64,000 bases of DNA. It comes from Ruminococcus callidus ATCC 27760. Its GTDB lineage: Bacteria > Bacillota > Clostridia > Oscillospirales > Ruminococcaceae. Location: NCBI RefSeq assembly GCF_000468015.1, contig NZ_KI260389.1, forward strand, positions 15,699 through 79,698, read 5' to 3'. Below, piece by piece: positions 1 through 64,000 of the stretch (the stretch's first letter is position 1; the number at the start of each line of letters is the position of its first letter). Both the position numbers and the translations under genes were made by a program. The notes beneath the pieces were generated by a model. It saw only the letters and a list, made by a program, of their open reading frames with translations. It made no database searches and was not told the origin of the DNA.

Positions 1-56
1 CGAACCAGCGGAATGACGGAGTCAAAGTCCGTTGTCTTACCACTTGACTATAGTCC
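1..56 (-). tRNA. tRNA-Gln (anticodon TTG), 3' end cut by window edge
   Basis: The minus strand reads a 7-nt acceptor 5' strand GGACTAT, a D arm, an anticodon stem ACGGA/TCCGT and the loop CTTTGAC, which places anticodon TTG. The T arm begins but the window ends inside it. A complete second Gln(TTG) tRNA lies at 1774-1849, so the cluster has two isoacceptors with different stems. Confidence 0.85.
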
Positions 57-61
57 AATCT

Positions 62-660
62 CAATATCTCAACAATCAAATACTGTATTGTGTATATGCA
101 ACCGACCTTCGCCATACCAACTGTTTTACCGCACACATATTCATCCACTAGGGAGATAAGTCTGAGCGTTTGGGAGCTACCCTTAGCTTCTTATCCCAGC
201 ACATGCCAAATCCTATGCAAGTCTGGTTACTTGCAACTTTCACTCAGACCATTCAGAAAATTTTATTTCTTATAATTCCTTGCACATTGAGCTACTCGAA
301 CCAGAATCTCGTCTTATACCCTAGTTTCCTAGGTTCAGTGCAAGTGAAACTGTGTTTTGATATTTCCTAGGTTTGCATAAGTAATCAGCTTACACCTAAC
401 TAGGATTCCACTTGTAGTGTTTTACAAGTATCTATTTCCACAGCGACAAGATTCCGTGATTTTGTGTACAGTAATGTCAGCACATTTGTCACCAAGGGAC
501 TGTTTTCAATCCTCAACAATATGTCATCATACTGCCGATTATAGCAACGAGCTTATCAGTTAATATGCTATCTACTTGATTTACAGACAAATTCTCAGCA
601 AGTTGGTTAAACTATCTGCACTGAGTTGCTACATACACACAATACAATATTCGATTGTCA
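62..660 (-). ncRNA. Giant structured RNA, ROOL/GOLLD-like, about 600 nt
   Basis: No convincing ORF lies here, yet on the minus strand the two ends pair. Bases 657-625 match 102-73 in 30 pairs with three G-U wobbles and one 3-nt bulge, so the mismatches between the arms are all transitions that keep pairing. Internal helices are also clear: a GAAA tetraloop on CCTAG/CTAGG (about 320-333), CTTGCAC/GTGCAAG around it, TGCAAGT/ACTTGCA with a 6-nt loop, GTCTGAGTG/CGCTCAGAC, a nested TGGGA/TCCCA plus AGCTA/TAGCT, and ACTTGTA/TACAAGT. Known families of this size that sit beside tRNAs in Firmicutes phages are ROOL and GOLLD. Family membership is inference; the closed, multi-helix architecture is seen directly. 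It lies between tRNA-Ser and tRNA-Gln, probably in one transcript with both. Confidence 0.75.
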
Positions 661-670
661 AAATACTGTG

Positions 671-757
671 TGGCACAAGGTCAGGGACTCGAACCCTGAA
701 TCCGTTACCGGACAACGGTTTTCAAGACCGCTCGACTACCAATTATCACAACCTTGC
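671..757 (-). tRNA. tRNA-Ser (anticodon TGA)
   Basis: The acceptor GCAAGGT/ACCTTGT pairs over 7 bp. The anticodon loop is CTTGAAA on the stem GCGGT/ACCGT, there is a long class II variable arm, the T loop is TTCGAGT and CCA is encoded. It shares its D region, anticodon loop and T arm with the second Ser(TGA) tRNA at 2111-2197, but the acceptor and variable arms differ. Confidence 0.93.
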
Positions 758-812
758 GTATTTAGAACTCTGATTCAGAATCGAACTGAATTGACTGCTA
801 ACCTGCTCAGAG

Positions 813-842
813 TATATATTGAGAATTACCATTGTATGTCAA
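813..842 (-). promoter_or_regulatory. Sigma-A-like promoter for the left tRNA/ncRNA unit
   Basis: The minus strand has TTGACA (842-837), an 18-bp spacer and TATATA (818-813). It lies 56 bp upstream of tRNA-Ser, with the large RNA and tRNA-Gln beyond. A 13-bp inverted repeat (TATTGAGAATTAC and its complement, about 817-877) overlaps it and could be an operator or hairpin. Confidence 0.5.
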
Positions 843-948
843 GCAAGACGGTTATGGTTGTAATTCTCAATATACGAAAGGATTTCACCATGAAATTGTA
901 CAATCAAGCACAATCACACAAGTGGTTTTGCAGGTGGGCAAGACCTGC

Positions 949-1025
949 TGGTGGGATATATAGGACTTGAACCTATAACCATCCGGTTATGAGCCGGGAG
1001 CTCTGACCAATTGAGCTAATATCCC
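949..1025 (-). tRNA. tRNA with anticodon CAT (Met, or Ile2 if lysidine-modified)
   Basis: The acceptor GGGATAT/ATATCCC pairs over 7 bp. The D arm is AGCTC...GAGC, the anticodon loop is CTCATAA, the T loop is TTCAAGT, and A73 plus CCA are encoded. A CAT anticodon can be elongator Met or lysidine-modified Ile. There is no initiator hallmark of three G-C pairs in the anticodon stem and a mispaired position 1-72. Confidence 0.92.
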
Positions 1026-1492
1026 TTATGCATGCCTTTATCGTGGCATGCTATGGAGTATACCATCTAGTACAATATGGTTTTCTTCAAACGTCCAACT
1101 TTCATGGATGGATCTGTACAATCCAGCGTCTATCCGATTCGTAATGATCCCGATATATAGATCATCCAAACCAAGATATTAGTTGATAGATTACGTATAC
1201 GCAATTGTGTAAGGTCTCACCCTAACCTCTACCTTACCTATCAGAGTCCATTGCACCACTACTGATTCCCAATTACCCATTAGAACTTTGTTCTAACCGC
1301 TTGGATTTTAGCTGTTATTTAGATACTACATACTTAATTAAAACATCACGGCATACATCATTTCATTCGTTTCTTCTGTCATTTGTTTCAATTTATATGG
1401 CATATATAGCATCCATGCTGCCCTGTATTGTGTAGGCTTACTACAAGGTACCCAGACTTCGGCAATAGAGCATGATCTCAAACCTACGCTCA
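1026..1492 (-). other. 467-bp gap between tRNAs without a supported gene
   Basis: No ORF here has a credible start and ribosome-binding site. On the minus strand there are several hairpins: GCATGCC/GGCATGC with an 8-nt loop (about 1027-1050), TTAGAAC/GTTCTAA with a 3-nt loop (about 1280-1296), TGTAG/CTACA with a 5-nt loop (about 1430-1445), and GATGATC with its near-complement around 1145-1165. Unlike 62-660, I see no helix that closes the two ends. It may be another structured RNA or tRNA-cluster debris. Confidence 0.35.
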
Positions 1493-1568
1493 TGGTGTGA
1501 CTTATGGGACTTGAACCCATGACTCTCGCATTAAAAGTGTGATACTCTACCAACTGAGTTAAAGCCAC
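1493..1568 (-). tRNA. tRNA-Lys (anticodon TTT)
   Basis: The acceptor GTGGCTT/AAGTCAC pairs with one G-U. The D arm is ACTC...GAGT, the anticodon loop is CTTTTAA, the T stem is ATGGG/CCCAT, and A73 and CCA are encoded. The anticodon stem has one A-C mismatch. Confidence 0.9.
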
Positions 1569-1615
1569 AAATTATTCATATTAAATGAATAATAATAGAT
1601 ACATTAAGTATCTAA

Positions 1616-1693
1616 TGGTCCGGATGACAGGACTCGAACCTGCGGCATCTTGTTCCCAAAACAAGCATTCTAACCAAACTGAATTACATCCGG
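1616..1693 (-). tRNA. tRNA-Pro (anticodon TGG)
   Basis: The acceptor CCGGATG/CATCCGG is perfect. The anticodon arm is CTTGT/ACAAG with loop TTTGGGA, the T loop is TTCGAGT, and A73 and CCA are encoded. Confidence 0.93.
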
Positions 1694-1773
1694 ATTTAAG
1701 TAATAACTAACCACTTTTATTACTAGTTATAGCCCATATAAACCATACTTCTAAATTTCTATAACTTCCCAAA

Positions 1774-1849
1774 TGGTTGAGGTAGCTGGATTCGAACCAA
1801 CGGAATGGCAGGATCAAAACCTGCTGGCTTACCACTTGCCGATACCTCA
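1774..1849 (-). tRNA. tRNA-Gln (anticodon TTG)
   Basis: The acceptor TGAGGTA/TACCTCA is perfect. The anticodon stem GCAGG/CCTGC carries the loop TTTTGAT, the T loop is TTCGAAT, and CCA is encoded. It is the complete counterpart of the truncated Gln tRNA at the left edge. Confidence 0.93.
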
Positions 1850-1895
1850 ATATAATAAAGATAAGACTTATGAACTAAGAATTTCTTATCTTTAA

Positions 1896-1971
1896 TGGCT
1901 CTTCCAATTGGACTCGAACCAATGACCGTGCGGTTAACAGCCGCATGCTCTACCGACTGAGCTATGGAAGA
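1896..1971 (-). tRNA. tRNA-Asn (anticodon GTT)
   Basis: The acceptor TCTTCCA/TGGAAGA is perfect. The D arm is AGCTC...GAGC, the anticodon stem TGCGG/CCGCA carries the loop CTGTTAA, the T loop is TTCGAGT, and G73 and CCA are encoded. Confidence 0.95.
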
Positions 1972-2110
1972 TTATATTTGAGAATTTAGTTAAAACAGCT
2001 AAACGACATGAACGTATTCTCATATAGCCATTTTATCATTGATTAAATTAATAAACAATGATAGGAATTTCAACCAATAACAAATAGTTTGAAAGGATGC
2101 CATCAATGGC

Positions 2111-2197
2111 TGGCGGAGAGCCAGGGACTCGAACCCTGAATTCATTTCTGAACAATGGTTTTCAAGACCATCTGACTACCAATTATCACAACTCTCC
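2111..2197 (-). tRNA. tRNA-Ser (anticodon TGA), second copy
   Basis: The acceptor is GGAGAGT/GCTCTCC, paired apart from a T-G wobble at the inner pair. The anticodon stem ATGGT/ACCAT carries the loop CTTGAAA. A long variable arm TTCAG/TGAA and an encoded CCA follow. The D and T arms match the Ser tRNA at 671-757. Confidence 0.93.
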
Positions 2198-2304
2198 ATA
2201 CTACCTTGAGTATATTTTAATCAGTCTAAAAGACTTGCCTTCATTAATCATAAAACAGAGAATTTCTTACAGAAGAAGTAACTGATTAATCTGCATCAAG
2301 GTTT

Positions 2305-2379
2305 TGGAGCACCATAAGAGAATCGAACTCTCATTCCAAGATTGGAAGTCTTGTGTATTATCCATTATACGAATGGTGC
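2305..2379 (-). tRNA. tRNA-Gly (anticodon TCC)
   Basis: The acceptor GCACCAT/ATGGTGC is perfect. The anticodon stem CAAGA/TCTTG carries the loop CTTCCAA, the T loop is TTCGATT, and T73 and CCA are encoded. Confidence 0.93.
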
Positions 2380-2388
2380 TTATATTCA

Positions 2389-2447
2389 CTAGATAAGATC
2401 TACAAAATCTATTCTGCAGCATAGATTCGATTATCAATCTTATCTAG
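2389..2447. repeat. 11-bp inverted repeat with nested hairpin
   Basis: CTAGATAAGAT at 2389-2399 is complementary to ATCTTATCTAG at 2437-2447, with a nested ATCTA/TAGAT pair inside. It follows tRNA-Gly in the 225-bp gap before the defective tRNA pair. There is no U-run, so an RNA processing hairpin is more likely than a terminator. Confidence 0.5.
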
Positions 2448-2604
2448 AGCCAAGTTTTCTTGGGCGAGATGAACTTGGTAACTCAGGTATTAATCGAAAT
2501 TCGAATTCAATATACATTTACTAATTCATTCCTTTCTACAGATTTCACAATAAACTCGTTAAAGAAATTTTATTGACTCCTTAATTTCTAAAAGAATTTA
2601 TTAA

Positions 2605-2751
2605 TGGTGCAGACAACAGGATTCGAACCTGCACTCTTTCAGGCTTGATGGTGCTTTACCGTTAAGCTACATGTGATTAACATCATGATATGGTTTCGAT
2701 CCATATATCTTCCTGTCGGACCTGTGCTTTCACCCGTTAAGCTATGTCCGC
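2605..2751 (-). pseudogene. Two abutting degenerate tRNA-like copies
   Basis: The 147 nt equal two tRNA lengths. The first copy (2751 to about 2678) has a good acceptor 5' strand GCGGACA and D arm (AGCTTAACGG), but its 3' end does not pair with it. The second (about 2677-2605) has D and T arms (T loop TTCGAAT), an acceptor 3' strand TGTCTGC and CCA, but no matching 5' strand. The outer strands GCGGACA and TGTCTGC do pair with each other (7 bp, one G-U). Neither copy has a regular five-pair anticodon stem. I read this as a recombined tandem tRNA; a functional composite cannot be excluded. Confidence 0.55.
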
Positions 2752-2848
2752 ATATGACTACTTTTCGTCGTAGTCCCAACGGAAAGTTTTCTGTCGTTTT
2801 GTTATAGTCTTTCAATAACGTAAACAAGGTACTTTCAATCTACCTAAA

Positions 2849-2936
2849 TGGTGAGTGAAGTAGGAATCGAACCTACGATGTTTCTAATGTAACAGATTTA
2901 CAGTCTGCCGACTTCGCCAACTGGTCACATTCACCC
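2849..2936 (-). tRNA. tRNA-Tyr (anticodon GTA)
   Basis: The acceptor GGGTGAA/TTCACTC pairs with one G-U. The anticodon loop CTGTAAA sits on GCAGA/TCTGT, there is a long class II variable arm as in bacterial Tyr tRNAs, the T loop is TTCGATT, and A73 and CCA are encoded. Confidence 0.94.
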
Positions 2937-2939
2937 ATT

Positions 2940-3025
2940 TGGTGCTACTAGCCAGACTCGAACTGGCACGGGTTGCCCCATCGGTTTTTAAGACCGAAGC
3001 GTGCTGCCTATTTCGCCATAGTAGC
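2940..3025 (-). tRNA. tRNA-Leu (anticodon TAA)
   Basis: The acceptor GCTACTA/TAGTAGC is perfect. The anticodon loop CTTAAAA sits on TCGGT/ACCGA, the long variable arm contains GGGG...CCC, the T loop is TTCGAGT, and A73 and CCA are encoded. It begins 3 nt upstream of tRNA-Tyr, as if co-processed. Confidence 0.94.
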
Positions 3026-3057
3026 ATTTGCAATTTCTTATTTTCTGCTCTACTATA

Positions 3058-3065
3058 TATAACGA
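3058..3065 (-). promoter_or_regulatory. TATAACGA-type box upstream of the tRNA cluster
   Basis: The minus strand reads CACTCGTTATATATAG about 30 nt upstream of tRNA-Leu and just after the sigma-factor stop codon. It matches the recurring box found at 3907, 19546, 23206, 28537 and 39641. A promoter -10 role for the tRNA operon is inference. Confidence 0.4.
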
Positions 3066-3102
3066 GTGGAAAAACTTAAATTGCACTTGATGATTCAGAA
3101 GT

Positions 3103-3693
3103 TCATTCAATGAACTCTCTAAATTCTGAATTGTACTTATCAATTATGCGTGCTACAGTAGATCGGCATACCTGAAACTTTGTTGAAATCTGTTTCTGTG
3201 TCACCTTGTCTCCGTTTGCAACTGCATAATAATAAACTCTCATGATTTCTCTATCTCGTCTATTTCTAATAGTACGTAGAAACGTATCGATGAGATCCTT
3301 AGTTAATTTCCTGTAGTCATCTGGGTCTGATTCAATCTTTTCAATAAGTGTAATTGAATCAGATGTACCGCCGATTGTCCTATCAAGTGAGTCTACATTT
3401 GATATTAGGTTAATTAGCTTTTCATTGTTCGACAAAAATACTGTTCTTGGTATTCGTATTAAGTTACATTTATCTCTTGCATACTGACGCATATATCCAC
3501 TTATGTAATGTGTAGCATACGTAGAAAACGCAATTCCCTTGGATTCATCATATTGTAGAGCGGCTTTCCAAAGTGCCAGCATTCCTTGCTGCATGATATC
3601 TTCTGTATCTGATATGCTACGGTGCTTTATGTACTTATTATAGCAGAATTTTACGAGATTCTGATTATCTTGAAATAGTTGATTTGGTGTCAT
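3103..3693 (-). CDS. Phage-encoded sigma-70 family RNA polymerase sigma factor
   Basis: At 196 aa it would redirect host RNA polymerase to phage promoters. Region 2 is visible at about residues 28-76: an acidic DTEDIMQQGMLALWKAA helix, then the FSTYA and YARDK segments typical of -10 recognition and core binding. A C-terminal helix-turn-helix at about 160-190 (VTQKQISTKF then STVARIIDKY) fits region 4. No region 1.1 is seen, as in small phage and sporulation sigma factors. The ATG has an AAGGATG ribosome-binding site. The gene reads out toward the tRNA cluster. Recurring TATAACGA-type boxes in the window are candidate target promoters (inference). Confidence 0.85.
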   Translation of the reverse strand: MTPNQLFQDNQNLVKFCYNKYIKHRSISDTEDIMQQGMLALWKAALQYDESKGIAFSTYATHYISGYMRQYARDKCNLIRIPRTVFLSNNEKLINLISNVDSLDRTIGGTSDSITLIEKIESDPDDYRKLTKDLIDTFLRTIRNRRDREIMRVYYYAVANGDKVTQKQISTKFQVCRSTVARIIDKYNSEFREFIE

Positions 3694-3719
3694 ATAAGCA
3701 CATCCTTACGTATCAGACT

Positions 3720-3790
3720 TGGTGCCGAAAGCTGGATTTGAACCAACAACATCCCATTACGGGTGCTTTATCCAGTTAAGCTATTTCGAC
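3720..3790 (-). tRNA. tRNA-like gene with a shortened anticodon arm
   Basis: The acceptor GTCGAAA/TTTCGGC (7 bp, one G-U), D arm AGCTTAACTGG..AAGC, T arm GTTGG/CCAGC with loop TTCAAAT, A73 and CCA are all present. Only 16 nt separate the D arm and T stem, where 21-22 are usual. They fold only as CCC/GGG with a 5-nt loop GTAAT, so no normal anticodon can be assigned. It is either a defective tRNA or a tRNA-shaped decoy or processing element. Confidence 0.6.
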
Positions 3791-3906
3791 TGGTCTACCG
3801 CCAACCCACAGACGGTAGTACTCTCCTCATTGGAGATTCCCTACACACATTTAACATCGAAATTACGATGTTGGATGAATCAGTGTCGTTTTCATCCTCT
3901 ATTATA

Positions 3907-3914
3907 TATAACGA
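3907..3914 (-). promoter_or_regulatory. TATAACGA-type box between 3927 gene and tRNA-like gene
   Basis: The minus strand reads TTGACAATCATCGTTATATATAAT. TTGACA and TATAAT are only 12 bp apart, too close for a sigma-A promoter, whereas CGTTATATATAAT matches the phage box. The leader to the tRNA-like gene contains two hairpins (CATCG/CGATG and CTACCG/CGGTAG). It could drive the tRNA-like gene and the sigma gene. Confidence 0.4.
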
Positions 3915-3926
3915 TGATTGTCAAGT

Positions 3927-4232
3927 TTAGTTTGACACACGTCTGATTTTTACCTTGACTGCATTACTATAAGATCTGGAATCCTGCTCTTCTGAAATTA
4001 TACTACGAATTTCATGTAATTCCCGATACAGAGCATCTAGTGTTGGCTGAAACTGTACTTTGAGAGCATCCAGCTTTTCATCGTATTGAGTTTCAATTCT
4101 ATCTATAAGTGCTAGCAAATCTTTTTCGTACTCTTTGTTAGCAGCAGCATCTGCCAGTTCTGCTTCTTCTCTTGTTTCAAAGAATTTATCAATGATATTA
4201 TCAGATTTCCAAAGTCGAACTTCTTTAATCAT
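3927..4232 (-). CDS. Small coiled-coil protein of unknown function
   Basis: 101 aa. An N-terminal beta-like segment (KEVRLWKSDNIIDKFF) is followed by a long charged helix from about residue 20 to 80, rich in Glu, Asp and Leu heptads, and a basic C-terminus. I recognise no family. The ATG has a weak AGGTATAATA leader. It lies 18 bp downstream of the S1-domain gene and is probably its co-transcribed partner. Confidence 0.7.
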   Translation of the reverse strand: MIKEVRLWKSDNIIDKFFETREEAELADAAANKEYEKDLLALIDRIETQYDEKLDALKVQFQPTLDALYRELHEIRSIISEEQDSRSYSNAVKVKIRRVSN

Positions 4233-4250
4233 TATTATACCTACTTTCTG

Positions 4251-4619
4251 TCATCGTCTGCGACGTTTCATTCTTGAATCGGCACTTTTCTGTTTATCTG
4301 AAAATGCGTTTTGAGCTGCTTTTATCATTTTGTCTAAGTCTGACATTGTTTTTGACTGTGACTTCTGACGCGATGACATCGGATTTATAGTTTTCGGCAG
4401 CATCATAAGTTCCAGTTTATTTAGCTTTGTATTCATCACACACTTAGCTTTATATGTCGTTCCGATTGAAACCACATCTTCAACTGCTCGAACATATCCG
4501 CTGGACAATTTTGAAATATGGATAAACTGCGTTTCATTCTCTCCTTCTACGGATACAATTGCACCCTTATCCATGATCTTTGCAACTGTTACATTGTAGC
4601 AGTTTCCTAATTTAAGCAT
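4251..4619 (-). CDS. S1 RNA-binding domain protein
   Basis: 122 aa. Residues 3-72 form an S1/OB fold: GNCYNVTVAKIMDKGAIVSV, FIHISKLSSGYVR and the IGTTYKAKC strand match the usual VGxxxxGxVxxIxxxGAxVxL plus GLVHISEI pattern. A basic tail rich in Ser, Lys and Arg (ending RMKRRRR) follows. Such short S1 proteins bind mRNA or ribosomes (compare host general stress protein 13). Its start overlaps the end of the SbcC-like gene and a GGAGGG site lies inside that gene, so the two are translationally coupled. Confidence 0.8.
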   Translation of the reverse strand: MLKLGNCYNVTVAKIMDKGAIVSVEGENETQFIHISKLSSGYVRAVEDVVSIGTTYKAKCVMNTKLNKLELMMLPKTINPMSSRQKSQSKTMSDLDKMIKAAQNAFSDKQKSADSRMKRRRR

Positions 4620-6448
4620 TTATTCAATCCCTCCGGAATTACAGTGATTACAATATTATCGTGATGCTTAGATATACAAGGTTTTACACCTGCAAGGATA
4701 ATCTGTACAGCGTCCTGACTGTAGATATAATCAAATACATTTGCCACTTTTGAATCATCAAGATGATCTAACATATCATCAATCATAAGCATATGCAGTT
4801 TTGTATTTGACTGCTCTATAATACCCAGTAGCATCGCAAATGTAAATAAGCACTTCTCACCGCTAGACAGTAAATCATACTGTACATATGTACCAGAGCG
4901 GATAACACCAAAGCTAAAACTATTTGCTTTCTCCGTGATATAAAATGCGGCACTAGTATCAATATCATGGTACAGCCCTTGCAGGTGTTTTGTGATGCAT
5001 TCTGCGAATGCTGTAAACGGTGTAGTGGTTAATTCAGACTGCATTCCATTGACATCTGTTAATTTTACAAGTTTCTTCAGAATGTCAATTTCCTGCTCAG
5101 TTTGATATTTTTCTGTGGTGATCTTATCAATTGTAGAATCATACAGCCGATTTGCTGTAAGCTTTGCAATCAAATCAGAATTATGCCTCATTTGGTTGTT
5201 CAACTCATCAATTGTAGATTCAATCGTACCAAGCACACCAACCGCAGCTTCTGATATATGTATATCGCCAATTTGTGCGACAAGCATATCATGTGTATTA
5301 GATAGCTTATCTGCATCTGTCAGTTCAGCATTCAATTTTCTACAAGTGCTTGCAGTAGAATTTCGCTCAGCTTGAATCTTTGGAATAACATTATCCAAGT
5401 TACTGATCTGATCTGCAATGTCATTCAACTGTGATTTATAGCTACCAACTTGCTGCTGAATAGCATCACATATAGTTTTTGTGTATGGGCATGTACCATT
5501 GCCAAATACAAATTCATTCATTGCATTTTGTTTTTCGATTAAGTTCATGCGATCCAGAGTTAACCTGGTTAGCTGATTATCATAGTCTTTGATCTTATTA
5601 GTCATATCATCAATGTCAGAACTCATATCTTCTTTTGATCTGCCATCTAGAATCTGATTAATTTTTACATCTACAGATTTCAGTTCAGCAATCAGCTTAG
5701 ACTTTGATTTTATTTCTGTCACAGACCGCATAAGAGCGTCACGCTGCTTTTGCAACTCAAAATTTCGCTGTTTCAGATCTTCAATTGAAATAGAGTTATC
5801 ACAGTCTGAGTACATAACCATGCTTTGAATTGTACTCTGAATTCTGGAAAGTTCACCTTTTTTGAATGATGCCTGTTCTTTCAGGTATACATTCAGGTCA
5901 CGAACCATCTGAATGCTTGCTCCAGAAAGCGTATTTGCGTATGCTTCAATTTCATCCAGATAGCTATTAGATTCTGTAGTAAGTTCCATACCTACAACAG
6001 CATTATGCAGACGCTCGTACCAATCGATAGCTGTATCTGCATCAGGTAGGAAATTAATAAACCAGTCTTTTAGTTTATTTGCAGTCATACCTGCAAATTC
6101 TGAGAAATTCAAAATCGGTAATTCAATGCTACCAAGCAGATCTGACGTATCATCTACTGACGATTCTGTCACAATATCTCTGCCTTTACGCTGCCAGGAT
6201 CTCATAATTGTTGTATCATCGTCCAGTGTCAATTCTACAACCATTTTAGAGCAATTTGCATGACGGAATATACCCTCTTTGGTCTTATTATAACCCGGAA
6301 TATGTCCAAGCAATGCAAGCTGAATTGCTTGCAATACAGTTGACTTACCTGCTCCGTTTTCTCCATAGAAGTATGTAGCATTTGATAGCTGATATGTCTT
6401 ATCTTCTACATTGTGCATACCATGAATATGAACTGACTTAATCCTCAT
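4607..6448 (-). CDS. SbcC/Rad50-like SMC-family ATPase
   Basis: About 613 aa. An N-terminal Walker A (GENGAGKST, about residues 30-38) precedes long coiled coils (about 170-250, 260-300 and 330-400), then the ABC signature LLSSGEK and Walker B LHMLMIDDMLDHLDD near the C-terminus. This is the Rad50/SbcC/RecN layout of ATPases that tether DNA ends and work with an Mre11/SbcD nuclease. No nuclease partner is in the window. The mid-coil Cys pair (CPYTKTIC) is not a canonical CxxC zinc hook. GGAGG sits 7 nt before the second ATG, preferred over the first. Role: recombination or end processing during replication. Confidence 0.85.
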   Translation of the reverse strand: MRIKSVHIHGMHNVEDKTYQLSNATYFYGENGAGKSTVLQAIQLALLGHIPGYNKTKEGIFRHANCSKMVVELTLDDDTTIMRSWQRKGRDIVTESSVDDTSDLLGSIELPILNFSEFAGMTANKLKDWFINFLPDADTAIDWYERLHNAVVGMELTTESNSYLDEIEAYANTLSGASIQMVRDLNVYLKEQASFKKGELSRIQSTIQSMVMYSDCDNSISIEDLKQRNFELQKQRDALMRSVTEIKSKSKLIAELKSVDVKINQILDGRSKEDMSSDIDDMTNKIKDYDNQLTRLTLDRMNLIEKQNAMNEFVFGNGTCPYTKTICDAIQQQVGSYKSQLNDIADQISNLDNVIPKIQAERNSTASTCRKLNAELTDADKLSNTHDMLVAQIGDIHISEAAVGVLGTIESTIDELNNQMRHNSDLIAKLTANRLYDSTIDKITTEKYQTEQEIDILKKLVKLTDVNGMQSELTTTPFTAFAECITKHLQGLYHDIDTSAAFYITEKANSFSFGVIRSGTYVQYDLLSSGEKCLFTFAMLLGIIEQSNTKLHMLMIDDMLDHLDDSKVANVFDYIYSQDAVQIILAGVKPCISKHHDNIVITVIPEGLNKCLN

Positions 6449-7076
6449 CATTTACCTCCTGATCTGTAACCAATTCAAACCGATATCGCTGTTTTATATC
6501 TGGGTACCTATCGTGATCCACCTCTGACAGAAACATATCAAGAGGTCTTGCATATGTACCGCTCTCACAGTTATATATAACGAGCGGTTCTGATGATTCA
6601 GAATGATTTGCTACAGTGATAATCTTAACAAGACCGCCTTTGAAGTGTCTCCATGTCTGACCTGAGCATACTTTTCGAGCCATACGCTTTAGTGTATCAA
6701 TCATAAATTGTAATCCTTCGATTAAATCATACAGTTCAGAATCTCCACCAAACTGAATGGATACACCAGTATAATCATCTTGAAAAGCTCGAAGTAAGTT
6801 AGCTACGTTAGTTTCAGATACCACATATTCCCCTAGGTCTTTATCAAATATGCCTGACGCTCTAATCAGCTGTGATAGTCTAGCAGGATGCAGTGTTGGT
6901 ACGATTCGCATACCTGTGCTTCCATCATCATCTAACTCTATTACAGTTCTACACCCATGTCCGGAATCTCCGCCTCTTGGACCGGTTGTACCAGCTACAA
7001 AATACATAATTCCTGCACCTTGGATTTCCTCCTCTTCTATAGGTACCTTGATGTCATCTATATATTTATGACTCAT
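6438..7076 (-). CDS. Protein with C-terminal DUF1653-like domain
   Basis: 212 aa. The C-terminal third (about 140-195) matches the DUF1653 pattern: HFKGG..KIITVANHSES.EPLVIYNCE..TYARPLDMFLSEV. The N-terminal part is novel to me, with a Gly-rich stretch (GTTGPRGGDSGHGC) and a predicted regulatory-like middle. Domain function is unknown; DUF1653 occurs in many phages as a stand-alone protein. It overlaps the SbcC-like start by 14 nt. A TATAACGA-type box lies inside the gene at 6576-6583. Confidence 0.7.
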   Translation of the reverse strand: MSHKYIDDIKVPIEEEEIQGAGIMYFVAGTTGPRGGDSGHGCRTVIELDDDGSTGMRIVPTLHPARLSQLIRASGIFDKDLGEYVVSETNVANLLRAFQDDYTGVSIQFGGDSELYDLIEGLQFMIDTLKRMARKVCSGQTWRHFKGGLVKIITVANHSESSEPLVIYNCESGTYARPLDMFLSEVDHDRYPDIKQRYRFELVTDQEVNDED

Positions 7077-7097
7077 ATTTATACCTCCATGGTATGA

Positions 7098-7994
7098 TTA
7101 TAATTTGATTGTTTTCGATCCAACCTGGAGCAGGTCCAATTTTGGAATTTTCACGCCTTGGACATTCTGCACCATTTGTGCATAGTAAGAATCTTTTAAT
7201 TCAGACGCAATTGCACGTCTACGTAGTTTCATTGCAACATATGGAGTAGATCCGATACCGCCAAATGGATCATATACGATATCATTAGGATTTGTCCACA
7301 GTTCAATGCAACGTCTGATAACCTCCAACTGTAGAGGTGCAATGTGCCGTTCATCTTTTTCATCACGTGCAGATTCACGCTGCAATGTGTCAGACTGGTT
7401 AATATCCATCCATACAGGTGACGCATACTGCTGCCATACATCGCATGGAAATGTTCTATCTGTGTGTGTAACTGCCTCTGGATTGTCACCTGGTTTACGC
7501 ATCGTGATAATGTAGTCAGGTAGCCCCTGCCGATTCATGGTGCTATCTTTCTTAATCTGTTTCCACAATAGACCGATTGCTTTTGTTCTCTGCATTTCTG
7601 TAACGGGATTCTTCCAGATAGTCACCTTGCTATGATAGATGAATCCGCAATCTTCAAAAATTTTACGAACCAAAGACGGAAAGTCCTTTAATCCGATAAC
7701 ACCATCACGTTCTTTCATCATAGGAATATCCATACAATGAAATGAAAGTAGTCTACCAGGCATTGTAACGCGATATAAATCAGCTGCTAGATATTTGAAG
7801 TGCTCATAGAACTCTTCGTCAGAATGGCTGTTACCCATATCTCTGTCGCTGTTTGAGTAAGTATACAAGCTGGAGAACGGCGGAGAAAAGATTGTATAAT
7901 GAATGCTGTTATCTGGAATGCCCTTGATGATTTCACAGCTATCTCCGTGATATAGGACATATTTGTCGGTAACTACTTGATTATTGACGTTCAT
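7098..7994 (-). CDS. Site-specific DNA methyltransferase (N4/N6 type)
   Basis: 298 aa. Catalytic motif IV is SPPF (about residue 40, after HGDSCEIIKGIPDNSIHYTIF) and the SAM-binding motif I is at the C-terminal end (YDPFGGIGST, then VAMKLRRRAIASEL). IV-before-I is the beta-class order. It would methylate an exocyclic amino group of A or C in phage DNA, likely against host restriction. The start is the second ATG with a GGAGGG site, and it overlaps the end of the SNF2-like helicase by 4 nt. The pairing of methylase and helicase recurs in Firmicutes phages. Confidence 0.88.
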   Translation of the reverse strand: MNVNNQVVTDKYVLYHGDSCEIIKGIPDNSIHYTIFSPPFSSLYTYSNSDRDMGNSHSDEEFYEHFKYLAADLYRVTMPGRLLSFHCMDIPMMKERDGVIGLKDFPSLVRKIFEDCGFIYHSKVTIWKNPVTEMQRTKAIGLLWKQIKKDSTMNRQGLPDYIITMRKPGDNPEAVTHTDRTFPCDVWQQYASPVWMDINQSDTLQRESARDEKDERHIAPLQLEVIRRCIELWTNPNDIVYDPFGGIGSTPYVAMKLRRRAIASELKDSYYAQMVQNVQGVKIPKLDLLQVGSKTIKL

Positions 7995-9352
7995 TGCATT
8001 TCCCTCCAATTTGGCAGAACCATTTCAATGCTAGGTTGGTACGGCGTAGAAATTCTGCATGTTTTCTGCAATTCATTCTTTGTAATTTCTTTTGTAAGTG
8101 CAACCATATTGGCTTTCATAATCTCATCTTTTTTCTGTTTTGCAGTGATGCTTTCCAACACACACCCTTCTTTTTCAGAAATGATGATGTATACGTCTAC
8201 TGGATATGTTTGTCCAAATCTCCAGCAGCGTCTTACTGCCTGATAGTATGCCTCATAACTATCCGAAAGCCCGACGAAAATCACCTTATGACATACTTGC
8301 CAATTCAACCCCATGCCACCAATGCTAGGCTTTGTAATAAGACATTTCAGATCACCGTTCGCAAAATCTAGCATCGACTTTGTTTTATATTCAGCGGCAT
8401 CTGAACCCTTTACTTCCACTGCATCGTAAATGAGCGATTCTAGCTTAGTGCTTTCATCATTAAGATCACACCATACTATCCAAGTATCATCTGAGTTATT
8501 CACGAGATCTGCCGCAGCACTGCATCTTACATCTAGACTATCTCGTCTAGCTTGTCTGCGTTCTGACAGTGTAAGTGACTTGTTTGTTGGTCTTACCCCA
8601 TCTGCAATGATTTGATGTACTCGCAGAGCAGGTAAATCAAATCCCTGTTCTGTATATCCGAGATCTGCTGGATTTGATATAAACGCACACCATGATGCCA
8701 TCCATTTCCAGAATAGTGATTCAGCATGACCTTTCAATCTCCACTTTGAAGTTTCTCCACCGTCATGAACAAAGAACATGGATAGCATTTCAGATCTTGT
8801 CATAACTCCTAAGAATTCGGAATGATTTCCAAGTTCCATATAGTCATTCGGTGACGGAGTAGCTGTGCATGCAAGCTTATATGGTGTATGCAGAAATCTA
8901 GATATAATGTCATTTCTGATTTTTCCAGTAAATGATTTCAGTATACTGGATTCATCCAGTACAATCCCAGTAAATTCATTGGAAACAAAATGATCCAGCT
9001 TTTCGTAGTTTGTAATGCTGATAGCAGTTGTTTGAGATTGTTCATTTACAACTGTTACATCAATCCCAAACTTTTCACCCTCACGAGCTGTCTGTGACGC
9101 TACGGCTAGAGGTGCAAGTATAAGGACCTTACCGCCAGTATGTTTTGCCACCTGATGTGCCCATTCAAGCTGAATGAATGATTTTCCGAGTCCACAATCT
9201 GCAAAAATAGCGGCTTTACCTTTACACAAAGCCCACCGGACAATATCTTTTTGATAGTCAAATAGATTTGGATTCAGCTCAGATGTATTTACATCAAATC
9301 CAGTACTTTTTACGGAAAGCTGTTTAGATTCAATAAATTCTTCGTAAGTCAA
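7991..9352 (-). CDS. SNF2/DEAD-like superfamily 2 helicase
   Basis: 453 aa, TTG start after GGAGGTGATAATAC. Motif I is ADCGLGKS (about 50-57), with a LDESS motif II, TATPSPND motif III and QAVRRCWRFGQ motif VI. The order matches phage SF2 translocases linked to DNA methylases. It should couple ATP hydrolysis to DNA tracking in replication, repair or modification. It overlaps both neighbours by 4 nt, so it sits in one tight operon with the methyltransferase and the HTH regulator. Confidence 0.88.
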   Translation of the reverse strand: MTYEEFIESKQLSVKSTGFDVNTSELNPNLFDYQKDIVRWALCKGKAAIFADCGLGKSFIQLEWAHQVAKHTGGKVLILAPLAVASQTAREGEKFGIDVTVVNEQSQTTAISITNYEKLDHFVSNEFTGIVLDESSILKSFTGKIRNDIISRFLHTPYKLACTATPSPNDYMELGNHSEFLGVMTRSEMLSMFFVHDGGETSKWRLKGHAESLFWKWMASWCAFISNPADLGYTEQGFDLPALRVHQIIADGVRPTNKSLTLSERRQARRDSLDVRCSAAADLVNNSDDTWIVWCDLNDESTKLESLIYDAVEVKGSDAAEYKTKSMLDFANGDLKCLITKPSIGGMGLNWQVCHKVIFVGLSDSYEAYYQAVRRCWRFGQTYPVDVYIIISEKEGCVLESITAKQKKDEIMKANMVALTKEITKNELQKTCRISTPYQPSIEMVLPNWREMQ

Positions 9353-9876
9353 GTATTATCACCTCCAAATCTCAACTGATTTAATTTCTTTTGTGTATAT
9401 GTGATACTTTCGCATAGAATATCTAACCCATTCACAATATCATCTAGTTCCGCCTGTATAGATGATACTGATGTATTAATTACAATGCTATCGCAAGCTC
9501 CGTCATATCCAAGGAGAAAATTTGGGGTGATTTGAAAATAATCGCATATACGATATATCTGTGTACATGTCGGAGAATTTTTACCTGCCAGCCAGCCACG
9601 AATCGATGTTTCAGATATACCAGAATCCTCCGAAAATTTACGTACACTTGTGTGTTTATACGCTAGAAGAACTTCCAGTGTTTCCGGAAATCGCATATGC
9701 ATTTTTGGAAGTTGGGAATCCAGATCATACTTGTCTATGAGATATTTTTCTTTTTCAATACAACTGTACTTATCCGAGCAGTATGTGGATAGTTCACAGT
9801 CTTTACATCGATTTGCGATGAATCTACATGCATCCTCTCGATTTAATGATTTTTCATTTATGTACTTACCAATCAT
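9349..9876 (-). CDS. XRE-type helix-turn-helix regulator with Cys-rich N-terminus
   Basis: 175 aa. A Cys4-like cluster at residues 24-40 (CKDCELSTYC...C) precedes an HTH at about 75-120 (SVRKFSEDSGISETSIRGWLAGKNSPT, then an IYRICDYFQITPNFLLG tail). The second half is typical of Cro/CI proteins; the N-terminal zinc-like cluster is unusual. The C-terminus is a helix of unknown role. Its ATG overlaps the stop of the small gene at 9873-10034 (ATGA). Confidence 0.8.
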   Translation of the reverse strand: MIGKYINEKSLNREDACRFIANRCKDCELSTYCSDKYSCIEKEKYLIDKYDLDSQLPKMHMRFPETLEVLLAYKHTSVRKFSEDSGISETSIRGWLAGKNSPTCTQIYRICDYFQITPNFLLGYDGACDSIVINTSVSSIQAELDDIVNGLDILCESITYTQKKLNQLRFGGDNT

Positions 9877-10034
9877 CCACGAAACCTCATATCGACTTGT
9901 GCAGCGAGTTTCTGCTGTGCTTCCTTTTTACGATTTGATGCAATCTGTTGCTTGTAGATACTGTATTTTCCACATACACTATGGCATCCAACATGCCGAT
10001 CTGTGCAGCCTTTACATGGTACATATGTGCCCAT
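9873..10034 (-). CDS. 53-aa Cys-rich protein
   Basis: The product has Cys at C7, C10, C17 and C21 (CKGCTDRHVGCHSVC), followed by a Lys/Gln/Ala-rich helix. This is a plausible small zinc-binding protein of a kind common in Clostridia phages. Its start overlaps the MazG stop (TAATG) and its stop overlaps the next start (ATGA), which strongly supports a real gene. Confidence 0.75.
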   Translation of the reverse strand: MGTYVPCKGCTDRHVGCHSVCGKYSIYKQQIASNRKKEAQQKLAAQVDMRFRG

Positions 10035-10381
10035 TAGATATCGCCTTCCTTTCTATGCAAAGACTTGTACGGGTCAAATCCATCTGGGTATCGAGCTTTT
10101 AGCTTTTCAATATTTGTAGTGGCAACATCTGCCATGTCAAGATGTAACGCTTCGCAAGCCTCTGCAATCATCCACAGACAATCTCCAAGTTCCTTCTTGA
10201 TATGATTCACATCGAATTCATGACCTTGATATGACTTTTGCAGGATACCTGCAACCTCTCCAGCTTCACTTGTAAGGCCAAATACTGCATGACACAGCAT
10301 GTCATTCCTCAGATTGTATGGGATGCTGCAGGTTCTCATAGCTCGCTCCTGATAAATCTTAAATGTGTCGATTCGCTCCAT
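10034..10381 (-). CDS. MazG-like nucleotide pyrophosphohydrolase
   Basis: 115 aa. The MazG fold motifs are GLTSEAGEVAG (about 36-46) and KKELGDCLWMIAEACEAL (about 62-80), supplying the EExxE/D-type metal ligands. It would hydrolyse NTPs or dNTPs, or lower (p)ppGpp, which phages use to modify host metabolism. The start is the ATG after GGAGGTTATAAAA. It overlaps the previous gene by 23 nt. Confidence 0.88.
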   Translation of the reverse strand: MERIDTFKIYQERAMRTCSIPYNLRNDMLCHAVFGLTSEAGEVAGILQKSYQGHEFDVNHIKKELGDCLWMIAEACEALHLDMADVATTNIEKLKARYPDGFDPYKSLHRKEGDI

Positions 10382-10604
10382 TTTTATAACCTCCAATGTT
10401 TTTATCTAAGATGCTTTTGGCAGAATTGCAATTAGCAAGCATGCAAGATGCGAATTCAGCCATTTTGTTTAAGGAATTGACTGACAGCTTATGTAGCTCT
10501 AAAACTTCAGATTGAATACCGTTGTATGGAGTCATTGTTTTCTCTAAAGCCTTGAATCTACGTAAAGCAGTTACAATCAGTTCTATAGATTCCTGTTCAG
10601 TCAC
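10359..10604 (-). CDS. Small helical protein of unknown function
   Basis: 81 aa from the GTG placed 8 nt after GGAGG; the more distal GTG is part of the ribosome-binding site. It is mostly helical with a Lys-rich C-terminus. No family recognised. It sits between MazG and another small gene and overlaps both, so it belongs to the same operon. Confidence 0.65.
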   Translation of the reverse strand: MTEQESIELIVTALRRFKALEKTMTPYNGIQSEVLELHKLSVNSLNKMAEFASCMLANCNSAKSILDKNIGGYKNGANRHI

Positions 10605-10803
10605 TGGAATCACCTCCGTCTATATTATATAACGATGAAAATTTTTGAGGCTCTACATAATTTCCAGTTACTATAGAGCTTTGATCTTCCACAGCATTAC
10701 CTGAATGACGACGTTTTAGCCACGCTTCTTCCTCTTCAGGCATATAGCCTTCTGCTTTGATAAACTTACTCATTTCAAAAGCTTGATAATCATTCCACCA
10801 CAT
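10597..10803 (-). CDS. Small acidic protein of unknown function
   Basis: 68 aa, containing MPEEEEAWLKRR near the middle. The ATG follows AAAGGATGATGTGAT. It overlaps the next gene by 8 nt. Not recognised. A TATAACGA box occurs in its last codons (10628-10635). Confidence 0.6.
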   Translation of the reverse strand: MWWNDYQAFEMSKFIKAEGYMPEEEEAWLKRRHSGNAVEDQSSIVTGNYVEPQKFSSLYNIDGGDSSD

Positions 10804-10826
10804 ATCACATCATCCTTTCGCAGAAA

Positions 10827-10916
10827 TTATAGTTCAGATATATAATTCTGTATTGACGCTCCGCAATTTGAGCAAAATCGATCGGAAATTGAATGTCCTA
10901 CTTTCCAACAATTTGA
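10827..10916 (-). pseudogene. In-frame zinc-ribbon tail after the TGA of the first YopX gene
   Basis: Directly after the TGA stop of the gene at 10917-11387, the same frame continues for 29 codons and ends in TAA. It encodes a zinc ribbon with SNCWKVG and RFCSNCGASI. The TGA falls exactly where the first zinc Cys is expected: compare FKCSNCGEIG...RFCPNCGAKM in the gene at 18202-18582. There is no start codon of its own. Either it is a remnant cut off by a Cys-to-stop mutation, or the TGA is read through. Confidence 0.55.
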
Positions 10917-11387
10917 TCATTTGAACATACAACTATTAAGCCAGTCCCAATATGCCGAACCATCTATATCGTAAATGTTCCCAATGACTTTATATGTATA
11001 GTCATCGTCTGTAAGCGAACTCATGAATGTCTCCTCACCAGATATGATATCTTCTATGTAAAATTCCCCGGAACTATATGCTACATAGCCTATATGTGTT
11101 AAATCTGAATTAGTTGCATATGTATACTGAATAATATCACCCTCGAAGATTTTAGTGCCATTAGAGTCATTAACGTCTGTATACTGCCCTACAGTTTCAG
11201 GGTTAACTTCAAAACACTCAAATCCTATACGACCCTTGTAATTATGCTGAGTGAGATCGAGTTTCCCAGTAAAAATATAGTGACGACCTAGATTGAGATG
11301 TACATATGAACCTTCAATCCATTCATCATTGCCTTCAATCAATTCATCATTGTCTGTTCGTTTTGCTCTGAATAATAGATCTCTCAT
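10917..11387 (-). CDS. YopX-domain protein (1 of 4)
   Basis: 156 aa. The N-terminus MRDLLFRAKR and the core VGQYTDVNDSNGTKIFEGDIIQYT followed by VIGNIYD are the YopX family signature, a beta-barrel family common in Firmicutes phages whose biochemical role is unsettled. The C-terminus (AYWDWLNSCMFK) departs from YopX and runs into a zinc ribbon in the same frame after TGA. The start is ATG after AAGGTG. Confidence 0.85.
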   Translation of the reverse strand: MRDLLFRAKRTDNDELIEGNDEWIEGSYVHLNLGRHYIFTGKLDLTQHNYKGRIGFECFEVNPETVGQYTDVNDSNGTKIFEGDIIQYTYATNSDLTHIGYVAYSSGEFYIEDIISGEETFMSSLTDDDYTYKVIGNIYDIDGSAYWDWLNSCMFK

Positions 11388-11389
11388 GT

Positions 11390-11803
11390 TTACACACACC
11401 TTAATAATTCAGGATTGTCATAGACGTTGCCGATAACGTCTATATATTTAAAATCATTATCATACAGAAAATATACTTTATTTTTCATTTCACTGTACAG
11501 CATAAATGTAGAATGCTCCTCATACCAGCGAACTACAGCCGTGCTATGATCAGTTATATTTTCTATAATGTCCCCCTCAAAAATCTTTTTACTGTTTCTG
11601 TCAAACAATCCTGTAAACTGTCCAACTGTTTCAGGAATAACAGAATAGATCATACAGTTTCCCTTTCCTGTTTCTGCATCATATGATGGTATAAAAATAT
11701 AAGACTGTAAAACCCCACTAAACAGGTGAGGATGGTTACAATAGTATCCCTCAATCCATTCCTTTGTCCTATAACTCTTACCTCTAAATAAAATTTCTCT
11801 CAT
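11390..11803 (-). CDS. YopX-domain protein (2 of 4)
   Basis: 137 aa, the shortest and most canonical copy: MREILFRGKS, then VGQFTGLFDRNSKKIFEGDIIE and a C-terminal VIGNVYDNPELL. The start has GGAGG. It lies immediately upstream of copy 1, in the same orientation. Confidence 0.88.
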   Translation of the reverse strand: MREILFRGKSYRTKEWIEGYYCNHPHLFSGVLQSYIFIPSYDAETGKGNCMIYSVIPETVGQFTGLFDRNSKKIFEGDIIENITDHSTAVVRWYEEHSTFMLYSEMKNKVYFLYDNDFKYIDVIGNVYDNPELLRCV

Positions 11804-11818
11804 GATAATCCTCCAGTA

Positions 11819-12085
11819 TTACAACTTATTATGCTTATTACTCTTTTCTATCATTGCTTTTATAACAAACACAATAATCAGTGGAAGAATAGTTCCTATC
11901 ACACCTACCACGAGTGGATAAAGTAACCAAATCCAACTCCATTTGATTACACCACATAGCTTTAGTATGACAAACACCACACCAATTACAGTAAGTAATC
12001 CAATTCCTTTGGGCTTTTTAGAATTATAATCATTTGTACTCATATAACAGACACTATCCTCTTTTTTAAGTTTAGTTTTAATCAT
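11819..12085 (-). CDS. Small membrane protein with two transmembrane helices
   Basis: 88 aa. Two hydrophobic segments at about residues 29-45 (LLTVIGVVFVILKLCGV) and 52-77 (IWLLYPLVVGVIGTILPLIIVFVI) are flanked by Lys-rich ends. Such proteins are frequent among phage accessory genes. The ATG overlaps the end of the upstream YopX fusion gene; an internal ATG at residue 15 is an alternative start. Confidence 0.7.
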   Translation of the reverse strand: MIKTKLKKEDSVCYMSTNDYNSKKPKGIGLLTVIGVVFVILKLCGVIKWSWIWLLYPLVVGVIGTILPLIIVFVIKAMIEKSNKHNKL

Positions 12086-12998
12086 TGATGCTGCATTCCA
12101 AAAGTTCTGGATTATCGTAAATATTGCCGATGACTGTCAGTCCAAAATCAAGACACTGATCATTTAAGCTTTCCGTATCATCTATATCACTACCAGAAAT
12201 CAGCTCACACCAATATGTACCGTTATCAAATTTAATATAAGACGTATGTAGGAAATTCTTATTCTGTGTAGCCTCGATAATATCTCCTTCAAAGATTCTA
12301 GTATGATTACCATCTAAGACATTTGTATACTGACCAATTGATTCTGGATAAACTTCATACATTTCTGAGCCTGAAATACCTATGGTCTCAGCACATCTTT
12401 CAGTCTCAAACGTACTGATAATATAGCAATGAAGATCGGGCGTTTCTTTTCTTAGTGGGAATCCTACAACCCATTGTCCATTATCAATCCGTTTTCCTCT
12501 AAATAGGATTTCGTGATCCATTGGATTGTATATTGGATTGTATATATGTGAAGTATCAAGACACTGTTTCTGATTTTCAGCAATGTCTATAATTGTTTCT
12601 GAGCTTTCAGCAATTTTGTAATCTAAAGTAAAAGCGTTATTAAGTATACCTTTTTTGATGCGATTTACATGAAGGAATAGTTCAGAATATAATCCATATA
12701 GTCTTTTGTATGCAAGACGTTTTGCTTTTTCAAATGCAATTCTTTTTGCGGACGCAATGTCGCTTAAATCTCCAGGTTTTAAGCGTGCCTCTCCAATATA
12801 TGGCTCGTTCAGTATAAGAAAACGTTTGAGTCGGTTCTCTAAGGATTTTGGATGAATTCCTCCCAGCGAAAATGACATACTTAGAATTTTCTGCATTTCT
12901 TTTACCTGCTCTGTATAGATATTCTTAAAACGTAGCAAGCAAATAACTGAGCCCTTAGTTATGTTGAATTTTGGTGTGTCAAACTTTAGTTTTCCCAT
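12078..12998 (-). CDS. YopX-domain protein (3 of 4) with N-terminal extension
   Basis: 306 aa, twice the family length. Residues 1-160 form a basic helical domain I do not recognise (MGKLKFDTPKFNITKGS start). Residues 165-306 are YopX: HEILFRGKRIDNGQWVVG, IGQYTNVLDGNHTRIFEGDIIE and VIGNIYDNPELL. A tandem repeat IYNPIYNP sits at the junction, as expected for a fusion point. The ATG follows GGAGG. Confidence 0.8.
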   Translation of the reverse strand: MGKLKFDTPKFNITKGSVICLLRFKNIYTEQVKEMQKILSMSFSLGGIHPKSLENRLKRFLILNEPYIGEARLKPGDLSDIASAKRIAFEKAKRLAYKRLYGLYSELFLHVNRIKKGILNNAFTLDYKIAESSETIIDIAENQKQCLDTSHIYNPIYNPMDHEILFRGKRIDNGQWVVGFPLRKETPDLHCYIISTFETERCAETIGISGSEMYEVYPESIGQYTNVLDGNHTRIFEGDIIEATQNKNFLHTSYIKFDNGTYWCELISGSDIDDTESLNDQCLDFGLTVIGNIYDNPELLECSIND

Positions 12999-13006
12999 AG
13001 TGTATA

Positions 13007-13699
13007 TTACCTCCTTTGCCAGATAACATCTTTGTAATCACTTGGGCACTCTTCGTATATATACTTTGCATGCCCAAAGCTGATAGTATTTATAAGTCGA
13101 ATAATCTTATTACCATCTATGCATTCACCATATCTATTAAAGTCGTGTTCTGACTCATCGAATACCTCAGATACCGTTCCTACATCATATCCACCATCCT
13201 CATATACCATTAGGTATTCATCTGAGTTTGGCTGTCGAATAATAACAAACCATTGATCATCACTCGTTTTACCGAACCAGCCATTTTGTGGTTCTGGCAT
13301 TTGAGCGCGTAATAAAGATTCATCGACTGCGGATGGTACAAGCCGAGGATTATCAAATACATTGCCAATAATCTCTACATCTTTTCCATTGATGTTTGAC
13401 ATGAAGTCAACCACGAATGTAGATGCCTTCACGACAAAACCACCATCCTCATATGTTACGACACCATATTCATCGTTTTCAGTAAGGATGTCTACAATGT
13501 CACCTTCATATATATTAGTACCATTTACATCAGTTAATCCTGTATATTGTCCTATCGATTCTTCATGAACTGGGTATGCAAAAGATGATTTTTGACTAAT
13601 TATGGCATGTATATTTGGTGCATACTCATCTTTCAAAACTAACATTCCTTCTACCCAGAAACCATTTAGTGATTTCCCTCTGTATGGCCGAATTGTCAT
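13007..13699 (-). CDS. YopX-domain protein (4 of 4) with C-terminal extension
   Basis: 230 aa. Residues 1-120 are YopX (IRPYRGKSLNGFWVEG, IGQYTGLTDVNGTNIYEGDIVD, IIGNVFDNPRLV). Residues 130-230 form an unrelated domain rich in aromatic and acidic residues (GWFGKTSDDQWFVII, LMVYEDGGYDVG). The ATG follows GGGAGG. It is first in the four-gene YopX run. Confidence 0.82.
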   Translation of the reverse strand: MTIRPYRGKSLNGFWVEGMLVLKDEYAPNIHAIISQKSSFAYPVHEESIGQYTGLTDVNGTNIYEGDIVDILTENDEYGVVTYEDGGFVVKASTFVVDFMSNINGKDVEIIGNVFDNPRLVPSAVDESLLRAQMPEPQNGWFGKTSDDQWFVIIRQPNSDEYLMVYEDGGYDVGTVSEVFDESEHDFNRYGECIDGNKIIRLINTISFGHAKYIYEECPSDYKDVIWQRR

Positions 13700-13713
13700 A
13701 TTAATCTACCTCC

Positions 13714-14169
13714 CTAAAATTTTGATACTCTTTTGTTTCTCAATTCGTATGCGAAAGCATATGCAAGTGGTTCTACTCGCTCTTCCCATTTACTTTCACG
13801 TATATCATCAGGCATTCTTGCGAATGCAACAATAATTGTTTCAGATTTTGGTACTAGCGTACTGTCATTGTAGTGGCTATATCTGTTTTCGTGTACGATT
13901 TCAGCAAATTCTCTAAAAGGCATTCTAATTTGATTTAGACAATCCTGGACTGAGTGGTTAAAACTTAAACCAATTCGTTCAAACTTTTTGATATTGTCTA
14001 CAGAACCAGAAAACTGCTTCGATACTAAGTATAACGATGCAAGTGCATCTTGAATGTCATCTTTCATGTATCTAGAATATATGTGCAACTCATAGTACAA
14101 TGTATCTGCTATTTCATACTTGTAAATTCTATCCGTTGTTTCTACCCAATCTTCAATGTTTCTTATCAT
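13714..14169 (-). CDS. Conserved-looking helical protein of unknown function
   Basis: 151 aa, almost all helical, with no zinc, HTH or membrane signature. It is flanked by a YopX gene and the acetyltransferase-like gene with 1-14 nt gaps. The ATG follows GAGGTAAGTGAC. Confidence 0.65.
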   Translation of the reverse strand: MIRNIEDWVETTDRIYKYEIADTLYYELHIYSRYMKDDIQDALASLYLVSKQFSGSVDNIKKFERIGLSFNHSVQDCLNQIRMPFREFAEIVHENRYSHYNDSTLVPKSETIIVAFARMPDDIRESKWEERVEPLAYAFAYELRNKRVSKF

Positions 14170-14170
14170 G

Positions 14171-14878
14171 TCACTTACCTCTGTTGCGAAGATTGAAATC
14201 GGAAATCAATTCATTCCACTCTCGATACGCTTTGTTATATGCATCACTATGTATTTCACCAACACTCTGTACATAGAAATGTATACAACTTAACTCGCAT
14301 GCAACACCTGAATCAACAAAATCATATTTAATACTTGGACCGTGTCCACAATATGGACACTTGCACAAATTGATTTTCGATTTGAAAAAGATGCTGGATT
14401 TCTGAAAAATAATCTCATAGATAATATCATCATGATAGTTACCTGCTCTATCTCGGATAGCATCTGTAAGCACAAATTTCTTACCGCCATACTTGTCACA
14501 GAATTTGTCATAGTGACGTTCGACTGGATTACCACTTACCATTCTCCAGGAAATTCTATGAACATTGTACTCTTTAATAATCTTCTTCATTTCCCTACGG
14601 ACATCTAATCCGATGATCTTATTCCCTCTATCAAACGAAAATAAACCAAAGCAGCTTGCACATGATGTGTACCAGTCCATCATATATGTAAAATAACCGA
14701 TCAGATTATCACCGTCCACAATTGCATATTGTACTGTGCAATTATCTTCACTGTCATCATCAATATTTGGGATAGAATCCCCTAGCCATCCAGAGTAGTA
14801 CATCATATCATTTGTGTACTTATACTCTAACATTTTCCTTTTGATTTCGTCATTATACAGGACTGCTGGAACTAACAT
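14171..14878 (-). CDS. GNAT-like acetyltransferase fused to a zinc-ribbon (Lar-like) tail
   Basis: 235 aa. Residues 30-150 resemble a GNAT fold (YAIVDGDNLIGYFTY, then RGNKIIGLDVRREMKKII and a VHRISWRMVSGNPVERHYDKFCDKYG core). The C-terminal part has CPYCG (about 178), a SGVACELSC pair, and the AYREWN helix seen in Lar/restriction-alleviation proteins. The link to acetyl-CoA chemistry is by fold resemblance only. Start with AGGAGTG. Confidence 0.6.
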   Translation of the reverse strand: MLVPAVLYNDEIKRKMLEYKYTNDMMYYSGWLGDSIPNIDDDSEDNCTVQYAIVDGDNLIGYFTYMMDWYTSCASCFGLFSFDRGNKIIGLDVRREMKKIIKEYNVHRISWRMVSGNPVERHYDKFCDKYGGKKFVLTDAIRDRAGNYHDDIIYEIIFQKSSIFFKSKINLCKCPYCGHGPSIKYDFVDSGVACELSCIHFYVQSVGEIHSDAYNKAYREWNELISDFNLRNRGK

Positions 14879-14894
14879 TGTTTATCACTCCTAA

Positions 14895-15539
14895 TCAGAT
14901 ATATTCCTCGCAAATTCTCACAATATGCTCGCATAATTCAACTGGGATTACAGAGCGTTCTTTGCTTCCTCTTAGTCCTTGTGTTCCAGTTTTTGAACCT
15001 CGTGGAGCAGGTACATGACAAGGATCACCATTTTTACACATAGGCTTAAATCGGGGATTAGGATGATTTGTCCAAATATCAGTATGTTTCATCCGTGTAT
15101 CACCATACTGACAGTATGTAACTGTGTACCTTGGAATCCCATGCATCCATGTCATTTTACGCATACCACCTCTAGGATTCTCAATGAAATAGAACTTAGG
15201 ATTTAATTCACGAATTAGTTTTATGACATTCTGATCTACAGCGTCACAGAATTTTGCATAATCACTTACTGCGTCAAGATTCCCAGTTTTTGCATTTTTT
15301 CGACGATGATGACTAATTGCTGCGATAGAAAATGTAGTACAATCTGGACTTGCCCAGATCACATCTGGTGTTCCATTACAAAGTAAAATAATATCATCCT
15401 TTGTCAACTTCCCAATATCAGCATATAAGTTGATATTTTTAAAGTTTTTATCCCACTCAACTGAGTATACTTTATGTCCCGATTTCTCAAATGCTTTCCC
15501 GATTGATCGTGTTCCGGCAAATAACTCTAGCACTTTCAT
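14895..15539 (-). CDS. C5 cytosine DNA methyltransferase
   Basis: 214 aa, shorter than full-length enzymes (usually over 300 aa). Motif I is LELFAGTRSIGKAFE, motif IV is ASPDCTTFS (the catalytic Cys is in PDC where PPC is usual) and motif VI is FIENPRGG. The target-recognition region is minimal, and the C-terminal motif IX/X region is reduced to RGSKERSVIPVELCEHIV. It would methylate cytosine in phage DNA and is a second methylase distinct from the one at 7098-7994. Start with AGGAGTG. Confidence 0.87.
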   Translation of the reverse strand: MKVLELFAGTRSIGKAFEKSGHKVYSVEWDKNFKNINLYADIGKLTKDDIILLCNGTPDVIWASPDCTTFSIAAISHHRRKNAKTGNLDAVSDYAKFCDAVDQNVIKLIRELNPKFYFIENPRGGMRKMTWMHGIPRYTVTYCQYGDTRMKHTDIWTNHPNPRFKPMCKNGDPCHVPAPRGSKTGTQGLRGSKERSVIPVELCEHIVRICEEYI

Positions 15540-15593
15540 AATTCACATCACTCCTAAAATAGCTTCTTCTGAGCAGGTTGTCCATGCTCTTTT

Positions 15594-15758
15594 TTAGTCA
15601 CTCTTCTTTATATCAATCATTTTCGCTTTACATCGTCTGCACTGGAATATAGCATACTCAAATGGTGTGCCGTCAAAACAAGTAAATTCATAACTGCAAT
15701 TGCTGCATATGTAATTACGTCCTGTACAGTTACCATGATTCCCGTTTGGTATTTCTAG
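15594..15758 (-). pseudogene. In-frame zinc-ribbon tail after the TGA of the 15759 gene
   Basis: The frame of the upstream gene continues after TGA CTA for 54 codons with two zinc knuckles: YICSNCSYEFTCFDG and FQCRRCKAK, ending KKSD then TAA. No ATG, GTG or TTG lies in frame before the zinc ribbon. A direct repeat CCAAACGG flanks the TGA. Either the 5' end of a separate zinc-ribbon gene is lost, or TGA readthrough yields a fusion. Confidence 0.5.
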
Positions 15759-16115
15759 TCAGCCGTTTGGCTCTGCATCAACAGGCGGTTCTGCATCAGC
15801 CACGCCCTGCATTGCCTGCTCCATCTTCTGCCGCAGATAATATCGCATATCTTCTCTGATTGCCTTTGTTGCAACGATATGCTTTACGTCTGATGCAACC
15901 TCAGTCATCATGCTGTCCACGATTTTCTTTGCAATCAGCTGTTCGATATTTTCAGTCAGATACCGCTTGATTTTTTCCATATCAACGTGTCTGTAAACAT
16001 CTTCGATAACATCATCCGGCAGTATAAACTTTTTGAACTGCACAGTGTTATACCGTCCGATGTCATGGATAACAGCATTCTCCACTGCTTCTACGATTCT
16101 TTCTTCAAATGTCAT
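15759..16115 (-). CDS. Helical protein of unknown function, acidic Pro-rich C-terminus
   Basis: 118 aa, helical and rich in Ile/Val/Met/Arg heptads from residue 1 to 100, ending DAEPPVDAEPNG. No family recognised. Codons in its last third are more G+C-rich than its neighbours. The ATG follows AAAGGAG. See the in-frame tail at 15594-15758. Confidence 0.65.
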   Translation of the reverse strand: MTFEERIVEAVENAVIHDIGRYNTVQFKKFILPDDVIEDVYRHVDMEKIKRYLTENIEQLIAKKIVDSMMTEVASDVKHIVATKAIREDMRYYLRQKMEQAMQGVADAEPPVDAEPNG

Positions 16116-16133
16116 AATTATCGCTCCTTTGTT

Positions 16134-16712
16134 TTACTTTGCAATTTGTACTTCACCTTTTATGTCAATACGAATAATGTCTTTTACTCGGTAAATTGTG
16201 ATATTATTTTTTGTAAGCTTATCAGCAATCCCACTTTGGATTGTTTGAATAGCCTGCTCCATCCATTTCATAACATCTGTTTTCATGTTTAACACACACT
16301 CACTTTCATATAGTTCTGATGGGTTTGACCACGCTACTGCTTTCTGGTTAGTATCAGCTATTTTATAGCATGTATCACCAGATATATAGTATCGAAGTCT
16401 CTTTTGCTTGTATAGTGTCATCAGTGTGTCTACACCATCTATTACTTTATATCTTGCGCCTACTTCAAATTCCATCTGTGTATCCTGCTTAAATTGATCA
16501 CAAGGCGATAGACTTAGGCATTCAGCAAAAATAGAATCAGCATCACTACTACTAAAAGTGTCAAACCAGTACTCATTATCACATCCACCAGGCATTACTT
16601 CGTAAATATAACGTATTCTACCACACACTTCATATTTATCTGTAACCTCAATCACACTGCCCTTGTCTATGCCGCTAGTCACTTGATACTTTTGACCTAC
16701 TTCAATCCTCAT
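16134..16712 (-). CDS. Protein with two EVGxxYxV beta-barrel repeats
   Basis: 192 aa. Two similar modules start MRIEVGQKYQVTSG and FEVGARYKVIDG, an SH3/KOW-like beta arrangement also seen at the start of the 31968 protein (FEVGKTYQM). The C-terminal 60 residues are helical and end in a beta strand. The ATG after GGTGATAATA is chosen; it overlaps the previous gene by 11 nt. Confidence 0.6.
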   Translation of the reverse strand: MRIEVGQKYQVTSGIDKGSVIEVTDKYEVCGRIRYIYEVMPGGCDNEYWFDTFSSSDADSIFAECLSLSPCDQFKQDTQMEFEVGARYKVIDGVDTLMTLYKQKRLRYYISGDTCYKIADTNQKAVAWSNPSELYESECVLNMKTDVMKWMEQAIQTIQSGIADKLTKNNITIYRVKDIIRIDIKGEVQIAK

Positions 16713-16926
16713 TATTATCACCATTGAATTTCTCACGAAGATACTTTTCTCCATAGTGTTCTATACATTCATCACTATTATATTTACCATGAAGTTTTAT
16801 CCATCCTTCTTCGGCGACCATAGATTCAAGATCTTCTCTGCTCATGCAGTCAGCTATCAGAAATCCATCAGATGAACAACCATAACCACACTGATCACAT
16901 TTTAACGTAGTTGAATACTCAAACAT
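16702..16926 (-). CDS. Small zinc-finger-like protein
   Basis: 74 aa. CDQCGYGCSSDG at the N-terminus plus a later Cys/His pair (DECIEH) suggest metal binding. It ends NGDNNED. The ATG follows AAGAGGTGAGATAA. Function unknown. Confidence 0.65.
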   Translation of the reverse strand: MFEYSTTLKCDQCGYGCSSDGFLIADCMSREDLESMVAEEGWIKLHGKYNSDECIEHYGEKYLREKFNGDNNED

Positions 16927-16945
16927 TTATCTCACCTCTTTAGTA

Positions 16946-17125
16946 TTAGTAATCTGAAATGTAGACAACATTCTCCATGTTAACTGCACTCACGTTCAAA
17001 CAAACATCTTTAATTTCATGACTTCCGTCCTTTAATGTATCATTTGATTTGAACATGATACGAACATCAGCTTCATTAAAAGCCTTATATTCTTGTAAAT
17101 ACTTAATTAGCTCATTCACTTTCAT
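16946..17125 (-). CDS. 59-aa protein of the MKVxELIxxL type
   Basis: Starts MKVNELIKYLQEYKAFNEADVRIMF and is a clear paralogue of the next gene at 17147-17326 (MKVKELIEQLQRFDRNTEVRII). Both share the helix-then-beta opening of a short phage family whose function is unknown. It ends in ISDY. Confidence 0.65.
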   Translation of the reverse strand: MKVNELIKYLQEYKAFNEADVRIMFKSNDTLKDGSHEIKDVCLNVSAVNMENVVYISDY

Positions 17126-17146
17126 TAAAATCTATCTCCAATGTCA

Positions 17147-17326
17147 TTACATCGCTGGGATAATACATACAAGCGATTCGCCAGTCGAACCATTAGTAAT
17201 CATAAATGTATTTGAACATTCCCATCCTGTAGCGCCATCTAACGGATCAGAATCTATGTCAATGATTCGTACTTCAGTATTTCTATCAAATCTCTGTAAC
17301 TGTTCAATAAGTTCTTTTACTTTCAT
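17147..17326 (-). CDS. 59-aa protein of the MKVxELIxxL type, paralogue of 16946
   Basis: Same length and opening as the previous gene. The ATG after GAGGAGGACGTTATCCATA is preferred over the upstream start. The adjacent duplicates suggest a recent tandem duplication followed by divergence. Confidence 0.7.
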   Translation of the reverse strand: MKVKELIEQLQRFDRNTEVRIIDIDSDPLDGATGWECSNTFMITNGSTGESLVCIIPAM

Positions 17327-17346
17327 TATGGATAACGTCCTCCTCA

Positions 17347-17463
17347 TTAAAAATTTGTTTCATAGTGCCTATGTGCAACCTCTAATGCTTCCTGAAGCGG
17401 TCTTGAATCAACTAGGCGATGTCTGTTATAACATTTACCTGATTCTAGTCTTTTATCCTCCAT
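17347..17463 (-). CDS. 38-aa protein of unknown function
   Basis: MEDKRLESGKCYNRHRLVDS start, helical C-terminus. The start overlaps the 3' end of the next gene by 11 nt, and an AGGA site precedes it. Small size keeps confidence moderate. Confidence 0.5.
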   Translation of the reverse strand: MEDKRLESGKCYNRHRLVDSRPLQEALEVAHRHYETNF

Positions 17464-17617
17464 AGTATCCTGAGATGTACAGTGTCACAATAGCATTGAG
17501 TACATTTGTATACTGTTCATGAAATTCAACAAGTATCTCGTATCTAAGATGATCGTTTATTTCGTACACATAATACTCTTGTGAAAACATCTTCCAGTCT
17601 CGAAAATTTGTAATCAT
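17453..17617 (-). CDS. 54-aa protein of unknown function
   Basis: MITNFRDWKMFSQEYYVYEI start; Tyr-rich, alternating beta-like. The ATG follows AAGGAG with good spacing. Part of the run of very small genes at 16.7-18.2 kb. Confidence 0.55.
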   Translation of the reverse strand: MITNFRDWKMFSQEYYVYEINDHLRYEILVEFHEQYTNVLNAIVTLYISGYYGG

Positions 17618-17639
17618 ATGAAAATTCTCCTTAGTTTAT

Positions 17640-17980
17640 TTATGATCGCAATGACGATTCATCAGGTTTACGTGTTTCATAGGAGTATGATACCATTGTC
17701 TCCATTATAAATGTCTTTCCACACTCATTACATTCTAGTTCATGATCTCCTTCTTCATATAGCTCTGGGAAGTCCTCATACCCATACTTAGTATCTAACG
17801 CATTACCACAATATGGACAAATGATATAGCTATTTGAGAATGTATCAATGTCACTTTCTTTATTTTTTTTATTTTCTGCTGCATTTCTGCTAGGTCTTTC
17901 TTCTGCTTACAAGTGTAGCAAATATCTTCCCATGAAAACATAAACCTAGATTTACCACATATCTTACAAATCTTTCCCAT
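17640..17980 (-). CDS. Zinc-ribbon protein split by a -1 frameshift at an A-run
   Basis: Frame 0 from the ATG after GGAGTGG encodes CKICGKSRF...CYTC and would stop at 17795. In the -1 frame a second zinc ribbon follows: IICPYCGNAL, then ELECNECGKTFIMETMVSYSY, ending at 17640. The zero-frame codons around the junction are ATA AAA AAA ATA, a perfect A_AAA_AAA slippery heptamer (8 A at about 17862-17869). One -1 slip gives exactly 114 codons (113 aa), matching a familiar phage zinc-ribbon protein. The downstream half has no start codon. Either programmed -1 frameshifting or a homopolymer indel. Confidence 0.65.
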
Positions 17981-17983
17981 AAG

Positions 17984-18202
17984 TTACCACTCCTTCGAGC
18001 ATATTGGACAAACATGATAACCTTCAGGAATCTCTGCACCGCAGCTTACGCAAGTATTTGTATTTAAGTGTATAGGTGCTGTTTTGTGATTATCTATGAT
18101 AGATCTCATAGCTTCTTGAATCTCTTTGTATTCAGACCAGATGCTTGTTTTGAAAGTGATTTCATATTCATTCCTGTTAATTTTTGAAACAAATTCAGTC
18201 AT
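17984..18202 (-). CDS. Small protein with C-terminal zinc ribbon
   Basis: 72 aa. Helical N-terminus, then TCVSCGAEIPEGYHVCPICSKEW, a classic CxxC-x10-CxxC ribbon. Start overlaps the stop of the next gene (TAATG-like). One of several zinc ribbons in this stretch. Confidence 0.75.
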   Translation of the reverse strand: MTEFVSKINRNEYEITFKTSIWSEYKEIQEAMRSIIDNHKTAPIHLNTNTCVSCGAEIPEGYHVCPICSKEW

Positions 18203-18582
18203 TATTTATCTTCCACCTTCATATCCATCTTTGCACCACAGTTCGGACAGAATCGATGTGAAATTATATATCCGATTTCTCCACAATTTGAGCATTTGAA
18301 ACTATAACTTGTACGAAAAGCCCAATGTGCATGGACTATAGGTCTATGTTCAAGTTCTGATACTCGTTTGTTCCAAGCTTCCGTTACTTGTGATTCACAC
18401 AGTTCACGCTCATTGTGTTGATTCTTGTCCAGATTGATTCCAACAACCGGACTTCTTGCATGACATTTCATACATCTTACTGTAACAGAGCAATGTCTTT
18501 TACTGTAGTTGAAAGTACGCTTGCTTTCAATCTTTAGTTTTGTGCTACCGCAAAACGGACAAGGTTTTAATTTCTTATCCAT
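18202..18582 (-). CDS. Lar-like restriction-alleviation protein fused to zinc ribbon
   Basis: 126 aa. The N-terminal Lar signature is LKPCPFCGSTKLKI...VRCMKCHARSP...VTEAWNKR, followed at about 90-120 by a second ribbon FKCSNCG...HRFCPNCGAKM. Lar proteins moderate host type I restriction in some systems; that role here is by homology only. The second ribbon is the model for the interrupted ribbon at 10827-10916. Confidence 0.78.
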   Translation of the reverse strand: MDKKLKPCPFCGSTKLKIESKRTFNYSKRHCSVTVRCMKCHARSPVVGINLDKNQHNERELCESQVTEAWNKRVSELEHRPIVHAHWAFRTSYSFKCSNCGEIGYIISHRFCPNCGAKMDMKVEDK

Positions 18583-18595
18583 ATTTCTTCATCTC

Positions 18596-18820
18596 CTATA
18601 ATAGTGCTAACTTCATCCTTAGAAATAGATTATCGGCTTGCAATGAAACATTGTCTGCACATCTTTTACATAAATCATACTCATAAAACAGTGCATCAAT
18701 TTGCCATTCAGAACTTCTTACTACTCCTCTATCAAGTACCGTTTCTTCAATTCCAAAGGGATTTCTCTTTTTGACATATGGAATTGGTTTTCCGCATTTA
18801 TCACATACAACACAAGTCAT
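18596..18820 (-). CDS. Small Cys-rich protein
   Basis: 74 aa. VVCDKCGKPIPYVKKR at the start and LCKRCADN later give a CxxC...CxxC zinc site. The start is the ATG after GGAGATAGGAGAATA and abuts the previous gene's stop. Confidence 0.7.
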   Translation of the reverse strand: MTCVVCDKCGKPIPYVKKRNPFGIEETVLDRGVVRSSEWQIDALFYEYDLCKRCADNVSLQADNLFLRMKLALL

Positions 18821-19143
18821 TATTCTCCTATCTCCATGTTCCAACAGTCAACACAACTTGACACTATATTGCATTGTTTAGGACAGATGCCACCATAAAT
18901 AAGACTTCTACAAACTTTAGGTATTTTATCTCTATCCATCTGTGGTGCATTTGGAAGTTTCGTGAGAAAATCCAAAGCGTACGTCTTTACAGGGTTTTCT
19001 TGAACCCAATTGTCAACAAGTTCATCAACATTATCAGGAAACTCACTTGGTGTACATTGTGAAAAACCCTTAATAAATAAAGGGCAACCATTGCACTCCT
19101 CGTGGTTTCTGCACATGCGATTTAAGTCCTTGATGCTACTCAT
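18820..19143 (-). CDS. Cys-rich protein, paralogue of 19169 gene
   Basis: 107 aa from the ATG after AAAGGATGAGTGCAA. Shares with the next gene the framework KDLxRMC, CxxCP, ENPVKTYALDF, LPNAP and CVDCWN. About ten cysteines suggest two metal sites. A recurrent Clostridia-phage family of unknown function. Confidence 0.75.
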   Translation of the reverse strand: MSSIKDLNRMCRNHEECNGCPLFIKGFSQCTPSEFPDNVDELVDNWVQENPVKTYALDFLTKLPNAPQMDRDKIPKVCRSLIYGGICPKQCNIVSSCVDCWNMEIGE

Positions 19144-19168
19144 TTGCACTCATCCTTTCTAATTCAAA

Positions 19169-19486
19169 TCATTTATCTTCAGGAATAGGTTGATTCCAAC
19201 AATCCTTGCACGTGTATTCTAAGCAAGACTTGTCCATAGCTTCAGGATATATCAACCTAATACATGGCATTGGACATCCAGACGGATCTTTTGGAGCTTT
19301 CGGAAACTTCTCGAAGAAGTCCATAGCATATGTCTTTACAGGATGCTCTGATACCCACTTGTCAACAATTTCATCAGCGTTGTCATAGAACTTATTAGGC
19401 GAAGCACAACCTGCTTCACTCATTGGGCAATAAATACAAGCGTCATAAGCTTTACACATTCTCTTTAAGTCTTTAAGTCTTGCCAT
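19169..19486 (-). CDS. Cys-rich protein, paralogue of 18820 gene
   Basis: About 105 aa. MARLKDLKRMCKAYDACIYCP opening and EHPVKTYAMDFFEKFPKAP, CKDCWNQPIPED end. GGAGG lies 7 nt before this ATG, so the upstream ATG that overlaps the site is not used. The leader contains a terminator-like hairpin (19505-19545). Confidence 0.78.
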   Translation of the reverse strand: MARLKDLKRMCKAYDACIYCPMSEAGCASPNKFYDNADEIVDKWVSEHPVKTYAMDFFEKFPKAPKDPSGCPMPCIRLIYPEAMDKSCLEYTCKDCWNQPIPEDK

Positions 19487-19504
19487 TAGTATAACCTCCA
19501 TATA

Positions 19505-19553
19505 TAAAAAGATAGTAGGAATGACTTTGAATCATCCCTACTATCTATAACGA
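19505..19553 (-). terminator. TATAACGA box followed by hairpin and U-run in a leader
   Basis: The minus strand has CAATCGTTATA (box complement at 19546-19553), then GATAGTAGGGATGA/TCATTCCTACTATC and TTTTT, then GGAGG of the 19169 gene. A second hairpin (AACTTGTA/TACAAGTT) lies further upstream at about 19569-19606. The hairpin with U-run should terminate or attenuate just before the start codon. Confidence 0.7.
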
Positions 19554-19627
19554 TTGATTTTTACTAACTTGTATGACTGATAGATGACTATCTATTTACA
19601 AGTTGCTAGTTATATATCAAATCATGT

Positions 19628-19906
19628 CTAGAATTGCTGTAATGCTTGACGTACATCAATACAAATGCTAATTGCTTCTGGATCTGGCTGATACAACCTG
19701 ATGACATCACAACTGAGGTATTTCTGCATTCTACCACCATACAATATTGCATCCTTTGTTACGGTGTTTGCTTCAAAATAATCAAGTTCTGCGTCAGCAT
19801 CTATATATCCATCACTGAGCAATTGCCATCCGTCATCTGCATCATATCCAAACAAACGAATATCTCCGTACAGAACATATTGCTTCACAAACATTTCAAC
19901 TGTCAC
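19628..19906 (-). CDS. Small protein of unknown function
   Basis: 92 aa from the GTG 8 nt after AGGAGG. Alternating beta and acidic segments (YGDIRLFGYDADDGWQLLSDG). No family recognised. Last gene before the double hairpin at 19.5-19.6 kb. Confidence 0.65.
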   Translation of the reverse strand: MTVEMFVKQYVLYGDIRLFGYDADDGWQLLSDGYIDADAELDYFEANTVTKDAILYGGRMQKYLSCDVIRLYQPDPEAISICIDVRQALQQF

Positions 19907-19927
19907 TGTTTGCACCTCCTAAAGTTT

Positions 19928-20167
19928 TCAGAAGTAGCCCCAGTATAACCAAGGCTTTCTTTTATAGTGACTTTCAATTTCATATACAATCGCAGTATTG
20001 ACCTGCTCTTGACAAGATGTACCTGATGTATCATACCAATCATCACCTAAAAGATATCTGCACAACTCATTTAGTGCAACTTGAGCTTTCATAGGTGGTG
20101 CAAAAATCCCGTAGTCTCCAGGTTCGCACAGACTTAATATGTGTTCTTTGTCTACTTTATGTCGCAT
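19928..20167 (-). CDS. Small protein of unknown function
   Basis: 79 aa, MRHKVDKEHILSLCEPGDYG opening; helical middle resembling a short Cys-bearing accessory protein. ATG after GAAGGGAG. Confidence 0.65.
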   Translation of the reverse strand: MRHKVDKEHILSLCEPGDYGIFAPPMKAQVALNELCRYLLGDDWYDTSGTSCQEQVNTAIVYEIESHYKRKPWLYWGYF

Positions 20168-20393
20168 AGTGACATCTCCCTTCTACAATTGCATGAGTTA
20201 TTTCGAGCTCTGACATGCTATATACTTTATCTGCAATCTTACAATGATACCAGTAACCTCGTGTTGGACTAAGGTAATCAATTCCTAGTATTTGCATGAA
20301 TTCATATTTAGGTGGATCATTGAATCCAATTGACATATCCATCTTGAACACATCGAATATCTTGTATTTTGATTCAGACTTTGGGGTAATCAT
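20157..20393 (-). CDS. Small protein of unknown function
   Basis: 78 aa from the ATG after AAAGGA. ITPKSESKYKIFDVFKMD start, then a beta-rich region (YEFMQILGIDYLSPTRGYWYHC). Overlaps the next gene by 11 nt. Confidence 0.6.
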   Translation of the reverse strand: MITPKSESKYKIFDVFKMDMSIGFNDPPKYEFMQILGIDYLSPTRGYWYHCKIADKVYSMSELEITHAIVEGRCHYAT

Positions 20394-20406
20394 ATATGTA
20401 TATCCT

Positions 20407-20805
20407 TTATTGTTTTGGAACATCAGTAAGTGCAGCACAGAATGCTCTAAAAGCTAGTTCGGTATCTATCATAGAATCCCCAATTAGATTAGTGCTGGAT
20501 GACAGAGAATGCAACTCGTGTCTTAGAGCATGCAATCTTGATAGTGGAATCTGAAATACAAGATCTTTTGCAGATTCACTATCTGTTTCTGTATCTGGAT
20601 GATCATCAAACCAATACTTGTCATACTTGATTAAGTTTGAATCATCTGACAGATAGACATCGTTTGTGTTCACATCCTGTAAAACGTAAACAACCGGATA
20701 TGTATCTGCTATAGTTCTGCACAATGATACTACACGCCTAGTTTTAGTATCAATTAACCAGCCGCAGTGGGTTGCAATATTGAAATCTTTCTCTTCATTA
20801 TTCAT
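20407..20805 (-). CDS. Protein of unknown function
   Basis: 132 aa. Beta-rich N-terminal half (HCGWLIDTKTRRVVSLC, YPVVYVLQDVNTNDVYLSDD), helical C-terminal half. Start with TAGGAGG. No family recognised. Confidence 0.65.
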   Translation of the reverse strand: MNNEEKDFNIATHCGWLIDTKTRRVVSLCRTIADTYPVVYVLQDVNTNDVYLSDDSNLIKYDKYWFDDHPDTETDSESAKDLVFQIPLSRLHALRHELHSLSSSTNLIGDSMIDTELAFRAFCAALTDVPKQ

Positions 20806-20855
20806 GATTTTGTCCTCCTAGTAGTGTTGTGGATACTGGCGTTAGTACATATCTT

Positions 20856-21107
20856 TTAGGTGAGGGTTATAGTTCCATCTGTAATGGGACTCCAAAATTG
20901 ATTAGTACCACCATGTACAATCATAGCGTTTGCATTGCACATATCTGTGTAATCTTTAACACATACGATTTCTGGACATTGTGATACATGCAGAGTGTCA
21001 TTAATTGCACTAGCAATCAATTGAGACACTGCATCTTCCTTACTAGTAGCTTCAACGTATACAGCATCCCTATACTCGATTCGGTAAATATGTTTAGCTT
21101 CTTTCAT
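20856..21107 (-). CDS. Small protein of unknown function
   Basis: 83 aa from the ATG after AGAAAGGAACG. IYRIEYRDAVYVEATSKEDAVSQLI resembles the strand-helix opening of small phage proteins that carry an A/E-S-x-x-E-A motif. Follows the UvrD-like gene. Confidence 0.65.
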   Translation of the reverse strand: MKEAKHIYRIEYRDAVYVEATSKEDAVSQLIASAINDTLHVSQCPEIVCVKDYTDMCNANAMIVHGGTNQFWSPITDGTITLT

Positions 21108-21127
21108 ATGATTTACGTTCCTTTCTA

Positions 21128-22726
21128 TTACATTGATTTCCACACATACAGTTTACTTTTTGCCCTTGTGCAGCCGACATAGTAAATATTATGTTGTTCT
21201 TCGTCTTTCAAATTAAATGATTTTGAACCTACTCCGAGCAAGTGCACTACATCATACTCTAGCCCCTTTACCGAATGAATTGTCCCGATATAGATCGGTG
21301 CTTTTACCTGTGCTGTACTGGATTTTAGATATTCAATACATTTCAGAATAACTTCATCGGAGTTTATCTGCTCCAGTGCAACATCCTTTGGTGTGCGAAT
21401 TTTCAAAATGTTGCAGATTGCAATTACCTTTCCATTTGTAAAACATTCAGAATTTAAGATTTTCCGGATAGCATATATAGTGTCAAATTCCTCAGAAAAT
21501 CTTTTATAATACACCTCTGAAAACTTCATCTCATCATCTCTATACTTCGGAATTAAAGTACACATACGGATGTATTCTGTATACTCTGATGCTGTAAGAT
21601 TTCCAGACAACCATGGAATCAGATGTTCTGAACGAATTGCACTGAGCAGGATATGTTCTTTATCGGACATCTTATCTACCTGCTTTGTGATATATGGGAT
21701 TTGATTCAATTCAAACGAATTGATTACATTTTTCACTTCTGCATTGGACCTACACAGAACTGCTGCTGTTTCTCCAGCATGAATAGAATCTTGAATCACT
21801 TTCAATTCTTTGTCTGTCAGAATGCCACCATCATATGATCTATGATACATTACAACATCACATCCAGGTCTATCACTATGAATTACAAGATTGTATGGAG
21901 AGTCTCCCCAATTATGTATCTTATTTGAAAAGTCACAGATCTGAGAAGTAGATCTGTAGTTTTGACTTAACTTAATTGTTTTCCAATTACTATCCTGAGA
22001 TAGCTGCTTTATGATAGCACTTGTACTTCCTCTGAAACTGTATAGGTTCTGTTTTGCATCTCCTACCACGAGCAGGTTTGCATCTGCAAAGGAACTTACA
22101 AAGTCCCACTGTTTCTGATCTGTATCCTGAAATTCATCGACAAAAATGTATTTGTACGTATCTTTATACTGACGGATACATGGTATATTGTCTACAAACA
22201 GCTTACCAACTTCGTAGCACATAATGTCAAATGTGATTAGGTTTTCTTGCTTTAGCTTCTTTTCATACTGTTTTCGGAAAACACGATACTGCATCGCACC
22301 TTTAAGAGATGCTGGTTCCGTATTTCGCATAAGTGCGTCATGTGACAATTTCACTCCACACTGTGCTTTCACTGACATCTCAATGCGTTTCAAATCAGCA
22401 TCTTTCGCAATATCTGGAATACCCTTATATCCAATTGCATTTCTTACGGCAGTATCCTGGATAATCAAAGAGTAGCAAAACGCATGAAATGTGCAGAACA
22501 TCGGAGTATCTGTAGTTTTGCATATTCGCTTGTATCGTTCACGCATTTCAGATGCAGCTGCATTTGTAAAGGTAAGTCCTAATATACTTGTCGGCTTTAC
22601 GCCTGATGCTACAAGCCGTGCTACTCTTGATATAAGTACTGTTGTCTTTCCAGTACCTGCTCCGGCAAGTACTAATATCTGTTTTGCATTTGAATCAACC
22701 ACATGCTGTTGTTCTTTATTCAGCAT
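21128..22726 (-). CDS. UvrD/PcrA-like superfamily 1A DNA helicase
   Basis: 532 aa, shorter than host UvrD (about 720). Q motif LNKEQQHVV, motif I LAGAGTGKTT, motif Ia TFTNAAASEM, motif II VDEFQDTD, motif III GDAKQNLYSFRGS, motif IV QNYRS, motif V HSVKGLEYDVV and motif VI YVGCTRAK are all present. It should translocate 3' to 5' on single strands in replication or recombination. The start is the ATG 9 nt after GGAGG; the upstream ATG overlaps the site. Two GAGCAGG copies lie inside. Confidence 0.93.
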   Translation of the reverse strand: MLNKEQQHVVDSNAKQILVLAGAGTGKTTVLISRVARLVASGVKPTSILGLTFTNAAASEMRERYKRICKTTDTPMFCTFHAFCYSLIIQDTAVRNAIGYKGIPDIAKDADLKRIEMSVKAQCGVKLSHDALMRNTEPASLKGAMQYRVFRKQYEKKLKQENLITFDIMCYEVGKLFVDNIPCIRQYKDTYKYIFVDEFQDTDQKQWDFVSSFADANLLVVGDAKQNLYSFRGSTSAIIKQLSQDSNWKTIKLSQNYRSTSQICDFSNKIHNWGDSPYNLVIHSDRPGCDVVMYHRSYDGGILTDKELKVIQDSIHAGETAAVLCRSNAEVKNVINSFELNQIPYITKQVDKMSDKEHILLSAIRSEHLIPWLSGNLTASEYTEYIRMCTLIPKYRDDEMKFSEVYYKRFSEEFDTIYAIRKILNSECFTNGKVIAICNILKIRTPKDVALEQINSDEVILKCIEYLKSSTAQVKAPIYIGTIHSVKGLEYDVVHLLGVGSKSFNLKDEEQHNIYYVGCTRAKSKLYVWKSM

Positions 22727-22934
22727 ACTTATCATCCTCCATAAAGAAATATTTGCATATATCTGATTCTGACGCTGGTTTGAACATATAGGAAGTTTCA
22801 TCCTCTCGAAGTTCAACACCAGATTTGAAGAATGTTACAGCAGTTTCAATTGCATCCTCTTTTGTTGATTTATCTTTAAGAATAAGCAATCGGTGCACCT
22901 TTGGATAATAGTGATAATCTGATTTAATTGCCAA
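22716..22934 (-). CDS. Small protein of unknown function (TTG start)
   Basis: 72 aa from a TTG placed 9 nt after CGGAGG. MAIKSDYHYYPKVHRLLILK then an acidic C-terminus. Overlaps both neighbours by about 11 nt, which fits translational coupling to the helicase. Confidence 0.6.
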   Translation of the reverse strand: MAIKSDYHYYPKVHRLLILKDKSTKEDAIETAVTFFKSGVELREDETSYMFKPASESDICKYFFMEDDKYAE

Positions 22935-23148
22935 TCTCACGCACCTCCGGATGTTCATTAAGGAAATCAAGCCATCTTGTTGCAGCACATCGTTTGTGCA
23001 TTGTATAACTCACTATCACTTGGCATCGAGATCCGCAACTCGTAGCTTCAAATACAACAGTCTTATTAACTACGTTTCTCTCAAACCATATTTGTTTATG
23101 ACAAAACATGCAAGCTCCATAACCAGTTGACCGCTTATGTGTAGTCAT
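22924..23148 (-). CDS. Small Cys-rich protein
   Basis: 74 aa. YGACMFCHKQIWF, then CGSRC and HKRCAAT: a zinc-binding pattern. ATG after AGGAGG. Its leader contains a TATAACGA box, a hairpin and a U-run (23167-23213). Confidence 0.7.
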   Translation of the reverse strand: MTTHKRSTGYGACMFCHKQIWFERNVVNKTVVFEATSCGSRCQVIVSYTMHKRCAATRWLDFLNEHPEVREIGN

Positions 23149-23166
23149 ACTATACCTCCTGAAAAC

Positions 23167-23213
23167 AAAAAAAATACCATGTAAGCATTAACTGCCTACA
23201 TGGTATATAACGA
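23167..23213 (-). terminator. TATAACGA box followed by hairpin and U-run in a leader
   Basis: The minus strand has CCAATCGTTATA (23206-23213), TACCATGTAGGC/GCTTACATGGTA, a run of eight T, then AGGAGG and the ATG of the 22924 gene. It is a textbook intrinsic terminator for the 23232 gene, placed 20 nt before the next start codon. Confidence 0.8.
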
Positions 23214-23231
23214 TTGGTTTTTGGTTACTTG

Positions 23232-23600
23232 TCAGTCTGGAACCCATCCGTCATCTAAGTAACATTTGTAATGCTGACTGTAATCGTATCGAATCACAGG
23301 TATTTCATGAATCCCAAATTCCTGACGAATGTATGGAATCCAATCATCTGAAATATCAGGGTTCATGTAAATGATTGCTTTACTTTTATTTGAAATATCA
23401 ACACGCCCTCTTGGGTAGTAGTTGTATGACTTATTGCAACCTCGTGGTTTTATATCATTCCAGAGGCGTTTGTGATTATATGTATTACCAGATTTAGCCA
23501 CACCGATTCCGTCATTCATGAATGGAAATGCTAAGATTTTGTCATCTACAATCCAAAACACACCTCTTGACAGTTCTTTTGACATAGCTGTAATTTTCAT
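23232..23600 (-). CDS. GxFWIxDxxI family protein, paralogue of 23628 gene
   Basis: 122 aa from the ATG after GGTGGTGG. MKITAMSKELSRGVFWIVDDKI, then W..IKPRG and YYPRGRVDI, shared with the next gene. Ends HYKCYLDDGWVPD. A phage family of unknown function. Belongs to the run of genes whose products start with M-K-x-(Y/T)-x. Confidence 0.72.
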   Translation of the reverse strand: MKITAMSKELSRGVFWIVDDKILAFPFMNDGIGVAKSGNTYNHKRLWNDIKPRGCNKSYNYYPRGRVDISNKSKAIIYMNPDISDDWIPYIRQEFGIHEIPVIRYDYSQHYKCYLDDGWVPD

Positions 23601-23627
23601 AGAACCACCACCTTCAATTGACACTTG

Positions 23628-24050
23628 TCATCTACAATTATGACAAGTATAGTGTGTGCCGTCCACAGAGAACTTTCCCTCAAACGAAACCTCACATGAT
23701 TTCAAATATAGTCGAAATTCATCAATAATTGTATCTCGTAAATCTGAATTATTCAAGATACAAGAATCTCCGTAAATCAAACAATCATAGTATTGAAATT
23801 CACCGGAACTGTTCCTTACAGGGTATATCATCACCCGACCTCTTGGGTAAAAATCATAAGGAACTACTTTGTTATTGCACTTGTAATTATGCTTTAGCAT
23901 GTTCCAGATTTCTTTGTGGAGCAGGTCATCCTGCTCCAGTGGATTATAAGAAGTGTTAACTTCGTCGTAAACAGACACAATCTGATTGTCAATAATCCAA
24001 AAGATTCCTGCTTTTGGTGTTTCTACAGAGCATTTAATATATCGTTTCAC
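23628..24050 (-). CDS. GxFWIxDxxI family protein with MKRYIK N-terminus
   Basis: 140 aa, GTG start after GAGGAATAGTATT. MKRYIKCSVETPKAGIFWIIDNQI opening, YDFYPRGRVMI core and a C-terminal HYTCHNCR. Paralogue of 23232. The MKRYIK start matches the putative capsid-targeting N-termini (24055, 24721, 63031) but no Ala-Ser site follows. A perfect GAGCAGG-tcat-CCTGCTC inverted pair lies in the coding region (23919-23936). Confidence 0.72.
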   Translation of the reverse strand: MKRYIKCSVETPKAGIFWIIDNQIVSVYDEVNTSYNPLEQDDLLHKEIWNMLKHNYKCNNKVVPYDFYPRGRVMIYPVRNSSGEFQYYDCLIYGDSCILNNSDLRDTIIDEFRLYLKSCEVSFEGKFSVDGTHYTCHNCR

Positions 24051-24054
24051 AATA

Positions 24055-24708
24055 CTATTCCTCGATATCTACTAGTTCAGGGTATTTGCATTTGAAATCT
24101 CGTGCAGCCATTACTCTTCCGCTAACACTGTAAATTTGACGGCTTTCTGTAGCATGAATATCCGTAGATGATAGTACAAAGTCTTTACCGTATAGATTAG
24201 TAAAGAATTCTTCTGCATCTTTCACTGACGCATTATGAAATTCCATCTCTACATTACCATGCTTGTCATAATACCGTCCAATGATATCGATCGGCTTTCC
24301 TGCATCTGGATGACCATCAGATCTGCGAATTGGATTTGGTTCTGTGACCAGTACAGCATCCTGGTCAAACATACCACACCAGTGAATCGCAAGTTTTATA
24401 AAATCATTTGGAGCGTATCTATTGTTAATAACACAGAATGTCTCCTCTTCGACTCTCACAGCATTGGTGGTCCCGGCATTCTCAATAAATCCGCCTTTTG
24501 CTTTGACATATGTTAGACCAGATGACTTAATTTCTCTTTCTAACTCTTTGTTTCTCTGTCGTTTTTCTTTCAGTGAATATGGATTTCCAGATTCATCAGA
24601 ATCCCGAAACGCTGTAATGAATGCACACAGTTCTCTGTTCATATGGGCTCTTGCACGATTGAAACTAGATGCAAGAATCGATTCAGACGATTTAACATAG
24701 ATCTTCAT
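24055..24708 (-). CDS. DUF3293-like protein with candidate capsid-targeting N-terminus
   Basis: 217 aa. The start MKIYVKSSESILASSF carries the M-K-x-Y-x-K motif and an I-L-A-S site at residues 11-14. The body (ERKSSGLTYVKAKGGFIE-like region, EEETFCVIN, then MFDQDAVLV) resembles DUF3293, a family with a short beta core of unknown function, joined to a C-terminal half of unknown type (GKPIDIIGRYYDKHGNVEMEFH). If the N-terminus is a targeting peptide, this protein travels in the head. Confidence 0.65.
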   Translation of the reverse strand: MKIYVKSSESILASSFNRARAHMNRELCAFITAFRDSDESGNPYSLKEKRQRNKELEREIKSSGLTYVKAKGGFIENAGTTNAVRVEEETFCVINNRYAPNDFIKLAIHWCGMFDQDAVLVTEPNPIRRSDGHPDAGKPIDIIGRYYDKHGNVEMEFHNASVKDAEEFFTNLYGKDFVLSSTDIHATESRQIYSVSGRVMAARDFKCKYPELVDIEE

Positions 24709-24720
24709 ACTATATCTCCT

Positions 24721-25506
24721 TCACATATTACCAATTAGCGTAAACACAAAAATATTTGCATTTCGATTCACTCTATTCAAAACTCTAAGAATTTCATCCA
24801 GGGTAGAACCGGACGTGTTAATGTCATCTACAACAAGAATATTTTGTCCCTGTGCTCTAGCATAACTATCCAGCTGATCTTGAGAAATGAACCCAAGGTA
24901 ATCTTTGATGTACTTTCTGTACTTCGGTTTTACATTTGCTGCTAGTGAAAAATAATCAAGTTCATGAATTGCTGGCAGTAATGTTGTTTCTACATACTTC
25001 TTCATCTGATTGTATTTGTTAGTGTCATATCCATTATCAATTTCAAATGATTCCCAGTCAAATTCAATTTTTGTTGGAATAGATTTCACCAATTGGTAGC
25101 TTGCAGAATGCTTATCATGTGATGTATAAGAATTGATAACAGAAATGATTTTGTTCACTAGCTTACTCCGGTTAGATACTGGGTACACAAGACAATCTAT
25201 GTTATACATTCCAAATTGCTTATCCAGCTCTCCGAGAGGTAATTCTATGAACTGTCTTAATTCATGATCTGCAATTTTAGAATTACCAATCCCCTTAATA
25301 GCATGAATGAAGTCACTTCTCTGTTTTGAAGATGCAGTGTCTTTGAATAGATAACCAAACCAGTAAACACTATTTCTTATAGATGATCTGTATAGCTTTG
25401 GTGGTACAATGTTTATGATATCGTCTGGTAAATCAATTGTAAAGTCAAATGTATATTGTTGATTGTCAGAATCAAATTGGATTCCACTTTTGATATATCT
25501 TTTCAT
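24721..25506 (-). CDS. Phosphoribosyltransferase-like protein with MKRYIK N-terminus
   Basis: 261 aa. The PRPP-binding loop ILVVDDINTSGSTLDEI (about 226-242) matches type I PRTases (hhhhDDxxTTGxT). The N-terminal 200 residues are helical with no purine or pyrimidine substrate motif I recognise, so the base is unknown. A ComF-like uptake role is possible. Starts MKRYIKSG, like other candidate virion-internal proteins. Start with GGAGG. Confidence 0.7.
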   Translation of the reverse strand: MKRYIKSGIQFDSDNQQYTFDFTIDLPDDIINIVPPKLYRSSIRNSVYWFGYLFKDTASSKQRSDFIHAIKGIGNSKIADHELRQFIELPLGELDKQFGMYNIDCLVYPVSNRSKLVNKIISVINSYTSHDKHSASYQLVKSIPTKIEFDWESFEIDNGYDTNKYNQMKKYVETTLLPAIHELDYFSLAANVKPKYRKYIKDYLGFISQDQLDSYARAQGQNILVVDDINTSGSTLDEILRVLNRVNRNANIFVFTLIGNM

Positions 25507-25555
25507 CTTATACCTCCATCTGCATTATACCTTGTGTCAGCAGAAAAGTCAAGCA

Positions 25556-25933
25556 TTACTGGTTCTTTTTTGATTGAATGTATGCCTCAATGTATCTTTC
25601 TACAGTAGCGTGAATATTTCCAGCTTCCAGGGTTCGCTTTGTGGCGTTTGTCAGCCCAGTAATAACCTGCTCAATAGCCATATTCAAAACTTCTTTCTGT
25701 GTTTCAGAATTCCATTTGTTTTGTGCTTTTAGTTCAGTTACAACCGTCTGCTCTAAATAGTCTACACAGGTCCCTGTAGTCTGTGCAAGATCATCGATTC
25801 CAGATTTGATAACTTCACTGTCCGACTTAGATTTCAGCCATCTAGCTAGAGCAGGCAGTACAATCGTAGTGGTTGCAGCTGATACTACAGTAAACGCAAA
25901 TGCTACAAGATATTTAAAAAATTCATCCCACAT
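25556..25933 (-). CDS. Holin, LL-H type
   Basis: 125 aa. One N-terminal membrane segment (FFKYLVAFAFTVVSAATTTIVLPALA, about 5-30) followed by a basic linker (RWLKSKSDS) and a helical cytoplasmic domain with the VDYLEQTVVTELKA element of the LL-H holin family. It would form membrane lesions that release the endolysin (39738-40766). Start with GGAGAGACGAGTT. Confidence 0.75.
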   Translation of the reverse strand: MWDEFFKYLVAFAFTVVSAATTTIVLPALARWLKSKSDSEVIKSGIDDLAQTTGTCVDYLEQTVVTELKAQNKWNSETQKEVLNMAIEQVITGLTNATKRTLEAGNIHATVERYIEAYIQSKKNQ

Positions 25934-25947
25934 AACTCGTCTCTCCT

Positions 25948-26403
25948 TTACGGTTGATAATCAGAAAAATACTGATTCATCAATTCATGTACTAATATAT
26001 TATTATCTTCTGCCGCTTTCTCGATTGTGTCATTGAAATACAGCTTTCCTTGGTTATTGAATCCACAGGCATGATATTCTCGATATAGGATGATAAGTTG
26101 TTTCAGTTTCTCTGAGTAATCAATATCACCATACTCAATATCTTTTTGTATTCCGTGACACAAATCTAATATACTTGTTTGCAGCAAAGTCCGCTCTGCT
26201 GAGGATATGTTAGTAAGCTGATCTCCAAGCTTTTTAACATCACCCTGTGTAGCATCAGCGGACTTTTTTAATGCTGTTACAAGTTGGAGCAGGTCAGTTA
26301 CACGCTTTTTATTGGGATTGATCTTATCCCAATTGTTCAGCAATGCAACTGATACTGCGGATAACAGAGATGCGACAGGAACAATTAAGATTGTCCAATC
26401 CAC
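25948..26403 (-). CDS. Membrane-anchored helical protein, possible second holin or spanin-like
   Basis: 151 aa from a GTG 6-8 nt after GAGGTG (GTG GAT TGG). MDWTILIVPVASLLSAVSVALL is a signal-anchor, followed by a long helix with repeated hydrophobic heptads (about 40-110). It sits directly upstream of the holin gene. Lysis role is inferred from neighbour and topology only. Confidence 0.6.
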   Translation of the reverse strand: MDWTILIVPVASLLSAVSVALLNNWDKINPNKKRVTDLLQLVTALKKSADATQGDVKKLGDQLTNISSAERTLLQTSILDLCHGIQKDIEYGDIDYSEKLKQLIILYREYHACGFNNQGKLYFNDTIEKAAEDNNILVHELMNQYFSDYQP

Positions 26404-26413
26404 GCATCGCACC

Positions 26414-26773
26414 TCATTTTTCAAGTTCTTTGATGATCCACTTTAGGTACTGATCTGTTGGCTTATCACACAGTGGACAGGTACCAGTAATCTTTTCAAT
26501 CTCCTGATCAGTTTCTTCCATGGCAGAAATAAACACACCATGACATGATTCACACTCAGCGATATAGTGATTTGCAATGTTGTTATCCATTTCAATATCG
26601 ACTGGATCTTCATCAACTACTGCATCATCTACAGATTCCTGCATATCGTCTACACTGTCAGATAAATCATCCAGTGAGTCTGATACATTATCATATGTTT
26701 CGTCAGGATCATAATTTGAACTTGTGAATTCATCATCGTCTGCGGCATAAATCCGCATCTTTTTAATTTTCAC
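26414..26773 (-). CDS. Acidic protein with C-terminal zinc finger
   Basis: 119 aa from the second GTG after CGAGGATGA. MKIKKMRIYAADDDE start, a repeated acidic SDSLDDLSDSVDDMQESVDD helix, then CESCHGVF...CPLCDKP. The N-terminus is close to the shared M-K-x-Y motif with an I-Y-A-A site. Possible internal head protein. Ends KWIIKELEK. Confidence 0.6.
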   Translation of the reverse strand: MKIKKMRIYAADDDEFTSSNYDPDETYDNVSDSLDDLSDSVDDMQESVDDAVVDEDPVDIEMDNNIANHYIAECESCHGVFISAMEETDQEIEKITGTCPLCDKPTDQYLKWIIKELEK

Positions 26774-26810
26774 AGGCACTCATCCTCGCATGTCATGATT
26801 AAATGTACCA

Positions 26811-27548
26811 TTACTCATAGTCCTCATCATCGTATTCATCTTCATCTTCGTCAAATGGTTCATCTGATACTTCATCAGTATCCGGATTGTAGTATAGACC
26901 TACATATTCATAGATATGTTCTGGTTCAAACCGGAGCAGGTCATTCAGTTCAGTTTCACCAATGACACCTTCACCACGGGATTCATCATAGAACATTTCA
27001 TCAATGTAATTTTCCAGTTCGTCCAGCTTTCCAAACTTCTCCAGGATTTCCCATGTGTCTTTTGCACCAGACCACGGCTTATATTCACTCAGACCATTCT
27101 GGATCACACTAGCAGCTTCAACGGACTTCTTTCCCTTTGCACGATACTTCTTTGTAGATGCAGATACAGTTTTCTTTTCAATCTTAGTAGCAGATGAAAT
27201 ACTGTCTGGATCTTGTACCAGACCATCATAGTAATCCTTCAGTTCTTCTGCAATGGCGATTCGAGTATTCTTGTTTACCCAAGCAACACTGTTGCCGCCA
27301 TTGCCGAATTCCTTACCATATCGACGAACACCTTCGTCAGCAACATACTGCCAAGCCTTGACTGCCTGAGAGTCATCATATTTACCTGACTTAATCTTAC
27401 GCTGCATGTTCTTGATTGTAGGTACAATCATTTGACGGTAAAGATTTCCGTCGTTTTCGATATACAGTGCAAGCTCGTATACAGTGTCGGGTTCAACTGG
27501 ACCAGACACAGATGCAGTAATAGGACTGTGTTTTACATATCTCAGCAT
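26811..27548 (-). CDS. Candidate processed virion-internal protein
   Basis: 245 aa from the ATG after AAAGGTGATATTAATT. MLRYVKHSPITASVSG start has I-T-A-S at residues 10-13; a second KTVSASTKK site lies near residue 148 and SVEAAS near 160. Each resembles the scaffold cleavage motif. The body is a basic-then-acidic helical protein ending in an extremely acidic tail (DEDEDEYDDEDYE). Not recognised otherwise. Confidence 0.65.
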   Translation of the reverse strand: MLRYVKHSPITASVSGPVEPDTVYELALYIENDGNLYRQMIVPTIKNMQRKIKSGKYDDSQAVKAWQYVADEGVRRYGKEFGNGGNSVAWVNKNTRIAIAEELKDYYDGLVQDPDSISSATKIEKKTVSASTKKYRAKGKKSVEAASVIQNGLSEYKPWSGAKDTWEILEKFGKLDELENYIDEMFYDESRGEGVIGETELNDLLRFEPEHIYEYVGLYYNPDTDEVSDEPFDEDEDEYDDEDYE

Positions 27549-27603
27549 AATTAATATCACCTTTCCTGTTGTACACACAGTGCTTGTGTGTATTAGTCAC
27601 AGG

Positions 27604-27612
27604 TATATAAGG
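27604..27612 (-). promoter_or_regulatory. CCTTATATA box before the 26811 gene
   Basis: The minus strand reads AAACCTTATATACCTG about 55 nt upstream of the start codon, just after the HD gene's stop codon. Same type of box at 42741 (ACCTTATATATG). Possible late or middle promoter -10. Confidence 0.35.
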
Positions 27613-27620
27613 TTTACCAA

Positions 27621-28490
27621 TTAGTACTCTTTAATAGACAGTTGATCAGCAAACTGGAGCATATATACAAGCGGATATTTCTTTACTGCTACATGATATT
27701 CCCCAACTTCACCATCACACATGTTCCATCTGCCCATATGCCACCGAATTGCAAGGGCTTCTTCTAAACTCAGATGGAAAAACTTCTGAGTAATATACAA
27801 GGATGCTGCACCATGCCCAAGAGGAATATTTGCGTCATTGTATGTATATGCACGTTCTTTTTCCCACTGTCCTGTTTCTTCACTCTTGACATTCTTCAGA
27901 TAAGGCTTGTACAATCCAATCTTGCAAAGATCATGTGTCAATGCTACTAATATACAAGATGCAATATTCACAGTTGAAAATGATTCTAACTGGAGCAGGT
28001 CAGTGATATGATAGGCTACATCCAGAGAGTGTTTCAAAAGACCACCTTCGAATGCGTCATGATACTTTGCAGATGCAGGTGCTTGATAAAAATCGGTATT
28101 CCGAATCCATCTTAGGAAACTATCTGCACGCTTTAATCCATACTCTTCACCATACAGCATAATTGCACATCCAGCAATCAATGTGTCATACAAATCTGAT
28201 GCATCATCTAATGTGCTAAAGCTATCAGTGTTAAGACCATGAATCAGCTTATGTGCTCTGTAAACACTGTACTCTGGTCTATCCTGAAACATCTGAAATG
28301 CACCAATGATTTCATTCTTATCATCTGGTGTAGAATCAGCATAGGTATATACAGTAGCATCCGGTTCATAGTACTCACCTACTTCTGTATCAGTAGTAGG
28401 ATCAATGATTCTCCATGTATCCGGCTTGCTATCTGGTAGAAACACAAATCCAATCTGATCCATAGTCCAGAGATTATCCTTGTTAAACAT
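27621..28490 (-). CDS. HD-domain phosphohydrolase-like protein
   Basis: 289 aa from the ATG following GAGGTGATATGT. Metal-binding HD signature: KHSLDVAYH (about 166), LTHDLCKIG (about 195) and WHMGRW (about 258). HD proteins hydrolyse phosphate esters of nucleotides or nucleic acids; the substrate is unknown. The N-terminal part (MFNKDNLWTMDQIGFVF) is not recognised. The leader carries a 9-bp hairpin (28511-28535). Confidence 0.75.
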   Translation of the reverse strand: MFNKDNLWTMDQIGFVFLPDSKPDTWRIIDPTTDTEVGEYYEPDATVYTYADSTPDDKNEIIGAFQMFQDRPEYSVYRAHKLIHGLNTDSFSTLDDASDLYDTLIAGCAIMLYGEEYGLKRADSFLRWIRNTDFYQAPASAKYHDAFEGGLLKHSLDVAYHITDLLQLESFSTVNIASCILVALTHDLCKIGLYKPYLKNVKSEETGQWEKERAYTYNDANIPLGHGAASLYITQKFFHLSLEEALAIRWHMGRWNMCDGEVGEYHVAVKKYPLVYMLQFADQLSIKEY

Positions 28491-28510
28491 ACATATCACC
28501 TCATCAAGTT

Positions 28511-28544
28511 ATTGTGTAGCACTTCCCTACACAATGTATAACGA
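28511..28544 (-). promoter_or_regulatory. TATAACGA box followed by a perfect 9-bp hairpin
   Basis: The minus strand has CACAATCGTTATAC (28537-28544), then ATTGTGTAG/CTACACAAT with a 7-nt loop (28511-28535), then GAGGTG and the HD gene. There is no U-run, so a leader hairpin or operator is more likely than a terminator. Confidence 0.55.
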
Positions 28545-28564
28545 TTGTGCGATATTTGCATAAG

Positions 28565-29254
28565 CTAAATAATTGTACAATAATCGTGAATTTCAGTCCC
28601 AGGCTTTAGCTCCAGGATATCTACACAAGGTTGAGGATTTAGATAGCCTTTAAACAATTCCCATCTTTGTATCGCTTCATGCGGAGATGTCGCATATACG
28701 ATATAAGAGTTGCCTAAATAGATTAGTTTGTATGAATGATATACAGTGTGGCAGACCTTATTTGACTGTCTGTTACGCAATTTTGTTGTTAATGCGTCTT
28801 TGACGGACCATCCAATCCTAATCCGATTTTGATATACAGAGTAATCCATTCCATAATATCTGCACATGTCAGCGGTTGATTTAAATTGATTTCCTAGATG
28901 ATCCTCGCATGGTCTATGGGTTTGTTTCGGAACTGCAAGTGCCTCCTTTTTAGACATACCAGATTCTCTTCTTTTTACATATGTAGTGTAATCCATGTCG
29001 TAATGTTTACACATTGCACTTACGGAAGAAAAGCCATTATCATCTGCGTCAGTAACTCGATTCACATTTTGACACAAGACTACTCTTGATCTGACAGGTT
29101 CTGTAAGAGCCTGCTCTAGTGTTTTACCTCTTTGAATACGCTTTGAAAACGTAACAGGGTTAATCCCATATGCTTCACACATAGAAGTTATAGAATCATA
29201 TGAATTACCAAGATGATCTGTGCATGGCTTCTTCAGCATATCGCCACGTGACAT
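28565..29254 (-). CDS. Protein of three tandem HTH-like repeats
   Basis: 229 aa. Three repeats of about 50 residues each, from residues 10, 64 and 113: DHLGNxFxSxxxMCxxYGxxxxxYxxRxxxGxSxxEAL. The conserved MC-x-x-Y and R-x-x-x-G-x-S positions suggest small helix-turn-helix DNA-binding units, like those attached to phage endonucleases. The C-terminus (YKLIYLGNSYIVYATSPHEAI) is a separate strand-helix module. Binding site unknown. Start with AGAGGAGTG. Confidence 0.7.
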   Translation of the reverse strand: MSRGDMLKKPCTDHLGNSYDSITSMCEAYGINPVTFSKRIQRGKTLEQALTEPVRSRVVLCQNVNRVTDADDNGFSSVSAMCKHYDMDYTTYVKRRESGMSKKEALAVPKQTHRPCEDHLGNQFKSTADMCRYYGMDYSVYQNRIRIGWSVKDALTTKLRNRQSNKVCHTVYHSYKLIYLGNSYIVYATSPHEAIQRWELFKGYLNPQPCVDILELKPGTEIHDYCTII

Positions 29255-29261
29255 AAATCTA

Positions 29262-30179
29262 TCACTCCTCTAAATCTTTAAGAATACTTACAACCTTGTC
29301 CAGAGCGTACTTACCGGCTGTTGTGATTTGTCGCTGCCATGCACTCTGAGAAGGTGCCCACTTGAATCCATTGCTTTTCAGAACAGATCTTACATCAGCA
29401 TCCGGCTTCTCATCAAATAAAATCTGGTACCGCATGGCCTCCGTATTCTCCACAACACGAAATCCATTATACTCAGTTTCAGCAGTTCCCTGCTCTTTCA
29501 CAGATTTTAGGGATTCCAAACGTTCTTCCAATCTATGAATGTTTGCATTGTTGTTCGTGAGTAAGAAACTAGGGTATCCTACTCTACCACAGAAATCTGG
29601 CTCTCTCAGTTGACGGATTGCATCTTCACTGAATCCCATTTCTCTGAGCAGGTCATCGCCATGCTCTGTATCTTTCAATCGAATTGCCTTGTTTGCCGAT
29701 TTCATTCGCTCTTGCAGTTCTTTCAAATCAGCAATTTTGTACTCTAACTTCTCAATTGCCTTTTCGTCATTAGATCGGATTACCTCAGAACCATTTAGCA
29801 TGTGATTCAGCTTATCGATCAATTTCTGAGTGGCAGTATAAAATTCTTGATTTCGATCCCATGCGGCAATTTGTCGTTCTTTCTTCTTTACAGGAAAATT
29901 GCTTCCTCCAGAAATCATAACAGATGGACACATTTTCCCAATACTGATATCTCGATTATAATAGTCAGCCATTTTCTTAGAATAGCGTTCTGCTATGATA
30001 TAAGCTCTTTCAGCGTCATCTGGACGCTTATCAACCACATTATCTGCAATGTCATATGCTGCATCTACAGCAGCATGATATGCGGCAGTAACACTTCCAG
30101 ATTTGTACTCACTGAAAGACATGAGTTCATGGGCTACCCTAGCTCCGTCCTCATTGATTGTAAAGTATTTTCTGTCCAT
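29262..30179 (-). CDS. Mobile-element-type protein (large polyvalent-protein-like)
   Basis: 305 aa. MISGGSNFPVKKKERQIAAWDRNQEFY in the first third and LFDEKPDADVRSVLKSNGFKWAPSQSAWQR at the C-terminus are hallmarks of a family common on conjugative elements and phages, with no assigned reaction. The C-terminal module is a winged-helix-like fold. Central coiled coil about 120-165. Start with GGAGGG. Confidence 0.7.
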   Translation of the reverse strand: MDRKYFTINEDGARVAHELMSFSEYKSGSVTAAYHAAVDAAYDIADNVVDKRPDDAERAYIIAERYSKKMADYYNRDISIGKMCPSVMISGGSNFPVKKKERQIAAWDRNQEFYTATQKLIDKLNHMLNGSEVIRSNDEKAIEKLEYKIADLKELQERMKSANKAIRLKDTEHGDDLLREMGFSEDAIRQLREPDFCGRVGYPSFLLTNNNANIHRLEERLESLKSVKEQGTAETEYNGFRVVENTEAMRYQILFDEKPDADVRSVLKSNGFKWAPSQSAWQRQITTAGKYALDKVVSILKDLEE

Positions 30180-30271
30180 AATAGTTTACCCTCCACTGTT
30201 AATTTACTTAGAATACTTGTCAAATAGCCATCAATATTATCCGTTCATCACCATACGTTTTAATATATCTC

Positions 30272-30700
30272 TTATTCGTCACTTAACAAACGCTCAGCCA
30301 TATATCCATAGTATATACTGTCAAGAACCGTGATGAATCTTACGTATTCTGTTAGATTTTCAATATTTTCAAATACTTCGTAATTCAGCCTAGTCCCTCT
30401 TACAATGTGATTAGCCGAATCATATTCAATATTACTTACACGTCCAATTTTATCAACAAATTTTAGTGCTTTAAATTCTAATTCTGTAATCTCTCTGATG
30501 TGTACATTACCACCTGAAAGAAAATAACGGTTCGGATAGAATGGCGATTTTACTTTTATAGCTCTTGTATGTACACGTCTACCATCACTTGCCTCGATAG
30601 AAAACCAGAAGAAATCTTCAAGCGCATACTTTGATCCAGCTGGATAAATGGAATTAAATATTGCCAACAGGGTGTTATTGTAAGAGAAATCTTCAAGCAT
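30272..30700 (-). CDS. Beta-rich protein of unknown function
   Basis: 142 aa from the ATG after GGAGG. MLEDFSYNNTLLAIFNSIYPAG start, then FWFSIEASDGRRVHTRAIKVKSPFYPNRYFLSG-like strands. Similar in style to several 14-16 kDa accessory proteins here. Not recognised. Confidence 0.65.
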   Translation of the reverse strand: MLEDFSYNNTLLAIFNSIYPAGSKYALEDFFWFSIEASDGRRVHTRAIKVKSPFYPNRYFLSGGNVHIREITELEFKALKFVDKIGRVSNIEYDSANHIVRGTRLNYEVFENIENLTEYVRFITVLDSIYYGYMAERLLSDE

Positions 30701-30774
30701 ACTATACCTCCAAAGAAAATGTACTATAAAGCACTCATAGCTATTGTAGAACATATAATTTTTTAGTTAGGACT

Positions 30775-31239
30775 TTAGTCTTTGCAGCTATCAGCCGCAT
30801 CCTCCACACTCTCAATAACAGCACAATCCGCACGGCAGTATTCACGGACTGGATCTAAAAGAAACTTACCATCTTCAAGAACTTTAAGACAGCACTTAAT
30901 ATGCCGATAATCATTGATATCAAATTGAAGTTTATTTCCAGCACCTAATGTTTTTAAATCTTTAGTTAGCGTATTGGTACTAGATGTGATGTTAACCATA
31001 CCATCATACAGATCTGTGTATCCATTTCGGATAAAAAGACCTAGATCTGCGGAACAAACTCCATTTGCGTACAGCATGTACGCTACAGCATCATCGATCT
31101 CCAACAAGCTGTCAGCTACAGTATCAACAGCTGAACGAAAGAATGGCAACGTGTTTTTTCGATATAAGAATAATTCACCATACCGGGTTGCATATGTACT
31201 TTGCAGTAGAGTGTCTGTGCGAATTTCAGTTTTTTCCAT
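30775..31239 (-). CDS. Protein of unknown function
   Basis: 154 aa from the ATG after GGAGG. Mixed helix and strand; MEKTEIRTDTLLQSTYATRYGELFLYR start. No family recognised. Followed (leftward) by 30272. Confidence 0.65.
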   Translation of the reverse strand: MEKTEIRTDTLLQSTYATRYGELFLYRKNTLPFFRSAVDTVADSLLEIDDAVAYMLYANGVCSADLGLFIRNGYTDLYDGMVNITSSTNTLTKDLKTLGAGNKLQFDINDYRHIKCCLKVLEDGKFLLDPVREYCRADCAVIESVEDAADSCKD

Positions 31240-31329
31240 TGTGTTGTATACCTCCAAATATAAAAGTCTTGACATACTTAAATTGCTAACCTGCTCTAAG
31301 TATAAAGCAAGTTTGTATTATCAATCTGG

Positions 31330-31503
31330 TTATTCAATGCCATATACATCAAAATCACAGTATCTTGTGAAAAATGCGTCAAGTGTGTCATCATAGGTTT
31401 CAAACGTTTCTACGGTTTTGATTTCGCCACTATTGACAGCATCATCCAACGTCATATGCTTATCCTTTGCTGTGTCAGTAAGCGTAAATATTCTGTGCGA
31501 CAT
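31330..31503 (-). CDS. 57-aa acidic protein
   Basis: MSHRIFTLTDTAKDKHMTLD start, GTVETFETYDDTLDAFFTRY-like end. The ATG has a near-consensus GGAGGTG ribosome-binding site. In the same operon as 30775 and 31525. Confidence 0.65.
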   Translation of the reverse strand: MSHRIFTLTDTAKDKHMTLDDAVNSGEIKTVETFETYDDTLDAFFTRYCDFDVYGIE

Positions 31504-31524
31504 AGCTAGATTTCACCTCCAATG

Positions 31525-31758
31525 TTATACTGTAGGACCATACCATGTACGGTATTGATTGCTAGCATTCATAGCAGTTCTCAAAGCATCAACTCTGTTT
31601 TCTGCATCTTCATAATGAGTAAAGCATTCTCTGCCAATCATGTGCTCACCCGAATAGTACTGTACGAACGGAAAGCGTCCTGTTGAATCAATACGAATAT
31701 CTGTCAGCATATCAGAATTTATAATTTGGTTCTTTGGATTTATAAGTGCAATCCACAT
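31525..31758 (-). CDS. Small protein of unknown function
   Basis: 77 aa, MWIALINPKNQIINSDMLTD start and WYGPTV end. AGGAGG before the ATG. Compact alpha-beta pattern; no family recognised. Confidence 0.65.
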   Translation of the reverse strand: MWIALINPKNQIINSDMLTDIRIDSTGRFPFVQYYSGEHMIGRECFTHYEDAENRVDALRTAMNASNQYRTWYGPTV

Positions 31759-31772
31759 AAGCTACCTCCTAT

Positions 31773-31856
31773 CTACTTTGCCATAAATATCGGTTCTAAC
31801 CAATCTCCACTACAAGTATGCAATTGGTAAATTGTTTCTGCATTATAATATTTCAA
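31773..31856 (-). CDS. Possible 27-aa protein with TTG start
   Basis: MKYYNAETIYQLHTCSGDWL start from a TTG 4-7 nt after GGAGGGAG. It fits between two operon genes but is very short. Coding is supported only by the ribosome-binding site and position. Confidence 0.35.
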   Translation of the reverse strand: MKYYNAETIYQLHTCSGDWLEPIFMAK

Positions 31857-31967
31857 TCCACTCCCTCCGAGTGAATGGGGCATCAAGTGTACTGAGCATA
31901 ATGCTTACCAAGTTCGAATGATGATAGGAATGTTGTTTCAAATCATCTCATGGAATCACATCCGGTT

Positions 31968-32411
31968 TTACACATTTAGAATCAAGTTTGCACCTTTAGA
32001 CTTTAGATCCTCACATCTTTTCTTGAAGTCATCCAATGTCGCTTGTGCTCTCAGTCTACGAGAACTACCAATCGGCATGATGCACATTGATTTTGCTAAT
32101 AGCAGAATTGCTTTCTGAAGATTTGTATATTCTACATTGAGCTGATGCTGTTCTAGATCTTCTGGCACTATCTTTTGAGAATCTGCTCTCAGTTTAGGGC
32201 ACATGGCATAATTCCCAAGTGGGAATATAGTTTCTGCATCACATGCATTAGATTCCGATGTATGCACTCTGCACTTTTTGATGGTACTATTGTGTGTACT
32301 CTGAATTGTGATAGTCTTTGCAGTTCTATCTGCCACAACATACTCCCAGATGCAATCTGCGTTGCAGATGCTCGACATCTGATAGGTTTTGCCAACTTCA
32401 AATTGTTTCAT
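31968..32411 (-). CDS. EVGxTYQM-type accessory protein
   Basis: 147 aa. MKQFEVGKTYQMSSICNADCIWEYVVADRTAKTITIQ is a conserved beta-domain opening in Firmicutes phages and mobile elements, related in pattern to 16134. The C-terminal half is a basic helix. GGAGG before the ATG. Function unknown. Confidence 0.7.
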   Translation of the reverse strand: MKQFEVGKTYQMSSICNADCIWEYVVADRTAKTITIQSTHNSTIKKCRVHTSESNACDAETIFPLGNYAMCPKLRADSQKIVPEDLEQHQLNVEYTNLQKAILLLAKSMCIMPIGSSRRLRAQATLDDFKKRCEDLKSKGANLILNV

Positions 32412-32839
32412 ATGTCATACCTCCAATGTGTATCAAACACGCTTAATTCTCGATACACAAATTTCAGAGCAATCTCAATTGCACTAAGTTCTGATTCATC
32501 GTCATATGCTGACCTTTCTTCATCCGACATCTCAAACCAGCTTGCCAGTTCATCTGCCGCTGAGTAATCACAACAAAGTGACAGTATATCTGAAAGAATG
32601 CTTGGAAATCCCTCCATCCAATCAACAAATGCAGGTTCTATACCGCTACGACGAATTTCCTCAAAACCCTTCTCTGAATAGAACACTTGTGTAATTGATG
32701 ATGCAACTGCCGGAAAATCTTCCAAAGTATAGTTCTTATTGGCTTTCATGAACACGCCTGTGTACCCATCTGGAGTATAGTGCTCCAGAATCCACAGACG
32801 GATGTGATCTTTAACTTTTCTACTATTAGCATTCAGCAT
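32408..32839 (-). CDS. SRKVKxHI-type mobile-element protein
   Basis: 143 aa from the ATG after GGAGG, so the longer upstream reading is not used. MLNANSRKVKDHIRLWILEH start and an acidic helical C-terminus with FVDWMEGFPSILSDIL. I know this pattern from proteins on Clostridia mobile elements; function unassigned. Confidence 0.65.
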   Translation of the reverse strand: MLNANSRKVKDHIRLWILEHYTPDGYTGVFMKANKNYTLEDFPAVASSITQVFYSEKGFEEIRRSGIEPAFVDWMEGFPSILSDILSLCCDYSAADELASWFEMSDEERSAYDDESELSAIEIALKFVYRELSVFDTHWRYDI

Positions 32840-32930
32840 AGTAGTATACCTCCATAGATATTCTAGATTTATACTTGTGTAGGATACCGCTTTTTGTTCT
32901 GTGAAGCGGTTCAGAAACACAATATGATGC

Positions 32931-33521
32931 TTATTTTGAACGTAAATGATTTGATTCCAAGTACTCGATTTCGCTTTTGATGGAAACTGGCAAGCCATTT
33001 TGTTTAATCCAAATAAATGCCTCTAGACTATAACCATACCAAATATCGATATATCCATTTTCCATAAACATTAAAAAGGTGCTGGCATCCAAATAACTTT
33101 CAACGTTTGTGATCAGTATATACTGATCATTTAGCTGGTTCAGACAATCTGAGCAATGGAATACAAAACTATTAGAACCTGTATGAACAAAACAACTGTT
33201 TTCTCCGTTAAGATCATAAGCTTTATAAGTCTTTAAAGCGACCTTGTTGTCCATAAAAAACGTAAGTGAAATCTTATGCGTTGCGTAAATTATCGGAGAA
33301 TCGGAATCCGCACCATAAGGATACGCAATTTCTGCATTTCTAAATGAATCATAATCCTTACGAAGCTTGTATGTGATAATATCCTGAGATTCTACATCCT
33401 TAAATGTAATAGTGCATGTGCTCTTAGAAATCGCTTCGTACATTCTTTTGTATGTATGGTAGTATCTATCATACCATACTGCTTCATAGAAGCTACCTAC
33501 ATTAAATTTAATCAAGTTCAT
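32931..33521 (-). CDS. Protein of unknown function
   Basis: 196 aa. MNLIKFNVGSFYEAVWYDRY start, beta-rich centre, Cys-containing middle (FHCSDCLN). Start sits 11 nt after AGGATG. First gene of unknown type leftward from 33548. No family recognised. Confidence 0.6.
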   Translation of the reverse strand: MNLIKFNVGSFYEAVWYDRYYHTYKRMYEAISKSTCTITFKDVESQDIITYKLRKDYDSFRNAEIAYPYGADSDSPIIYATHKISLTFFMDNKVALKTYKAYDLNGENSCFVHTGSNSFVFHCSDCLNQLNDQYILITNVESYLDASTFLMFMENGYIDIWYGYSLEAFIWIKQNGLPVSIKSEIEYLESNHLRSK

Positions 33522-33547
33522 ATTTATACATCCTATCTGCGTAATGA

Positions 33548-33781
33548 TCAGAAGTTCTCCTCGATTCCGTAGTATCCTTCATAGGTGTAACCACAAAGGT
33601 TTGACATAGACCGGAGCAGGTTCTCAAACATATGAAGAACCTCTCGCTCTCCCAGATGTGATCTTCCCATAAGCACATCAACCACATGCGTATTAACAGG
33701 CAGATCTACCTGCTTATCTACGATTTCCATGGTGTTCATATCGAACATTTTGAGTGATACACGAATTGTAGTCATATTCAT
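33548..33781 (-). CDS. First gene of the leftward operon, unknown function
   Basis: 77 aa. MNMTTIRVSLKMFDMNTMEIVD start with a short antiparallel beta pattern, then helix. GGAGG before the ATG. Transcribed from the sigma-A-type promoter at 33914-33942, about 130 nt upstream. Confidence 0.7.
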   Translation of the reverse strand: MNMTTIRVSLKMFDMNTMEIVDKQVDLPVNTHVVDVLMGRSHLGEREVLHMFENLLRSMSNLCGYTYEGYYGIEENF

Positions 33782-33887
33782 AAGTCATTCCTCCAAAATA
33801 GTATTCGTAAACATCAAGCTACGTTCTCACTATCATTCCCTGCTACATATGTTCTCGGTACTGATTCATTGCTACGTTTTAATGTTT

Positions 33888-34048
33888 ACCCATTTGTGTT
33901 TCTTTCCATATTCATTATACACCCGTATGTGTAAATTGTCAAGCGATTTTGATAGAAAAATCACCCAAATGTACAACTGCATATTTGTATAAATTGTACA
34001 AATGGGTATGAAATAAAGAATTGCATTGACACATTAACCCAATCGTGG
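33888..34048. promoter_or_regulatory. Five-copy operator array of a divergent genetic switch
   Basis: The motif ACCCAWWTGTR occurs as ACCCATTTGTG (33888-33898), ACCCGTATGTG (33921-33931), ACCCAAATGTAC (33963-33974), the inverted GTACAAATGGGT (33996-34007) and ACCCAATCGTGG (34037-34048). Copy two fills the spacer of the leftward promoter and copy five the spacer of the rightward promoter, and copies three and four form an inverted pair between them. Repressor binding should control both promoters. The two HTH genes to the right are the obvious binding proteins (inference). Confidence 0.75.
33914..33942 (-). promoter_or_regulatory. Leftward sigma-A-type promoter of the switch
   Basis: The minus strand has TTGACA (33942-33937), exactly 17 bp, then TATAAT (33919-33914). 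Both hexamers are perfect. It faces 33548 and the long leftward gene run, and it overlaps an operator copy. Confidence 0.9.
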
Positions 34049-34054
34049 TATAAT
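34026..34054 (+). promoter_or_regulatory. Rightward sigma-A-type promoter of the switch
   Basis: The plus strand has TTGACA (34026-34031), exactly 17 bp, then TATAAT (34049-34054). Both hexamers are perfect. It lies 23 nt upstream of the chosen start of the first repressor gene, and the last operator copy fills its spacer, so the repressor probably autoregulates. Confidence 0.92.
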
Positions 34055-34076
34055 ACATAGTAGGATGGTGATTTTC

Positions 34077-34427
34077 ATGGAACTAAAAGATCAACTAATC
34101 AAAATACGACTGTCGAATAATATGAGCAAAAAGGATGTTTCCATCGGAGCAGGTATCCCGTATACTACGTACATCAAGTATGAATATGGAGAGCGTGAGT
34201 TAGGTCTAAATGCACTTCAAAAGCTAGCAGACTTTTATGGTATGACTACAGATGATATACTTGGTAGAACTAATACATCTAGAGAATCTGCTAAATCTAC
34301 TGACTATGATTTAAATCCTCTGGAGCAGGTCCTGCTGAAGAAGTATGTGCAATTATCTGAAGATCATAGAGATGCTGTATTAGAACTAATCACAGATGCC
34401 GTACATAGCATTGACAAGCAACAATAA
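34077..34427 (+). CDS. Cro/CI-type HTH repressor 1
   Basis: 116 aa from the ATG after GGATGGTGA. XRE helix-turn-helix at about 8-62 (IKIRLSNNMSKKDVSIGAGIPYTTYIKYEYGER, then LQKLADFYGMTTDDILG). The C-terminal 45 residues (LNPLEQVLLKKYVQLSEDHRDAVLELI) are the dimerising helix pair of small phage repressors; no peptidase domain is present, so it is not LexA-cleaved. Contains two GAGCAGG copies (34147 and 34323). Confidence 0.88.
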   Translation: MELKDQLIKIRLSNNMSKKDVSIGAGIPYTTYIKYEYGERELGLNALQKLADFYGMTTDDILGRTNTSRESAKSTDYDLNPLEQVLLKKYVQLSEDHRDAVLELITDAVHSIDKQQ

Positions 34428-34473
34428 TGTGAGTACATAATACTATAACGATTGGTTAGGAAGTGACATACAT

Positions 34474-34812
34474 ATGTCGTTCACAAGTAAGATTCGAGAT
34501 CTCAGAAAAGCAAGAGGAATTACGCAACAGCAAGCTGCAGAACTGTTTGGAGTATCATGGAGTGCATACCAGAAATATGAAAGAGAAAATAACAGTGTTA
34601 TGCCATCACTAGGTGTCATTATAAAAATGGCAAATGAATTTCATGTGTCACTAGACTATTTGCTTGGTCTATCTGAATGCAAAACCCATGATGACACTGC
34701 GAATACAATAAAAATGCTATATGAGAAATTACTTTCTGGCTTATCTAGCATTCCGGAACCTGAAAAGTTGGATAAGCTGAAAGCAATGTGTGATTTGCTG
34801 GATTCTAAATAA
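34474..34812 (+). CDS. Cro/CI-type HTH repressor 2
   Basis: 112 aa. XRE fold at 5-68 (KIRDLRKARGITQQQAAELFGVSWSAYQKYERENN, LDYLLGLSECK), then a helical tail. Follows repressor 1 by 46 nt in the same direction. A TATAACGATTGG box (34444) lies between them. Likely co-transcribed from the 34026 promoter and ends at the terminator at 34814-34865. Confidence 0.88.
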   Translation: MSFTSKIRDLRKARGITQQQAAELFGVSWSAYQKYERENNSVMPSLGVIIKMANEFHVSLDYLLGLSECKTHDDTANTIKMLYEKLLSGLSSIPEPEKLDKLKAMCDLLDSK

Positions 34813-34813
34813 C

Positions 34814-34865
34814 AAAAAAAATAGCCTGCTCCGAGTTGTCAATCTCAAAGCAGGCTATTTCTTTG
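34814..34865. terminator. Bidirectional intrinsic terminator
   Basis: AAATAGCCTGCT (34819-34830) pairs with AGCAGGCTATTT (34849-34860), with a T-run to the right and an A-run to the left, so it ends the two rightward repressor genes and the leftward 34884 gene. A GAGCAGG copy (34825-34831) is part of the stem. Confidence 0.85.
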
Positions 34866-34883
34866 CATTGAATTTGTAGTATC

Positions 34884-35264
34884 TTAATCGGTGTAAGGTA
34901 TCTTAATCTTATTCAAACCTGTTGCAATGTGAGTAATAGCCTCCCATACACGCAGCATGTAGCTTACAGCCGCCGGATCAGATCCATGTACTTGCCATAA
35001 ATCCGGAAAGCTAAACTTTAAATCCAGTACCCACCACAGACCATTGTTGTCTTTCATAATTCGTGTGTTTACATGAATGATTGGCATAATTTCCGGAGTC
35101 GAAGAATTTGTAACAGACACAATCGGCTTACTGTGTGCACCCTTGCAGACAGTGATACTGTAGTGGTGATCATTAAGCTTCGAAGCAATATCAGCAAATG
35201 CTCCACCATAGATAGTGTCCGTAATACCTGCGGAATAAACATTGTTTTCATGATTTGCAATCAT
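34884..35264 (-). CDS. Protein of unknown function next to the RecU-like nuclease
   Basis: 126 aa. Start MIANHENNVYSAGITDTIYG overlaps the RecU-like stop (ATGA). Middle ITVCKGAHSKPIVSVT is beta-rich; LWQVHGSDPAAVSYMLRVWEAI is helical. Translationally coupled to the nuclease, and ends at a bidirectional terminator. Confidence 0.6.
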   Translation of the reverse strand: MIANHENNVYSAGITDTIYGGAFADIASKLNDHHYSITVCKGAHSKPIVSVTNSSTPEIMPIIHVNTRIMKDNNGLWWVLDLKFSFPDLWQVHGSDPAAVSYMLRVWEAITHIATGLNKIKIPYTD

Positions 35265-35728
35265 AGTTGAAACCCTCCTGTGTAATCAAGCAATTCCTTT
35301 CTGCTAGGGATTGTTTCGATCTCATGATACTGTAAGCCTATCTTATCCATAGTTTTGATATTGATAGACTTTCTGCCAGACTGTATCAGTCGATTGATCT
35401 CCCTAATATCTATAACGATTGCTCTCTTGTAGGTTGCAAACAATACAATGACTACCCCGTATACGCCATAGATCTTAGACTTTTCTGTAAGACCAGTATG
35501 CTGTTTTTCTGTAAGCATGGAAAAGTCAAATCGATCTTGCCATGTAGCTTTGGATTCAATATAATACTTATTTGGATATATGTATAGTGTGAAATCACAG
35601 ATATTCTTAGAGCCATAGAATCCTGTCATCTGATCTGGTATACGGTCAAAACAGTATCCGTCTTGTGGTCTATCCAACCATTCTTTGATTTTGGCTTCTG
35701 CCTTCTTTCCAAGAAGAGAATCATCCAT
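35261..35728 (-). CDS. RecU-like Holliday-junction nuclease
   Basis: 155 aa from the ATG after GGAAGTGATTGTT. The RecU/VRR-type PD-(D/E)XK core is GKKAEAKIKEW, RIPDQ, NICDFTLYIYPNKYYIESKATWQDRFDF and a KQH segment. The catalytic D (CDF), E and K (IESK) residues are in order. It should cleave branched recombination or replication intermediates in phage DNA. It is followed (leftward) by an overlapping gene. Confidence 0.78.
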   Translation of the reverse strand: MDDSLLGKKAEAKIKEWLDRPQDGYCFDRIPDQMTGFYGSKNICDFTLYIYPNKYYIESKATWQDRFDFSMLTEKQHTGLTEKSKIYGVYGVVIVLFATYKRAIVIDIREINRLIQSGRKSINIKTMDKIGLQYHEIETIPSRKELLDYTGGFQL

Positions 35729-35747
35729 AACAATCACTTCCATTTGA

Positions 35748-35778
35748 CAAAAAGAAGCCAGACGCATCTGACTTCTTT
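35748..35778 (-). terminator. Intrinsic terminator upstream of the RecU-like gene
   Basis: The minus strand has AAGAAGTCAGA/TCTGGCTTCTT and TTTTTG, ending 20 nt before the RecU-like start codon and about 45 nt after the 35822 stop codon. Confidence 0.75.
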
Positions 35779-35821
35779 AGGTGTAGTCCGAGGACATCCA
35801 CCGCAATTCTGTTGAAGGATA

Positions 35822-37042
35822 TTACATAGTTACAATATCAGTAGAAGCTTGTACGTCATTGCTCCATCCAATAGGCTGAATATCAAGGATACCGTTTGTA
35901 ATTAGTGCACGACCATGGTTTCCGCCAACAACATACTCATCTTCTGGATATGTATCAATTTCATTATCAGGAACAAAGCATCCCTCAGAGCCTTCTGATT
36001 CAAGCTGATCGATTAGAGTATCTACAATTTCTTGATAGTCAGATGTTTCATCATCCATTTCTACGGTTTCAACCCAACTACCAAAAGATACTTGATACAG
36101 ATATTTCGGTGTGGAATCCACCTGCTCCAGGAACAAAAGAACGCCATCTGGAGTAGTTTCATCTACTGTTGCAGTGTATCCGTTGTTTTCCAATGTAAAC
36201 AGCAGATCATTTAGTTCATGCTCATCGGTGTCATAATTTACAATAAACTCTGTTCCAAGGTGAGTTCTTGTCTTTTCTACATACACTGGGAAGAATCCAG
36301 CATCATTCAGAATAGATTCAATGTCATCTGTGTAGATATCATCTGCACTGGTAGATGCGGTAACTGATTTCTTTGCAGATGTAGATGCGGAATTTACAGA
36401 TTCCTGAGATTCTGGGAAGCACTCAAAATTAATACCAGTACCAGATCCATCTACGTAGAAGTCATCCTGCTGTTCATGAAAGTCCTGCTCGATAAGCTGT
36501 GCAAATACACTTGCAGTGTCTATTGGTGTACCATCAAAATCAAATGGATCACCAAACTGATTGCACCAGTCTTGCAGTGCAGCATTCACCTTTTCATTCT
36601 TACATAGCTTTTCGATTACTCGTGCAAATCCTGTACCATCTCCAGAATACATACGCTTTCTGTTATAGTAGAAAACAAAGTTATCTGACTTAGATGACGC
36701 ACTGATATTACTAGATGATTCTACTGTATCCGCATCTGCAATAGCAATCTCAACCATTTTAAGATTTTCCATGCTGCTGATGTATTTAGCAGATATGCCG
36801 TATCTCTCTAATCCAGAAATAAGTGTCTTCTTTCGTTTCCATGCGTAGTCGCTTCGTGCTGGTTTGTCATAAATCACAACATATGAATTGAGATCGTCAT
36901 CAAAATAATCAACATTGACAATGTGGTTTGAAATTTTGCCACACGCATCCTTTAATTCTTCTAAGTAATCATGTTCTGTAGTGGAATCTGCATAAATGTC
37001 ATATGATGCAGAAACTGTTTTGCTTTTCCTATAAATCTTCAT
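35822..37042 (-). CDS. Candidate capsid-targeted polyprotein with several cleavage motifs
   Basis: 406 aa. MKIYRKSKTVSASYD start. Hydrophobic-[ST]-A-S motifs recur: KTVSAS (about 9-14), NISAS (about 119), SVTAS (about 229) and a VQAS near the C-terminus, separated by otherwise compact domains (acidic beta-alpha modules). The final residues STDIVTM resemble the scaffold C-terminus TNDLVTM. I propose it is cut into several internal head proteins. Domains: about 20-110 (HIVNVDYFDDDLNSYVVIYD), 130-215, 235-300 and 305-395, none recognised. GGAG before the ATG. Confidence 0.65.
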   Translation of the reverse strand: MKIYRKSKTVSASYDIYADSTTEHDYLEELKDACGKISNHIVNVDYFDDDLNSYVVIYDKPARSDYAWKRKKTLISGLERYGISAKYISSMENLKMVEIAIADADTVESSSNISASSKSDNFVFYYNRKRMYSGDGTGFARVIEKLCKNEKVNAALQDWCNQFGDPFDFDGTPIDTASVFAQLIEQDFHEQQDDFYVDGSGTGINFECFPESQESVNSASTSAKKSVTASTSADDIYTDDIESILNDAGFFPVYVEKTRTHLGTEFIVNYDTDEHELNDLLFTLENNGYTATVDETTPDGVLLFLEQVDSTPKYLYQVSFGSWVETVEMDDETSDYQEIVDTLIDQLESEGSEGCFVPDNEIDTYPEDEYVVGGNHGRALITNGILDIQPIGWSNDVQASTDIVTM

Positions 37043-37142
37043 AGTAGTATCTCCTTTGTAAATATTCAGCGAGTTATTTTGAAATCACCATAGTATAGAT
37101 GATTTTTCGAATATAATCAGATTCTTTAATTGTTACCAATTC

Positions 37143-37279
37143 TTATTTTCCGAGAGGATAAGAATGTGTATTACCATCATCCCATTCAGATGATTCCCCA
37201 GCTACCATTAGTTGTTTTACTTTCCATGTAGATCTACTAGATGCAATTACACATTGTTTATGACGGTATATATATCCAT
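37143..37279 (-). pseudogene. Mini-gene with MxIYRHK N-terminus, out of frame by a TA repeat
   Basis: From ATG (37277-37279) the first frame stops at once, but the next frame reads IYRHKQCVIASSRSTWK...PLGK, close to the neighbour MKIYRHKRVFASNS (37289). Removing one TA from the run GATATATATACC restores a 44-aa protein (137 minus 2 equals 45 codons). TA expansion by slippage, phase variation or a mutated copy are the options. A weak GAGG site precedes it. Confidence 0.5.
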
Positions 37280-37288
37280 GATAACGCC

Positions 37289-37567
37289 TCAAAGCTGAAT
37301 TCCGGTATCTTCTTCAAAAATTTCGTAAATAGCATCTTCTAATACAAGATAGGGTGTAGAACCGTATTTACTTGCGTCCTTTCCGTAATTCAGATCATCT
37401 GCAAGATCCATAATGTCACCATATGCTTCATTAGAAATGCTGACATTATAGTCATTCTCCAGATCTTCGATGAGTTTGTCAGCAAAATTCTTTCGTTTTA
37501 CTACTTCGTTAATATTATAACTATTAGAATTAGATGCGAACACTCTTTTATGTCTGTAAATCTTCAT
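37289..37567 (-). CDS. Candidate capsid-targeted small protein
   Basis: 92 aa. MKIYRHKRVFASNSNSYNIN start, with V-F-A-S at 9-12. The body is helical and acidic (KLIEDLENDYNVSISNEAYGD...YEIFEEDTG). GGAG before the ATG. Neighbour of the frameshifted copy at 37143 and of 37587. Confidence 0.65.
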   Translation of the reverse strand: MKIYRHKRVFASNSNSYNINEVVKRKNFADKLIEDLENDYNVSISNEAYGDIMDLADDLNYGKDASKYGSTPYLVLEDAIYEIFEEDTGIQL

Positions 37568-37586
37568 AATAATATCTCCTATTCTA

Positions 37587-37799
37587 TTACTTCAAAATTT
37601 GACTGGATACCTGCTCTATATGATTTTCAATTGCATCACTAAGACTTAAAGCAATAGACAATGCAGCCTTAGAAGAATCACCACCAGTCCGGCTTAGCTT
37701 GTCTAAGCCATCCATGATGTAATTAAAATCGTCTTTTAGACCATCTAAGCTTTCTTCCAGTGCAGATGGTTCTTCAGCGGCTTTAATATATCGGTACAC
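37587..37799 (-). CDS. Small helical protein with MYRYIK N-terminus
   Basis: 70 aa, GTG start after AGGTGATTTATA. MYRYIKAAEEPSALEESLDG, then a helical hairpin. The N-terminus matches the candidate targeting motif (I-K-A-A at 5-8 as a weak site). Overlap-free, 6 nt from the SNF2 gene end. Confidence 0.6.
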   Translation of the reverse strand: MYRYIKAAEEPSALEESLDGLKDDFNYIMDGLDKLSRTGGDSSKAALSIALSLSDAIENHIEQVSSQILK

Positions 37800-37805
37800 T
37801 ATAAA

Positions 37806-39611
37806 TCACCTACCATGACCAACCAGCATATCAAACAATTCCGGATTGTTTCGGATATCCAATCCATTGTCTACAATATAACTGGACATATCTTGCTTGT
37901 TCTTCAAAATATTGTTGACAACTTCGTCGATGGTATCTTTTACAATAACCGTGTAGATATTTACGGATTTTGTAGTACCAATACGATACACTCTATCCTC
38001 TGCTTGATGCTTTGTTGCAGGATTCCATGGATCATCATAAAAGATAACATTGTTTGCAGATGTCAGTGTGTGGTTTACCCCTAATGCACCAATTGTACCA
38101 AGCATCACCTTGTACTCTGGATTGTTCAAAAATACAGTTTTATGCTTCTGCCTGGATTCTTCAGGCATCGTACCAGTAAAGCAGCACACTTTATATTTTG
38201 TAGCTATGAATCTATATAAGGTTTTTAATGGTGCAGTCCAGTTGGAAAATACGACAACTTTTTCTCCACGATCTATGATATCATCAATCAGTTCCATGAC
38301 TCTTACAAGCTTTGCATTCTTTGATAGATAAGATTTATCAATTGATATGGTATCATCAATAAGTTCTGGACTCCCATTTACTTGTCGAAGCTTTAACATA
38401 CGTACCAATGGATTTACAGAATGCACAATCTCATCCCTGTCAGACACAAGCTCATTTGTCACTTTTGTATAGAGTTTGCATTGAGCAGGTGTATTTTCAA
38501 CGTATTCTGTATAATATGTCTTTTCTGGAAGTTCCAAAACGTCGTTTTTTAATCTCCGAAGCATATTACGCTTCAGCATGAGCTTCATTTGCGGTATATT
38601 CCGGTATCCTATAATATCATGATCTCCATAACCACCGTACAGACAGAAATGTTGACACCAACTCCAGTAGTCTTTATAGGTATGACCATCAATCAGTTTT
38701 AATGGAAGATATACATCTGTTGGTTTATTTACAATTGGTGTACCGGTCATAGGAACCCATTCAGCTGCAATTCCGGTTTTCTTTTTCATATTGAGCAGGC
38801 GTTTGCCCTGAATTGATTTTGGGGATGCATTTTTGTGAATTTCGTCAATTGCAATCATTCCGATTTGACCTTGCTGAATCATTTCAATCAGTTGCTGTTC
38901 AATTGTGTACACACGACCTTCTCGTGTTCTGAGTGCTTCTATATTCATGATTAAGAAATATGGCAGCTTGGAGCAGGATGCATCGCCGTACATACACCCT
39001 GTAGTTAGATCTGAGAGCTTTTCTGCACCACCACCATAAGAGTACCCACCATTGCGTTTCTTTCGTGTACCGAGGATATATGCTGTCTCACAGCCGTTTG
39101 TGTGTGTTTCAATATCTTCTTTCCAGGAAAACTTCGCAGTATTCACACAGCATATAATTAAGCAATGCTGATAATGATATGCATCTCTGTGGTATAATGC
39201 CATATTTATAATTTCAAGCGTTTTACCTAATCCCATTTCATCAGCAAGTATAAATCCATTCCGTTGACGATGCTTCATATATTTCAGAAAGTCAATTTGG
39301 TGTGGATACAAATGACCGCCTGCTCTGACATAATGTGTAATATCAGAAATATCTTCATCTGGAATCTTATCTGTTACCTCAACATGTGCGTTTTCATTTA
39401 TGTGTTCTCCAGAGTATGTTTGAACCTGAGATTCATATGCAGTTCCCTTAATTTCATTGAGGAATCTTCCTAAGTTGTCTACTGGAATCTCCCATCGTTT
39501 TGTTTGTGGGATATAGCGTCTGCCTGGTACGTTTTTCACAAGTTCTATCAATTTTGGATCATATCGAAAGTCTAGTTCATACACATTTCCATTTTGTACT
39601 ATTTTAATCAT
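37806..39611 (-). CDS. SNF2-family helicase/ATPase
   Basis: 601 aa from the ATG after AGGAGG; the upstream in-frame ATG at 39659 is ignored. N-terminal HARP-like 100 residues (RYIPQTKRWEIPVDNLGRFL), then DEMGLGKT (motif I), DEIHKNASPKS (motif II), MTGTPIVNKP (motif III), VFSNWTAPLKTL and EDRVYRIGTTKSVNIYTV (motif VI). Likely replication-fork or recombination remodelling. A leader TATAACGA box (39641-39648) precedes it. Confidence 0.9.
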   Translation of the reverse strand: MIKIVQNGNVYELDFRYDPKLIELVKNVPGRRYIPQTKRWEIPVDNLGRFLNEIKGTAYESQVQTYSGEHINENAHVEVTDKIPDEDISDITHYVRAGGHLYPHQIDFLKYMKHRQRNGFILADEMGLGKTLEIINMALYHRDAYHYQHCLIICCVNTAKFSWKEDIETHTNGCETAYILGTRKKRNGGYSYGGGAEKLSDLTTGCMYGDASCSKLPYFLIMNIEALRTREGRVYTIEQQLIEMIQQGQIGMIAIDEIHKNASPKSIQGKRLLNMKKKTGIAAEWVPMTGTPIVNKPTDVYLPLKLIDGHTYKDYWSWCQHFCLYGGYGDHDIIGYRNIPQMKLMLKRNMLRRLKNDVLELPEKTYYTEYVENTPAQCKLYTKVTNELVSDRDEIVHSVNPLVRMLKLRQVNGSPELIDDTISIDKSYLSKNAKLVRVMELIDDIIDRGEKVVVFSNWTAPLKTLYRFIATKYKVCCFTGTMPEESRQKHKTVFLNNPEYKVMLGTIGALGVNHTLTSANNVIFYDDPWNPATKHQAEDRVYRIGTTKSVNIYTVIVKDTIDEVVNNILKNKQDMSSYIVDNGLDIRNNPELFDMLVGHGR

Positions 39612-39640
39612 AAAAACAACCTCCTGCTCCACACATAATG

Positions 39641-39648
39641 TATAACGA
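39641..39648 (-). promoter_or_regulatory. TATAACGA-type box in the SNF2 gene leader
   Basis: The minus strand reads CACTCGTTATACATTATGTG, then GGAGCAGGAGG and the ATG of the SNF2 gene. It lies right after a terminator U-run, so transcription must restart here if the terminator is efficient. This makes it the best-placed promoter candidate of the set. Confidence 0.5.
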
Positions 39649-39654
39649 GTGAAA

Positions 39655-39710
39655 AACAAAAAAAAATCACCATGCAGGTCAGTGAATGACTTACACAGTG
39701 ATTTTGTATA
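39655..39710 (-). terminator. Intrinsic terminator after the endolysin gene
   Basis: The minus strand has AAATCAC...GTGATTT with an inner AGTCAT/ACTGAC helix and a run of T, 30 nt after the endolysin stop. CCTTATAC precedes the stem, as before other leader hairpins. Confidence 0.75.
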
Positions 39711-39737
39711 AGGAAGGAAAATTTTGCCTAGAAGATG

Positions 39738-40766
39738 TCAACTAAAATTGTCTGCGGATACAAATCCAGTTACGTATTTCCCAACTGGTGTCTTTCCACA
39801 GTTTTCAGCTTTTGTGGTAATACGAAATCTACCAAGACCACACTTGATACCATCATAGATATAATACGTACCAGGGGATAACATAGCTGCCGGAGTAGCA
39901 GTAGAATCATTTGCAAATAGCTGTGTTTTCTGCTTTGTCAATTTTACTGCCTGCCCCTTTTTCCAATCATATCGGATTGAAGTCTGAGGTTTCGAACTAG
40001 TAGATGCTGTTACATTTTTAGACTTAGCAATCCATGCACCTGGAGAACTCTTTGTCTTTGTAACATTTACTGCCGTAGATGTTTCATTATAGATATAGTA
40101 GGTACCAGGTTTTACAGTTACCCTTCTGTTCTTATCAGAAACCGCATCAGAAGCACTTATATAGCCGTATACGCTAGTTACAACATGATATTGCTTACCT
40201 GTACTGGTACTTGCTGTAGATGACGCTGAGGGCTTTGTGGACGCTGTAGTTGTACTCTTTGCACCAATCAGTTTATTAACCTCATGACAAATGTAGTTTG
40301 CCTTGGACTTGATGTATGGTCCTGGGCAATTTGTATTTGCAAACATCTCGTGAAATGTCAATGTGCCATTCTTTGTACCATCGTAGTACAATTTTGAAAT
40401 GCCATTTCGCTTGCATACGTCTGCACACCATTTAATGAGCATATTCAGATCTGCGTCAGAGATGGGCCAGTTGCCGCCCTTAGATGAGTTTGCAACTTCG
40501 ATTGTAACTGCTCTCTGGTCATTCCAAGCACTGGAAGATGTCCACGCACGATTTTTCTCTTCGACTACCAATCCAAGCTTACCGCCGCTCAGAACATAGT
40601 TTGCAGACATATCACGACCTACTGTAGCTACATAGTTGAGCAGGTTTTCAAATGAGATGACTCCAGCAGCATGGTGGATTGTGATCTTAGAGATCTTTTC
40701 AGTTCGGACATTATACTTTGTAGACAGATGTACTTTGGATACTAATGGACTATTTGTAAATGCCAT
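39738..40766 (-). CDS. Endolysin: N-acetylmuramoyl-L-alanine amidase with two wall-binding repeats
   Basis: 342 aa. Amidase_2 domain at about 20-165: KITIHHAAG (zinc His), RAWTSSSAWNDQRAVTIEV, HEMFANTNCPGPYI (zinc His and Cys). A Ser/Thr/Ala-rich linker (about 170-195) leads to two SH3-like repeats of about 55 residues (each with PGTYYIY). It cuts the amide bond between lactyl and L-Ala in peptidoglycan to release progeny; holin candidates are at 25556 and 25948. Linkers contain TAST strings by composition, not as cleavage sites. Overlaps the upstream 39-aa gene (TAATG). Confidence 0.92.
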   Translation of the reverse strand: MAFTNSPLVSKVHLSTKYNVRTEKISKITIHHAAGVISFENLLNYVATVGRDMSANYVLSGGKLGLVVEEKNRAWTSSSAWNDQRAVTIEVANSSKGGNWPISDADLNMLIKWCADVCKRNGISKLYYDGTKNGTLTFHEMFANTNCPGPYIKSKANYICHEVNKLIGAKSTTTASTKPSASSTASTSTGKQYHVVTSVYGYISASDAVSDKNRRVTVKPGTYYIYNETSTAVNVTKTKSSPGAWIAKSKNVTASTSSKPQTSIRYDWKKGQAVKLTKQKTQLFANDSTATPAAMLSPGTYYIYDGIKCGLGRFRITTKAENCGKTPVGKYVTGFVSADNFS

Positions 40767-40885
40767 TACTCATCATCACCTTTTCCGTTGTTTAGTTCAA
40801 CTTCCATTTCGTCAGATACGGTGTCAACCTGCTCCGACAGACTAGTTTCCGATGTCAGTGTTTCCAAATCCTTTTCATCAGACAT
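40766..40885 (-). CDS. 39-aa acidic protein upstream of the endolysin
   Basis: MSDEKDLETLTSETSLSEQV start, ending GKGDDE. GGGGATGAG ribosome-binding site, and its TAA overlaps the endolysin ATG. Acidic and helical; a possible small regulator or antiholin-like partner, unproved. Confidence 0.6.
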   Translation of the reverse strand: MSDEKDLETLTSETSLSEQVDTVSDEMEVELNNGKGDDE

Positions 40886-41330
40886 TGATCTCATCCCCTA
40901 ATTCATCGATGTTTACCCAGCCAATAAGCTTGCTGTGAATACCAGCATGGATACAAGCATCTGTAATTCGTACTCGATTGTTGATTGTATCATCAGACCA
41001 GATAGCAACTGAGCCCATATAGCGATATGCTGGATTTGTTGCTACACATGATGCATACAGCCGGATGCCATTTTCATTTGTGTAAGTCTTTCCTGCTTTT
41101 AAGTCAGATCCAGTTGCAGGTGCTACCGGAACTGGCTTTTCAGGTTCTGTTTCCACAGCAATTTCTGTAGTAGTGGTTGTTGCATTTTCTGAAACAACAT
41201 GTTCAGCATCTGCTTTCTTACGTCCGCGCTTTGGCTTTTGCTTTGGAGCAGGCTCTGTGATTGTTGTATCAGTAACCTGCTCTGTCATATTAGAAACTTC
41301 CAATGTCTCTGTGATTTTATTTTCAGTCAT
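40878..41330 (-). CDS. Protein with AT-hook-like linker and C-terminal SH3-like domain
   Basis: 150 aa. N-terminal low-complexity region (Thr/Glu/Val rich) contains KPKRGRKKA, an AT-hook-like element that could bind A+T-rich DNA. The C-terminal 70 residues (DLKAGKTYTNENGIRLYAS...IGWVNIDEL) are SH3-like. Position next to the endolysin and capsid genes leaves DNA or wall binding open. Confidence 0.6.
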   Translation of the reverse strand: MTENKITETLEVSNMTEQVTDTTITEPAPKQKPKRGRKKADAEHVVSENATTTTTEIAVETEPEKPVPVAPATGSDLKAGKTYTNENGIRLYASCVATNPAYRYMGSVAIWSDDTINNRVRITDACIHAGIHSKLIGWVNIDELGDEINV

Positions 41331-41348
41331 ATGAAATGACCACCTTTC

Positions 41349-41744
41349 CTATGCTTGCAATTTGTACCATAGCATCCTTGTTAAGATGCGTACTCTTGCT
41401 TGACGTGGTTTATCCTTTATCTCATTGTATACATATATAAGGTGACGTGCATCTTTGCTGTCATAGTAGGAATCATATACAGCGTCACAAACTGCCTTAT
41501 CCTCAATAGAACAAAACATATCTCGAATGACAGTAGCTTCATATTCATCTTCAGCATCTCGCCACATCTCACACTCAGGGCTTGTACCATGCACAGCACA
41601 TGTAATTGCGTCAGAATGTAGCAATTTGTTATTCATATCGTTTGCAAGAGATCTTGCTTCCCTCGCAATTCTGGAAACATCTGCGTACACGTTTTCAGAT
41701 GATTCCAAATATCTCCGAAACTCTACATCATTCCCAAACGACAT
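41349..41744 (-). CDS. Helical protein of unknown function
   Basis: 131 aa from the ATG after GGTGATGATA. MSFGNDVEFRRYLESSENVY start, Asp/Glu-rich helices, basic C-terminal (KPRQARVRILTRMLWYKLQA). Overlaps the 41728 gene by 17 nt. Sits among virion genes. Confidence 0.6.
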   Translation of the reverse strand: MSFGNDVEFRRYLESSENVYADVSRIAREARSLANDMNNKLLHSDAITCAVHGTSPECEMWRDAEDEYEATVIRDMFCSIEDKAVCDAVYDSYYDSKDARHLIYVYNEIKDKPRQARVRILTRMLWYKLQA

Positions 41745-42666
41745 TATCATCACCACAATCATCTAGTGTAATGGATTCCCACTTTTCTGCAAGATTATCT
41801 AATATAGACTCTACTGGATCTGCACACTCAGATGATACGTTACAACTATAGTATTGCAGTGCTGAAATGTAATCCTGAATTGCTGGATATGCTTGTGTGC
41901 ACGAAAGGTCTGCTGAATTATATGAGATTGCAGTATCTGTATACTTACTAAGATCATCTAGATCAGCTATCAGCATATCTCTGTAAGTGGTCAAAGTTGC
42001 ATTATCTGATCCACCAGACCAGATTTCATTCATTACGGCAATCAGAGCAGTTAGTGCACAGCTAGTTACCACACTTAGATCAATATCACACTCAAAATCA
42101 TCTGTTACATCGATGACGTAATCATCTCCAAGATCTGTAATCTCAAACATTGCAAGATCTTCGGGTATCATGTCAAGAAAAGCATCATCATTCAGCACAT
42201 TGCACAAATCATCTAGTGTCTGGGCAGGGGTGTAATTGGCATTTATACCAACACACCGAACTGAAATTTCTTTCGCAGACACGATCTTTTGTAGTTTTAC
42301 CTTCATAGAATGTGCTGATTTTACCTCTTGAAACTCTGCATCAGGGTAAACTTCACGAAGCGTCTTTAATAATTCATCCTGAAAATTCTTTTCTGGGATA
42401 TTTGTCAGTGTGATTTTCTTCTTACCCTTTGGAATGATTTCCACATCCCATGCACCCTTATGCTTTTCATTTGGTTTCATTGTACACTCTGCTACATCTC
42501 CACCAATATGCAGTTTACTGGTAACTTCACCATCTTTACCCTGCTTGACATCTGACATCAAACCAGAATCACAGATCTTATCGATCAGCTTGAAAAATGT
42601 TTCTGATAACTGTTTTAGAAACTTAGCAGCATCAGATAAAATACTACAGTTAATTGATTCACTCAT
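41728..42666 (-). CDS. Acidic virion-region protein of unknown function
   Basis: 312 aa from the ATG after GGAGG. Beta-rich N-terminal domain (about 60-135: GGDVAECTMKPNEK...WDVEIIPKGKKKITLTNIPEKNF), helical acidic C-terminus. A LQKIVSAKEI string at about 133 resembles the cleavage motif but lacks P1' Ser. Preceded by a terminator in its leader. Confidence 0.6.
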   Translation of the reverse strand: MSESINCSILSDAAKFLKQLSETFFKLIDKICDSGLMSDVKQGKDGEVTSKLHIGGDVAECTMKPNEKHKGAWDVEIIPKGKKKITLTNIPEKNFQDELLKTLREVYPDAEFQEVKSAHSMKVKLQKIVSAKEISVRCVGINANYTPAQTLDDLCNVLNDDAFLDMIPEDLAMFEITDLGDDYVIDVTDDFECDIDLSVVTSCALTALIAVMNEIWSGGSDNATLTTYRDMLIADLDDLSKYTDTAISYNSADLSCTQAYPAIQDYISALQYYSCNVSSECADPVESILDNLAEKWESITLDDCGDDNVVWE

Positions 42667-42687
42667 AATTGATTCCTCCATATAAAC

Positions 42688-42749
42688 AAAAAAAGCACCT
42701 GAACAGGTGTGCATATCCTGCTCAGGTGCCTATTCATTCATATATAAGG
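42688..42749 (-). terminator. CCTTATATA box followed by hairpin and U-run in a leader
   Basis: The minus strand has GCACCTTATATATG (42741-42749), then GCACCTGAGCAGG/CCTGTTCAGGTGC and TTTTTTT, then TATATGGAGG of the 41728 gene. It combines the box, a terminator with a GAGCAGG copy in its stem and a ribosome-binding site within about 90 nt. Confidence 0.75.
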
Positions 42750-42762
42750 TGCAACTGTAAGA

Positions 42763-43104
42763 TTACTTACGACGTGCTACACGCTTAATCTGCCGACCTG
42801 CTCTGCGATTAGTAGATGCAGATACGGCTTTCTTCTTACTGGTAATGGTGGTGCAAGACTCTACAGCATCTTCAGTACCCTCTGCCTCGACAACGTAAGA
42901 ATCCTCACCAATATCGAATGTTACAGATGTATCATCTGCGGTTACATCTACATCTTCGCCAGTAACTTCTGACACCAGATCTGCGACATCTTCTGCCTCA
43001 AACAGCAGTTCAGATGCCTCCGGTGCTACGTCAGTATCAGCCATTACTCTGCGACCTTTAACAGCGGACTTTGCCGCTACCTTACGATTCATCTTGATCT
43101 TCAT
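42763..43104 (-). CDS. Candidate processed small virion protein
   Basis: 113 aa. MKIKMNRKVAAKSAVKGRRVM start, acidic middle (ASELLFEAEDVADLVSEVTGED...), then KKKAVSASTNRRAGRQIKRVARRK. The V-S-A-S site would release a strongly basic 12-residue tail that could bind DNA, and the acidic core could remain in the head. Start with ACAGGAGGC. Confidence 0.68.
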   Translation of the reverse strand: MKIKMNRKVAAKSAVKGRRVMADTDVAPEASELLFEAEDVADLVSEVTGEDVDVTADDTSVTFDIGEDSYVVEAEGTEDAVESCTTITSKKKAVSASTNRRAGRQIKRVARRK

Positions 43105-43127
43105 AGGAATTGTGCCTCCTGTATATT

Positions 43128-43838
43128 TTAGTTTAAAACAACTAGATTGCTGCTAATTTGACTCAGTTCATTTCGGATTGTTTCTAGTTCAGTGTTTGCC
43201 TCATCTAAAAGCGTTTCACCATCAAGAGTTACGTTTGAACCCTCTACTCGGTATTTTGATCTTGTCCGACCTAATGCTTTTTTCATGTTTGCTTCACTTA
43301 ACCGGAGCAGGTAATCGATCCATGTTTGGCTTTTTATCTCTGATACATCATGTAATACTGGAATGTATCGGATTGTTACCGCAGGTGGTACTGGATCTTT
43401 ATGAGCACAATACACAACCTGATTCTGATTATCATAATGCCACTGAAAATCTGTTGCCAGGCAATTTCGTACTTGAGCTAATGCCATCTCTCTCATGATG
43501 GGATCAATATTTACAATGTTGCCTTGTCCGACCGGATTATAAACATTGACTGCCGCACCAACTTGAAATACATTACCACTTTCAATGGATGTCAGATTTA
43601 AGCCTAGTCTTGGATATGCAGCTTGTACATACTGCACCCTTACCGTTTCTATTCCTACTTTGAGCAGGTCTATTCTTGGAGAATATGGGACTGTTTTCTC
43701 AACCGGAGTTTTCATATACCGTTGCAATTCTCGGAATGCAATGTTTACTGCTTCCTCTACTTGAAGTCCCTCTACATTTTTATTAGCTGGGAATCCCAGC
43801 ATAAATGACACCTGAGATACAACCTCTTGCATTGTCAT
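43128..43838 (-). CDS. Neck/head-tail connector protein
   Basis: 236 aa. N-terminal helical opening with VEEAVNIAFRELQRYMKTPVEKTV and C-terminal WIDYLLRLSEANMKKALGRTRSKYRVEGSNVTLDGETLLDEANTELE match neck proteins of large Firmicutes myophages (T4 gp13/gp14-like role). Lies right after the capsid genes, as expected. The ATG after GGGAG. Confidence 0.7.
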   Translation of the reverse strand: MTMQEVVSQVSFMLGFPANKNVEGLQVEEAVNIAFRELQRYMKTPVEKTVPYSPRIDLLKVGIETVRVQYVQAAYPRLGLNLTSIESGNVFQVGAAVNVYNPVGQGNIVNIDPIMREMALAQVRNCLATDFQWHYDNQNQVVYCAHKDPVPPAVTIRYIPVLHDVSEIKSQTWIDYLLRLSEANMKKALGRTRSKYRVEGSNVTLDGETLLDEANTELETIRNELSQISSNLVVLN

Positions 43839-43888
43839 GTTGTAGGACTCCCTTCACTAATAAAACTTGATCATTTTATATGAGATTA

Positions 43889-44281
43889 TTATTCCTTACT
43901 GGTTGCCGCTTCTTTTTCTTTCACTTCTACGGTAAAGCCCTGATTCTTCAGAGCCGCACCAGCTTCCATGTACCAGAATGCTTCCATGTAGCTTTCTACA
44001 GTGAACTCTACTTCCTTAGCACCCTTAGCGTTATCCTTACCAACAACAGCCAGCTTGAACTGTGCAAGCGGTACTGGGTACGGGAATCCAGTAGTTGCAT
44101 ATGGTTCCATCAGATCAATGAAACCAAATCCAGTTACATGCGTATCATATACGGTACCCTTATATGCCGGAGTATCTATGTAAGCGTTTGTTGGTGCAAA
44201 TGTCGGACAGATCGGAGATGCAAACTTAATTGCTTCCGGATTTGCCGGACCAGTGTATGTGATCTTGACTGTATATGCCAT
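43889..44281 (-). CDS. Virion-region beta protein, possible head decoration or completion protein
   Basis: 130 aa. Starts AYTVKITYTGPANPEAIKFA; a C-terminal helix (ESYMEAFWYMEAGAALKNQGF) then basic tail. Located between the major capsid protein and neck gene, a common place for head decoration or completion proteins. No family recognised. Confidence 0.6.
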   Translation of the reverse strand: MAYTVKITYTGPANPEAIKFASPICPTFAPTNAYIDTPAYKGTVYDTHVTGFGFIDLMEPYATTGFPYPVPLAQFKLAVVGKDNAKGAKEVEFTVESYMEAFWYMEAGAALKNQGFTVEVKEKEAATSKE

Positions 44282-44328
44282 TTCTATATCACCTCATGTG
44301 TTATTTTCTGTTTTCTGTATTGGTCTGA

Positions 44329-45765
44329 TTAATAAGTACCAACAATTCTACCACTAGCAATAGTAGCCGGATTTACGATTTCCATAGCGTACATTGTAGC
44401 GTAACCTTGCTGTACAGATGCGTTTGCCAGACCAATAGCGTCAGTGTTTGTAAACGGCATGTACTCACCAAACAGAGCAGAGTTTCTGCGGATGTCGTTA
44501 GACTTGCAGCACATTACCCATTCATTCGGATCATATGTCGGATCTACATAGATTTCAAACTGATCCAGCTTACCAGACTTGTACGGACCTACAGTGTCAT
44601 CAATAGATGCAGAAGAGAATCCGTTTACCATCCGCAGGTAAGATTCTACGTTAGTACCTACAATCAGACGGTTTGGTCTAGTCAGGTTGGTTCTCTGGTA
44701 GATGCTGTTGGATGCTTGATTCAGCTTCAGCTTAAACTGATTGATGTAGTCAGACGGTACAACAGAACCAGACATGACCGGAGAAGCATCCCAATTATAT
44801 GCAGGATTGTATGCAGCCGCATTCTTCAGCTTCTTGAAACCAGCAGTGTTGATTTCAGCAGTTAGCTCAGAGAATGCTGCGTCCTTGGACATATCGCCAA
44901 TATTAGCACCATATTCCTGCTGTGCTGCGAATGCACTGTAGATTGACCAGTAGCAAGCCAGCTCGTGTGCGTCTGCTACCAGGTTGATTTCATCCAGATC
45001 CAGATAACCCTTAGCCATCTGTGCACCATATTCATCCTGTGCGTTCGGACCTACAGTTTCATTATCATACTGGTAAGTTGCCTTTACGGTGTCACCAGCA
45101 GCGATAGTAATCGGAGTTGTGAACTTAATTGCACCAGTGCTGTAGTCGATAGAACCCTTAGATGCACCCTCGCTGTCTAGGATAGAACCTGCTCCGTCAT
45201 CGGTATACTCAGTGGTTACGCCTACTAGATTGGTAGAAATTGTTACAGAGTTCGGAAGTACCGGAAGATATGCCAGAGTACCAGTTGTGAAAGAACCAGT
45301 TGCAGACTCTACAATTTCGTTCTTTACTACTCGACCAGTGAAGTTCGGATCAAATCCCTGTTTGTTTACAAACGGAGTAGACAGAATAGAACCTCTCTGA
45401 GTTTCACCCTTGGTGTTCTCTGCTACAAACTTGAAATACGGGATCAGCTGCTGACGAGATTTCATTGCTACAGAACCGAATACATCCAGTACAAGCAACT
45501 GCTGTACGAACATCGGCAGGAGCTCCATGAAATCTGGACGAGCTGCAATGTTAGAGGTGTTTGTTGCACCCATAATGGATGTACGCTTACCCATACGATT
45601 GTAGTTTGCCATGATCTGCTGTGCGAATGCTCTACGCTGTGGATCTAGCTTTGCCATTGTTGCATTTCGAGTTGCACCTTGTTTTGTGCGTGCATTTGCA
45701 GTAATGCTTGTACCAGCGGTGATCTTACGCTGTGCTGGTGTCTTATGTGTTGCCTTAATAGTCAT
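44329..45765 (-). CDS. Major capsid protein (HK97/gp23-like)
   Basis: 478 aa. Preceded directly by the protease-scaffold gene and encodes the HK97-type pattern: basic N-terminus, MELLPMFVQQLLVLDVFGSVAMKSRQQLIPYFKF at about 75-108, a long P-domain (GFDPNFTGRVVKNEIVESATG) and an end with the NGFSSASIDDTVGPYKSGKLDQFEIYVDPTYDPNEWVMCCKSND axial region. N-terminal KITAGTSITANARTK holds two I-T-A sites, likely the maturation cuts that remove a propeptide. GGAG site before ATG. Confidence 0.85.
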   Translation of the reverse strand: MTIKATHKTPAQRKITAGTSITANARTKQGATRNATMAKLDPQRRAFAQQIMANYNRMGKRTSIMGATNTSNIAARPDFMELLPMFVQQLLVLDVFGSVAMKSRQQLIPYFKFVAENTKGETQRGSILSTPFVNKQGFDPNFTGRVVKNEIVESATGSFTTGTLAYLPVLPNSVTISTNLVGVTTEYTDDGAGSILDSEGASKGSIDYSTGAIKFTTPITIAAGDTVKATYQYDNETVGPNAQDEYGAQMAKGYLDLDEINLVADAHELACYWSIYSAFAAQQEYGANIGDMSKDAAFSELTAEINTAGFKKLKNAAAYNPAYNWDASPVMSGSVVPSDYINQFKLKLNQASNSIYQRTNLTRPNRLIVGTNVESYLRMVNGFSSASIDDTVGPYKSGKLDQFEIYVDPTYDPNEWVMCCKSNDIRRNSALFGEYMPFTNTDAIGLANASVQQGYATMYAMEIVNPATIASGRIVGTY

Positions 45766-45799
45766 GTATTATCTCACTCCTATAATTGGAATATTGGAA

Positions 45800-47206
45800 T
45801 TACATTGTTACAAGATCATTTGTTTCGTAGTCGTCTGTATCATCACATTCATCAATGATATACAATGGCTCTACCATATCTGCGGTTGCCATGTTTGATG
45901 TGCTTGTAGCACTATTTACCATTTTCTGTAAATCGTCTACAGTTGTGCTTGCTGTGATACTAAGACTACCTGGATTTACACCTAATGCAGAAGCATATAT
46001 ATCTGCATATGCTGCTTGGAATGACTGCAAAGTTTGCTTACAAGTACGAAGTTCAGAACGTAGCTTTCGATTTGTTTCATCAAGGTTTGATGTGCGTGTC
46101 TCTAAGTCTGTACTAGCTGTGACGGTTTCACGCATTTGTGACTTTAGACTTGCAATGATCTTTTGCTTTTCTTGAAGTTCGTCTGCACTCGCTTCAACCC
46201 TCTGTTTATATATAAGGTTTTTCTTTTTCACGTCAGATAACTGTGTCTTAATTCGTTTATTTTCTTTTTGCAGTGCTGTATAGTCTGACTGCTCAGATTT
46301 GAGCTGTCCCATAATATCGCACATCTGACTGCTTGTAATTCGTTTTAATGTTCTGATCTTTCTGCTTGCAGAGATTGTCTCTTTTGCATGATTGTGCATC
46401 ATCTTATCTTTTTCCTGAGACAGTGTCTTTGTAGACTCCATAAGGCGAATGCATAAATCTGTCATTGCTTGAATCTTTTCTTTTGCAAATTCAGGATCTA
46501 TATCTGATGTGGTTTCTGTAGATGCAGTAAGCTTATCCTTTTGTGTTTGAAGCATTTTATATGTATCAGATTGTTTTGCAAATTGAGATTGAATTACGTC
46601 AATTGCAGTACTGGATGTGATTGCAGAAATGTTATCCCGAACCACCTTGCAGACAGATTGATACTTCTTTCGGTCATCTGTATTTGTAGATGCTGCAATT
46701 GCTGTAAACTTTGGGATTGATTCCGGATATGCTGGGAAAGATACTAAGTCATATCCACGGAATACAAATGTTTCAGGATCTACAGAGTTATCGACAATAT
46801 CCCCTGCTCCACGAATGGAAATGCCAAACTTTACTCCAGCGTCAATAAACGTCTTTACAATTTGTCCTACAGGTGTACCTACCAGGTTAAATTCACCATA
46901 GACTTTTCCGTTATCATCAATGGACATATCGGTCATGACGATACATCCGTTTTTGAAATCCATGCAGTTTGGATCTTCTGGGTGTCCTAGAAATCCAATG
47001 AACCATCCATTTTCAATACCCTGTTTATAATCATCAGACTCTAAGACAGTATGGATTACTTCATCAGTAATATCTAAGCCGTTGTTATTTGTAATTCTTG
47101 CATCTAATACTTCTCCAGAATATGTTCCGATTATCGTAGTAGGGATGCCTGTATCTGCATTTACAGATTTATTTTTTATTTGTACGTTCACGCTGAAATC
47201 CCTCAT
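45800..47206 (-). CDS. Prohead protease fused to scaffold domain
   Basis: 468 aa. Protease domain about 1-165 with catalytic His75 (GHPEDP), Ser130 (GISIRGAG) and a downstream FRGYDLVSFPAYPES strand, as in T4 gp21/SPO1-type proteases. The rest is a coiled-coil scaffold. Within it hydrophobic-x-A-S strings recur about every 30 residues (IAAS, LTAS, ISAS, VEAS, VTAS, ITAS), as expected of self-cleaved scaffold. Acidic C-terminus TNDLVTM. It builds the prohead, then cuts itself, the capsid protein and internal proteins. Confidence 0.85.
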   Translation of the reverse strand: MRDFSVNVQIKNKSVNADTGIPTTIIGTYSGEVLDARITNNNGLDITDEVIHTVLESDDYKQGIENGWFIGFLGHPEDPNCMDFKNGCIVMTDMSIDDNGKVYGEFNLVGTPVGQIVKTFIDAGVKFGISIRGAGDIVDNSVDPETFVFRGYDLVSFPAYPESIPKFTAIAASTNTDDRKKYQSVCKVVRDNISAITSSTAIDVIQSQFAKQSDTYKMLQTQKDKLTASTETTSDIDPEFAKEKIQAMTDLCIRLMESTKTLSQEKDKMMHNHAKETISASRKIRTLKRITSSQMCDIMGQLKSEQSDYTALQKENKRIKTQLSDVKKKNLIYKQRVEASADELQEKQKIIASLKSQMRETVTASTDLETRTSNLDETNRKLRSELRTCKQTLQSFQAAYADIYASALGVNPGSLSITASTTVDDLQKMVNSATSTSNMATADMVEPLYIIDECDDTDDYETNDLVTM

Positions 47207-47541
47207 TTCTTTAGAACTTTGTTTGTTAGTCGAACTAATCCGCCGACAAGTAGTGTCTTTGCAAATTCCTTTATTATTCCGGATTCGATTGGTTCTAGGC
47301 TGTCGTCAGAATTAGATAAGGTTTCACAAGTGGAATCTGCAATGTCAGATACTTCTTGTACAACGTCAGTTTTTACTTGAATCTGATCTGCATGGTTTGA
47401 ATTGATGTTATAGACGGAATCTCCGATTACAATTTGTATATTGTTATCGTCCTCATGTAGTTCCAATGGATAAGGTCCTAATTCATCTATCTGAGAAAGA
47501 AAATCTAACAGTGCAGGTGTAGTGAATACAATTTCATCCAT
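47203..47541 (-). CDS. Small virion-region protein of unknown function
   Basis: 112 aa. MDEIVFTTPALLDFLSQIDE start; acidic with a basic C-terminus (VRLTNKVLKK). Overlaps the protease start by 4 nt, so translation is coupled. No family recognised. Confidence 0.6.
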   Translation of the reverse strand: MDEIVFTTPALLDFLSQIDELGPYPLELHEDDNNIQIVIGDSVYNINSNHADQIQVKTDVVQEVSDIADSTCETLSNSDDSLEPIESGIIKEFAKTLLVGGLVRLTNKVLKK

Positions 47542-48939
47542 TTATGAATCCACCTCTTTCAGAGTATATGTGATTTTCATAGTCTTATCGGATGTTTTGG
47601 TGATTGGTGTTTCTAGGTTGTTTATTGTTGCTAGGTAGTTTGATAAAATGTTATAATATGATTTACCGTTTATATTGGGATCCCCGGCTAAGTATCCGAG
47701 CTTACATTTAGATATTGGTATTGGTTTACTACTCATTGTGCTATACGTTTCTACAGCACATAATTTATTTAGCTCTGTATCAAATACCGCATTATGATAG
47801 TCAGATACAGAAGACTCTAGGACATAGTATATTTTACCGGATTTAATTATGCGTGGATACAAAATATAAGTGTTAATTTGCTCGATTGTATCATAGGCTT
47901 CTCCGTTTATTGCATTGTCATCTAACTTAAACCAGCAAACTCGTCTAGCATAATAGGTTTTGGCTACAAGGTCAAATGCATAGAAACGCCCCAAATAGAT
48001 ACATCCAGTAACCAAACTAATATTTGAATTAAACGGATTTTTAACTTCATAGGATTTTATGATTTCACATGTATGTATATCTACATTGTAAATTTGAAGT
48101 GTATCCCCAGAACGTAACGTTGAACTATCACGGGATTTATTACAATATAGCCACAAGGTTTCAGACTCCGGATCAAACCACTTATATATATAACTATTTG
48201 GAAATGATATGTTTAAAGTTTTCATAGCCGTAGGAGAAGAACTATAAGAATTATTTAAGTTAGAATCAAATATGCTTATACTTGAAGCATATAGTTTTCG
48301 CACTATTATCTGTATGCTAGATGGACTAGTAGCTTTTATAGAATATGAAACATCAGACGTTAGGTCCGCATAAAATGTACATTCGCTAGATCCAACATAC
48401 GCACTATCTTTATCAAATCTGGGAAAAACTGTACCAATGTTATAGAACAGCGAACCATACGATGTATTTGTTCCAGACGTATCTGAATTATTGAAAAATC
48501 CATATCCACCGTTTTGTGATGTTAAACACACACTAGAAATCGTACCATTTCCTTGAGATGTCTTAAAATCATATACAAATTTTGCTGTCTTAGTTGTACT
48601 AGAAATACTAGTTTCTAAAAGGTTACAGTCACCTCTGACTTTATTAGTCCCTGAATTCAAAGTGTTATATACACCGCATGCGGTTAAGGTTGTTCCAGCA
48701 GGTGCAAATAGTGTGTTTTTATCTTCTGGTATTGTTTTGTCAAAGCACAATAAGCCACCACAGTATTTTTTAACTAATGGATCACTACCACTCAAAAATA
48801 TGTCAGAAGAAGTCCAATACCCGATCGGTCTGAATATCTCAGACAGTGCATTTGTGACAATGTTGTGTTTCTCATAGACTTCTGTATTGTTTGTTTCTAC
48901 ATCAGTCAATTCTATTTTTGTATAGCCTTTTAATGCCAT
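47542..48939 (-). CDS. Tail fibre/receptor-binding candidate A
   Basis: 465 aa. Opening KGYTKIELTDVETNNTEVYEKHNIVTNAL shares the hN-x-x-TNxxL element with the two next proteins. The rest is beta-rich, aromatic, Ser/Thr/Gly-heavy (typical of fibre shafts and receptor-binding tips), low Cys. Lies in the tail-fibre cluster. Confidence 0.65.
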   Translation of the reverse strand: MALKGYTKIELTDVETNNTEVYEKHNIVTNALSEIFRPIGYWTSSDIFLSGSDPLVKKYCGGLLCFDKTIPEDKNTLFAPAGTTLTACGVYNTLNSGTNKVRGDCNLLETSISSTTKTAKFVYDFKTSQGNGTISSVCLTSQNGGYGFFNNSDTSGTNTSYGSLFYNIGTVFPRFDKDSAYVGSSECTFYADLTSDVSYSIKATSPSSIQIIVRKLYASSISIFDSNLNNSYSSSPTAMKTLNISFPNSYIYKWFDPESETLWLYCNKSRDSSTLRSGDTLQIYNVDIHTCEIIKSYEVKNPFNSNISLVTGCIYLGRFYAFDLVAKTYYARRVCWFKLDDNAINGEAYDTIEQINTYILYPRIIKSGKIYYVLESSVSDYHNAVFDTELNKLCAVETYSTMSSKPIPISKCKLGYLAGDPNINGKSYYNILSNYLATINNLETPITKTSDKTMKITYTLKEVDS

Positions 48940-48954
48940 AATTTACATCACCTA

Positions 48955-50493
48955 CTATTCGTCTTTTAGTTCAAAATCTACAGAACCAGATATGCCGTTT
49001 ACTGTCATCGATCTGGACGGAATATTGATAATTGATACAGTGTCTCCTATTCCAGATAATGTCGGACTATCGAATCCTGCAAATATAATCTCGTCGATAC
49101 ATGGATTTATGTTCATTTTTCTGTTTCCATCAAATGTAATCGGTTTCATCCCGGATTCCGTAACTCTGATTTCACCAGACCAGTCCGTGATTGCATTGAT
49201 CTGGGCAGACAGTTTTCGTACTGGAACAGACAATGTACAATTTACAGGTGTGAGTATCACTTTCAAATTGTTCTTTATGATGTCATACTTATATAAGGGC
49301 TGTGCTAGATTTAATATCTGAGAACCGTTTGTTAGAGTTTGTTCCGCTTCCCATGTGGTTAAATAAGAATCATTCAGAACGTACTTTACTTTTATTTTTG
49401 GATTTGAGCCAGTAACCAGTATATCTGCAAGTATGATTGCCTGAAATGCAGTTTGTACATAGATTGCATTATCTGATTCTGGCAACGTGAAATCAATATC
49501 ACATATGGTTGTTTCAGATTGTATATCCAATGGAATTGCATTCGACTGAGAATAATATCGAATATCTTTCGTTTTGATATTTGTCAAATTCAAATCCAGC
49601 TTGCCGGATGGATTATATCCAGTAAGTTGTTTGATTGCACCAAGTTGTATTTTCCAGATAACCTGGACAACTTGATTTTTCTTGACTTTCAAGATTTGAT
49701 GTTTCAGAAGTTCACGATTGTATGCAGCTTGTGCAGGTGTTACATCAGAATTGGATTTCATAATCCAGTTTTCTTCATTTGGTGGTACAATTCGATACCC
49801 TGCCAGAAGTCCATTACTTTCACTGTCATTCCAATCAGGACATGTCCACAAACCGCATTCTGTGATGAACACATAGTCTTTTCCTGGTTCTCGAAACTGC
49901 TCTAATGCTCCTGTTGAAATCATTGCGCTAAAAACTACATCGAGTGTTTCTGCCAACTCTGCTGTTACTTCTGGAACAACTTGACGGTATGATATTTCAG
50001 CTCTTGGAAATGTATTGGAAATCAATTCGCATCGAACTGTTTTTGGTGTTTCATCATCTAATGTATCACGATCTGAAAACACTGGACCTAATCCCAGATA
50101 TGCACGGTGATTATTTTGATTTGGATCATACCCGTCTGCGCCATATCCAGGGACTTGTTCCATGTACTCTGTAAATCGTTTTTCTTCTGTTCCACCAGTT
50201 ACACCAATTCCGGCAGGTAATCCGTCAGCGTCTTCCTCTTGGTTTATCAATCCCATAGTTCCCAAAGATATGTATCTTGGGATGAAATGGTTCAGCATAT
50301 ATGCTCCCTGATTTAAAATACCATCACCAATCAGATAATGAGCTAAACCTGTCAGCATTGTATTTGTTGCTTGATTATGTCCAACATGTTCAGATACAAC
50401 TTTATGAGATCCAGCTTCTAAAACTCGAATTGTGACATTGTTCTTAACTCCGGTGTCTTTTAAGATTTGTGTTATGTCCAATCTGAATCTCAC
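48955..50493 (-). CDS. Tail fibre/receptor-binding candidate B (paralogue of 50508)
   Basis: 512 aa. Residues 1-300 are clearly homologous to the 50508 protein (GHNQATNTMLTGLAHYL, YISLGTMGLINQEEDADGLPAGIG, PKTVRCELISNTFPRAEISYR, DYVFITECGLW). Residues 310-512 form an extra beta-rich domain (ESTLDIQSETTICDIDFTLPESD-like). The common part probably attaches to the baseplate; the extra part may bind receptor. Confidence 0.7.
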   Translation of the reverse strand: MRFRLDITQILKDTGVKNNVTIRVLEAGSHKVVSEHVGHNQATNTMLTGLAHYLIGDGILNQGAYMLNHFIPRYISLGTMGLINQEEDADGLPAGIGVTGGTEEKRFTEYMEQVPGYGADGYDPNQNNHRAYLGLGPVFSDRDTLDDETPKTVRCELISNTFPRAEISYRQVVPEVTAELAETLDVVFSAMISTGALEQFREPGKDYVFITECGLWTCPDWNDSESNGLLAGYRIVPPNEENWIMKSNSDVTPAQAAYNRELLKHQILKVKKNQVVQVIWKIQLGAIKQLTGYNPSGKLDLNLTNIKTKDIRYYSQSNAIPLDIQSETTICDIDFTLPESDNAIYVQTAFQAIILADILVTGSNPKIKVKYVLNDSYLTTWEAEQTLTNGSQILNLAQPLYKYDIIKNNLKVILTPVNCTLSVPVRKLSAQINAITDWSGEIRVTESGMKPITFDGNRKMNINPCIDEIIFAGFDSPTLSGIGDTVSIINIPSRSMTVNGISGSVDFELKDE

Positions 50494-50507
50494 CTACCAT
50501 TTCTGTA

Positions 50508-51485
50508 TTAGAATTGATGCTTGCATGGTGTTCCGTTTAGATACTCATCGAAACAGTCATCAATTTCTTGATTTGTAATACTAGTTATCTGGTCAGAACT
50601 CGCAGTCAATTGTTTGATTGCTCCGATTTGAATTTTCCACACAACTTGTACAACTTGATTGATTCCGACTTTCAGAATTTCATGTTTCAAAATATTTCGA
50701 TTCTTCTGAGCTTGCTCTTCTGTTACTGTGTTGTTTGCAACCATATCCCAGTTTATTTCATCTGGCGGTGCAATACGGTATCCTGCAAGCAATCCATTGT
50801 TTTTGCTATATCCTGACGGACTTTCTGGATTCATACTCAGCAAATCTCGTTTTGACCATAATCCGGCTTCCGTAATAAACACATAGTCTTTTCCGGGTTC
50901 TCTGAACTGTGCAAGTGCTCCTGTAGAGATCATTGCACTGAAAATGACATCCACTGTTTCTGGCAGCTCTGCTTTTATTTCAGGAATAACCGTTCGATAT
51001 GATATTTCAGCCCTAGGAAATGTTGGAGATACAAGTTCGCATCGGATAGTTTTCGGTGATTCATCTTGTGCGGTATCTCTGTCTGCAAATGCTGGTCCTA
51101 TTCCTAGATAAGTTCGATTGTTATTCTGATTTGCATCATAGCCATCTGCCCCGAATCCCGGAACCTGATTCATATAGTCATCAAATCGCTGCGGTTCTTC
51201 TCCGTCAATCTCTCCGATTCCAGCAGGCAATCCATCTGCATCCTCTTCTTGATTGATAAGCCCCATTGTTCCCAGGGAAATATATCTTGGAACATACTTA
51301 TTCAGCATATGAGTTCCTTGATTTAAGACTCCATCGCCTTTCAGAAAGCTTGCAATTCCAGTCAGAAGTGTGTTGGTTGCTTGATTGTGCCCTGTATGAG
51401 TAGACACTACTTTGTTTGTTGCTAGATCAATTACTCGAAATGATACATTATGTCTTACGCCCATATCCTTACTTGCTAATAACAA
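50508..51485 (-). CDS. Tail fibre/baseplate protein C (paralogue of 48955)
   Basis: 325 aa, TTG start 7 nt after GAGGTG. Same core as 48955 (GHNQATNTLLTGIASFL, YISLGTMGLINQEEDADGLPAGIG) but short C-terminus. Two adjacent copies of one protein point to duplication with later divergence of the tip. Confidence 0.7.
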   Translation of the reverse strand: MLLASKDMGVRHNVSFRVIDLATNKVVSTHTGHNQATNTLLTGIASFLKGDGVLNQGTHMLNKYVPRYISLGTMGLINQEEDADGLPAGIGEIDGEEPQRFDDYMNQVPGFGADGYDANQNNNRTYLGIGPAFADRDTAQDESPKTIRCELVSPTFPRAEISYRTVIPEIKAELPETVDVIFSAMISTGALAQFREPGKDYVFITEAGLWSKRDLLSMNPESPSGYSKNNGLLAGYRIAPPDEINWDMVANNTVTEEQAQKNRNILKHEILKVGINQVVQVVWKIQIGAIKQLTASSDQITSITNQEIDDCFDEYLNGTPCKHQF

Positions 51486-51501
51486 TGTGTATCACCTCGA
51501 T

Positions 51502-52911
51502 TTAAGATGTTAATGCAGCTACTTTTTCTTCTAGTGCTGTAATCCTGTTTAGTAAATCTAAGACATCTACTCCGGTTTCTGAATTGTTGACGTAGATTTT
51601 TCCATAGTTGTCTACAGAAAACGCATTTGATCTATTACCATCTGTACCATTACCAATTACAAATATATGTGTAGATAGTTTGTTATGAATACCTTGTACA
51701 TGCTGATATTCTGATGTAGCAATACAACCATACCCTTCAACATGTGTAAATCCTGCTTCTGCTCTGCATGACGCTCCCTCAACATGACATGCTGTAAAAT
51801 TATTTTCTGGCTTAGGATTTTCATCAGTTGGAGAAATACCAGCAACGCATGACATACCTTCAACATGTGAGTTAGAAACATAGCATATACAGTTATAACC
51901 TTCAACATGACATCCAATTCCGATAGCTTTTGAACTTTGACCTTCAGAATGCGAAAAATTTCCAGTTGAAGTAGAACCATATCCCTCAGAGTGTGTGTAA
52001 TCACCTTTGGATCTCGAACCACGTCCCTCTGAATGAGAAGATTCACCAATTGCATATGTTTCATTACCCTCGGCATGTGAATTCGCACCCTCAGCATGAG
52101 TTGTTTTTCCCTCAGCATGAGCAGCGGAACCCGTTGCACCAGTAGTGAGACCTTCTGAGTGTGCACCGTTTCCACCAGACGCTTGTGTTGTAAACCCCTC
52201 AGCGTGATTATAATTTGTTTGGATCGGAACTTCGCCTAATGATGTCGATGGTGAAACTCCGGCAATACAAGCATTTCCCTCGGCATGATCACATAACCCA
52301 TATGCAATACTGCTGGATCCCTCTGCGTGAGAGCTTGCACCAATTGACTTAGAACCTGCACCTTCTGCATGAGATTGTGCACCGCTAGATACTGACTCCC
52401 AACCTTCTGCATGAGCTGCCGCTCCACTGGATTTAGACCCATATCCCTCAGCATGAGAATTTCCACCATTCGATACAGTTAATAGACCCTCAGCATGAGA
52501 ATTTTCACCATTAGCCCGTGTACTTTGACCTTCTGAATGTGAACATTCCCCATTTGTTTCTGTTGCAAAACCCTCTGCATGTGATGCACGCTTTATAGCA
52601 CGAGAATTTAATCCCTCAGCGTGTGATCCGACATCAAGCGACTGTGATCCTACACCTTCTGCATGTGATCCTACACCAGCAGCAAGAGTTCCGTTATTTT
52701 CGGAATGAGCGTGATATCCAATCGCACGAGTTCCATAACCTTCTGCATGAGAGTATGTACCAGATGCAACACATTTGTTATTACCTACGTAGCTGTTGAA
52801 AATTTCAGCACCTTCAACACCTTCTACCCGTAGTCCGCACCGTTGATTATATAGATTGACTGTTGTATTGACCAGATAATGAAGTCCTGTTAAATCTAAA
52901 TATTTTCGCAC
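51502..52911 (-). CDS. SHAEG-repeat receptor-binding protein (YadA-head-like)
   Basis: 469 aa. Residues about 40-410 contain 23 H-[ASV]-E-G units in a roughly 14-residue repeat (GxxSHAEGxxSxAxGxx), the left-handed beta-roll of YadA-type adhesin heads. The C-terminus has a trimeric coiled coil (VDVLDLLNRITALEEKVAALTS). Likely a trimeric surface-binding tail fibre. Repeat copy number can vary by recombination and may tune host range. Confidence 0.82.
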   Translation of the reverse strand: MRKYLDLTGLHYLVNTTVNLYNQRCGLRVEGVEGAEIFNSYVGNNKCVASGTYSHAEGYGTRAIGYHAHSENNGTLAAGVGSHAEGVGSQSLDVGSHAEGLNSRAIKRASHAEGFATETNGECSHSEGQSTRANGENSHAEGLLTVSNGGNSHAEGYGSKSSGAAAHAEGWESVSSGAQSHAEGAGSKSIGASSHAEGSSSIAYGLCDHAEGNACIAGVSPSTSLGEVPIQTNYNHAEGFTTQASGGNGAHSEGLTTGATGSAAHAEGKTTHAEGANSHAEGNETYAIGESSHSEGRGSRSKGDYTHSEGYGSTSTGNFSHSEGQSSKAIGIGCHVEGYNCICYVSNSHVEGMSCVAGISPTDENPKPENNFTACHVEGASCRAEAGFTHVEGYGCIATSEYQHVQGIHNKLSTHIFVIGNGTDGNRSNAFSVDNYGKIYVNNSETGVDVLDLLNRITALEEKVAALTS

Positions 52912-52925
52912 TTACCACACCACCA

Positions 52926-53156
52926 TTACGGAATTTCACATGTTCTTGATTCTTCATCATGTACCACGGTTTCTGTAACTCGGTAAGAATCATACCCATA
53001 AATACCAAGTTTGTATGTGGTTGAAGTATCGTCTGGTGATGTGTATATACGTCTATGAAGATTTGGATTTGTAAATCCATTATCATCTTTTACCTGCTCT
53101 GTTGTTGTCGCAGGTTTTGCAGGACCTTGTCCCATTGGAGTTACTGTATCTGACAT
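52926..53156 (-). CDS. Small virion-associated protein
   Basis: 76 aa from the ATG after GGTGGTGAGTG. MSDTVTPMGQGPAKPATTTE start, beta-strand-rich C-terminus (IYTSPDDTSTTYKLGIYGYDSYRVTE). It sits between the gpI-like gene and the receptor-binding gene. Possible fibre attachment or chaperone; unproved. Confidence 0.55.
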   Translation of the reverse strand: MSDTVTPMGQGPAKPATTTEQVKDDNGFTNPNLHRRIYTSPDDTSTTYKLGIYGYDSYRVTETVVHDEESRTCEIP

Positions 53157-53189
53157 ATCACACTCACCACCTTTATTCACCTTGTATAA

Positions 53190-53244
53190 AAGGTTTTGAA
53201 TGTGAACAAATACAAAAAGACCGATAGTTTTACGCTATCGGTCT
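53190..53244 (-). terminator. Intrinsic terminator upstream of small fibre gene
   Basis: The minus strand has AGACCGATAGC/GCTATCGGTCT-type stem and TTTTT (hairpin 53219-53244), just after the gpI-like stop codon; then CCTTTTATAC and the GGTGG leader of the 52926 gene. Confidence 0.75.
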
Positions 53245-53250
53245 GTGTTT

Positions 53251-54459
53251 TTAGGTATGAGTAATATTTCCGTCTTTGTCTACTTTTGTGTAAGATGAAT
53301 TAGAATCGTTTAGAGAAATTGCATCGCCCATTTGAGACATTACTGGATTTACCGCAGGTCTGGGATTCAAAATATCTGTAGATCTGTCTGGATCTAATGT
53401 CATGACATCATATACACCAGAATCCTGTTTATGTGTCTGAGACTCATCGTAATCTCGATCATACCTCAGATTCCATGGCTTAGATTCTGTATATGGATTA
53501 TAGGATGTCTGACTTACTACGCCATTCTCATTTCTAGTTCTAGTTAAATAGTCATCTGGGAATGTTGTACTTACATCTTGTGGTTCATATCCAATACTGA
53601 ATATTGGATCAGATACCAAGGATTTTACAATTTCCTCATTATTACTGATCTGCATAGAATACAGTGCCCGATATGCAGGATTTATAGTATCTTGTGACTT
53701 TGTACCACTTTCGTATGTACCATCACCGTTTGCTCTATCCTCGTAATCGCTATTCCTAGACCATACATTGTGTTTCTTATGAGAAATATCCACTTTTGTA
53801 CCATCAGAATCCAGTGTCTTTTGTAATCTAGCATAATCTTCTCTGCGATAATGTCCAACTTGCACTGGACCAAATGACATTCCAATGTCATTTACATTTG
53901 TAAGTCGCGCATCAATTCCAATTTTTGTTCTAGCGTCATATCTTACACCTGCATGCTGGAATAAAAACATCCCAACTGGTCTTGCATATTCGATACAAGC
54001 ATCCAAGGGCTTTTTATCTGCGAAGTAGACCACGTCAATATATCCGTCAGCAGTATGTGGTGTGACATACACAGTATTTACTGGGATAGAAACATCCTCT
54101 AGTCGGTTGTTCAGTATGTCATTTTCTTTTGCAGCATCTTCAATACGAAATTGTGCAAGATTCAACTCAGCAGCAAGTGTCACACCATCTTTGCTGCCAC
54201 GATTCTTGATAACTGACATAAAATACAGCAAAACAAGTCGATTAAACGCTGTATTCAATCGATCATCGAATTTATATCCCATAGTATCTGCAAGCATCCA
54301 CAACAAATCTTCTGGGCATTTCAGCGGATCATATAAATCCATGAAATTTTCAATATCATACTGAATTTTTGAGAGTGATGCTGTAAACCAATCTATAAAA
54401 AATCGAAAGTCGGCACTAGATTTATAGATTTCTGGAAGTGATACTGATTTTATATTCAT
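53251..54459 (-). CDS. gpI-like baseplate wedge protein
   Basis: 402 aa. Residues 15-100 match P2 gpI-type baseplate proteins: SSADFRFFIDWFTASLSKI, FMDLYDPLKCPEDLLWMLADTMGYKFDDRLNTAFNRLVLLYFMSVIKNRGSKDG. The C-terminal half is extended and extremely hydrophilic (aspartate, asparagine and serine rich). It links the wedge to fibres. Confidence 0.78.
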   Translation of the reverse strand: MNIKSVSLPEIYKSSADFRFFIDWFTASLSKIQYDIENFMDLYDPLKCPEDLLWMLADTMGYKFDDRLNTAFNRLVLLYFMSVIKNRGSKDGVTLAAELNLAQFRIEDAAKENDILNNRLEDVSIPVNTVYVTPHTADGYIDVVYFADKKPLDACIEYARPVGMFLFQHAGVRYDARTKIGIDARLTNVNDIGMSFGPVQVGHYRREDYARLQKTLDSDGTKVDISHKKHNVWSRNSDYEDRANGDGTYESGTKSQDTINPAYRALYSMQISNNEEIVKSLVSDPIFSIGYEPQDVSTTFPDDYLTRTRNENGVVSQTSYNPYTESKPWNLRYDRDYDESQTHKQDSGVYDVMTLDPDRSTDILNPRPAVNPVMSQMGDAISLNDSNSSYTKVDKDGNITHT

Positions 54460-54475
54460 AATGTATCACCACCAA

Positions 54476-56512
54476 TCATTCTAGTATCCAATCCGGAGCA
54501 ATTCGTAAGTTGTTTCTGGATTCTCCGATATTTGCACCTAAATCCTGATACCGTGCAAATGAAATTGGATTAAAATACTCAATATCGTAAGTATCAATAT
54601 GTTCTTGTGCACCAACTTTAGATAGTTCTCCCCAGTTTATCACAGGAAATTTAAGATTTCCGGCATCAAAGTATCGAATGTTAGAATCTGCACTCTCAAT
54701 AATCTCAACAACTTCCATTACCGTCGGCTTTTGTCCTAGTTTTCGATTTGCAGGAGAAAAATACAGAGCGAGTTTTTCTTTGACATTTGCAATGATCGTT
54801 TTTGCTTTATCCTTATCGACTGTAGTCTTAGGATAAATTTCACCAACAACATACCACGGGAAAACACGAACAAATCCAAATTGCAGCTCTACAGACATTG
54901 CTTGCAATGGTCTATAATCATCTATTACACTGTTTATGATATTCATAGGCGGCTGATACCCGATAAACGCATAATCATAATCATTACTAGATGATGCATA
55001 CTTCACTGTGCTTATCGTATTCTTCTTTACTGGTGTATAAGTTGTATCCGTATACTCGGATTCATTGAAATCATTATAGATTGCAAAGCACATCGCTGTG
55101 TATCTTTGAAAATTTGTAGAAAATACAAATCGATTTGGATCTGTTGGATCAAAACCAATGTCCAGAATATTATCCCACTTAAACTGTGTATAGGTATCAG
55201 ATGATTCTGGGAAATCATGATAAGTGATATACATTTTACTCTTTTGAGCATCTGTCAAATTTGTGTTTTTGTAAATTGCAAGATTTATCTCTAATGCCTT
55301 TTGACAATCAAGTACAGTTCCGCAGTCAATTCCGGCTTCTCGTGTCAAAAAACGTGTAAAATCTGGAAGTGTGATCAAACTATCCCATGTATTGATATAA
55401 TTTCGGCTATTTCGATATGCTTCTTTTGCAGTTTCTGGGCTTTTTCCAGTTACCGTATAAGTGTGTGGCATTTCAGATGTATTTGCAAGGTTTGATACAG
55501 AAATATCACCAGATTCTGTTGTGTACTTTGCATTATCACACGCATTTGGTTTTGCGGGCTGGAAATTGGATAGTACATTTGCATTGACACATCCGATTGC
55601 ACCAGAGCATTCAATCCAGTAAATTACAAGATAGTTGTTAGAGTAATTCTCCAGTTGGTTGATATAATTTGAAATCTGTAACTGTGCATTGCTGTAATTA
55701 TCGTAGGTAACTGCAAACATCGGTTCTGGTTCAATAAATTCAGACGGAGAACTTACCTGAACCCACTGGGTATCTAAATAAGTATCATGCAAGCTTGCCT
55801 TTGCTTTTACCCATACAGCAGTTGTATCAATGTGTTGAGATGGCAGCTTAATAACACAGTTATTCTTTTTTATTTCTTCTACAGACTTTGCAACAGACCG
55901 CAGAGAACCTTCTACCGCTACACGGGTGCAGGTTTTACCTGGTGCAAGGTGAACAATATCGGTATCTGCAAACACATTTGTACCATCTGCAATAATCTGG
56001 CGCTTACTTCTAGTTTCTGCAGCACCATAAGTATTTGTCATTGGCAAGATATTGTATGTAATAACTCTGGACTGATTTGTGATGTCTGTATAGGCATTGA
56101 CTGTACAGAAATTTCCACCATTAAATCCAAAGTCTAGAGTAATTGAATTCTCCGTGTTGTTTGTAAATGTTACCTCTGTTCTGGCAGCTGTATACCATCC
56201 AAGCGTATATCCCATTAGACTGAATAATTTTTCGGCATTTTTCCGTTGGGATACAGATGGTGCAAATACCTCATTTGCAAGCCAATCTGTATTTACACCA
56301 AGCATATCTGCAACACTGGCTAAAAAGATACCAAGTACAACACCAGGATCAGAGATTGCATCCGGATTCCACTTTGTAGAATCACTTGCGTCATATACAC
56401 TTGGATTCCACAGTTCTGTAAGTTTAGGAACTAGATCCCAGAAGTCTTTCATAATTGAATCAAAATCTCTGGATGTGTATTTTACCATTCCAGAAGGTGC
56501 ATTACTCGCCAT
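54476..56512 (-). CDS. Baseplate wedge protein, gpJ/gp6-type
   Basis: 678 aa. Starts MASNAPSGMVKYTSRDFDSIMKD, then DSTKWNPDAISDPGVVLGIFLASVADMLGVNTDWLANEVFAPSVSQRKNAEKLFSLMGYTLGWYTAARTEVTF in the wedge pattern, a central beta domain, and a C-terminal Baseplate_J-like module (TVMEVVEIIESADSNIRYFDAGNL). Builds the hexagonal baseplate rim. GGAGG before the ATG. Confidence 0.83.
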   Translation of the reverse strand: MASNAPSGMVKYTSRDFDSIMKDFWDLVPKLTELWNPSVYDASDSTKWNPDAISDPGVVLGIFLASVADMLGVNTDWLANEVFAPSVSQRKNAEKLFSLMGYTLGWYTAARTEVTFTNNTENSITLDFGFNGGNFCTVNAYTDITNQSRVITYNILPMTNTYGAAETRSKRQIIADGTNVFADTDIVHLAPGKTCTRVAVEGSLRSVAKSVEEIKKNNCVIKLPSQHIDTTAVWVKAKASLHDTYLDTQWVQVSSPSEFIEPEPMFAVTYDNYSNAQLQISNYINQLENYSNNYLVIYWIECSGAIGCVNANVLSNFQPAKPNACDNAKYTTESGDISVSNLANTSEMPHTYTVTGKSPETAKEAYRNSRNYINTWDSLITLPDFTRFLTREAGIDCGTVLDCQKALEINLAIYKNTNLTDAQKSKMYITYHDFPESSDTYTQFKWDNILDIGFDPTDPNRFVFSTNFQRYTAMCFAIYNDFNESEYTDTTYTPVKKNTISTVKYASSSNDYDYAFIGYQPPMNIINSVIDDYRPLQAMSVELQFGFVRVFPWYVVGEIYPKTTVDKDKAKTIIANVKEKLALYFSPANRKLGQKPTVMEVVEIIESADSNIRYFDAGNLKFPVINWGELSKVGAQEHIDTYDIEYFNPISFARYQDLGANIGESRNNLRIAPDWILE

Positions 56513-56900
56513 CTATTGTTACCTCCACATCATCGCCTAATACGGTTTGTATTCCAACTGTCAACTTCAATGTATTAAAATCTTGAACTGTAGTATCTTC
56601 ATTTTCTCCAGTAACCAAAAGTCCATCTGCAAAAGATGTATTAGCTGCATTACAGTCTGGTTCAAATGTACGAAACTGATTCTTGATCTTATCTTTCAAA
56701 ATTGCTTTTGTATTTTCAGTGTTATACTGAAATAAATATTGCTTTAATCCGACACCGAATGTCGGATAGTTGTACAATTCTGTTGGTTCTGTCAGCATAA
56801 GAAGTCTGCATCGGTTTGCGATAGCGTCCTTATTTGTTAAAACACCAACTTTATTCCTTGATACATCAAATAAGTTTGGAAATGACAAAGAAGAAATCAT
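56502..56900 (-). CDS. gp25-like baseplate wedge subunit
   Basis: 132 aa from the ATG after GGGAGTGATTTTT. GPW/gp25 family pattern: NRCRLLMLTEPTELYNYPTFGVGLKQYLFQYNTENTKAILKDKIKNQFRTFEP. It joins the sheath polymerisation start to the wedge. Overlaps both neighbours. Confidence 0.82.
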   Translation of the reverse strand: MISSLSFPNLFDVSRNKVGVLTNKDAIANRCRLLMLTEPTELYNYPTFGVGLKQYLFQYNTENTKAILKDKIKNQFRTFEPDCNAANTSFADGLLVTGENEDTTVQDFNTLKLTVGIQTVLGDDVEVTIDGE

Positions 56901-56905
56901 AAAAA

Positions 56906-57214
56906 TCACTCCCCAAAATTCACTGCACCAGATTGATAACTGCCACCTGTAAGTCCGATAACAATAAAATCACTATTTCCTTTATCCAAAGATGCAATAG
57001 CAACTACTTCACCCTCTTGTGGCAAATGTGGTAAAAGGATAGAACTAATCCAAGGCAGATCTTCATCATAGACATAATTTCGCACTTGTTTTCCACCATA
57101 ATCTCGCATATTATATGGTCCATGTACAGACGGAATACGCACCTTTATCTTCAATGTTCCGTCACCTGTATACTGATACTCTTTGGCATATCCATATGTT
57201 ATCATTTCATCCAT
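56906..57214 (-). CDS. OB-fold baseplate hub/spike-base protein
   Basis: 102 aa. MDEMITYGYAKEYQYTGDGTLKIKVRIPSVHGPYN, then EDLPWISSILLPHLPQEGEVVAIASLDKGNSDFIVIGL: an oligosaccharide-binding barrel like the N-terminal part of gp5/spike hub proteins. Precise start is uncertain; an ATG three codons on is possible. Overlaps the lysin end. Confidence 0.68.
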   Translation of the reverse strand: MDEMITYGYAKEYQYTGDGTLKIKVRIPSVHGPYNMRDYGGKQVRNYVYDEDLPWISSILLPHLPQEGEVVAIASLDKGNSDFIVIGLTGGSYQSGAVNFGE

Positions 57215-59367
57215 GCACCTCGATTGATGATTCGTGCAACAGTTTTACCTTTCCATCCTGTCAGATCTCGTGGATATGCACTTCCAGTTGTATCGGTATT
57301 GGGATTACCTACAGCTTCCCACTCTACGACATTAACATGCCCATTTGATCCATGACCATATGCTGCATACCCAGTAGATCCGTTCTCATTAGCTTTTGCA
57401 TCCGCCATAATTGCATTAAAATATGTACCATCATTCAGTACTACTGTCATCATATCTCCAACTTTTCCGAATATCGGCTTTACGGCGATCAAATAATTTC
57501 CGTTGATTATTGCTATATTTCTATCACTAGGTCTCCCCATGCTGCCCCATATTTGAGCAAGCTTATATTGGTCAGTACGCTTATTCCATCTTGTATAGAA
57601 ATACGAGTAATTTGTATAAATGTCAGATATACCAGACTGTCCGACGTATGACGGTATAACAATCTCTGTACCACCTGCTGTAGGAATTCCAGATTGAAGC
57701 GGAATTTTAGAGTTTCCTAAACTTACAGTACCAGAGGAAACTTGTTGTACAACCAACTGACTAAATAATTCAGACGCTTTTGCTTTTCTAGGTGGTGAAG
57801 TTTTTTCATAACTACCAGGTTTTTCAAACTGCCGTACAAAATAATCAGCAGCATCTTGTGCCCCACTGTCATTGTTCGTGACAGATTGCAAATGCTGTAA
57901 CACCTTAGAAAATCCATTAGAGAGTTCATACCATAGATAATCTAACTGACCTGTAAGATTGTTCATCCAATTCGATCCGGCTGCACTAATCATAGCAGTT
58001 TTTCGACTACCTAGCCATTGACATATTCCAGATGCACCACTGCTCTTATTGACAGCATCTGTTCTGTAGGAACTTTCATAATAGATATTACCGCATATAC
58101 CACAAGATGCAGCAGCATTTAATCCTTTTCCAAGTAGATATTCAATAATTGCTTTTGCATTTGTGTCGGTTATTCCATCAATAATCACATTTGCAGGATT
58201 AGCCATATCAGAATAACCGGAGTACATAGAGTTTAATTTATCTGTATAGTTAATAGCTGATAATCGTATTCCGGATTGAGCTGTGCTAAACTTGTCATTC
58301 GTGATATATGCAATTTCACGAATCGTCGCATCTCGCCTAGTTGTTTTCGTTGTAAACAGTGATCCATAGCCGGATAACCCATAGCTTGCTAAGTCGCTCA
58401 CAGATGCACCTACAAGTGACCAGTTTGGCCTAAAGTATCCGACAATTGAAGTATTTGTATAATCATACTCATGATTTGCAATTACACTAGTATATCTATT
58501 ATATGTCTTTGTATTACCTTCAATTGTCATGATCTTATCGCCATTCAATTCAGATACGACACCGACATGGGAACATTCATATTTTCCAGTCTTATTGAAG
58601 TTAAACAGGATAAAGTCGCCTACTTGTGGTTTTACAGCATTTCCGTTTCTAGGTCCATCAATAAATACGCTGTTACACTTATGTTCTCTTCCATATTGAC
58701 ATAGTGTTGTACACGAATAGGTTGTTGGAATAATAACATCCAGTAGACCACCTACTGTCTTTGCACATGCCATTAAAAATGCACAGCACCATTCCCCTTC
58801 CCATCCTAATGTTGTCCACACCCAATTTCCGTGTTCTCCCATATGAGAATTGGCTACTTGGAAGAATTGTGATAATTTACTCGTAGTAACTGTAGGCATT
58901 GCAGTTCCAGTATCAGATACTGTAGCAGAATTATAGATAAATCCTTGAAAATGATAATTATTGCTCCATGTATATGCTGGTGGTTTCAATGTTTGCTGAT
59001 AAAATCTCCTACCACCATATGCACTATTGGACGTTACAATTGAACCATCTGAATTGATTTGTTCTACAATAGCAACATGCCCTGCATCTCCTGGTCTGCT
59101 CCAGCACACGACTGCACCTAATCTCGGTGAGGCACCCCTTTGATAGCCGTCAGCAGTATTCCCATACCACAGTCCAGCATTATGCGTAGATAAATTACAT
59201 GATGTTTTGCCCATGATTTCCATGAATCTGCCATAAGCATATCCAACACAATTTGGAAGTACACTGCCGCCGCTAATATTGATACATTGATTATATCCGC
59301 CGCTAGACGGTCTCAACCAATATTTATCTGCTGTAGATGGTGCATTTAATCTAGGAGTAAATGCCAT
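57202..59367 (-). CDS. Tail lysin with two CHAP-like domains and a tail lysozyme domain
   Basis: 721 aa from the ATG 2-8 nt after GGTGAGG. Domain 1 (about 30-150): NCVGYAYGRFMEI with GHVAIVEQI is a CHAP peptidase core. Domain 2 (about 185-310): EWCCAFLMACAKT and CSHVGVV, a second CHAP. Domain 3 (about 395-540): ILGKGLNAAASCGICGNIYYESSYRTDAV..ASGICQWLGSR is the phage tail lysozyme family. It bores through peptidoglycan from the baseplate. A long C-terminus ends RIINRGAWMK. Confidence 0.85.
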   Translation of the reverse strand: MAFTPRLNAPSTADKYWLRPSSGGYNQCINISGGSVLPNCVGYAYGRFMEIMGKTSCNLSTHNAGLWYGNTADGYQRGASPRLGAVVCWSRPGDAGHVAIVEQINSDGSIVTSNSAYGGRRFYQQTLKPPAYTWSNNYHFQGFIYNSATVSDTGTAMPTVTTSKLSQFFQVANSHMGEHGNWVWTTLGWEGEWCCAFLMACAKTVGGLLDVIIPTTYSCTTLCQYGREHKCNSVFIDGPRNGNAVKPQVGDFILFNFNKTGKYECSHVGVVSELNGDKIMTIEGNTKTYNRYTSVIANHEYDYTNTSIVGYFRPNWSLVGASVSDLASYGLSGYGSLFTTKTTRRDATIREIAYITNDKFSTAQSGIRLSAINYTDKLNSMYSGYSDMANPANVIIDGITDTNAKAIIEYLLGKGLNAAASCGICGNIYYESSYRTDAVNKSSGASGICQWLGSRKTAMISAAGSNWMNNLTGQLDYLWYELSNGFSKVLQHLQSVTNNDSGAQDAADYFVRQFEKPGSYEKTSPPRKAKASELFSQLVVQQVSSGTVSLGNSKIPLQSGIPTAGGTEIVIPSYVGQSGISDIYTNYSYFYTRWNKRTDQYKLAQIWGSMGRPSDRNIAIINGNYLIAVKPIFGKVGDMMTVVLNDGTYFNAIMADAKANENGSTGYAAYGHGSNGHVNVVEWEAVGNPNTDTTGSAYPRDLTGWKGKTVARIINRGAWMK

Positions 59368-59378
59368 AACCTCACCAC

Positions 59379-60545
59379 TCAATCATAACCAGTCATGAAA
59401 AATTCTGGATTTAAAACACACTCAAATTCAGAAACATCTGATACATGAGAATCTAGCCATAAAAGCCAATCTTCTGATCGCTCTTTCCAGTCTATCAGTT
59501 TTAATTTTTCCAGTGTACAATATAGACCAATTTTATTTTTCAGACCCAGCATGAAAAGTCGCTTTTTGCATCGGTCTATAATGTCATTATTCATAGATTT
59601 TGAATTTTGAAATCCTATTTTAATCCACACGCCCATTGTTGGGTTATATTTTTGCACACATAGTTGCAATTCATCCAGTTCTCTGTTTACCTCTGATACC
59701 GTTTTAGAACGTATTTCAGTGTATAATGAAAATGGAAGATTTGCAGAAACTGCGGATTTTATATGTGCATCTAAATTTTGAGATCTATATGTACTGTTCT
59801 GTATATGAACAGAATCAAAATAGGTTCCTGAGTTTATCGCTACACCTACAACACCAAGATCTTTTAGTTTCGCACCGTCGAATGATTTCACAGATGGAGA
59901 TATTGTTGCAATATATGGCGTAAATGACGTATAATCAATCATTGACGCAATATCTGTAGTTGTTCCTAAAAACGCATCTCCAGCAGAGGTTGATTCAGAT
60001 GTTTCTGGATTTGTCAAAAATGAGGATATTTTTTTCTTTTTCAGTCGCTCATTGACTTGCTTTGCAATATCTGAAAACTTAGCAGCAAGATAATCACCTG
60101 GACACTCTTTATTGGAAAACCATCTGTGCATCGTCAAATTGCCGGACTTATTACCAGTATAATTCAATGCAGGAATATTATTTCGTCTACAAATATCTTC
60201 ACAAAGATTAAGCAATGCAGAGTAGGCGGCATCAGAAATAGGCCATGGATACTTAGCCACAGTGTTAGAAACTTCTATTGTAACTGCTACGTTATCATTC
60301 TCTTGACTAGATGATGTCCATGCTCTATACTTTTCTGGAATATACAGTCCAATCTTTCCGTTATCATCTATACCATAGTTCCAGCTTACTTCTCTCGATG
60401 AATCGTGCATAGTTCTGGACAATCCATCTAGCGTAACAGATCCTGCTGCAATGTGTATAGTTATTTTGGAAATTGACTTTGTACGCTCATTGAAATTAGT
60501 AGAACTATTGTCAATATATGACGCTAAATTTGAATTACCAGCCAC
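59379..60545 (-). CDS. Baseplate amidase plus GH25-like hydrolase
   Basis: 388 aa, GTG start after GGTGATTAACT. Amidase_2 domain at about 15-165 (SKITIHIAAG, RAWTSSSQENDNVAVTIEV, HRWFSNKECPGDYL), then a TIM-barrel GH25-like part (about 200-380: SFDGAKLKDLGVVGVAINSGTYFD, DWLLWLDSHVSDVSEF). Domain 1 is 40-50% like the endolysin amidase by eye. Two cutters, on the cell-entry machinery. Confidence 0.78.
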   Translation of the reverse strand: MAGNSNLASYIDNSSTNFNERTKSISKITIHIAAGSVTLDGLSRTMHDSSREVSWNYGIDDNGKIGLYIPEKYRAWTSSSQENDNVAVTIEVSNTVAKYPWPISDAAYSALLNLCEDICRRNNIPALNYTGNKSGNLTMHRWFSNKECPGDYLAAKFSDIAKQVNERLKKKKISSFLTNPETSESTSAGDAFLGTTTDIASMIDYTSFTPYIATISPSVKSFDGAKLKDLGVVGVAINSGTYFDSVHIQNSTYRSQNLDAHIKSAVSANLPFSLYTEIRSKTVSEVNRELDELQLCVQKYNPTMGVWIKIGFQNSKSMNNDIIDRCKKRLFMLGLKNKIGLYCTLEKLKLIDWKERSEDWLLWLDSHVSDVSEFECVLNPEFFMTGYD

Positions 60546-60547
60546 AG

Positions 60548-61087
60548 TTAATCACCATTTCGATTATTTGAAAACTCATCAGCCATAGCTCCAGTCAAAG
60601 GATAAGCCGCATCGTAATAATAGTTGGCTTGATGTACCTGAGACCAATCATTTGCATTCAGGATAATATCACCAGATAAAAGCGGTTCTGGATCGTGTTT
60701 ATAATAAGTTATAGTTCCAATATGGACAGGCCAAATTGATGACTCAGTTGTAACATACTCGAAATGCACATACTTATAAGCAACTCCAATGAATGATCCG
60801 ACAAATAGTGTTTCGCCGGATTTTACATAAACACCCATCAAATGACCATATCGAAGAGAAACATGACCGCTATACTGAACTGTAACAACAGAGTGACCAT
60901 CTTCATCTTTTCCAATTTGTGTTACAACTCCAGACTGGAATCCATACACATCGTGTGTTTGTATATCTAATCCAGTATGCAAAGTTTTGTAAGTACTATA
61001 CAACTTTGATTGTCTATTTGAAATCCAGGGAACTAATATTTTGACAGATGATTTTGTTATAGGTGAATAGGAATACTCTTTATACAT
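60548..61087 (-). CDS. M23 metallopeptidase of the baseplate
   Basis: 179 aa. LYSTYKTLHTGLDIQTHDV (HxGxD), LRYGHLMGVYVKSGETLFVGSFIGVAYKYVHFE (HL and HxE strand) reproduce the LytM/M23 zinc motif order, with YVHFE in place of HLHFE. It hydrolyses peptide cross-links. Start with TAGGTGATTTC. Together with the next two enzymes it makes a three-component entry lysin set. Confidence 0.85.
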   Translation of the reverse strand: MYKEYSYSPITKSSVKILVPWISNRQSKLYSTYKTLHTGLDIQTHDVYGFQSGVVTQIGKDEDGHSVVTVQYSGHVSLRYGHLMGVYVKSGETLFVGSFIGVAYKYVHFEYVTTESSIWPVHIGTITYYKHDPEPLLSGDIILNANDWSQVHQANYYYDAAYPLTGAMADEFSNNRNGD

Positions 61088-61095
61088 GAAATCAC

Positions 61096-62553
61096 CTACT
61101 GAGTTGACATGTGCTCAAAATTCGGATATAGATCTCCGAATTTGACCATGTATGGAGTAATGATATTATTTGTCGTATCGTAAGAACTTCGATTATAGTT
61201 ACTACTTCCTGAAACAAATATTCCTTGTGCCGCAGCTGTCTGATTTGCATTACTGATAACTAACCGCTGTAGTTTCAGCGTAGTCACAAATAAATTGCTC
61301 ACATTATGAGTTACAGATACGATGTTATAAATACCTGTAATTGGTGATAGTGTACCACCAGAATATACAATCAAGGAAACTGGTTGAGCCACAGTATATG
61401 ACTTCACACTACCTGGAATCTGAACCGTGAAATCTCCGCTAAACTGAGATGCTAATGCGTTTACGTCATTGATAATACTAGCGGACTGAAACACATCAGA
61501 AAGAGAACTGCTCCAACTGTTTACAACCTGAGCATCTTGTGTAATAGTATTACCACTACCATCTACAGCAAATCCAACTTGTCTGAAATTCATATCAGAC
61601 ATATTATATGCTACACCATCATAGCTGCCGCTGATTGATAAAACATTTGCATTTTCTGTACCATACTCCAGTACGTCATTATTCTGTGACGACATAATAT
61701 TAGCATTTGATTTATAATGGATAATTCCAGGACGAGTCATTGTCGGCTCATCTACCCAATAACTAAATGATGCACACTGTGGTGTTGTATCTACATTACT
61801 ACGTCTTAAATAATCTGAAACATGGTCTGTTGCATTATTTACAACCTGACTTAATTTACGGACTCCGTGGAAGCCATAAATCAATCCTGCGGCATTTTGT
61901 GCAGAACTATATGTTTTAGATAGTGGAAGCAGTCCTGGAAATTCTGAATATTCGTCATCTGCTGAAAATTCACCGCGAACATACTTATTAAAGCTAGTTG
62001 TAATAGGTCCATGATTTACAAGAGTTGGTGTGTCATTTCGATCTATATCAAGTTCATAGTAAGATGTAGCCTTAACAGATTCTGCTAGTGCTACAACAAT
62101 TGCAGACGGCTGTACAAATCCGCTCACCGCAGGAATACGCAATACAGGCATACTGGTTTGCACTGCAAGCGACGCATATCCTGTGATTTTATAGTTCATG
62201 TATACTCCAGTAGTGCTTACCGAAAACTTAATTGTAAAACCTTGATAGGATAAGCATTCTGCAACATTCCCAAATTCATCTAGCCACCCAAAGATAAATG
62301 ATACTGGAATACCACTGGAATCTGGATACTGAGCTGCAGACTGTGCTGCACTATACAGTAGTGCTTCAAATGCCGCAATATTCATTTTTCGTGAGGCATC
62401 TCCACCAACTATGCAATTCAGTGTCCATGATGTCATAGACTGTATTTCACTATTGCTTAATTCCAAAGATGCAAATGGAGATGGCATTTCTAATCCAAAA
62501 TCTGTAATACTTACACCTGCTAATGTAAAATTACAAAATGGTTGTTTTTTCAA
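61096..62553 (-). CDS. Baseplate hub protein, gpD/XkdQ-like
   Basis: 485 aa from a TTG 7 nt after GGAGGTG; the longer ORF start is not supported. MKKQPFCNFTLAGVSITDFG opening, MTSWTLNCIVGGDASRKMNIAAFE (hub strand), C-terminal VAQPVSLIVYSGGTLSPITGIYNIVSVTHNVSNLFVTTLKLQRLV is the GPD-type barrel. It forms the central hub on the spike. A leader terminator precedes it. Confidence 0.72.
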   Translation of the reverse strand: MKKQPFCNFTLAGVSITDFGLEMPSPFASLELSNSEIQSMTSWTLNCIVGGDASRKMNIAAFEALLYSAAQSAAQYPDSSGIPVSFIFGWLDEFGNVAECLSYQGFTIKFSVSTTGVYMNYKITGYASLAVQTSMPVLRIPAVSGFVQPSAIVVALAESVKATSYYELDIDRNDTPTLVNHGPITTSFNKYVRGEFSADDEYSEFPGLLPLSKTYSSAQNAAGLIYGFHGVRKLSQVVNNATDHVSDYLRRSNVDTTPQCASFSYWVDEPTMTRPGIIHYKSNANIMSSQNNDVLEYGTENANVLSISGSYDGVAYNMSDMNFRQVGFAVDGSGNTITQDAQVVNSWSSSLSDVFQSASIINDVNALASQFSGDFTVQIPGSVKSYTVAQPVSLIVYSGGTLSPITGIYNIVSVTHNVSNLFVTTLKLQRLVISNANQTAAAQGIFVSGSSNYNRSSYDTTNNIITPYMVKFGDLYPNFEHMSTQ

Positions 62554-62572
62554 GATGCACACCTCCATAACA

Positions 62573-62619
62573 AACAAAAAAAATAGCGATAGCTCTTATA
62601 AAGAGCTATCGCTATTATT
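62573..62619 (-). terminator. Strong intrinsic terminator between toxin gene and hub gene
   Basis: The minus strand has AATAGCGATAGCTC/GAGCTATCGCTATT, then eight T, then TATGGAGGTG of the hub gene. CATAACCTTAAATA precedes it, a weaker version of the box seen before other leader hairpins. Confidence 0.85.
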
Positions 62620-62682
62620 TAAGGTTATGAAGTCAATGCATGATTAGTTTTGATGCAAACACCTCACAATGTTGTATCTTAC

Positions 62683-63030
62683 TCACACCCAAATGATTTC
62701 CATGTTGTCTGGTTCATAAGCACCAAAGCAGTCTTTATGTGTACCAGTATCATACATAGTTACAATTGTATCTTCAAATTTAACGTGATTTCCTGATATT
62801 TGATATATTACAACCCAATCGCTGCATCGATTTCCTAGATGTAATTCTTGAAACCCTTTCAATGATCCAGATAGATTATGAACCTTATATTTTACAATTT
62901 CCCCATCTGTAAATGATCTAGTTGACAAAATAGTTTCTATATCATCAAGCAATTTCATATTACAACCACGTTTCTTACAACGTTTTCTCCCACGAATATA
63001 TCGATTGCTTAATTGTAGTATACGTGACAA
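62683..63030 (-). CDS. YafQ-type toxin (RelE/ParE superfamily endoribonuclease)
   Basis: 115 aa, TTG start after AGGGGCTGATTAA. The YafQ core is clear: KVHNLSGSLKGFQELHLGNRCSDWVVIYQISG and TGTHKDCF, with conserved His (HNLSG), His (ELHL), Asp-Trp and the final GTHxxxF catalytic His and Phe. The first 30 residues (SRILQLSNRYIRGRKRCKKRGCNMKLLDD) form the helical face. YafQ cuts mRNA on the ribosome. The adjacent small gene may be its antitoxin. Follows a virion gene run, unlike chromosomal TA pairs. Confidence 0.78.
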   Translation of the reverse strand: MSRILQLSNRYIRGRKRCKKRGCNMKLLDDIETILSTRSFTDGEIVKYKVHNLSGSLKGFQELHLGNRCSDWVVIYQISGNHVKFEDTIVTMYDTGTHKDCFGAYEPDNMEIIWV

Positions 63031-63213
63031 TTAATCAGCCCCTACTTGTTTCAAAAATTTTCTATACTCTTCCAATGATGTAAACGAGTAATATGTGTCG
63101 AGCGAATCAGATTCAATATCATAAGTTTCAGAATTTACATCAACTGACTCTGCCGTTAATATTTTGTCAAGATTATTAGGTTCGTATGGTTGTCGTTTTA
63201 CATAACGTTTCAT
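63031..63213 (-). CDS. Small acidic protein with MKRYVK N-terminus, possible antitoxin or virion cargo
   Basis: 60 aa. MKRYVKRQPYEPNNLDKILTAESVD start: shared M-K-R-Y-x-K and L-T-A-E site. It is acidic, with a C-terminal helix (YYSFTSLEEYRKFLKQVGAD). The toxin gene begins 1 nt downstream, as an antitoxin would be placed, but a DNA-binding domain is missing. GGAGG before the ATG. Confidence 0.55.
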   Translation of the reverse strand: MKRYVKRQPYEPNNLDKILTAESVDVNSETYDIESDSLDTYYSFTSLEEYRKFLKQVGAD

Positions 63214-63314
63214 ACAATCACCTCCAAAAGTTCTACAGTTTCTACTCTTATTCTATCGTTGTCTATCCAAAAAGTCAATGTACAAAATGCACAAATATAA
63301 ACTTGTAAATCCGG

Positions 63315-63770
63315 TTATTCTGTACCAAGATTCATCTGCATTGCTGAAATTGGTGCAAGCAATTCTCCGTTATTGAACAGTGCTGCAATATTCTTCAATA
63401 TGCGTAATCTTTGACCTTCATGAACAGTATATCCATCTTCAATATCATTAAAATAAGAGATTACCCAGCTGTATTGAGGTGAACCGAAGAATCTATTTGA
63501 AATAAGATCTAACCTATTTTCTTCAGATAGTGGCACATCATAATATTCAAATTTTGCATTAGATGTCACTGTATTTTGTGTTTCCAATGTAATGAATCGA
63601 GTCGATTCGTTTGGATCATGCACTATTTGACGCAAACCACGATATCTGCTGATATTATCAAAATCTCGACAAACCGTATACTGAATACCATGGTAATCTA
63701 TTTCCTGATAAGGTGTTAGTGTATCATAATATATTGGTTTGATATACTTTTTTGAGCATAATGAACTCAT
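63315..63770 (-). CDS. gp53-like baseplate wedge protein
   Basis: 151 aa. LISNRFFGSPQYSWVISYFNDIEDGYTVHEGQRLRIL at about 85-122 resembles the gp53/LysM-adjacent baseplate wedge family (short W-V-I-x-x-x-N-D-I core). Start overlaps the stop of the upstream gene (ATGA). GGGG ribosome-binding site. Confidence 0.6.
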   Translation of the reverse strand: MSSLCSKKYIKPIYYDTLTPYQEIDYHGIQYTVCRDFDNISRYRGLRQIVHDPNESTRFITLETQNTVTSNAKFEYYDVPLSEENRLDLISNRFFGSPQYSWVISYFNDIEDGYTVHEGQRLRILKNIAALFNNGELLAPISAMQMNLGTE

Positions 63771-64000
63771 GAGATCAACCCCTTATTCATAACTGTATTA
63801 TAGCTCAATGGTTCTGACGCTACCTCTGTGATAGTTAAGTCTAGTTGACATACTAGATAAAACCCATCCTGTCCGATTGGACTGTCACTGTCCCATGAAA
63901 CATCTACAGAAGTCATAACTCCGGTAATGTATGGCTTTCCTACAAGGTATAAAGTAACTGTTGAAGTTTGAACGGATGCACCCTTATAATCTGGATAGCA
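63767..64000 (-). CDS. 3' end of a tail/baseplate gene, cut by window edge
   Basis: 77 codons visible, ending PLSYNTVMNKGLIS TGA, which overlaps the next ATG. Beta-strand rich (STVTLYLVGKPYITGVMTSVDVSW, DGFYLVCQLDLTIT). By position and pattern a baseplate or tail-tube-associated protein. Partial. Confidence 0.6.
   Translation of the reverse strand, partial: CYPDYKGASVQTSTVTLYLVGKPYITGVMTSVDVSWDSDSPIGQDGFYLVCQLDLTITEVASEPLSYNTVMNKGLIS

Follow-up and report, generated by a model that had tools for sequence, protein, structure and literature searches.

The question raised by this locus is which giant RNA is encoded inside the tRNA cluster of a phage, and by what route such an RNA could acquire its ends. 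The window analyzed here, a stretch of 64,000 nucleotides, comprises bases 15,699-79,698 of a 144,696-bp contig from a bacterial assembly (3.1 Mb in 226 contigs). The contig has matches to sigma factor, SbcC-like, helicase, capsid, head protease, baseplate, tape-measure-like and endolysin-like proteins; these mark it as a large tailed phage whose tail is probably contractile, and the bacterium of the assembly is its putative host. A minus-strand tRNA array takes up the window's initial 3.8 kb and runs about 1.1 kb past its edge. Within this array, an RNA of about 600 nt was described in an earlier note, and its position between two same-strand tRNAs (58-670) was confirmed: tRNA-Ser (UGA) lies directly upstream (671-757, minus strand) and tRNA-Gln, of which the window edge leaves the 5' part, lies directly downstream (1-57, minus strand), while the rest of the cluster, all on the same strand, occupies 949-3790.

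A scan with all Rfam models identified the minus strand of 84-649 as ROOL (RF03087) with 285.1 bits and an E-value of 2.5e-64, the gathering score being 99.1 bits, and the match spans positions 1-574 of the 574 in the model. Including the full closing helix, the ROOL RNA extends over 62-668 (minus strand), and the processed transcript would cover approximately 58-670. ROOL or GOLLD had been the leading guess of the earlier note, and the covariance-model searches that it proposed (ROOL, GOLLD, OLE) returned a significant match to ROOL only; when 1-4300 was scanned permissively, with matches accepted up to E = 5, neither GOLLD nor OLE appeared. GOLLD shares the size range and the tRNA location, but the ROOL match is full-length, which rules out the new class that had been left open, and the covariance-model result leads us to reject GOLLD, OLE or any new giant-RNA class with practically no reservation. 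The location in a phage near tRNAs, seen from tRNA detection and the protein matches of the contig, is likewise a feature of ROOL. The element is non-coding, as had been proposed: its ORFs of at least 30 aa reach at most 66 aa, none is conserved, and many indels among the aligned relatives are not multiples of three. It is the single ROOL copy in the whole assembly, and this assembly is the only one with a ROOL among 299 genomes of the phylum; therefore, no claim on host range is made.

For the minus strand of 58-670, folding gives -207.5 kcal/mol (z = -11.1, 20 dinucleotide shuffles). For comparison, IMG/VR records supplied 28 ROOLs and related genomes another two, giving 31 sequences with the window copy (29 distinct); 23 of the 50 records from the first pattern scan were without a ROOL match and were dropped. 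The sequences were aligned with MAFFT on sequence alone (alignment A1) and the Rfam structure was projected from the window. On this alignment, 65.6% of the cells were paired vs. 51.1% after shuffling and at most 48.8% when the structure was slid, and both-side changes were found at 122 of the 150 model pairs, with a covariation score of 0.414 vs. 0.185 for shuffled and at most 0.22 for slid controls. The predicted secondary structure of the family is thus supported by compensatory changes across the 31 ROOLs. The hairpin with a GAAA tetraloop that had been noticed before is present at 333-320 (CCUAG-GAAA-CUAGG, minus strand), and its pairs covary (helix 24). It might be argued that the window holds a decayed ROOL, or a plain DNA inverted repeat without an RNA role, since this copy has non-canonical combinations at 24 of the 150 pairs projected from Rfam and some family helices are weak in it. 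However, its MFE fold retains 98 family pairs, the conserved motifs UUCUGAAUG, GUGAAAGUU and GCUCAGACUUAUC are intact and all 41 pairs of the closing helix form without a break, and we consider this explanation very improbable. The window element is a well-preserved new ROOL in the known family, with an extreme closing helix and otherwise typical.

The closing helix, P1, is formed by 668-628 (5' arm) and 62-102 (3' arm) of the minus strand, with 41 consecutive Watson-Crick or G-U pairs and no mismatch. The earlier note had seen a terminal helix of 30 bp, 657-625 with 102-73, whose arm differences all give G-U pairs. This pairing is real from 657/73 to 628/102, and every quoted pair is Watson-Crick or G-U; the end at 625 should read 628, and the length was understated, the 30 bp being the inner part of the 41. 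Among 61 distinct ROOLs, P1 of the window copy is the longest uninterrupted one (the next has 34 pairs, the median is 19). The notion that the pairing is maintained also held, as P1 is conserved in homologous loci with compensatory changes: the inner 19 pairs are retained in 77% of cells, with both-side changes at 18 of 19 (31 aligned ROOLs, 29 distinct), and the 35-pair helix tested reaches a covariation score of 0.453 vs. 0.210 for shuffled and 0.16-0.18 for slid controls. The outer 16 pairs tested are 50% paired and are not conserved family-wide, a long helix being found in some members only. In L053/L070, a similar ROOL that also lies behind a tRNA, the outer closing helix is long and of other sequence.

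Two internal parts deserve attention. The variable linker between AGUAGC and UUCUGAAUG (259-290, minus strand) has 32 nt and is the shortest of 33 measurable ROOLs (median 54); the same stretch is disordered and located inside the cage in the solved structures (PMC12286853). The P18 hairpin tip (172-182, minus strand) carries the loop UAGCU (175-179), one of two family forms: of about 79 distinct ROOLs, 27 carry GACG, almost all of the remainder carry U[AC]GCU or something close to it, and intermediates are very rare. This loop is probably L18, the site of the inter-subunit bridge B6, an assignment made by helix order rather than coordinates. L18 was reported as the symmetric kissing contact B6, and its conservation precluded covariance analysis (PMC12286853). 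A self-complementary dinucleotide, GC or CG, is present in both P18 loop forms, as one is in a GOLLD loop (PMC12286853). It is possible, as a lead, that the two forms represent covariation of a symmetric kissing loop; a two-state loop would offer a new handle on an inter-subunit contact where the structure paper found no covariation.

The position of the ROOL between its neighbors bears on its release. P1 is separated by 2 nt from the CCA of tRNA-Ser (671) and by 4 nt from the 5' end of tRNA-Gln (57), and by a sigma-70 scan, which is blind to phage-specific promoters, no promoter-like site was found on the minus strand of 62-757; nor was a minus-strand terminator-like site found in 1-4300. Within about 1.5 kb of 31 ROOLs, 123 tRNAs were found, every one in the orientation of its ROOL and 0 in the opposite one. 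Because the window ROOL belongs to those with a tRNA at the 5' side and has no promoter- or terminator-like site between the two tRNAs, we infer that it is probably co-transcribed with the tRNAs, released through tRNA processing or through RNase III cleavage of the stalk, and then assembled into a multimeric cage. The RNA would be transcribed as part of the tRNA array; 3'-end processing of tRNA-Ser would generate its 5' end and the RNase P cut before tRNA-Gln its 3' end, RNase III, cutting the 41-bp stalk, may aid the tRNA enzymes or take their place, the stalk would then clamp both ends, and the freed RNA, about 600 nt long, would assemble into a hollow homo-multimer, as solved ROOLs do (a hexamer in L. 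salivarius, otherwise an octamer). With a tRNA on either side and a 41-bp stalk, the window ROOL shows this sandwiched arrangement with unusual clarity. Many other ROOLs lie hundreds of bases from their nearest tRNA, and 21 of 61 have none of the 5' contexts described below; therefore, tRNA-coupled processing is not general.

The main rival to release by tRNA maturation is that RNase III, not the tRNA enzymes, cuts the closing helix, as in the processing stalks of 16S and 23S rRNA. RNase III needs less duplex than the 41 bp present here, which form the longest uninterrupted helix of the 61 ROOLs (against the median of 19), and the lack of family-wide conservation in the outer P1 pairs (50% paired) is expected of a processing stalk and not of a part of the cage. 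However, with tRNA ends 2 and 4 nt away, tRNA maturation alone already frees the ROOL, and RNase III sites are unreadable from sequence; we regard cleavage by RNase III instead of the tRNA enzymes as unlikely, though worth keeping in view. Still less probable, in our judgment, is a ROOL with its own phage-type promoter, for which the tRNA position would be merely a genomic habit. A strong sigma-70 promoter does stand just upstream in nine of 61 ROOLs, P1 is preceded by a TATAAT box and followed by a terminator-like hairpin in five of the first 31 loci, none of which has a tRNA directly upstream, and TTGACA occurs at 661-656 in the window ROOL. But the promoter class and the tRNA-adjacent class are without overlap, and TTGACA at 661-656 lies within the paired helix with no acceptable -10 box at 16-18 nt. 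Elsewhere in the window, a CGTTATAYATARTAGA-like motif was observed at 3049-3064, 3898-3913, 10619-10634 and 19537-19552 (minus strand), four matches where 0.28 would be expected, including two within the tRNA cluster; this motif is possibly a phage-specific promoter.

Co-transcription with the tRNAs followed by processing, the preferred reading for the window copy, was placed in a wider frame by a second IMG/VR scan, which yielded 61 distinct ROOL loci with a readable 5' side. The flanks of these relatives are the more interesting matter compared with the window copy. A near-consensus sigma-70 promoter precedes 9 of the 61 under strict rules and 13 under looser ones. A tRNA 3' end lies within 40 nt upstream of 17, or of 20 when T-loops of tRNAs that ARAGORN overlooked are included, and no near-consensus promoter was found among the 17; the window ROOL belongs to this tRNA class. 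An HDV-like ribozyme precedes the ROOL at six convincing loci and a doubtful seventh, L180. The strict promoter, tRNA and ribozyme calls co-occur in 0 cases vs. about 5 under independence, a difference weakened by small numbers and shared ancestry. As a separate observation, L074:2141-2223 (minus strand), just upstream of a ROOL, gives an 83-nt match to the tmRNA model, limited to the tRNA-like ends of that model.

The HDV-like element was found in L003/L076, L004/L079, L009/L077/L092, L075, L037/L080 and L175, six distinct loci. It is a double pseudoknot of about 66 nt directly 5' of the ROOL (on the minus strand in L003) that abuts the closing helix, and it shows the HDV topology, namely G1 with P1, P2, P3 and a J4/2 starting with the catalytic C. 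Its stems change in concert between loci, none of 1220 shuffled upstream controls scored as high, and no Rfam family was matched. The long-L3 variant was admitted after inspection of these very sequences, whereas L037 and L175 fit the canonical 7-nt L3; the control at the catalytic position is weak because a T there scores too, the elements holding UCGA in another register. After cleavage, this candidate ribozyme would remain joined to the ROOL, and its 5' end would carry a hydroxyl group. The same type of element is present at L100:6804-6862 and L167:1910-1968, exactly at the 3' end of tRNA-His (in L100 the tRNA ends at 6803 and the ribozyme begins at 6804) and upstream of tRNA-Leu; placement at a tRNA 3' end is the defining arrangement of the tRNA-associated theta ribozymes (PMC10879173). 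In the tRNA cluster of the window itself, no HDV-like ribozyme was found. It was also observed that L075 and L092 lie on a single phage contig of very large size (IMGVR_UViG_3300032167_000002, 402 kb) with two different ROOLs, both ribozyme-headed.

Taken together, the tRNA-, ribozyme- and promoter-headed ROOLs provide a concrete testable idea for how the RNA ends arise: ROOL may require an exact 5' end at the closing helix, for which phages use, interchangeably, a promoter, tRNA processing or a self-cleaving HDV-like ribozyme. We put this forward tentatively, as a proposal with slightly less than an even chance of being right. If it is true, some of the unassigned 'isolated' theta ribozymes gain a job, and the biogenesis of cage RNAs becomes directly testable.

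Several other elements were observed in the tRNA cluster. Candidates for a second giant RNA in 1026-1492, 2380-2848 and L060 14674-15043 were rejected, with fold z-scores of only -2.4, -3.3 and -3.1, respectively, and no Rfam family. An element of about 100 nt is repeated directly before a tRNA (window 2744-2846 and L060:14666-14767, both minus strand), and two hairpins within it differ by compensatory changes between copies (GUUAU/AUAAC vs. GCUAU/AUAGC in hairpin 1, GACUAC/GUAGUC vs. GACUAU/AUAGUC in hairpin 2); it has no Rfam match and no relatives were found, a search of viral contigs for the motif giving four chance-like matches. A second repeat of about 90 nt, of no known family, lies between tRNA-Gln and tRNA-Phe (L060:15204-15295 and 15467-15558, minus strand). 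The minus strand of window 2606-2752 is tRNA-like (32.8 bits); it has two stretches that resemble a D arm, lacks a clear anticodon arm and looks like a tRNA that has been rearranged or interrupted. Just past the left edge of the window, a run of N (L060:15598-15698) has an identical tRNA-Gln sequence on either side; therefore, the local tRNA order is uncertain there.

ROOL is among the few natural RNA-only cages. Solved ROOLs are hollow octamers about 280 angstrom wide with the linker inside, and a hexamer in L. salivarius (PMC12286853; PMC12191101), and by analogy the window ROOL is expected to assemble into a homo-multimeric cage. One ROOL rivals 16S rRNA in abundance, and two deletion mutants showed no major effect on growth or metabolism (PMC5643018). 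The embedding in a tRNA array fits, without showing, a function connected with translation or with the storage of RNA in infected cells; the foremost, if doubtful, suggestion is that the cage holds or shields RNA or translation components during infection.

Compared with known systems, the window RNA shares with ROOL (RF03087) the full-length model match, the conserved motifs, the variable linker and the location in a phage tRNA array, and differs in having the longest closing helix of the 61 compared (41 bp). Like GOLLD, it is a giant phage RNA near tRNAs, from a family that forms hollow cages (PMC12286853), but it has no sequence or structure match to GOLLD. The relatives' HDV-like double pseudoknot resembles the theta ribozymes, also in its placement at the tRNA-His 3' end in L100 and L167. 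The theta-ribozyme paper makes no mention of ROOL (PMC10879173), this comparison being made without the paper of Weinberg et al. (2017), in which ROOL was first described. Published theta ribozymes were characterized through their association with tRNAs or as isolated elements without an assigned role (PMC10879173), whereas the candidate ribozymes at the six loci head a ROOL.

Follow-up and report, generated by a model that had tools for sequence, protein, structure and literature searches.

A probable prophage repressor switch with five candidate operators over divergent promoters in Ruminococcus callidus

Introduction

What is controlled by two consensus promoters that face away from each other amid repeated copies of one short word, and does the large phage that carries them live as a prophage? 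The question arises at positions 33888-34054 of a 64,000-nucleotide stretch of the Ruminococcus callidus ATCC 27760 genome (hereafter the window), which corresponds to C105:15699-79698, contig C105 measuring 144,696 bp in an assembly of 226 contigs. An initial annotation, made from the sequence alone, described the locus as a lambdoid lytic/lysogenic switch on a large myophage, with a temperate life or a plasmid-like prophage state. Here we define the promoters, candidate operators and genes of this locus (module A), document the integrated state of the phage, describe two sister modules in the same prophage, and weigh a repressor switch against other readings of the site.

Results

Divergent promoters and a five-site array

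The promoters and candidate operators are as follows.

33942-33914, minus strand: promoter P_L, TTGACA-17-TATAAT, 12/12 consensus bases
34026-34054, plus strand: promoter P_R, TTGACA-17-TATAAT, 12/12 consensus bases, with an extended -10 (TG)
33888-33898, plus strand: candidate operator O1, exact ACCCAWWTGTR, just downstream of the P_L start
33921-33931, plus strand: candidate operator O2, one mismatch, within the P_L spacer
33963-33973, plus strand: candidate operator O3, exact, between P_L and P_R
33997-34007, minus strand: candidate operator O4, exact, inverted relative to O3
34037-34047, plus strand: candidate operator O5, one mismatch, within the P_R spacer

Both promoters are thus perfect and diverge with 17-bp spacers, as the initial annotation held, and its placement of one word in each spacer and an inverted pair between the promoters was borne out. 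Its count of five ACCCAWWTGTR copies stands for a family of related words, but only three are exact and each spacer copy carries one mismatch, O5 being the poorest match of the set. In 300 Markov-1 sequences of 64 kb, perfect TTGACA-17-TATAAT promoters occurred at a mean of 0.17 per sequence, and two or more were present in 5 of the 300.

All three exact matches to ACCCAWWTGTR in the window fall within this array, and of the 12 matches with at most one mismatch, five lie within 160 bp. The word is not enriched genome-wide (nine exact matches against nine for the reversed control), so that its clustering, not its abundance, constitutes the signal. When the intergenic region 33782-34076 was searched de novo for a five-site motif, the result was precisely O1 to O5, with a log-likelihood ratio (LLR) of 84.7 compared with 71.4 +/- 2.7 for shuffled sequences, none of 200 shuffles scoring as high; among 195 further 295-bp pieces of real window sequence, two scored as high. 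This information-weighted search separated the region from shuffles, whereas a plain mismatch count did not (six copies at two mismatches or fewer, with six or more in 38 of 500 shuffles).

Genes on either side of the array

The genes and boundaries of the locus are listed below.

34077-34427, plus strand: HTH1, 116 aa, probable operator-binding repressor (HTH_3, 1.3e-8)
34474-34812, plus strand: HTH2, 112 aa, second regulator, probably on the same transcript as HTH1 (HTH_3, 2.5e-14)
34816-34863: terminator hairpin with a 20-pair stem, separating HTH2 from the facing genes on the RecU side
33548-33781, minus strand: first gene of the leftward unit, a 77-aa orphan lacking a Pfam or PHROGs match
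23232-33521, minus strand: remainder of the leftward unit, co-directional ORFs
25552-25524, minus strand: internal promoter of the leftward unit, 11/12 consensus bases
23206-23174, minus strand: strong terminator closing the leftward unit, 14-pair stem and T run

The two CI/Cro-like genes of the initial annotation are accordingly both HTH_3 proteins read rightward, and its long leftward operon is a unit of about 10.7 kb that extends to the strong terminator. For HTH1 the start at 34077 was preferred over 34065 on the basis of its ribosome site, and the hairpin beyond HTH2 presumably serves transcription from both directions. The leftward unit includes an HD protein (27621-28499) and an HNH protein (28565-29254) among genes that otherwise have no known role, several of which are kept in relatives of the phage. 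Given the internal promoter, its distal genes need not depend on P_L; and, with the unit closing after some 10.7 kb, P_L does not directly control the replication and structural genes. A phage sigma factor is encoded elsewhere in the window (3103-3693, minus strand; Sigma70_r2, 8.2e-12), and a sigma-factor cascade driven directly from P_L was considered and dropped, since two strong terminators intervene.

An AlphaFold model of HTH1, built on a five-sequence alignment (pLDDT 80.4, pTM 0.52), predicts a five-helix HTH domain followed by two C-terminal helices, the modelled DNA-binding part resembling DdrO, ImmR, SinR, P22 c2 and TP901-1 CI. Among solved sequences the nearest to HTH2 is ImmR of ICEBs1 (2.7e-6).

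The label "lambdoid" did not survive this inventory and was rejected on gene layout and domain content. Rather than CI-like and Cro-like genes on opposite sides, HTH1 and HTH2 both lie on the plus strand, and the first divergent gene has neither a family match nor an HTH domain; five operators take the place of a three-part lambda-type operator; and no peptidase Pfam model, as expected of a LexA-type autopeptidase, matches HTH1 or HTH2. The more general part of the claim, a repressor switch, is still the best reading of the site as judged from its sequence.

An integrated prophage in a spore protein gene

Integrated in the host chromosome, the prophage measures at least 142 kb and comprises C105:11902-144696 together with C13:15887-25560. 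Host DNA occupies the first 11.9 kb of C105, with a GC content of 0.45 that falls to 0.36 thereafter. At this boundary (attL) a gene for a small acid-soluble spore protein (SASP; PF00269) stops matching at L009:11902. The gene is present in 14 of 15 congeners, and all 14 alignments stop at the attL base or the next one; in the 11 congener loci read, it continues to an end like ATGATCGACGC...CAGTAA. A single copy of the end that is missing at attL is present in the assembly, at C13:15863-15887, where it forms one reading frame with a serine recombinase of 563 aa that has Resolvase and Recombinase domains (attR) and where GC drops from 0.477 to 0.363. The sequence AAAAAGAT is common to attL and attR, which together split a single SASP gene. 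At attL (L009:11748-11993) the host SASP acquires a phage-coded C-terminal tail, and at attR (L070:15863-17554) the serine integrase terminates in the host sequence KKMIDAYKMQ.

With both host-phage junctions and an integrase in hand, the temperate life proposed at the outset is upheld and a plasmid-like state becomes needless. The suggested search for an integrase succeeded on C13; searches for integrase families on C105 came back empty because the gene lies on the other contig. The order of the two contigs is backed by the relative G430, in which one C13 gene matches 131674-131904 and the last C105 genes match 132827 and 133482, the other C13 genes being unmatched there. A scaffold gap of 100 N at C105:15599-15698, immediately left of the window, falls inside a tRNA-rich stretch; the join across it is unsequenced and plausible, because the flanking sequences repeat each other over more than 20 bases.

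The description as a large myophage likewise holds: the prophage encodes a tail sheath (phrog_23, 2.2e-10), which marks a contractile tail, and a Gp23-type capsid, as well as a portal and a DNA polymerase.

Four relatives lack the cassette at this place

Alignment of the large terminase subunit (TerL) identified seven viral contigs and one genome contig. Four relatives (G430, G429, G433 and G431) span the interval from RecU to the HD gene, and in these the main ORFs are co-directional, with a few short, overlapping ORFs on the opposite strand. The cassette is absent from this place in all four, in which neither an exact module A word nor an HTH_3 match was found. Eight sequences were searched for divergent promoter pairs with at least 22 of 24 consensus bases, and none had one; G164:C25, included in this set, is not a relative of the phage. 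Local profiles that recovered the C13 integrase as a positive control (9e-90) detected no serine integrase in the relatives, several of which are fragments; G433 contained one weak tyrosine-recombinase fragment.

Searches of the viral contigs with HTH1 and HTH2 gave no useful matches, HTH1 weakly matched four phage records, and across 394 genomes of the order HTH1 at E 1e-14 retrieved only the prophage itself. Two candidate counterparts in G164 were rejected, C92 as unrelated and C25 as belonging to another element, whose HTH1 homologue is weaker.

Two sister modules in the same prophage

Three further XRE-type regulators (HTH3, HTH4 and HTH5) and an anti-repressor gene are located at C105:127-135 kb, the regulators within 127-131 kb. 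Upstream regions of two of these regulators contain arrays resembling that of module A: module B (HTH3; L012:11241-11470) has five AGGACGATAYGT-type words and module C (HTH4; L012:11847-12119) five GAACAAWTGTKC-type words, none of 60 shuffles scoring as high in either case. Both place one site in the spacer of the regulator promoter, one in that of the opposite promoter, two between the promoters and the last immediately downstream of the opposite one. Site centres, assigned by hand with zero at the midpoint of the two -35 edges and the regulator placed to the right, are as follows.

Module A: -91.5, -58.5, -16.5, +18.5, +57.5
Module B: -93, -63, -19, +13, +62
Module C: -85.5, -53.5, -20.5, +12.5, +54.5

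HTH1 is 36% identical to HTH4 and 33% identical to HTH3. Five-site arrays of 12-base words did not exceed shuffles upstream of HTH5 (region D, 4/60 shuffles reaching the observed score), of the gene following the C105:12928 promoter (region E, 25/60) or of the integrase (9/60). The apparent targets of modules B and C are small, a 17-aa ORF and a 116-aa ORF, respectively. The target promoter of module B reads first into the 17-aa ORF and beyond it into HTH4 in antisense (L012:11382-11521), which may couple B to C. HTH5 and a 170-aa ORF that follows it lie at L012:8103-9110; this ORF has no Pfam match and resembles a degenerate ImmA without HExxH. A Mrr-type restriction endonuclease gene (L012:12471-13349; Mrr_cat, 6.8e-26) adjoins module C.

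Matching spacer words at other loci

At E 1e-8, 237 of 396 family genomes contain relatives of HTH4. Divergent promoter pairs matching 21 or more of 24 consensus bases, collected from 70 HTH sources, numbered 19, or 18 after removal of one duplicate. In a test of the 15 independent loci left once modules A, B and C were excluded, 12-base words common to the two spacers of one locus gave a mean of 8.53 matches, compared with 6.99 for spacers paired across loci; nine or more of 12 matched in 6 of 15 same-locus pairs and in 7.1% of cross pairs, and none of 20,000 permutations was as high. As only loci with such a promoter pair were scored, these values describe spacer pairing and not the frequency of the layout among all XRE genes. 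A shared motif with z > 3 was found in 8 of the 34 loci run, including module C. An automated count of sites per locus was noisy, being forced to five sites and yielding sets for A and C that differed from those of the module search, and is not used as evidence.

The closest relative of HTH1 found, at locus L159 of genome G238, is 43% identical overall and identical in the segment GIPYTTYIKYE. Its divergent promoters are both 12/12, with ACCCACATGGGT and ACACATTTGTGT in or at the spacers, and the module A matrix ranks its upstream region first of 35 with A excluded (46.2, compared with 13.1 +/- 9.2 for the others, the best of which scored 38.2). The first three site distances are near those of module A; the fourth site is displaced.

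Discussion

A repressor switch and the readings that compete with it

We consider it somewhat probable that module A is a prophage repressor switch in which HTH1 binds the five sites and represses both P_R and the leftward early unit. In its favour count the five-site motif, the sites in both spacers of 12/12 promoters, the repeated topology in modules B and C, the spacer words shared at other loci, the matching operators at L159, the integrated state, the Ant gene and the absence of the cassette from this place in the four relatives. Against it count the other XRE-type regulators and the anti-repressor at C105:127-135 kb, the short reach of P_L with a promoter inside its unit, the weak match of O5 and the displaced fourth site at L159. 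Modules B and C each have a single HTH gene, which makes HTH1 a likelier binder than HTH2, although HTH2 could be the binder or a partner. HTH1 would act as a short repressor of Cro/CI fold without a protease domain, on five related sites at intervals of roughly 3 to 4 helical turns. Binding would start at the stronger words O1, O3 and O4, after which O2 and O5 would be filled cooperatively and RNA polymerase blocked at P_L and P_R, because these spacer sites overlap the polymerase footprint. The outcome would be negative autoregulation together with a silenced leftward early unit. Repression would be lifted by an antirepressor or by dilution rather than by RecA-driven cleavage, SOS cleavage being unlikely because neither HTH protein shows a protease domain; the Ant/BRO-N anti-repressor encoded at L012:15768-16205 (phrog_130, 3.9e-56) is a candidate inducer. 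Binding, cooperativity, the direction of control, the role of HTH2 and the inducer are parts of the scheme that we infer.

Module A may or may not be the master lysogeny switch. The master repressor may lie at C105:127-135 kb, since three XRE-type regulators and an anti-repressor are found there, and module A would then be self-contained, regulating itself and the leftward unit, with lysogeny governed by HTH5 and its suspected degenerate ImmA-like partner, HTH3, HTH4 and Ant. The similar construction of B and C and the limited, roughly 10.7-kb reach of P_L are consistent with this reading, which we hold to be unlikely though substantial: module A occupies a place that is co-directional in all four relatives and faces genes kept in them, and the targets of B and C look small.

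It is quite improbable that HTH1 acts as an activator, turning on the divergent 77-aa gene, whose product would inactivate a separate phage repressor. Modules with a divergent small gene and recognition-helix-based specificity are described in the literature (PMC10432266), and the first divergent gene here is a 77-aa orphan. The candidate sites, however, lie inside the spacers of the two promoters, a position from which a bound protein would be expected to obstruct polymerase. Moreover, promoters of full consensus require no activator. A chance cluster of AT-rich words beside ordinary promoters is scarcely credible: the lack of genome-wide enrichment and the two equally high pieces of the window are outweighed by the shuffles of the module A region, the recurrence of its topology in B and C, and the spacer test at 15 other loci.

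Returning to the repressor switch, a wider picture, which as a whole we regard as rather unlikely, would have one prophage carry three related, mutually orthogonal five-operator cassettes. The cassette would be a mobile unit set into the co-directional early region of a virulent-looking myophage lineage of 136-214 kb, which it would have converted to lysogeny together with a serine integrase. Modules B and C might be wired in series, given the antisense orientation of the B target promoter towards HTH4.

Known systems and implications

At the sequence level, module A resembles the ImmR type, in which a short XRE repressor has several sites over two divergent promoters; its layout is closer to ImmR than to lambda. 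ImmR of ICEBs1 in Bacillus subtilis is described as having six such sites (PMC8960796). The likeness extends to the proteins, HTH2 being nearest to ImmR and the predicted HTH1 model aligning to it. Module A differs from ICEBs1 in its order of HTH1 then HTH2, with no ImmA-type metallopeptidase gene beside the repressor, in having five sites and perfect promoters, and in belonging to a phage rather than a conjugative element.

Back-to-back promoters are shared with the CI/MOR switch of lactococcal phage TP901-1, whose CI is described as incapable of lambda-type autocleavage (PMC8516035); switches of this type are reported to conserve operator layout among phages while operator sequence varies (PMC7250872). 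TP901-1, however, has three CI operators, one of them in distal mor, and a divergent MOR, whereas module A has five sites over 160 bp and no divergent HTH gene of the small MOR type. From Lactobacillus phage mv4 module A differs in having five operators, with both spacers occupied; the mv4 rep/tec operators are reportedly single and independent. Like O2 and O5, a rep operator of mv4 falls within the spacer that separates the -35 and -10 elements of its phage promoter (PMC10848424). The Rco conjugation switch of pLS20, described as having divergent promoters, multi-site operators and cooperative repression (PMC4207663), shares the first two of these with module A and would share the third. Unlike module A, its promoters overlap, its two operators lie 75 bp apart with a loop, and the regulator promoter is activated at low dose.

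As a large prophage in a sporulation-linked gene, the element recalls the SPbeta-type prophages, reported to measure 128-140 kb, to reside in spsM or kamA and to be excised by a recombinase with reconstitution of the gene during sporulation (PMC8270828). The comparison is one of features, not of sequence, and the present element differs in its insertion in the 3' end of an SASP gene and its myophage-type tail. A literature search, with most subscription papers outside its scope, found no match for a prophage in an SASP gene, a five-operator prophage switch or several paralogous repressors in one prophage.

The locus offers a compact, testable example of prophage maintenance in a large myophage, with a regulatory layout that is constant while regulators and operator words differ. 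Recognition segments paired with operator words, collected across many loci, could read out a specificity code for short XRE repressors, and the same pairs could supply orthogonal repressor/promoter combinations.

Other features of the prophage

Thirteen tRNA genes are clustered at the left end of the prophage (L009:14589-18723), and a further 12/12 promoter with an extended -10 lies near attL at C105:12928 on the minus strand. The large terminase gene (L010:18020-19977 with L011:535-1470) is apparently broken by an intein/HNH insertion that is absent in the G164 relative. A C5 methylase frame also contains an intein-like insertion (L070:17960-19978 with L071:3-641).
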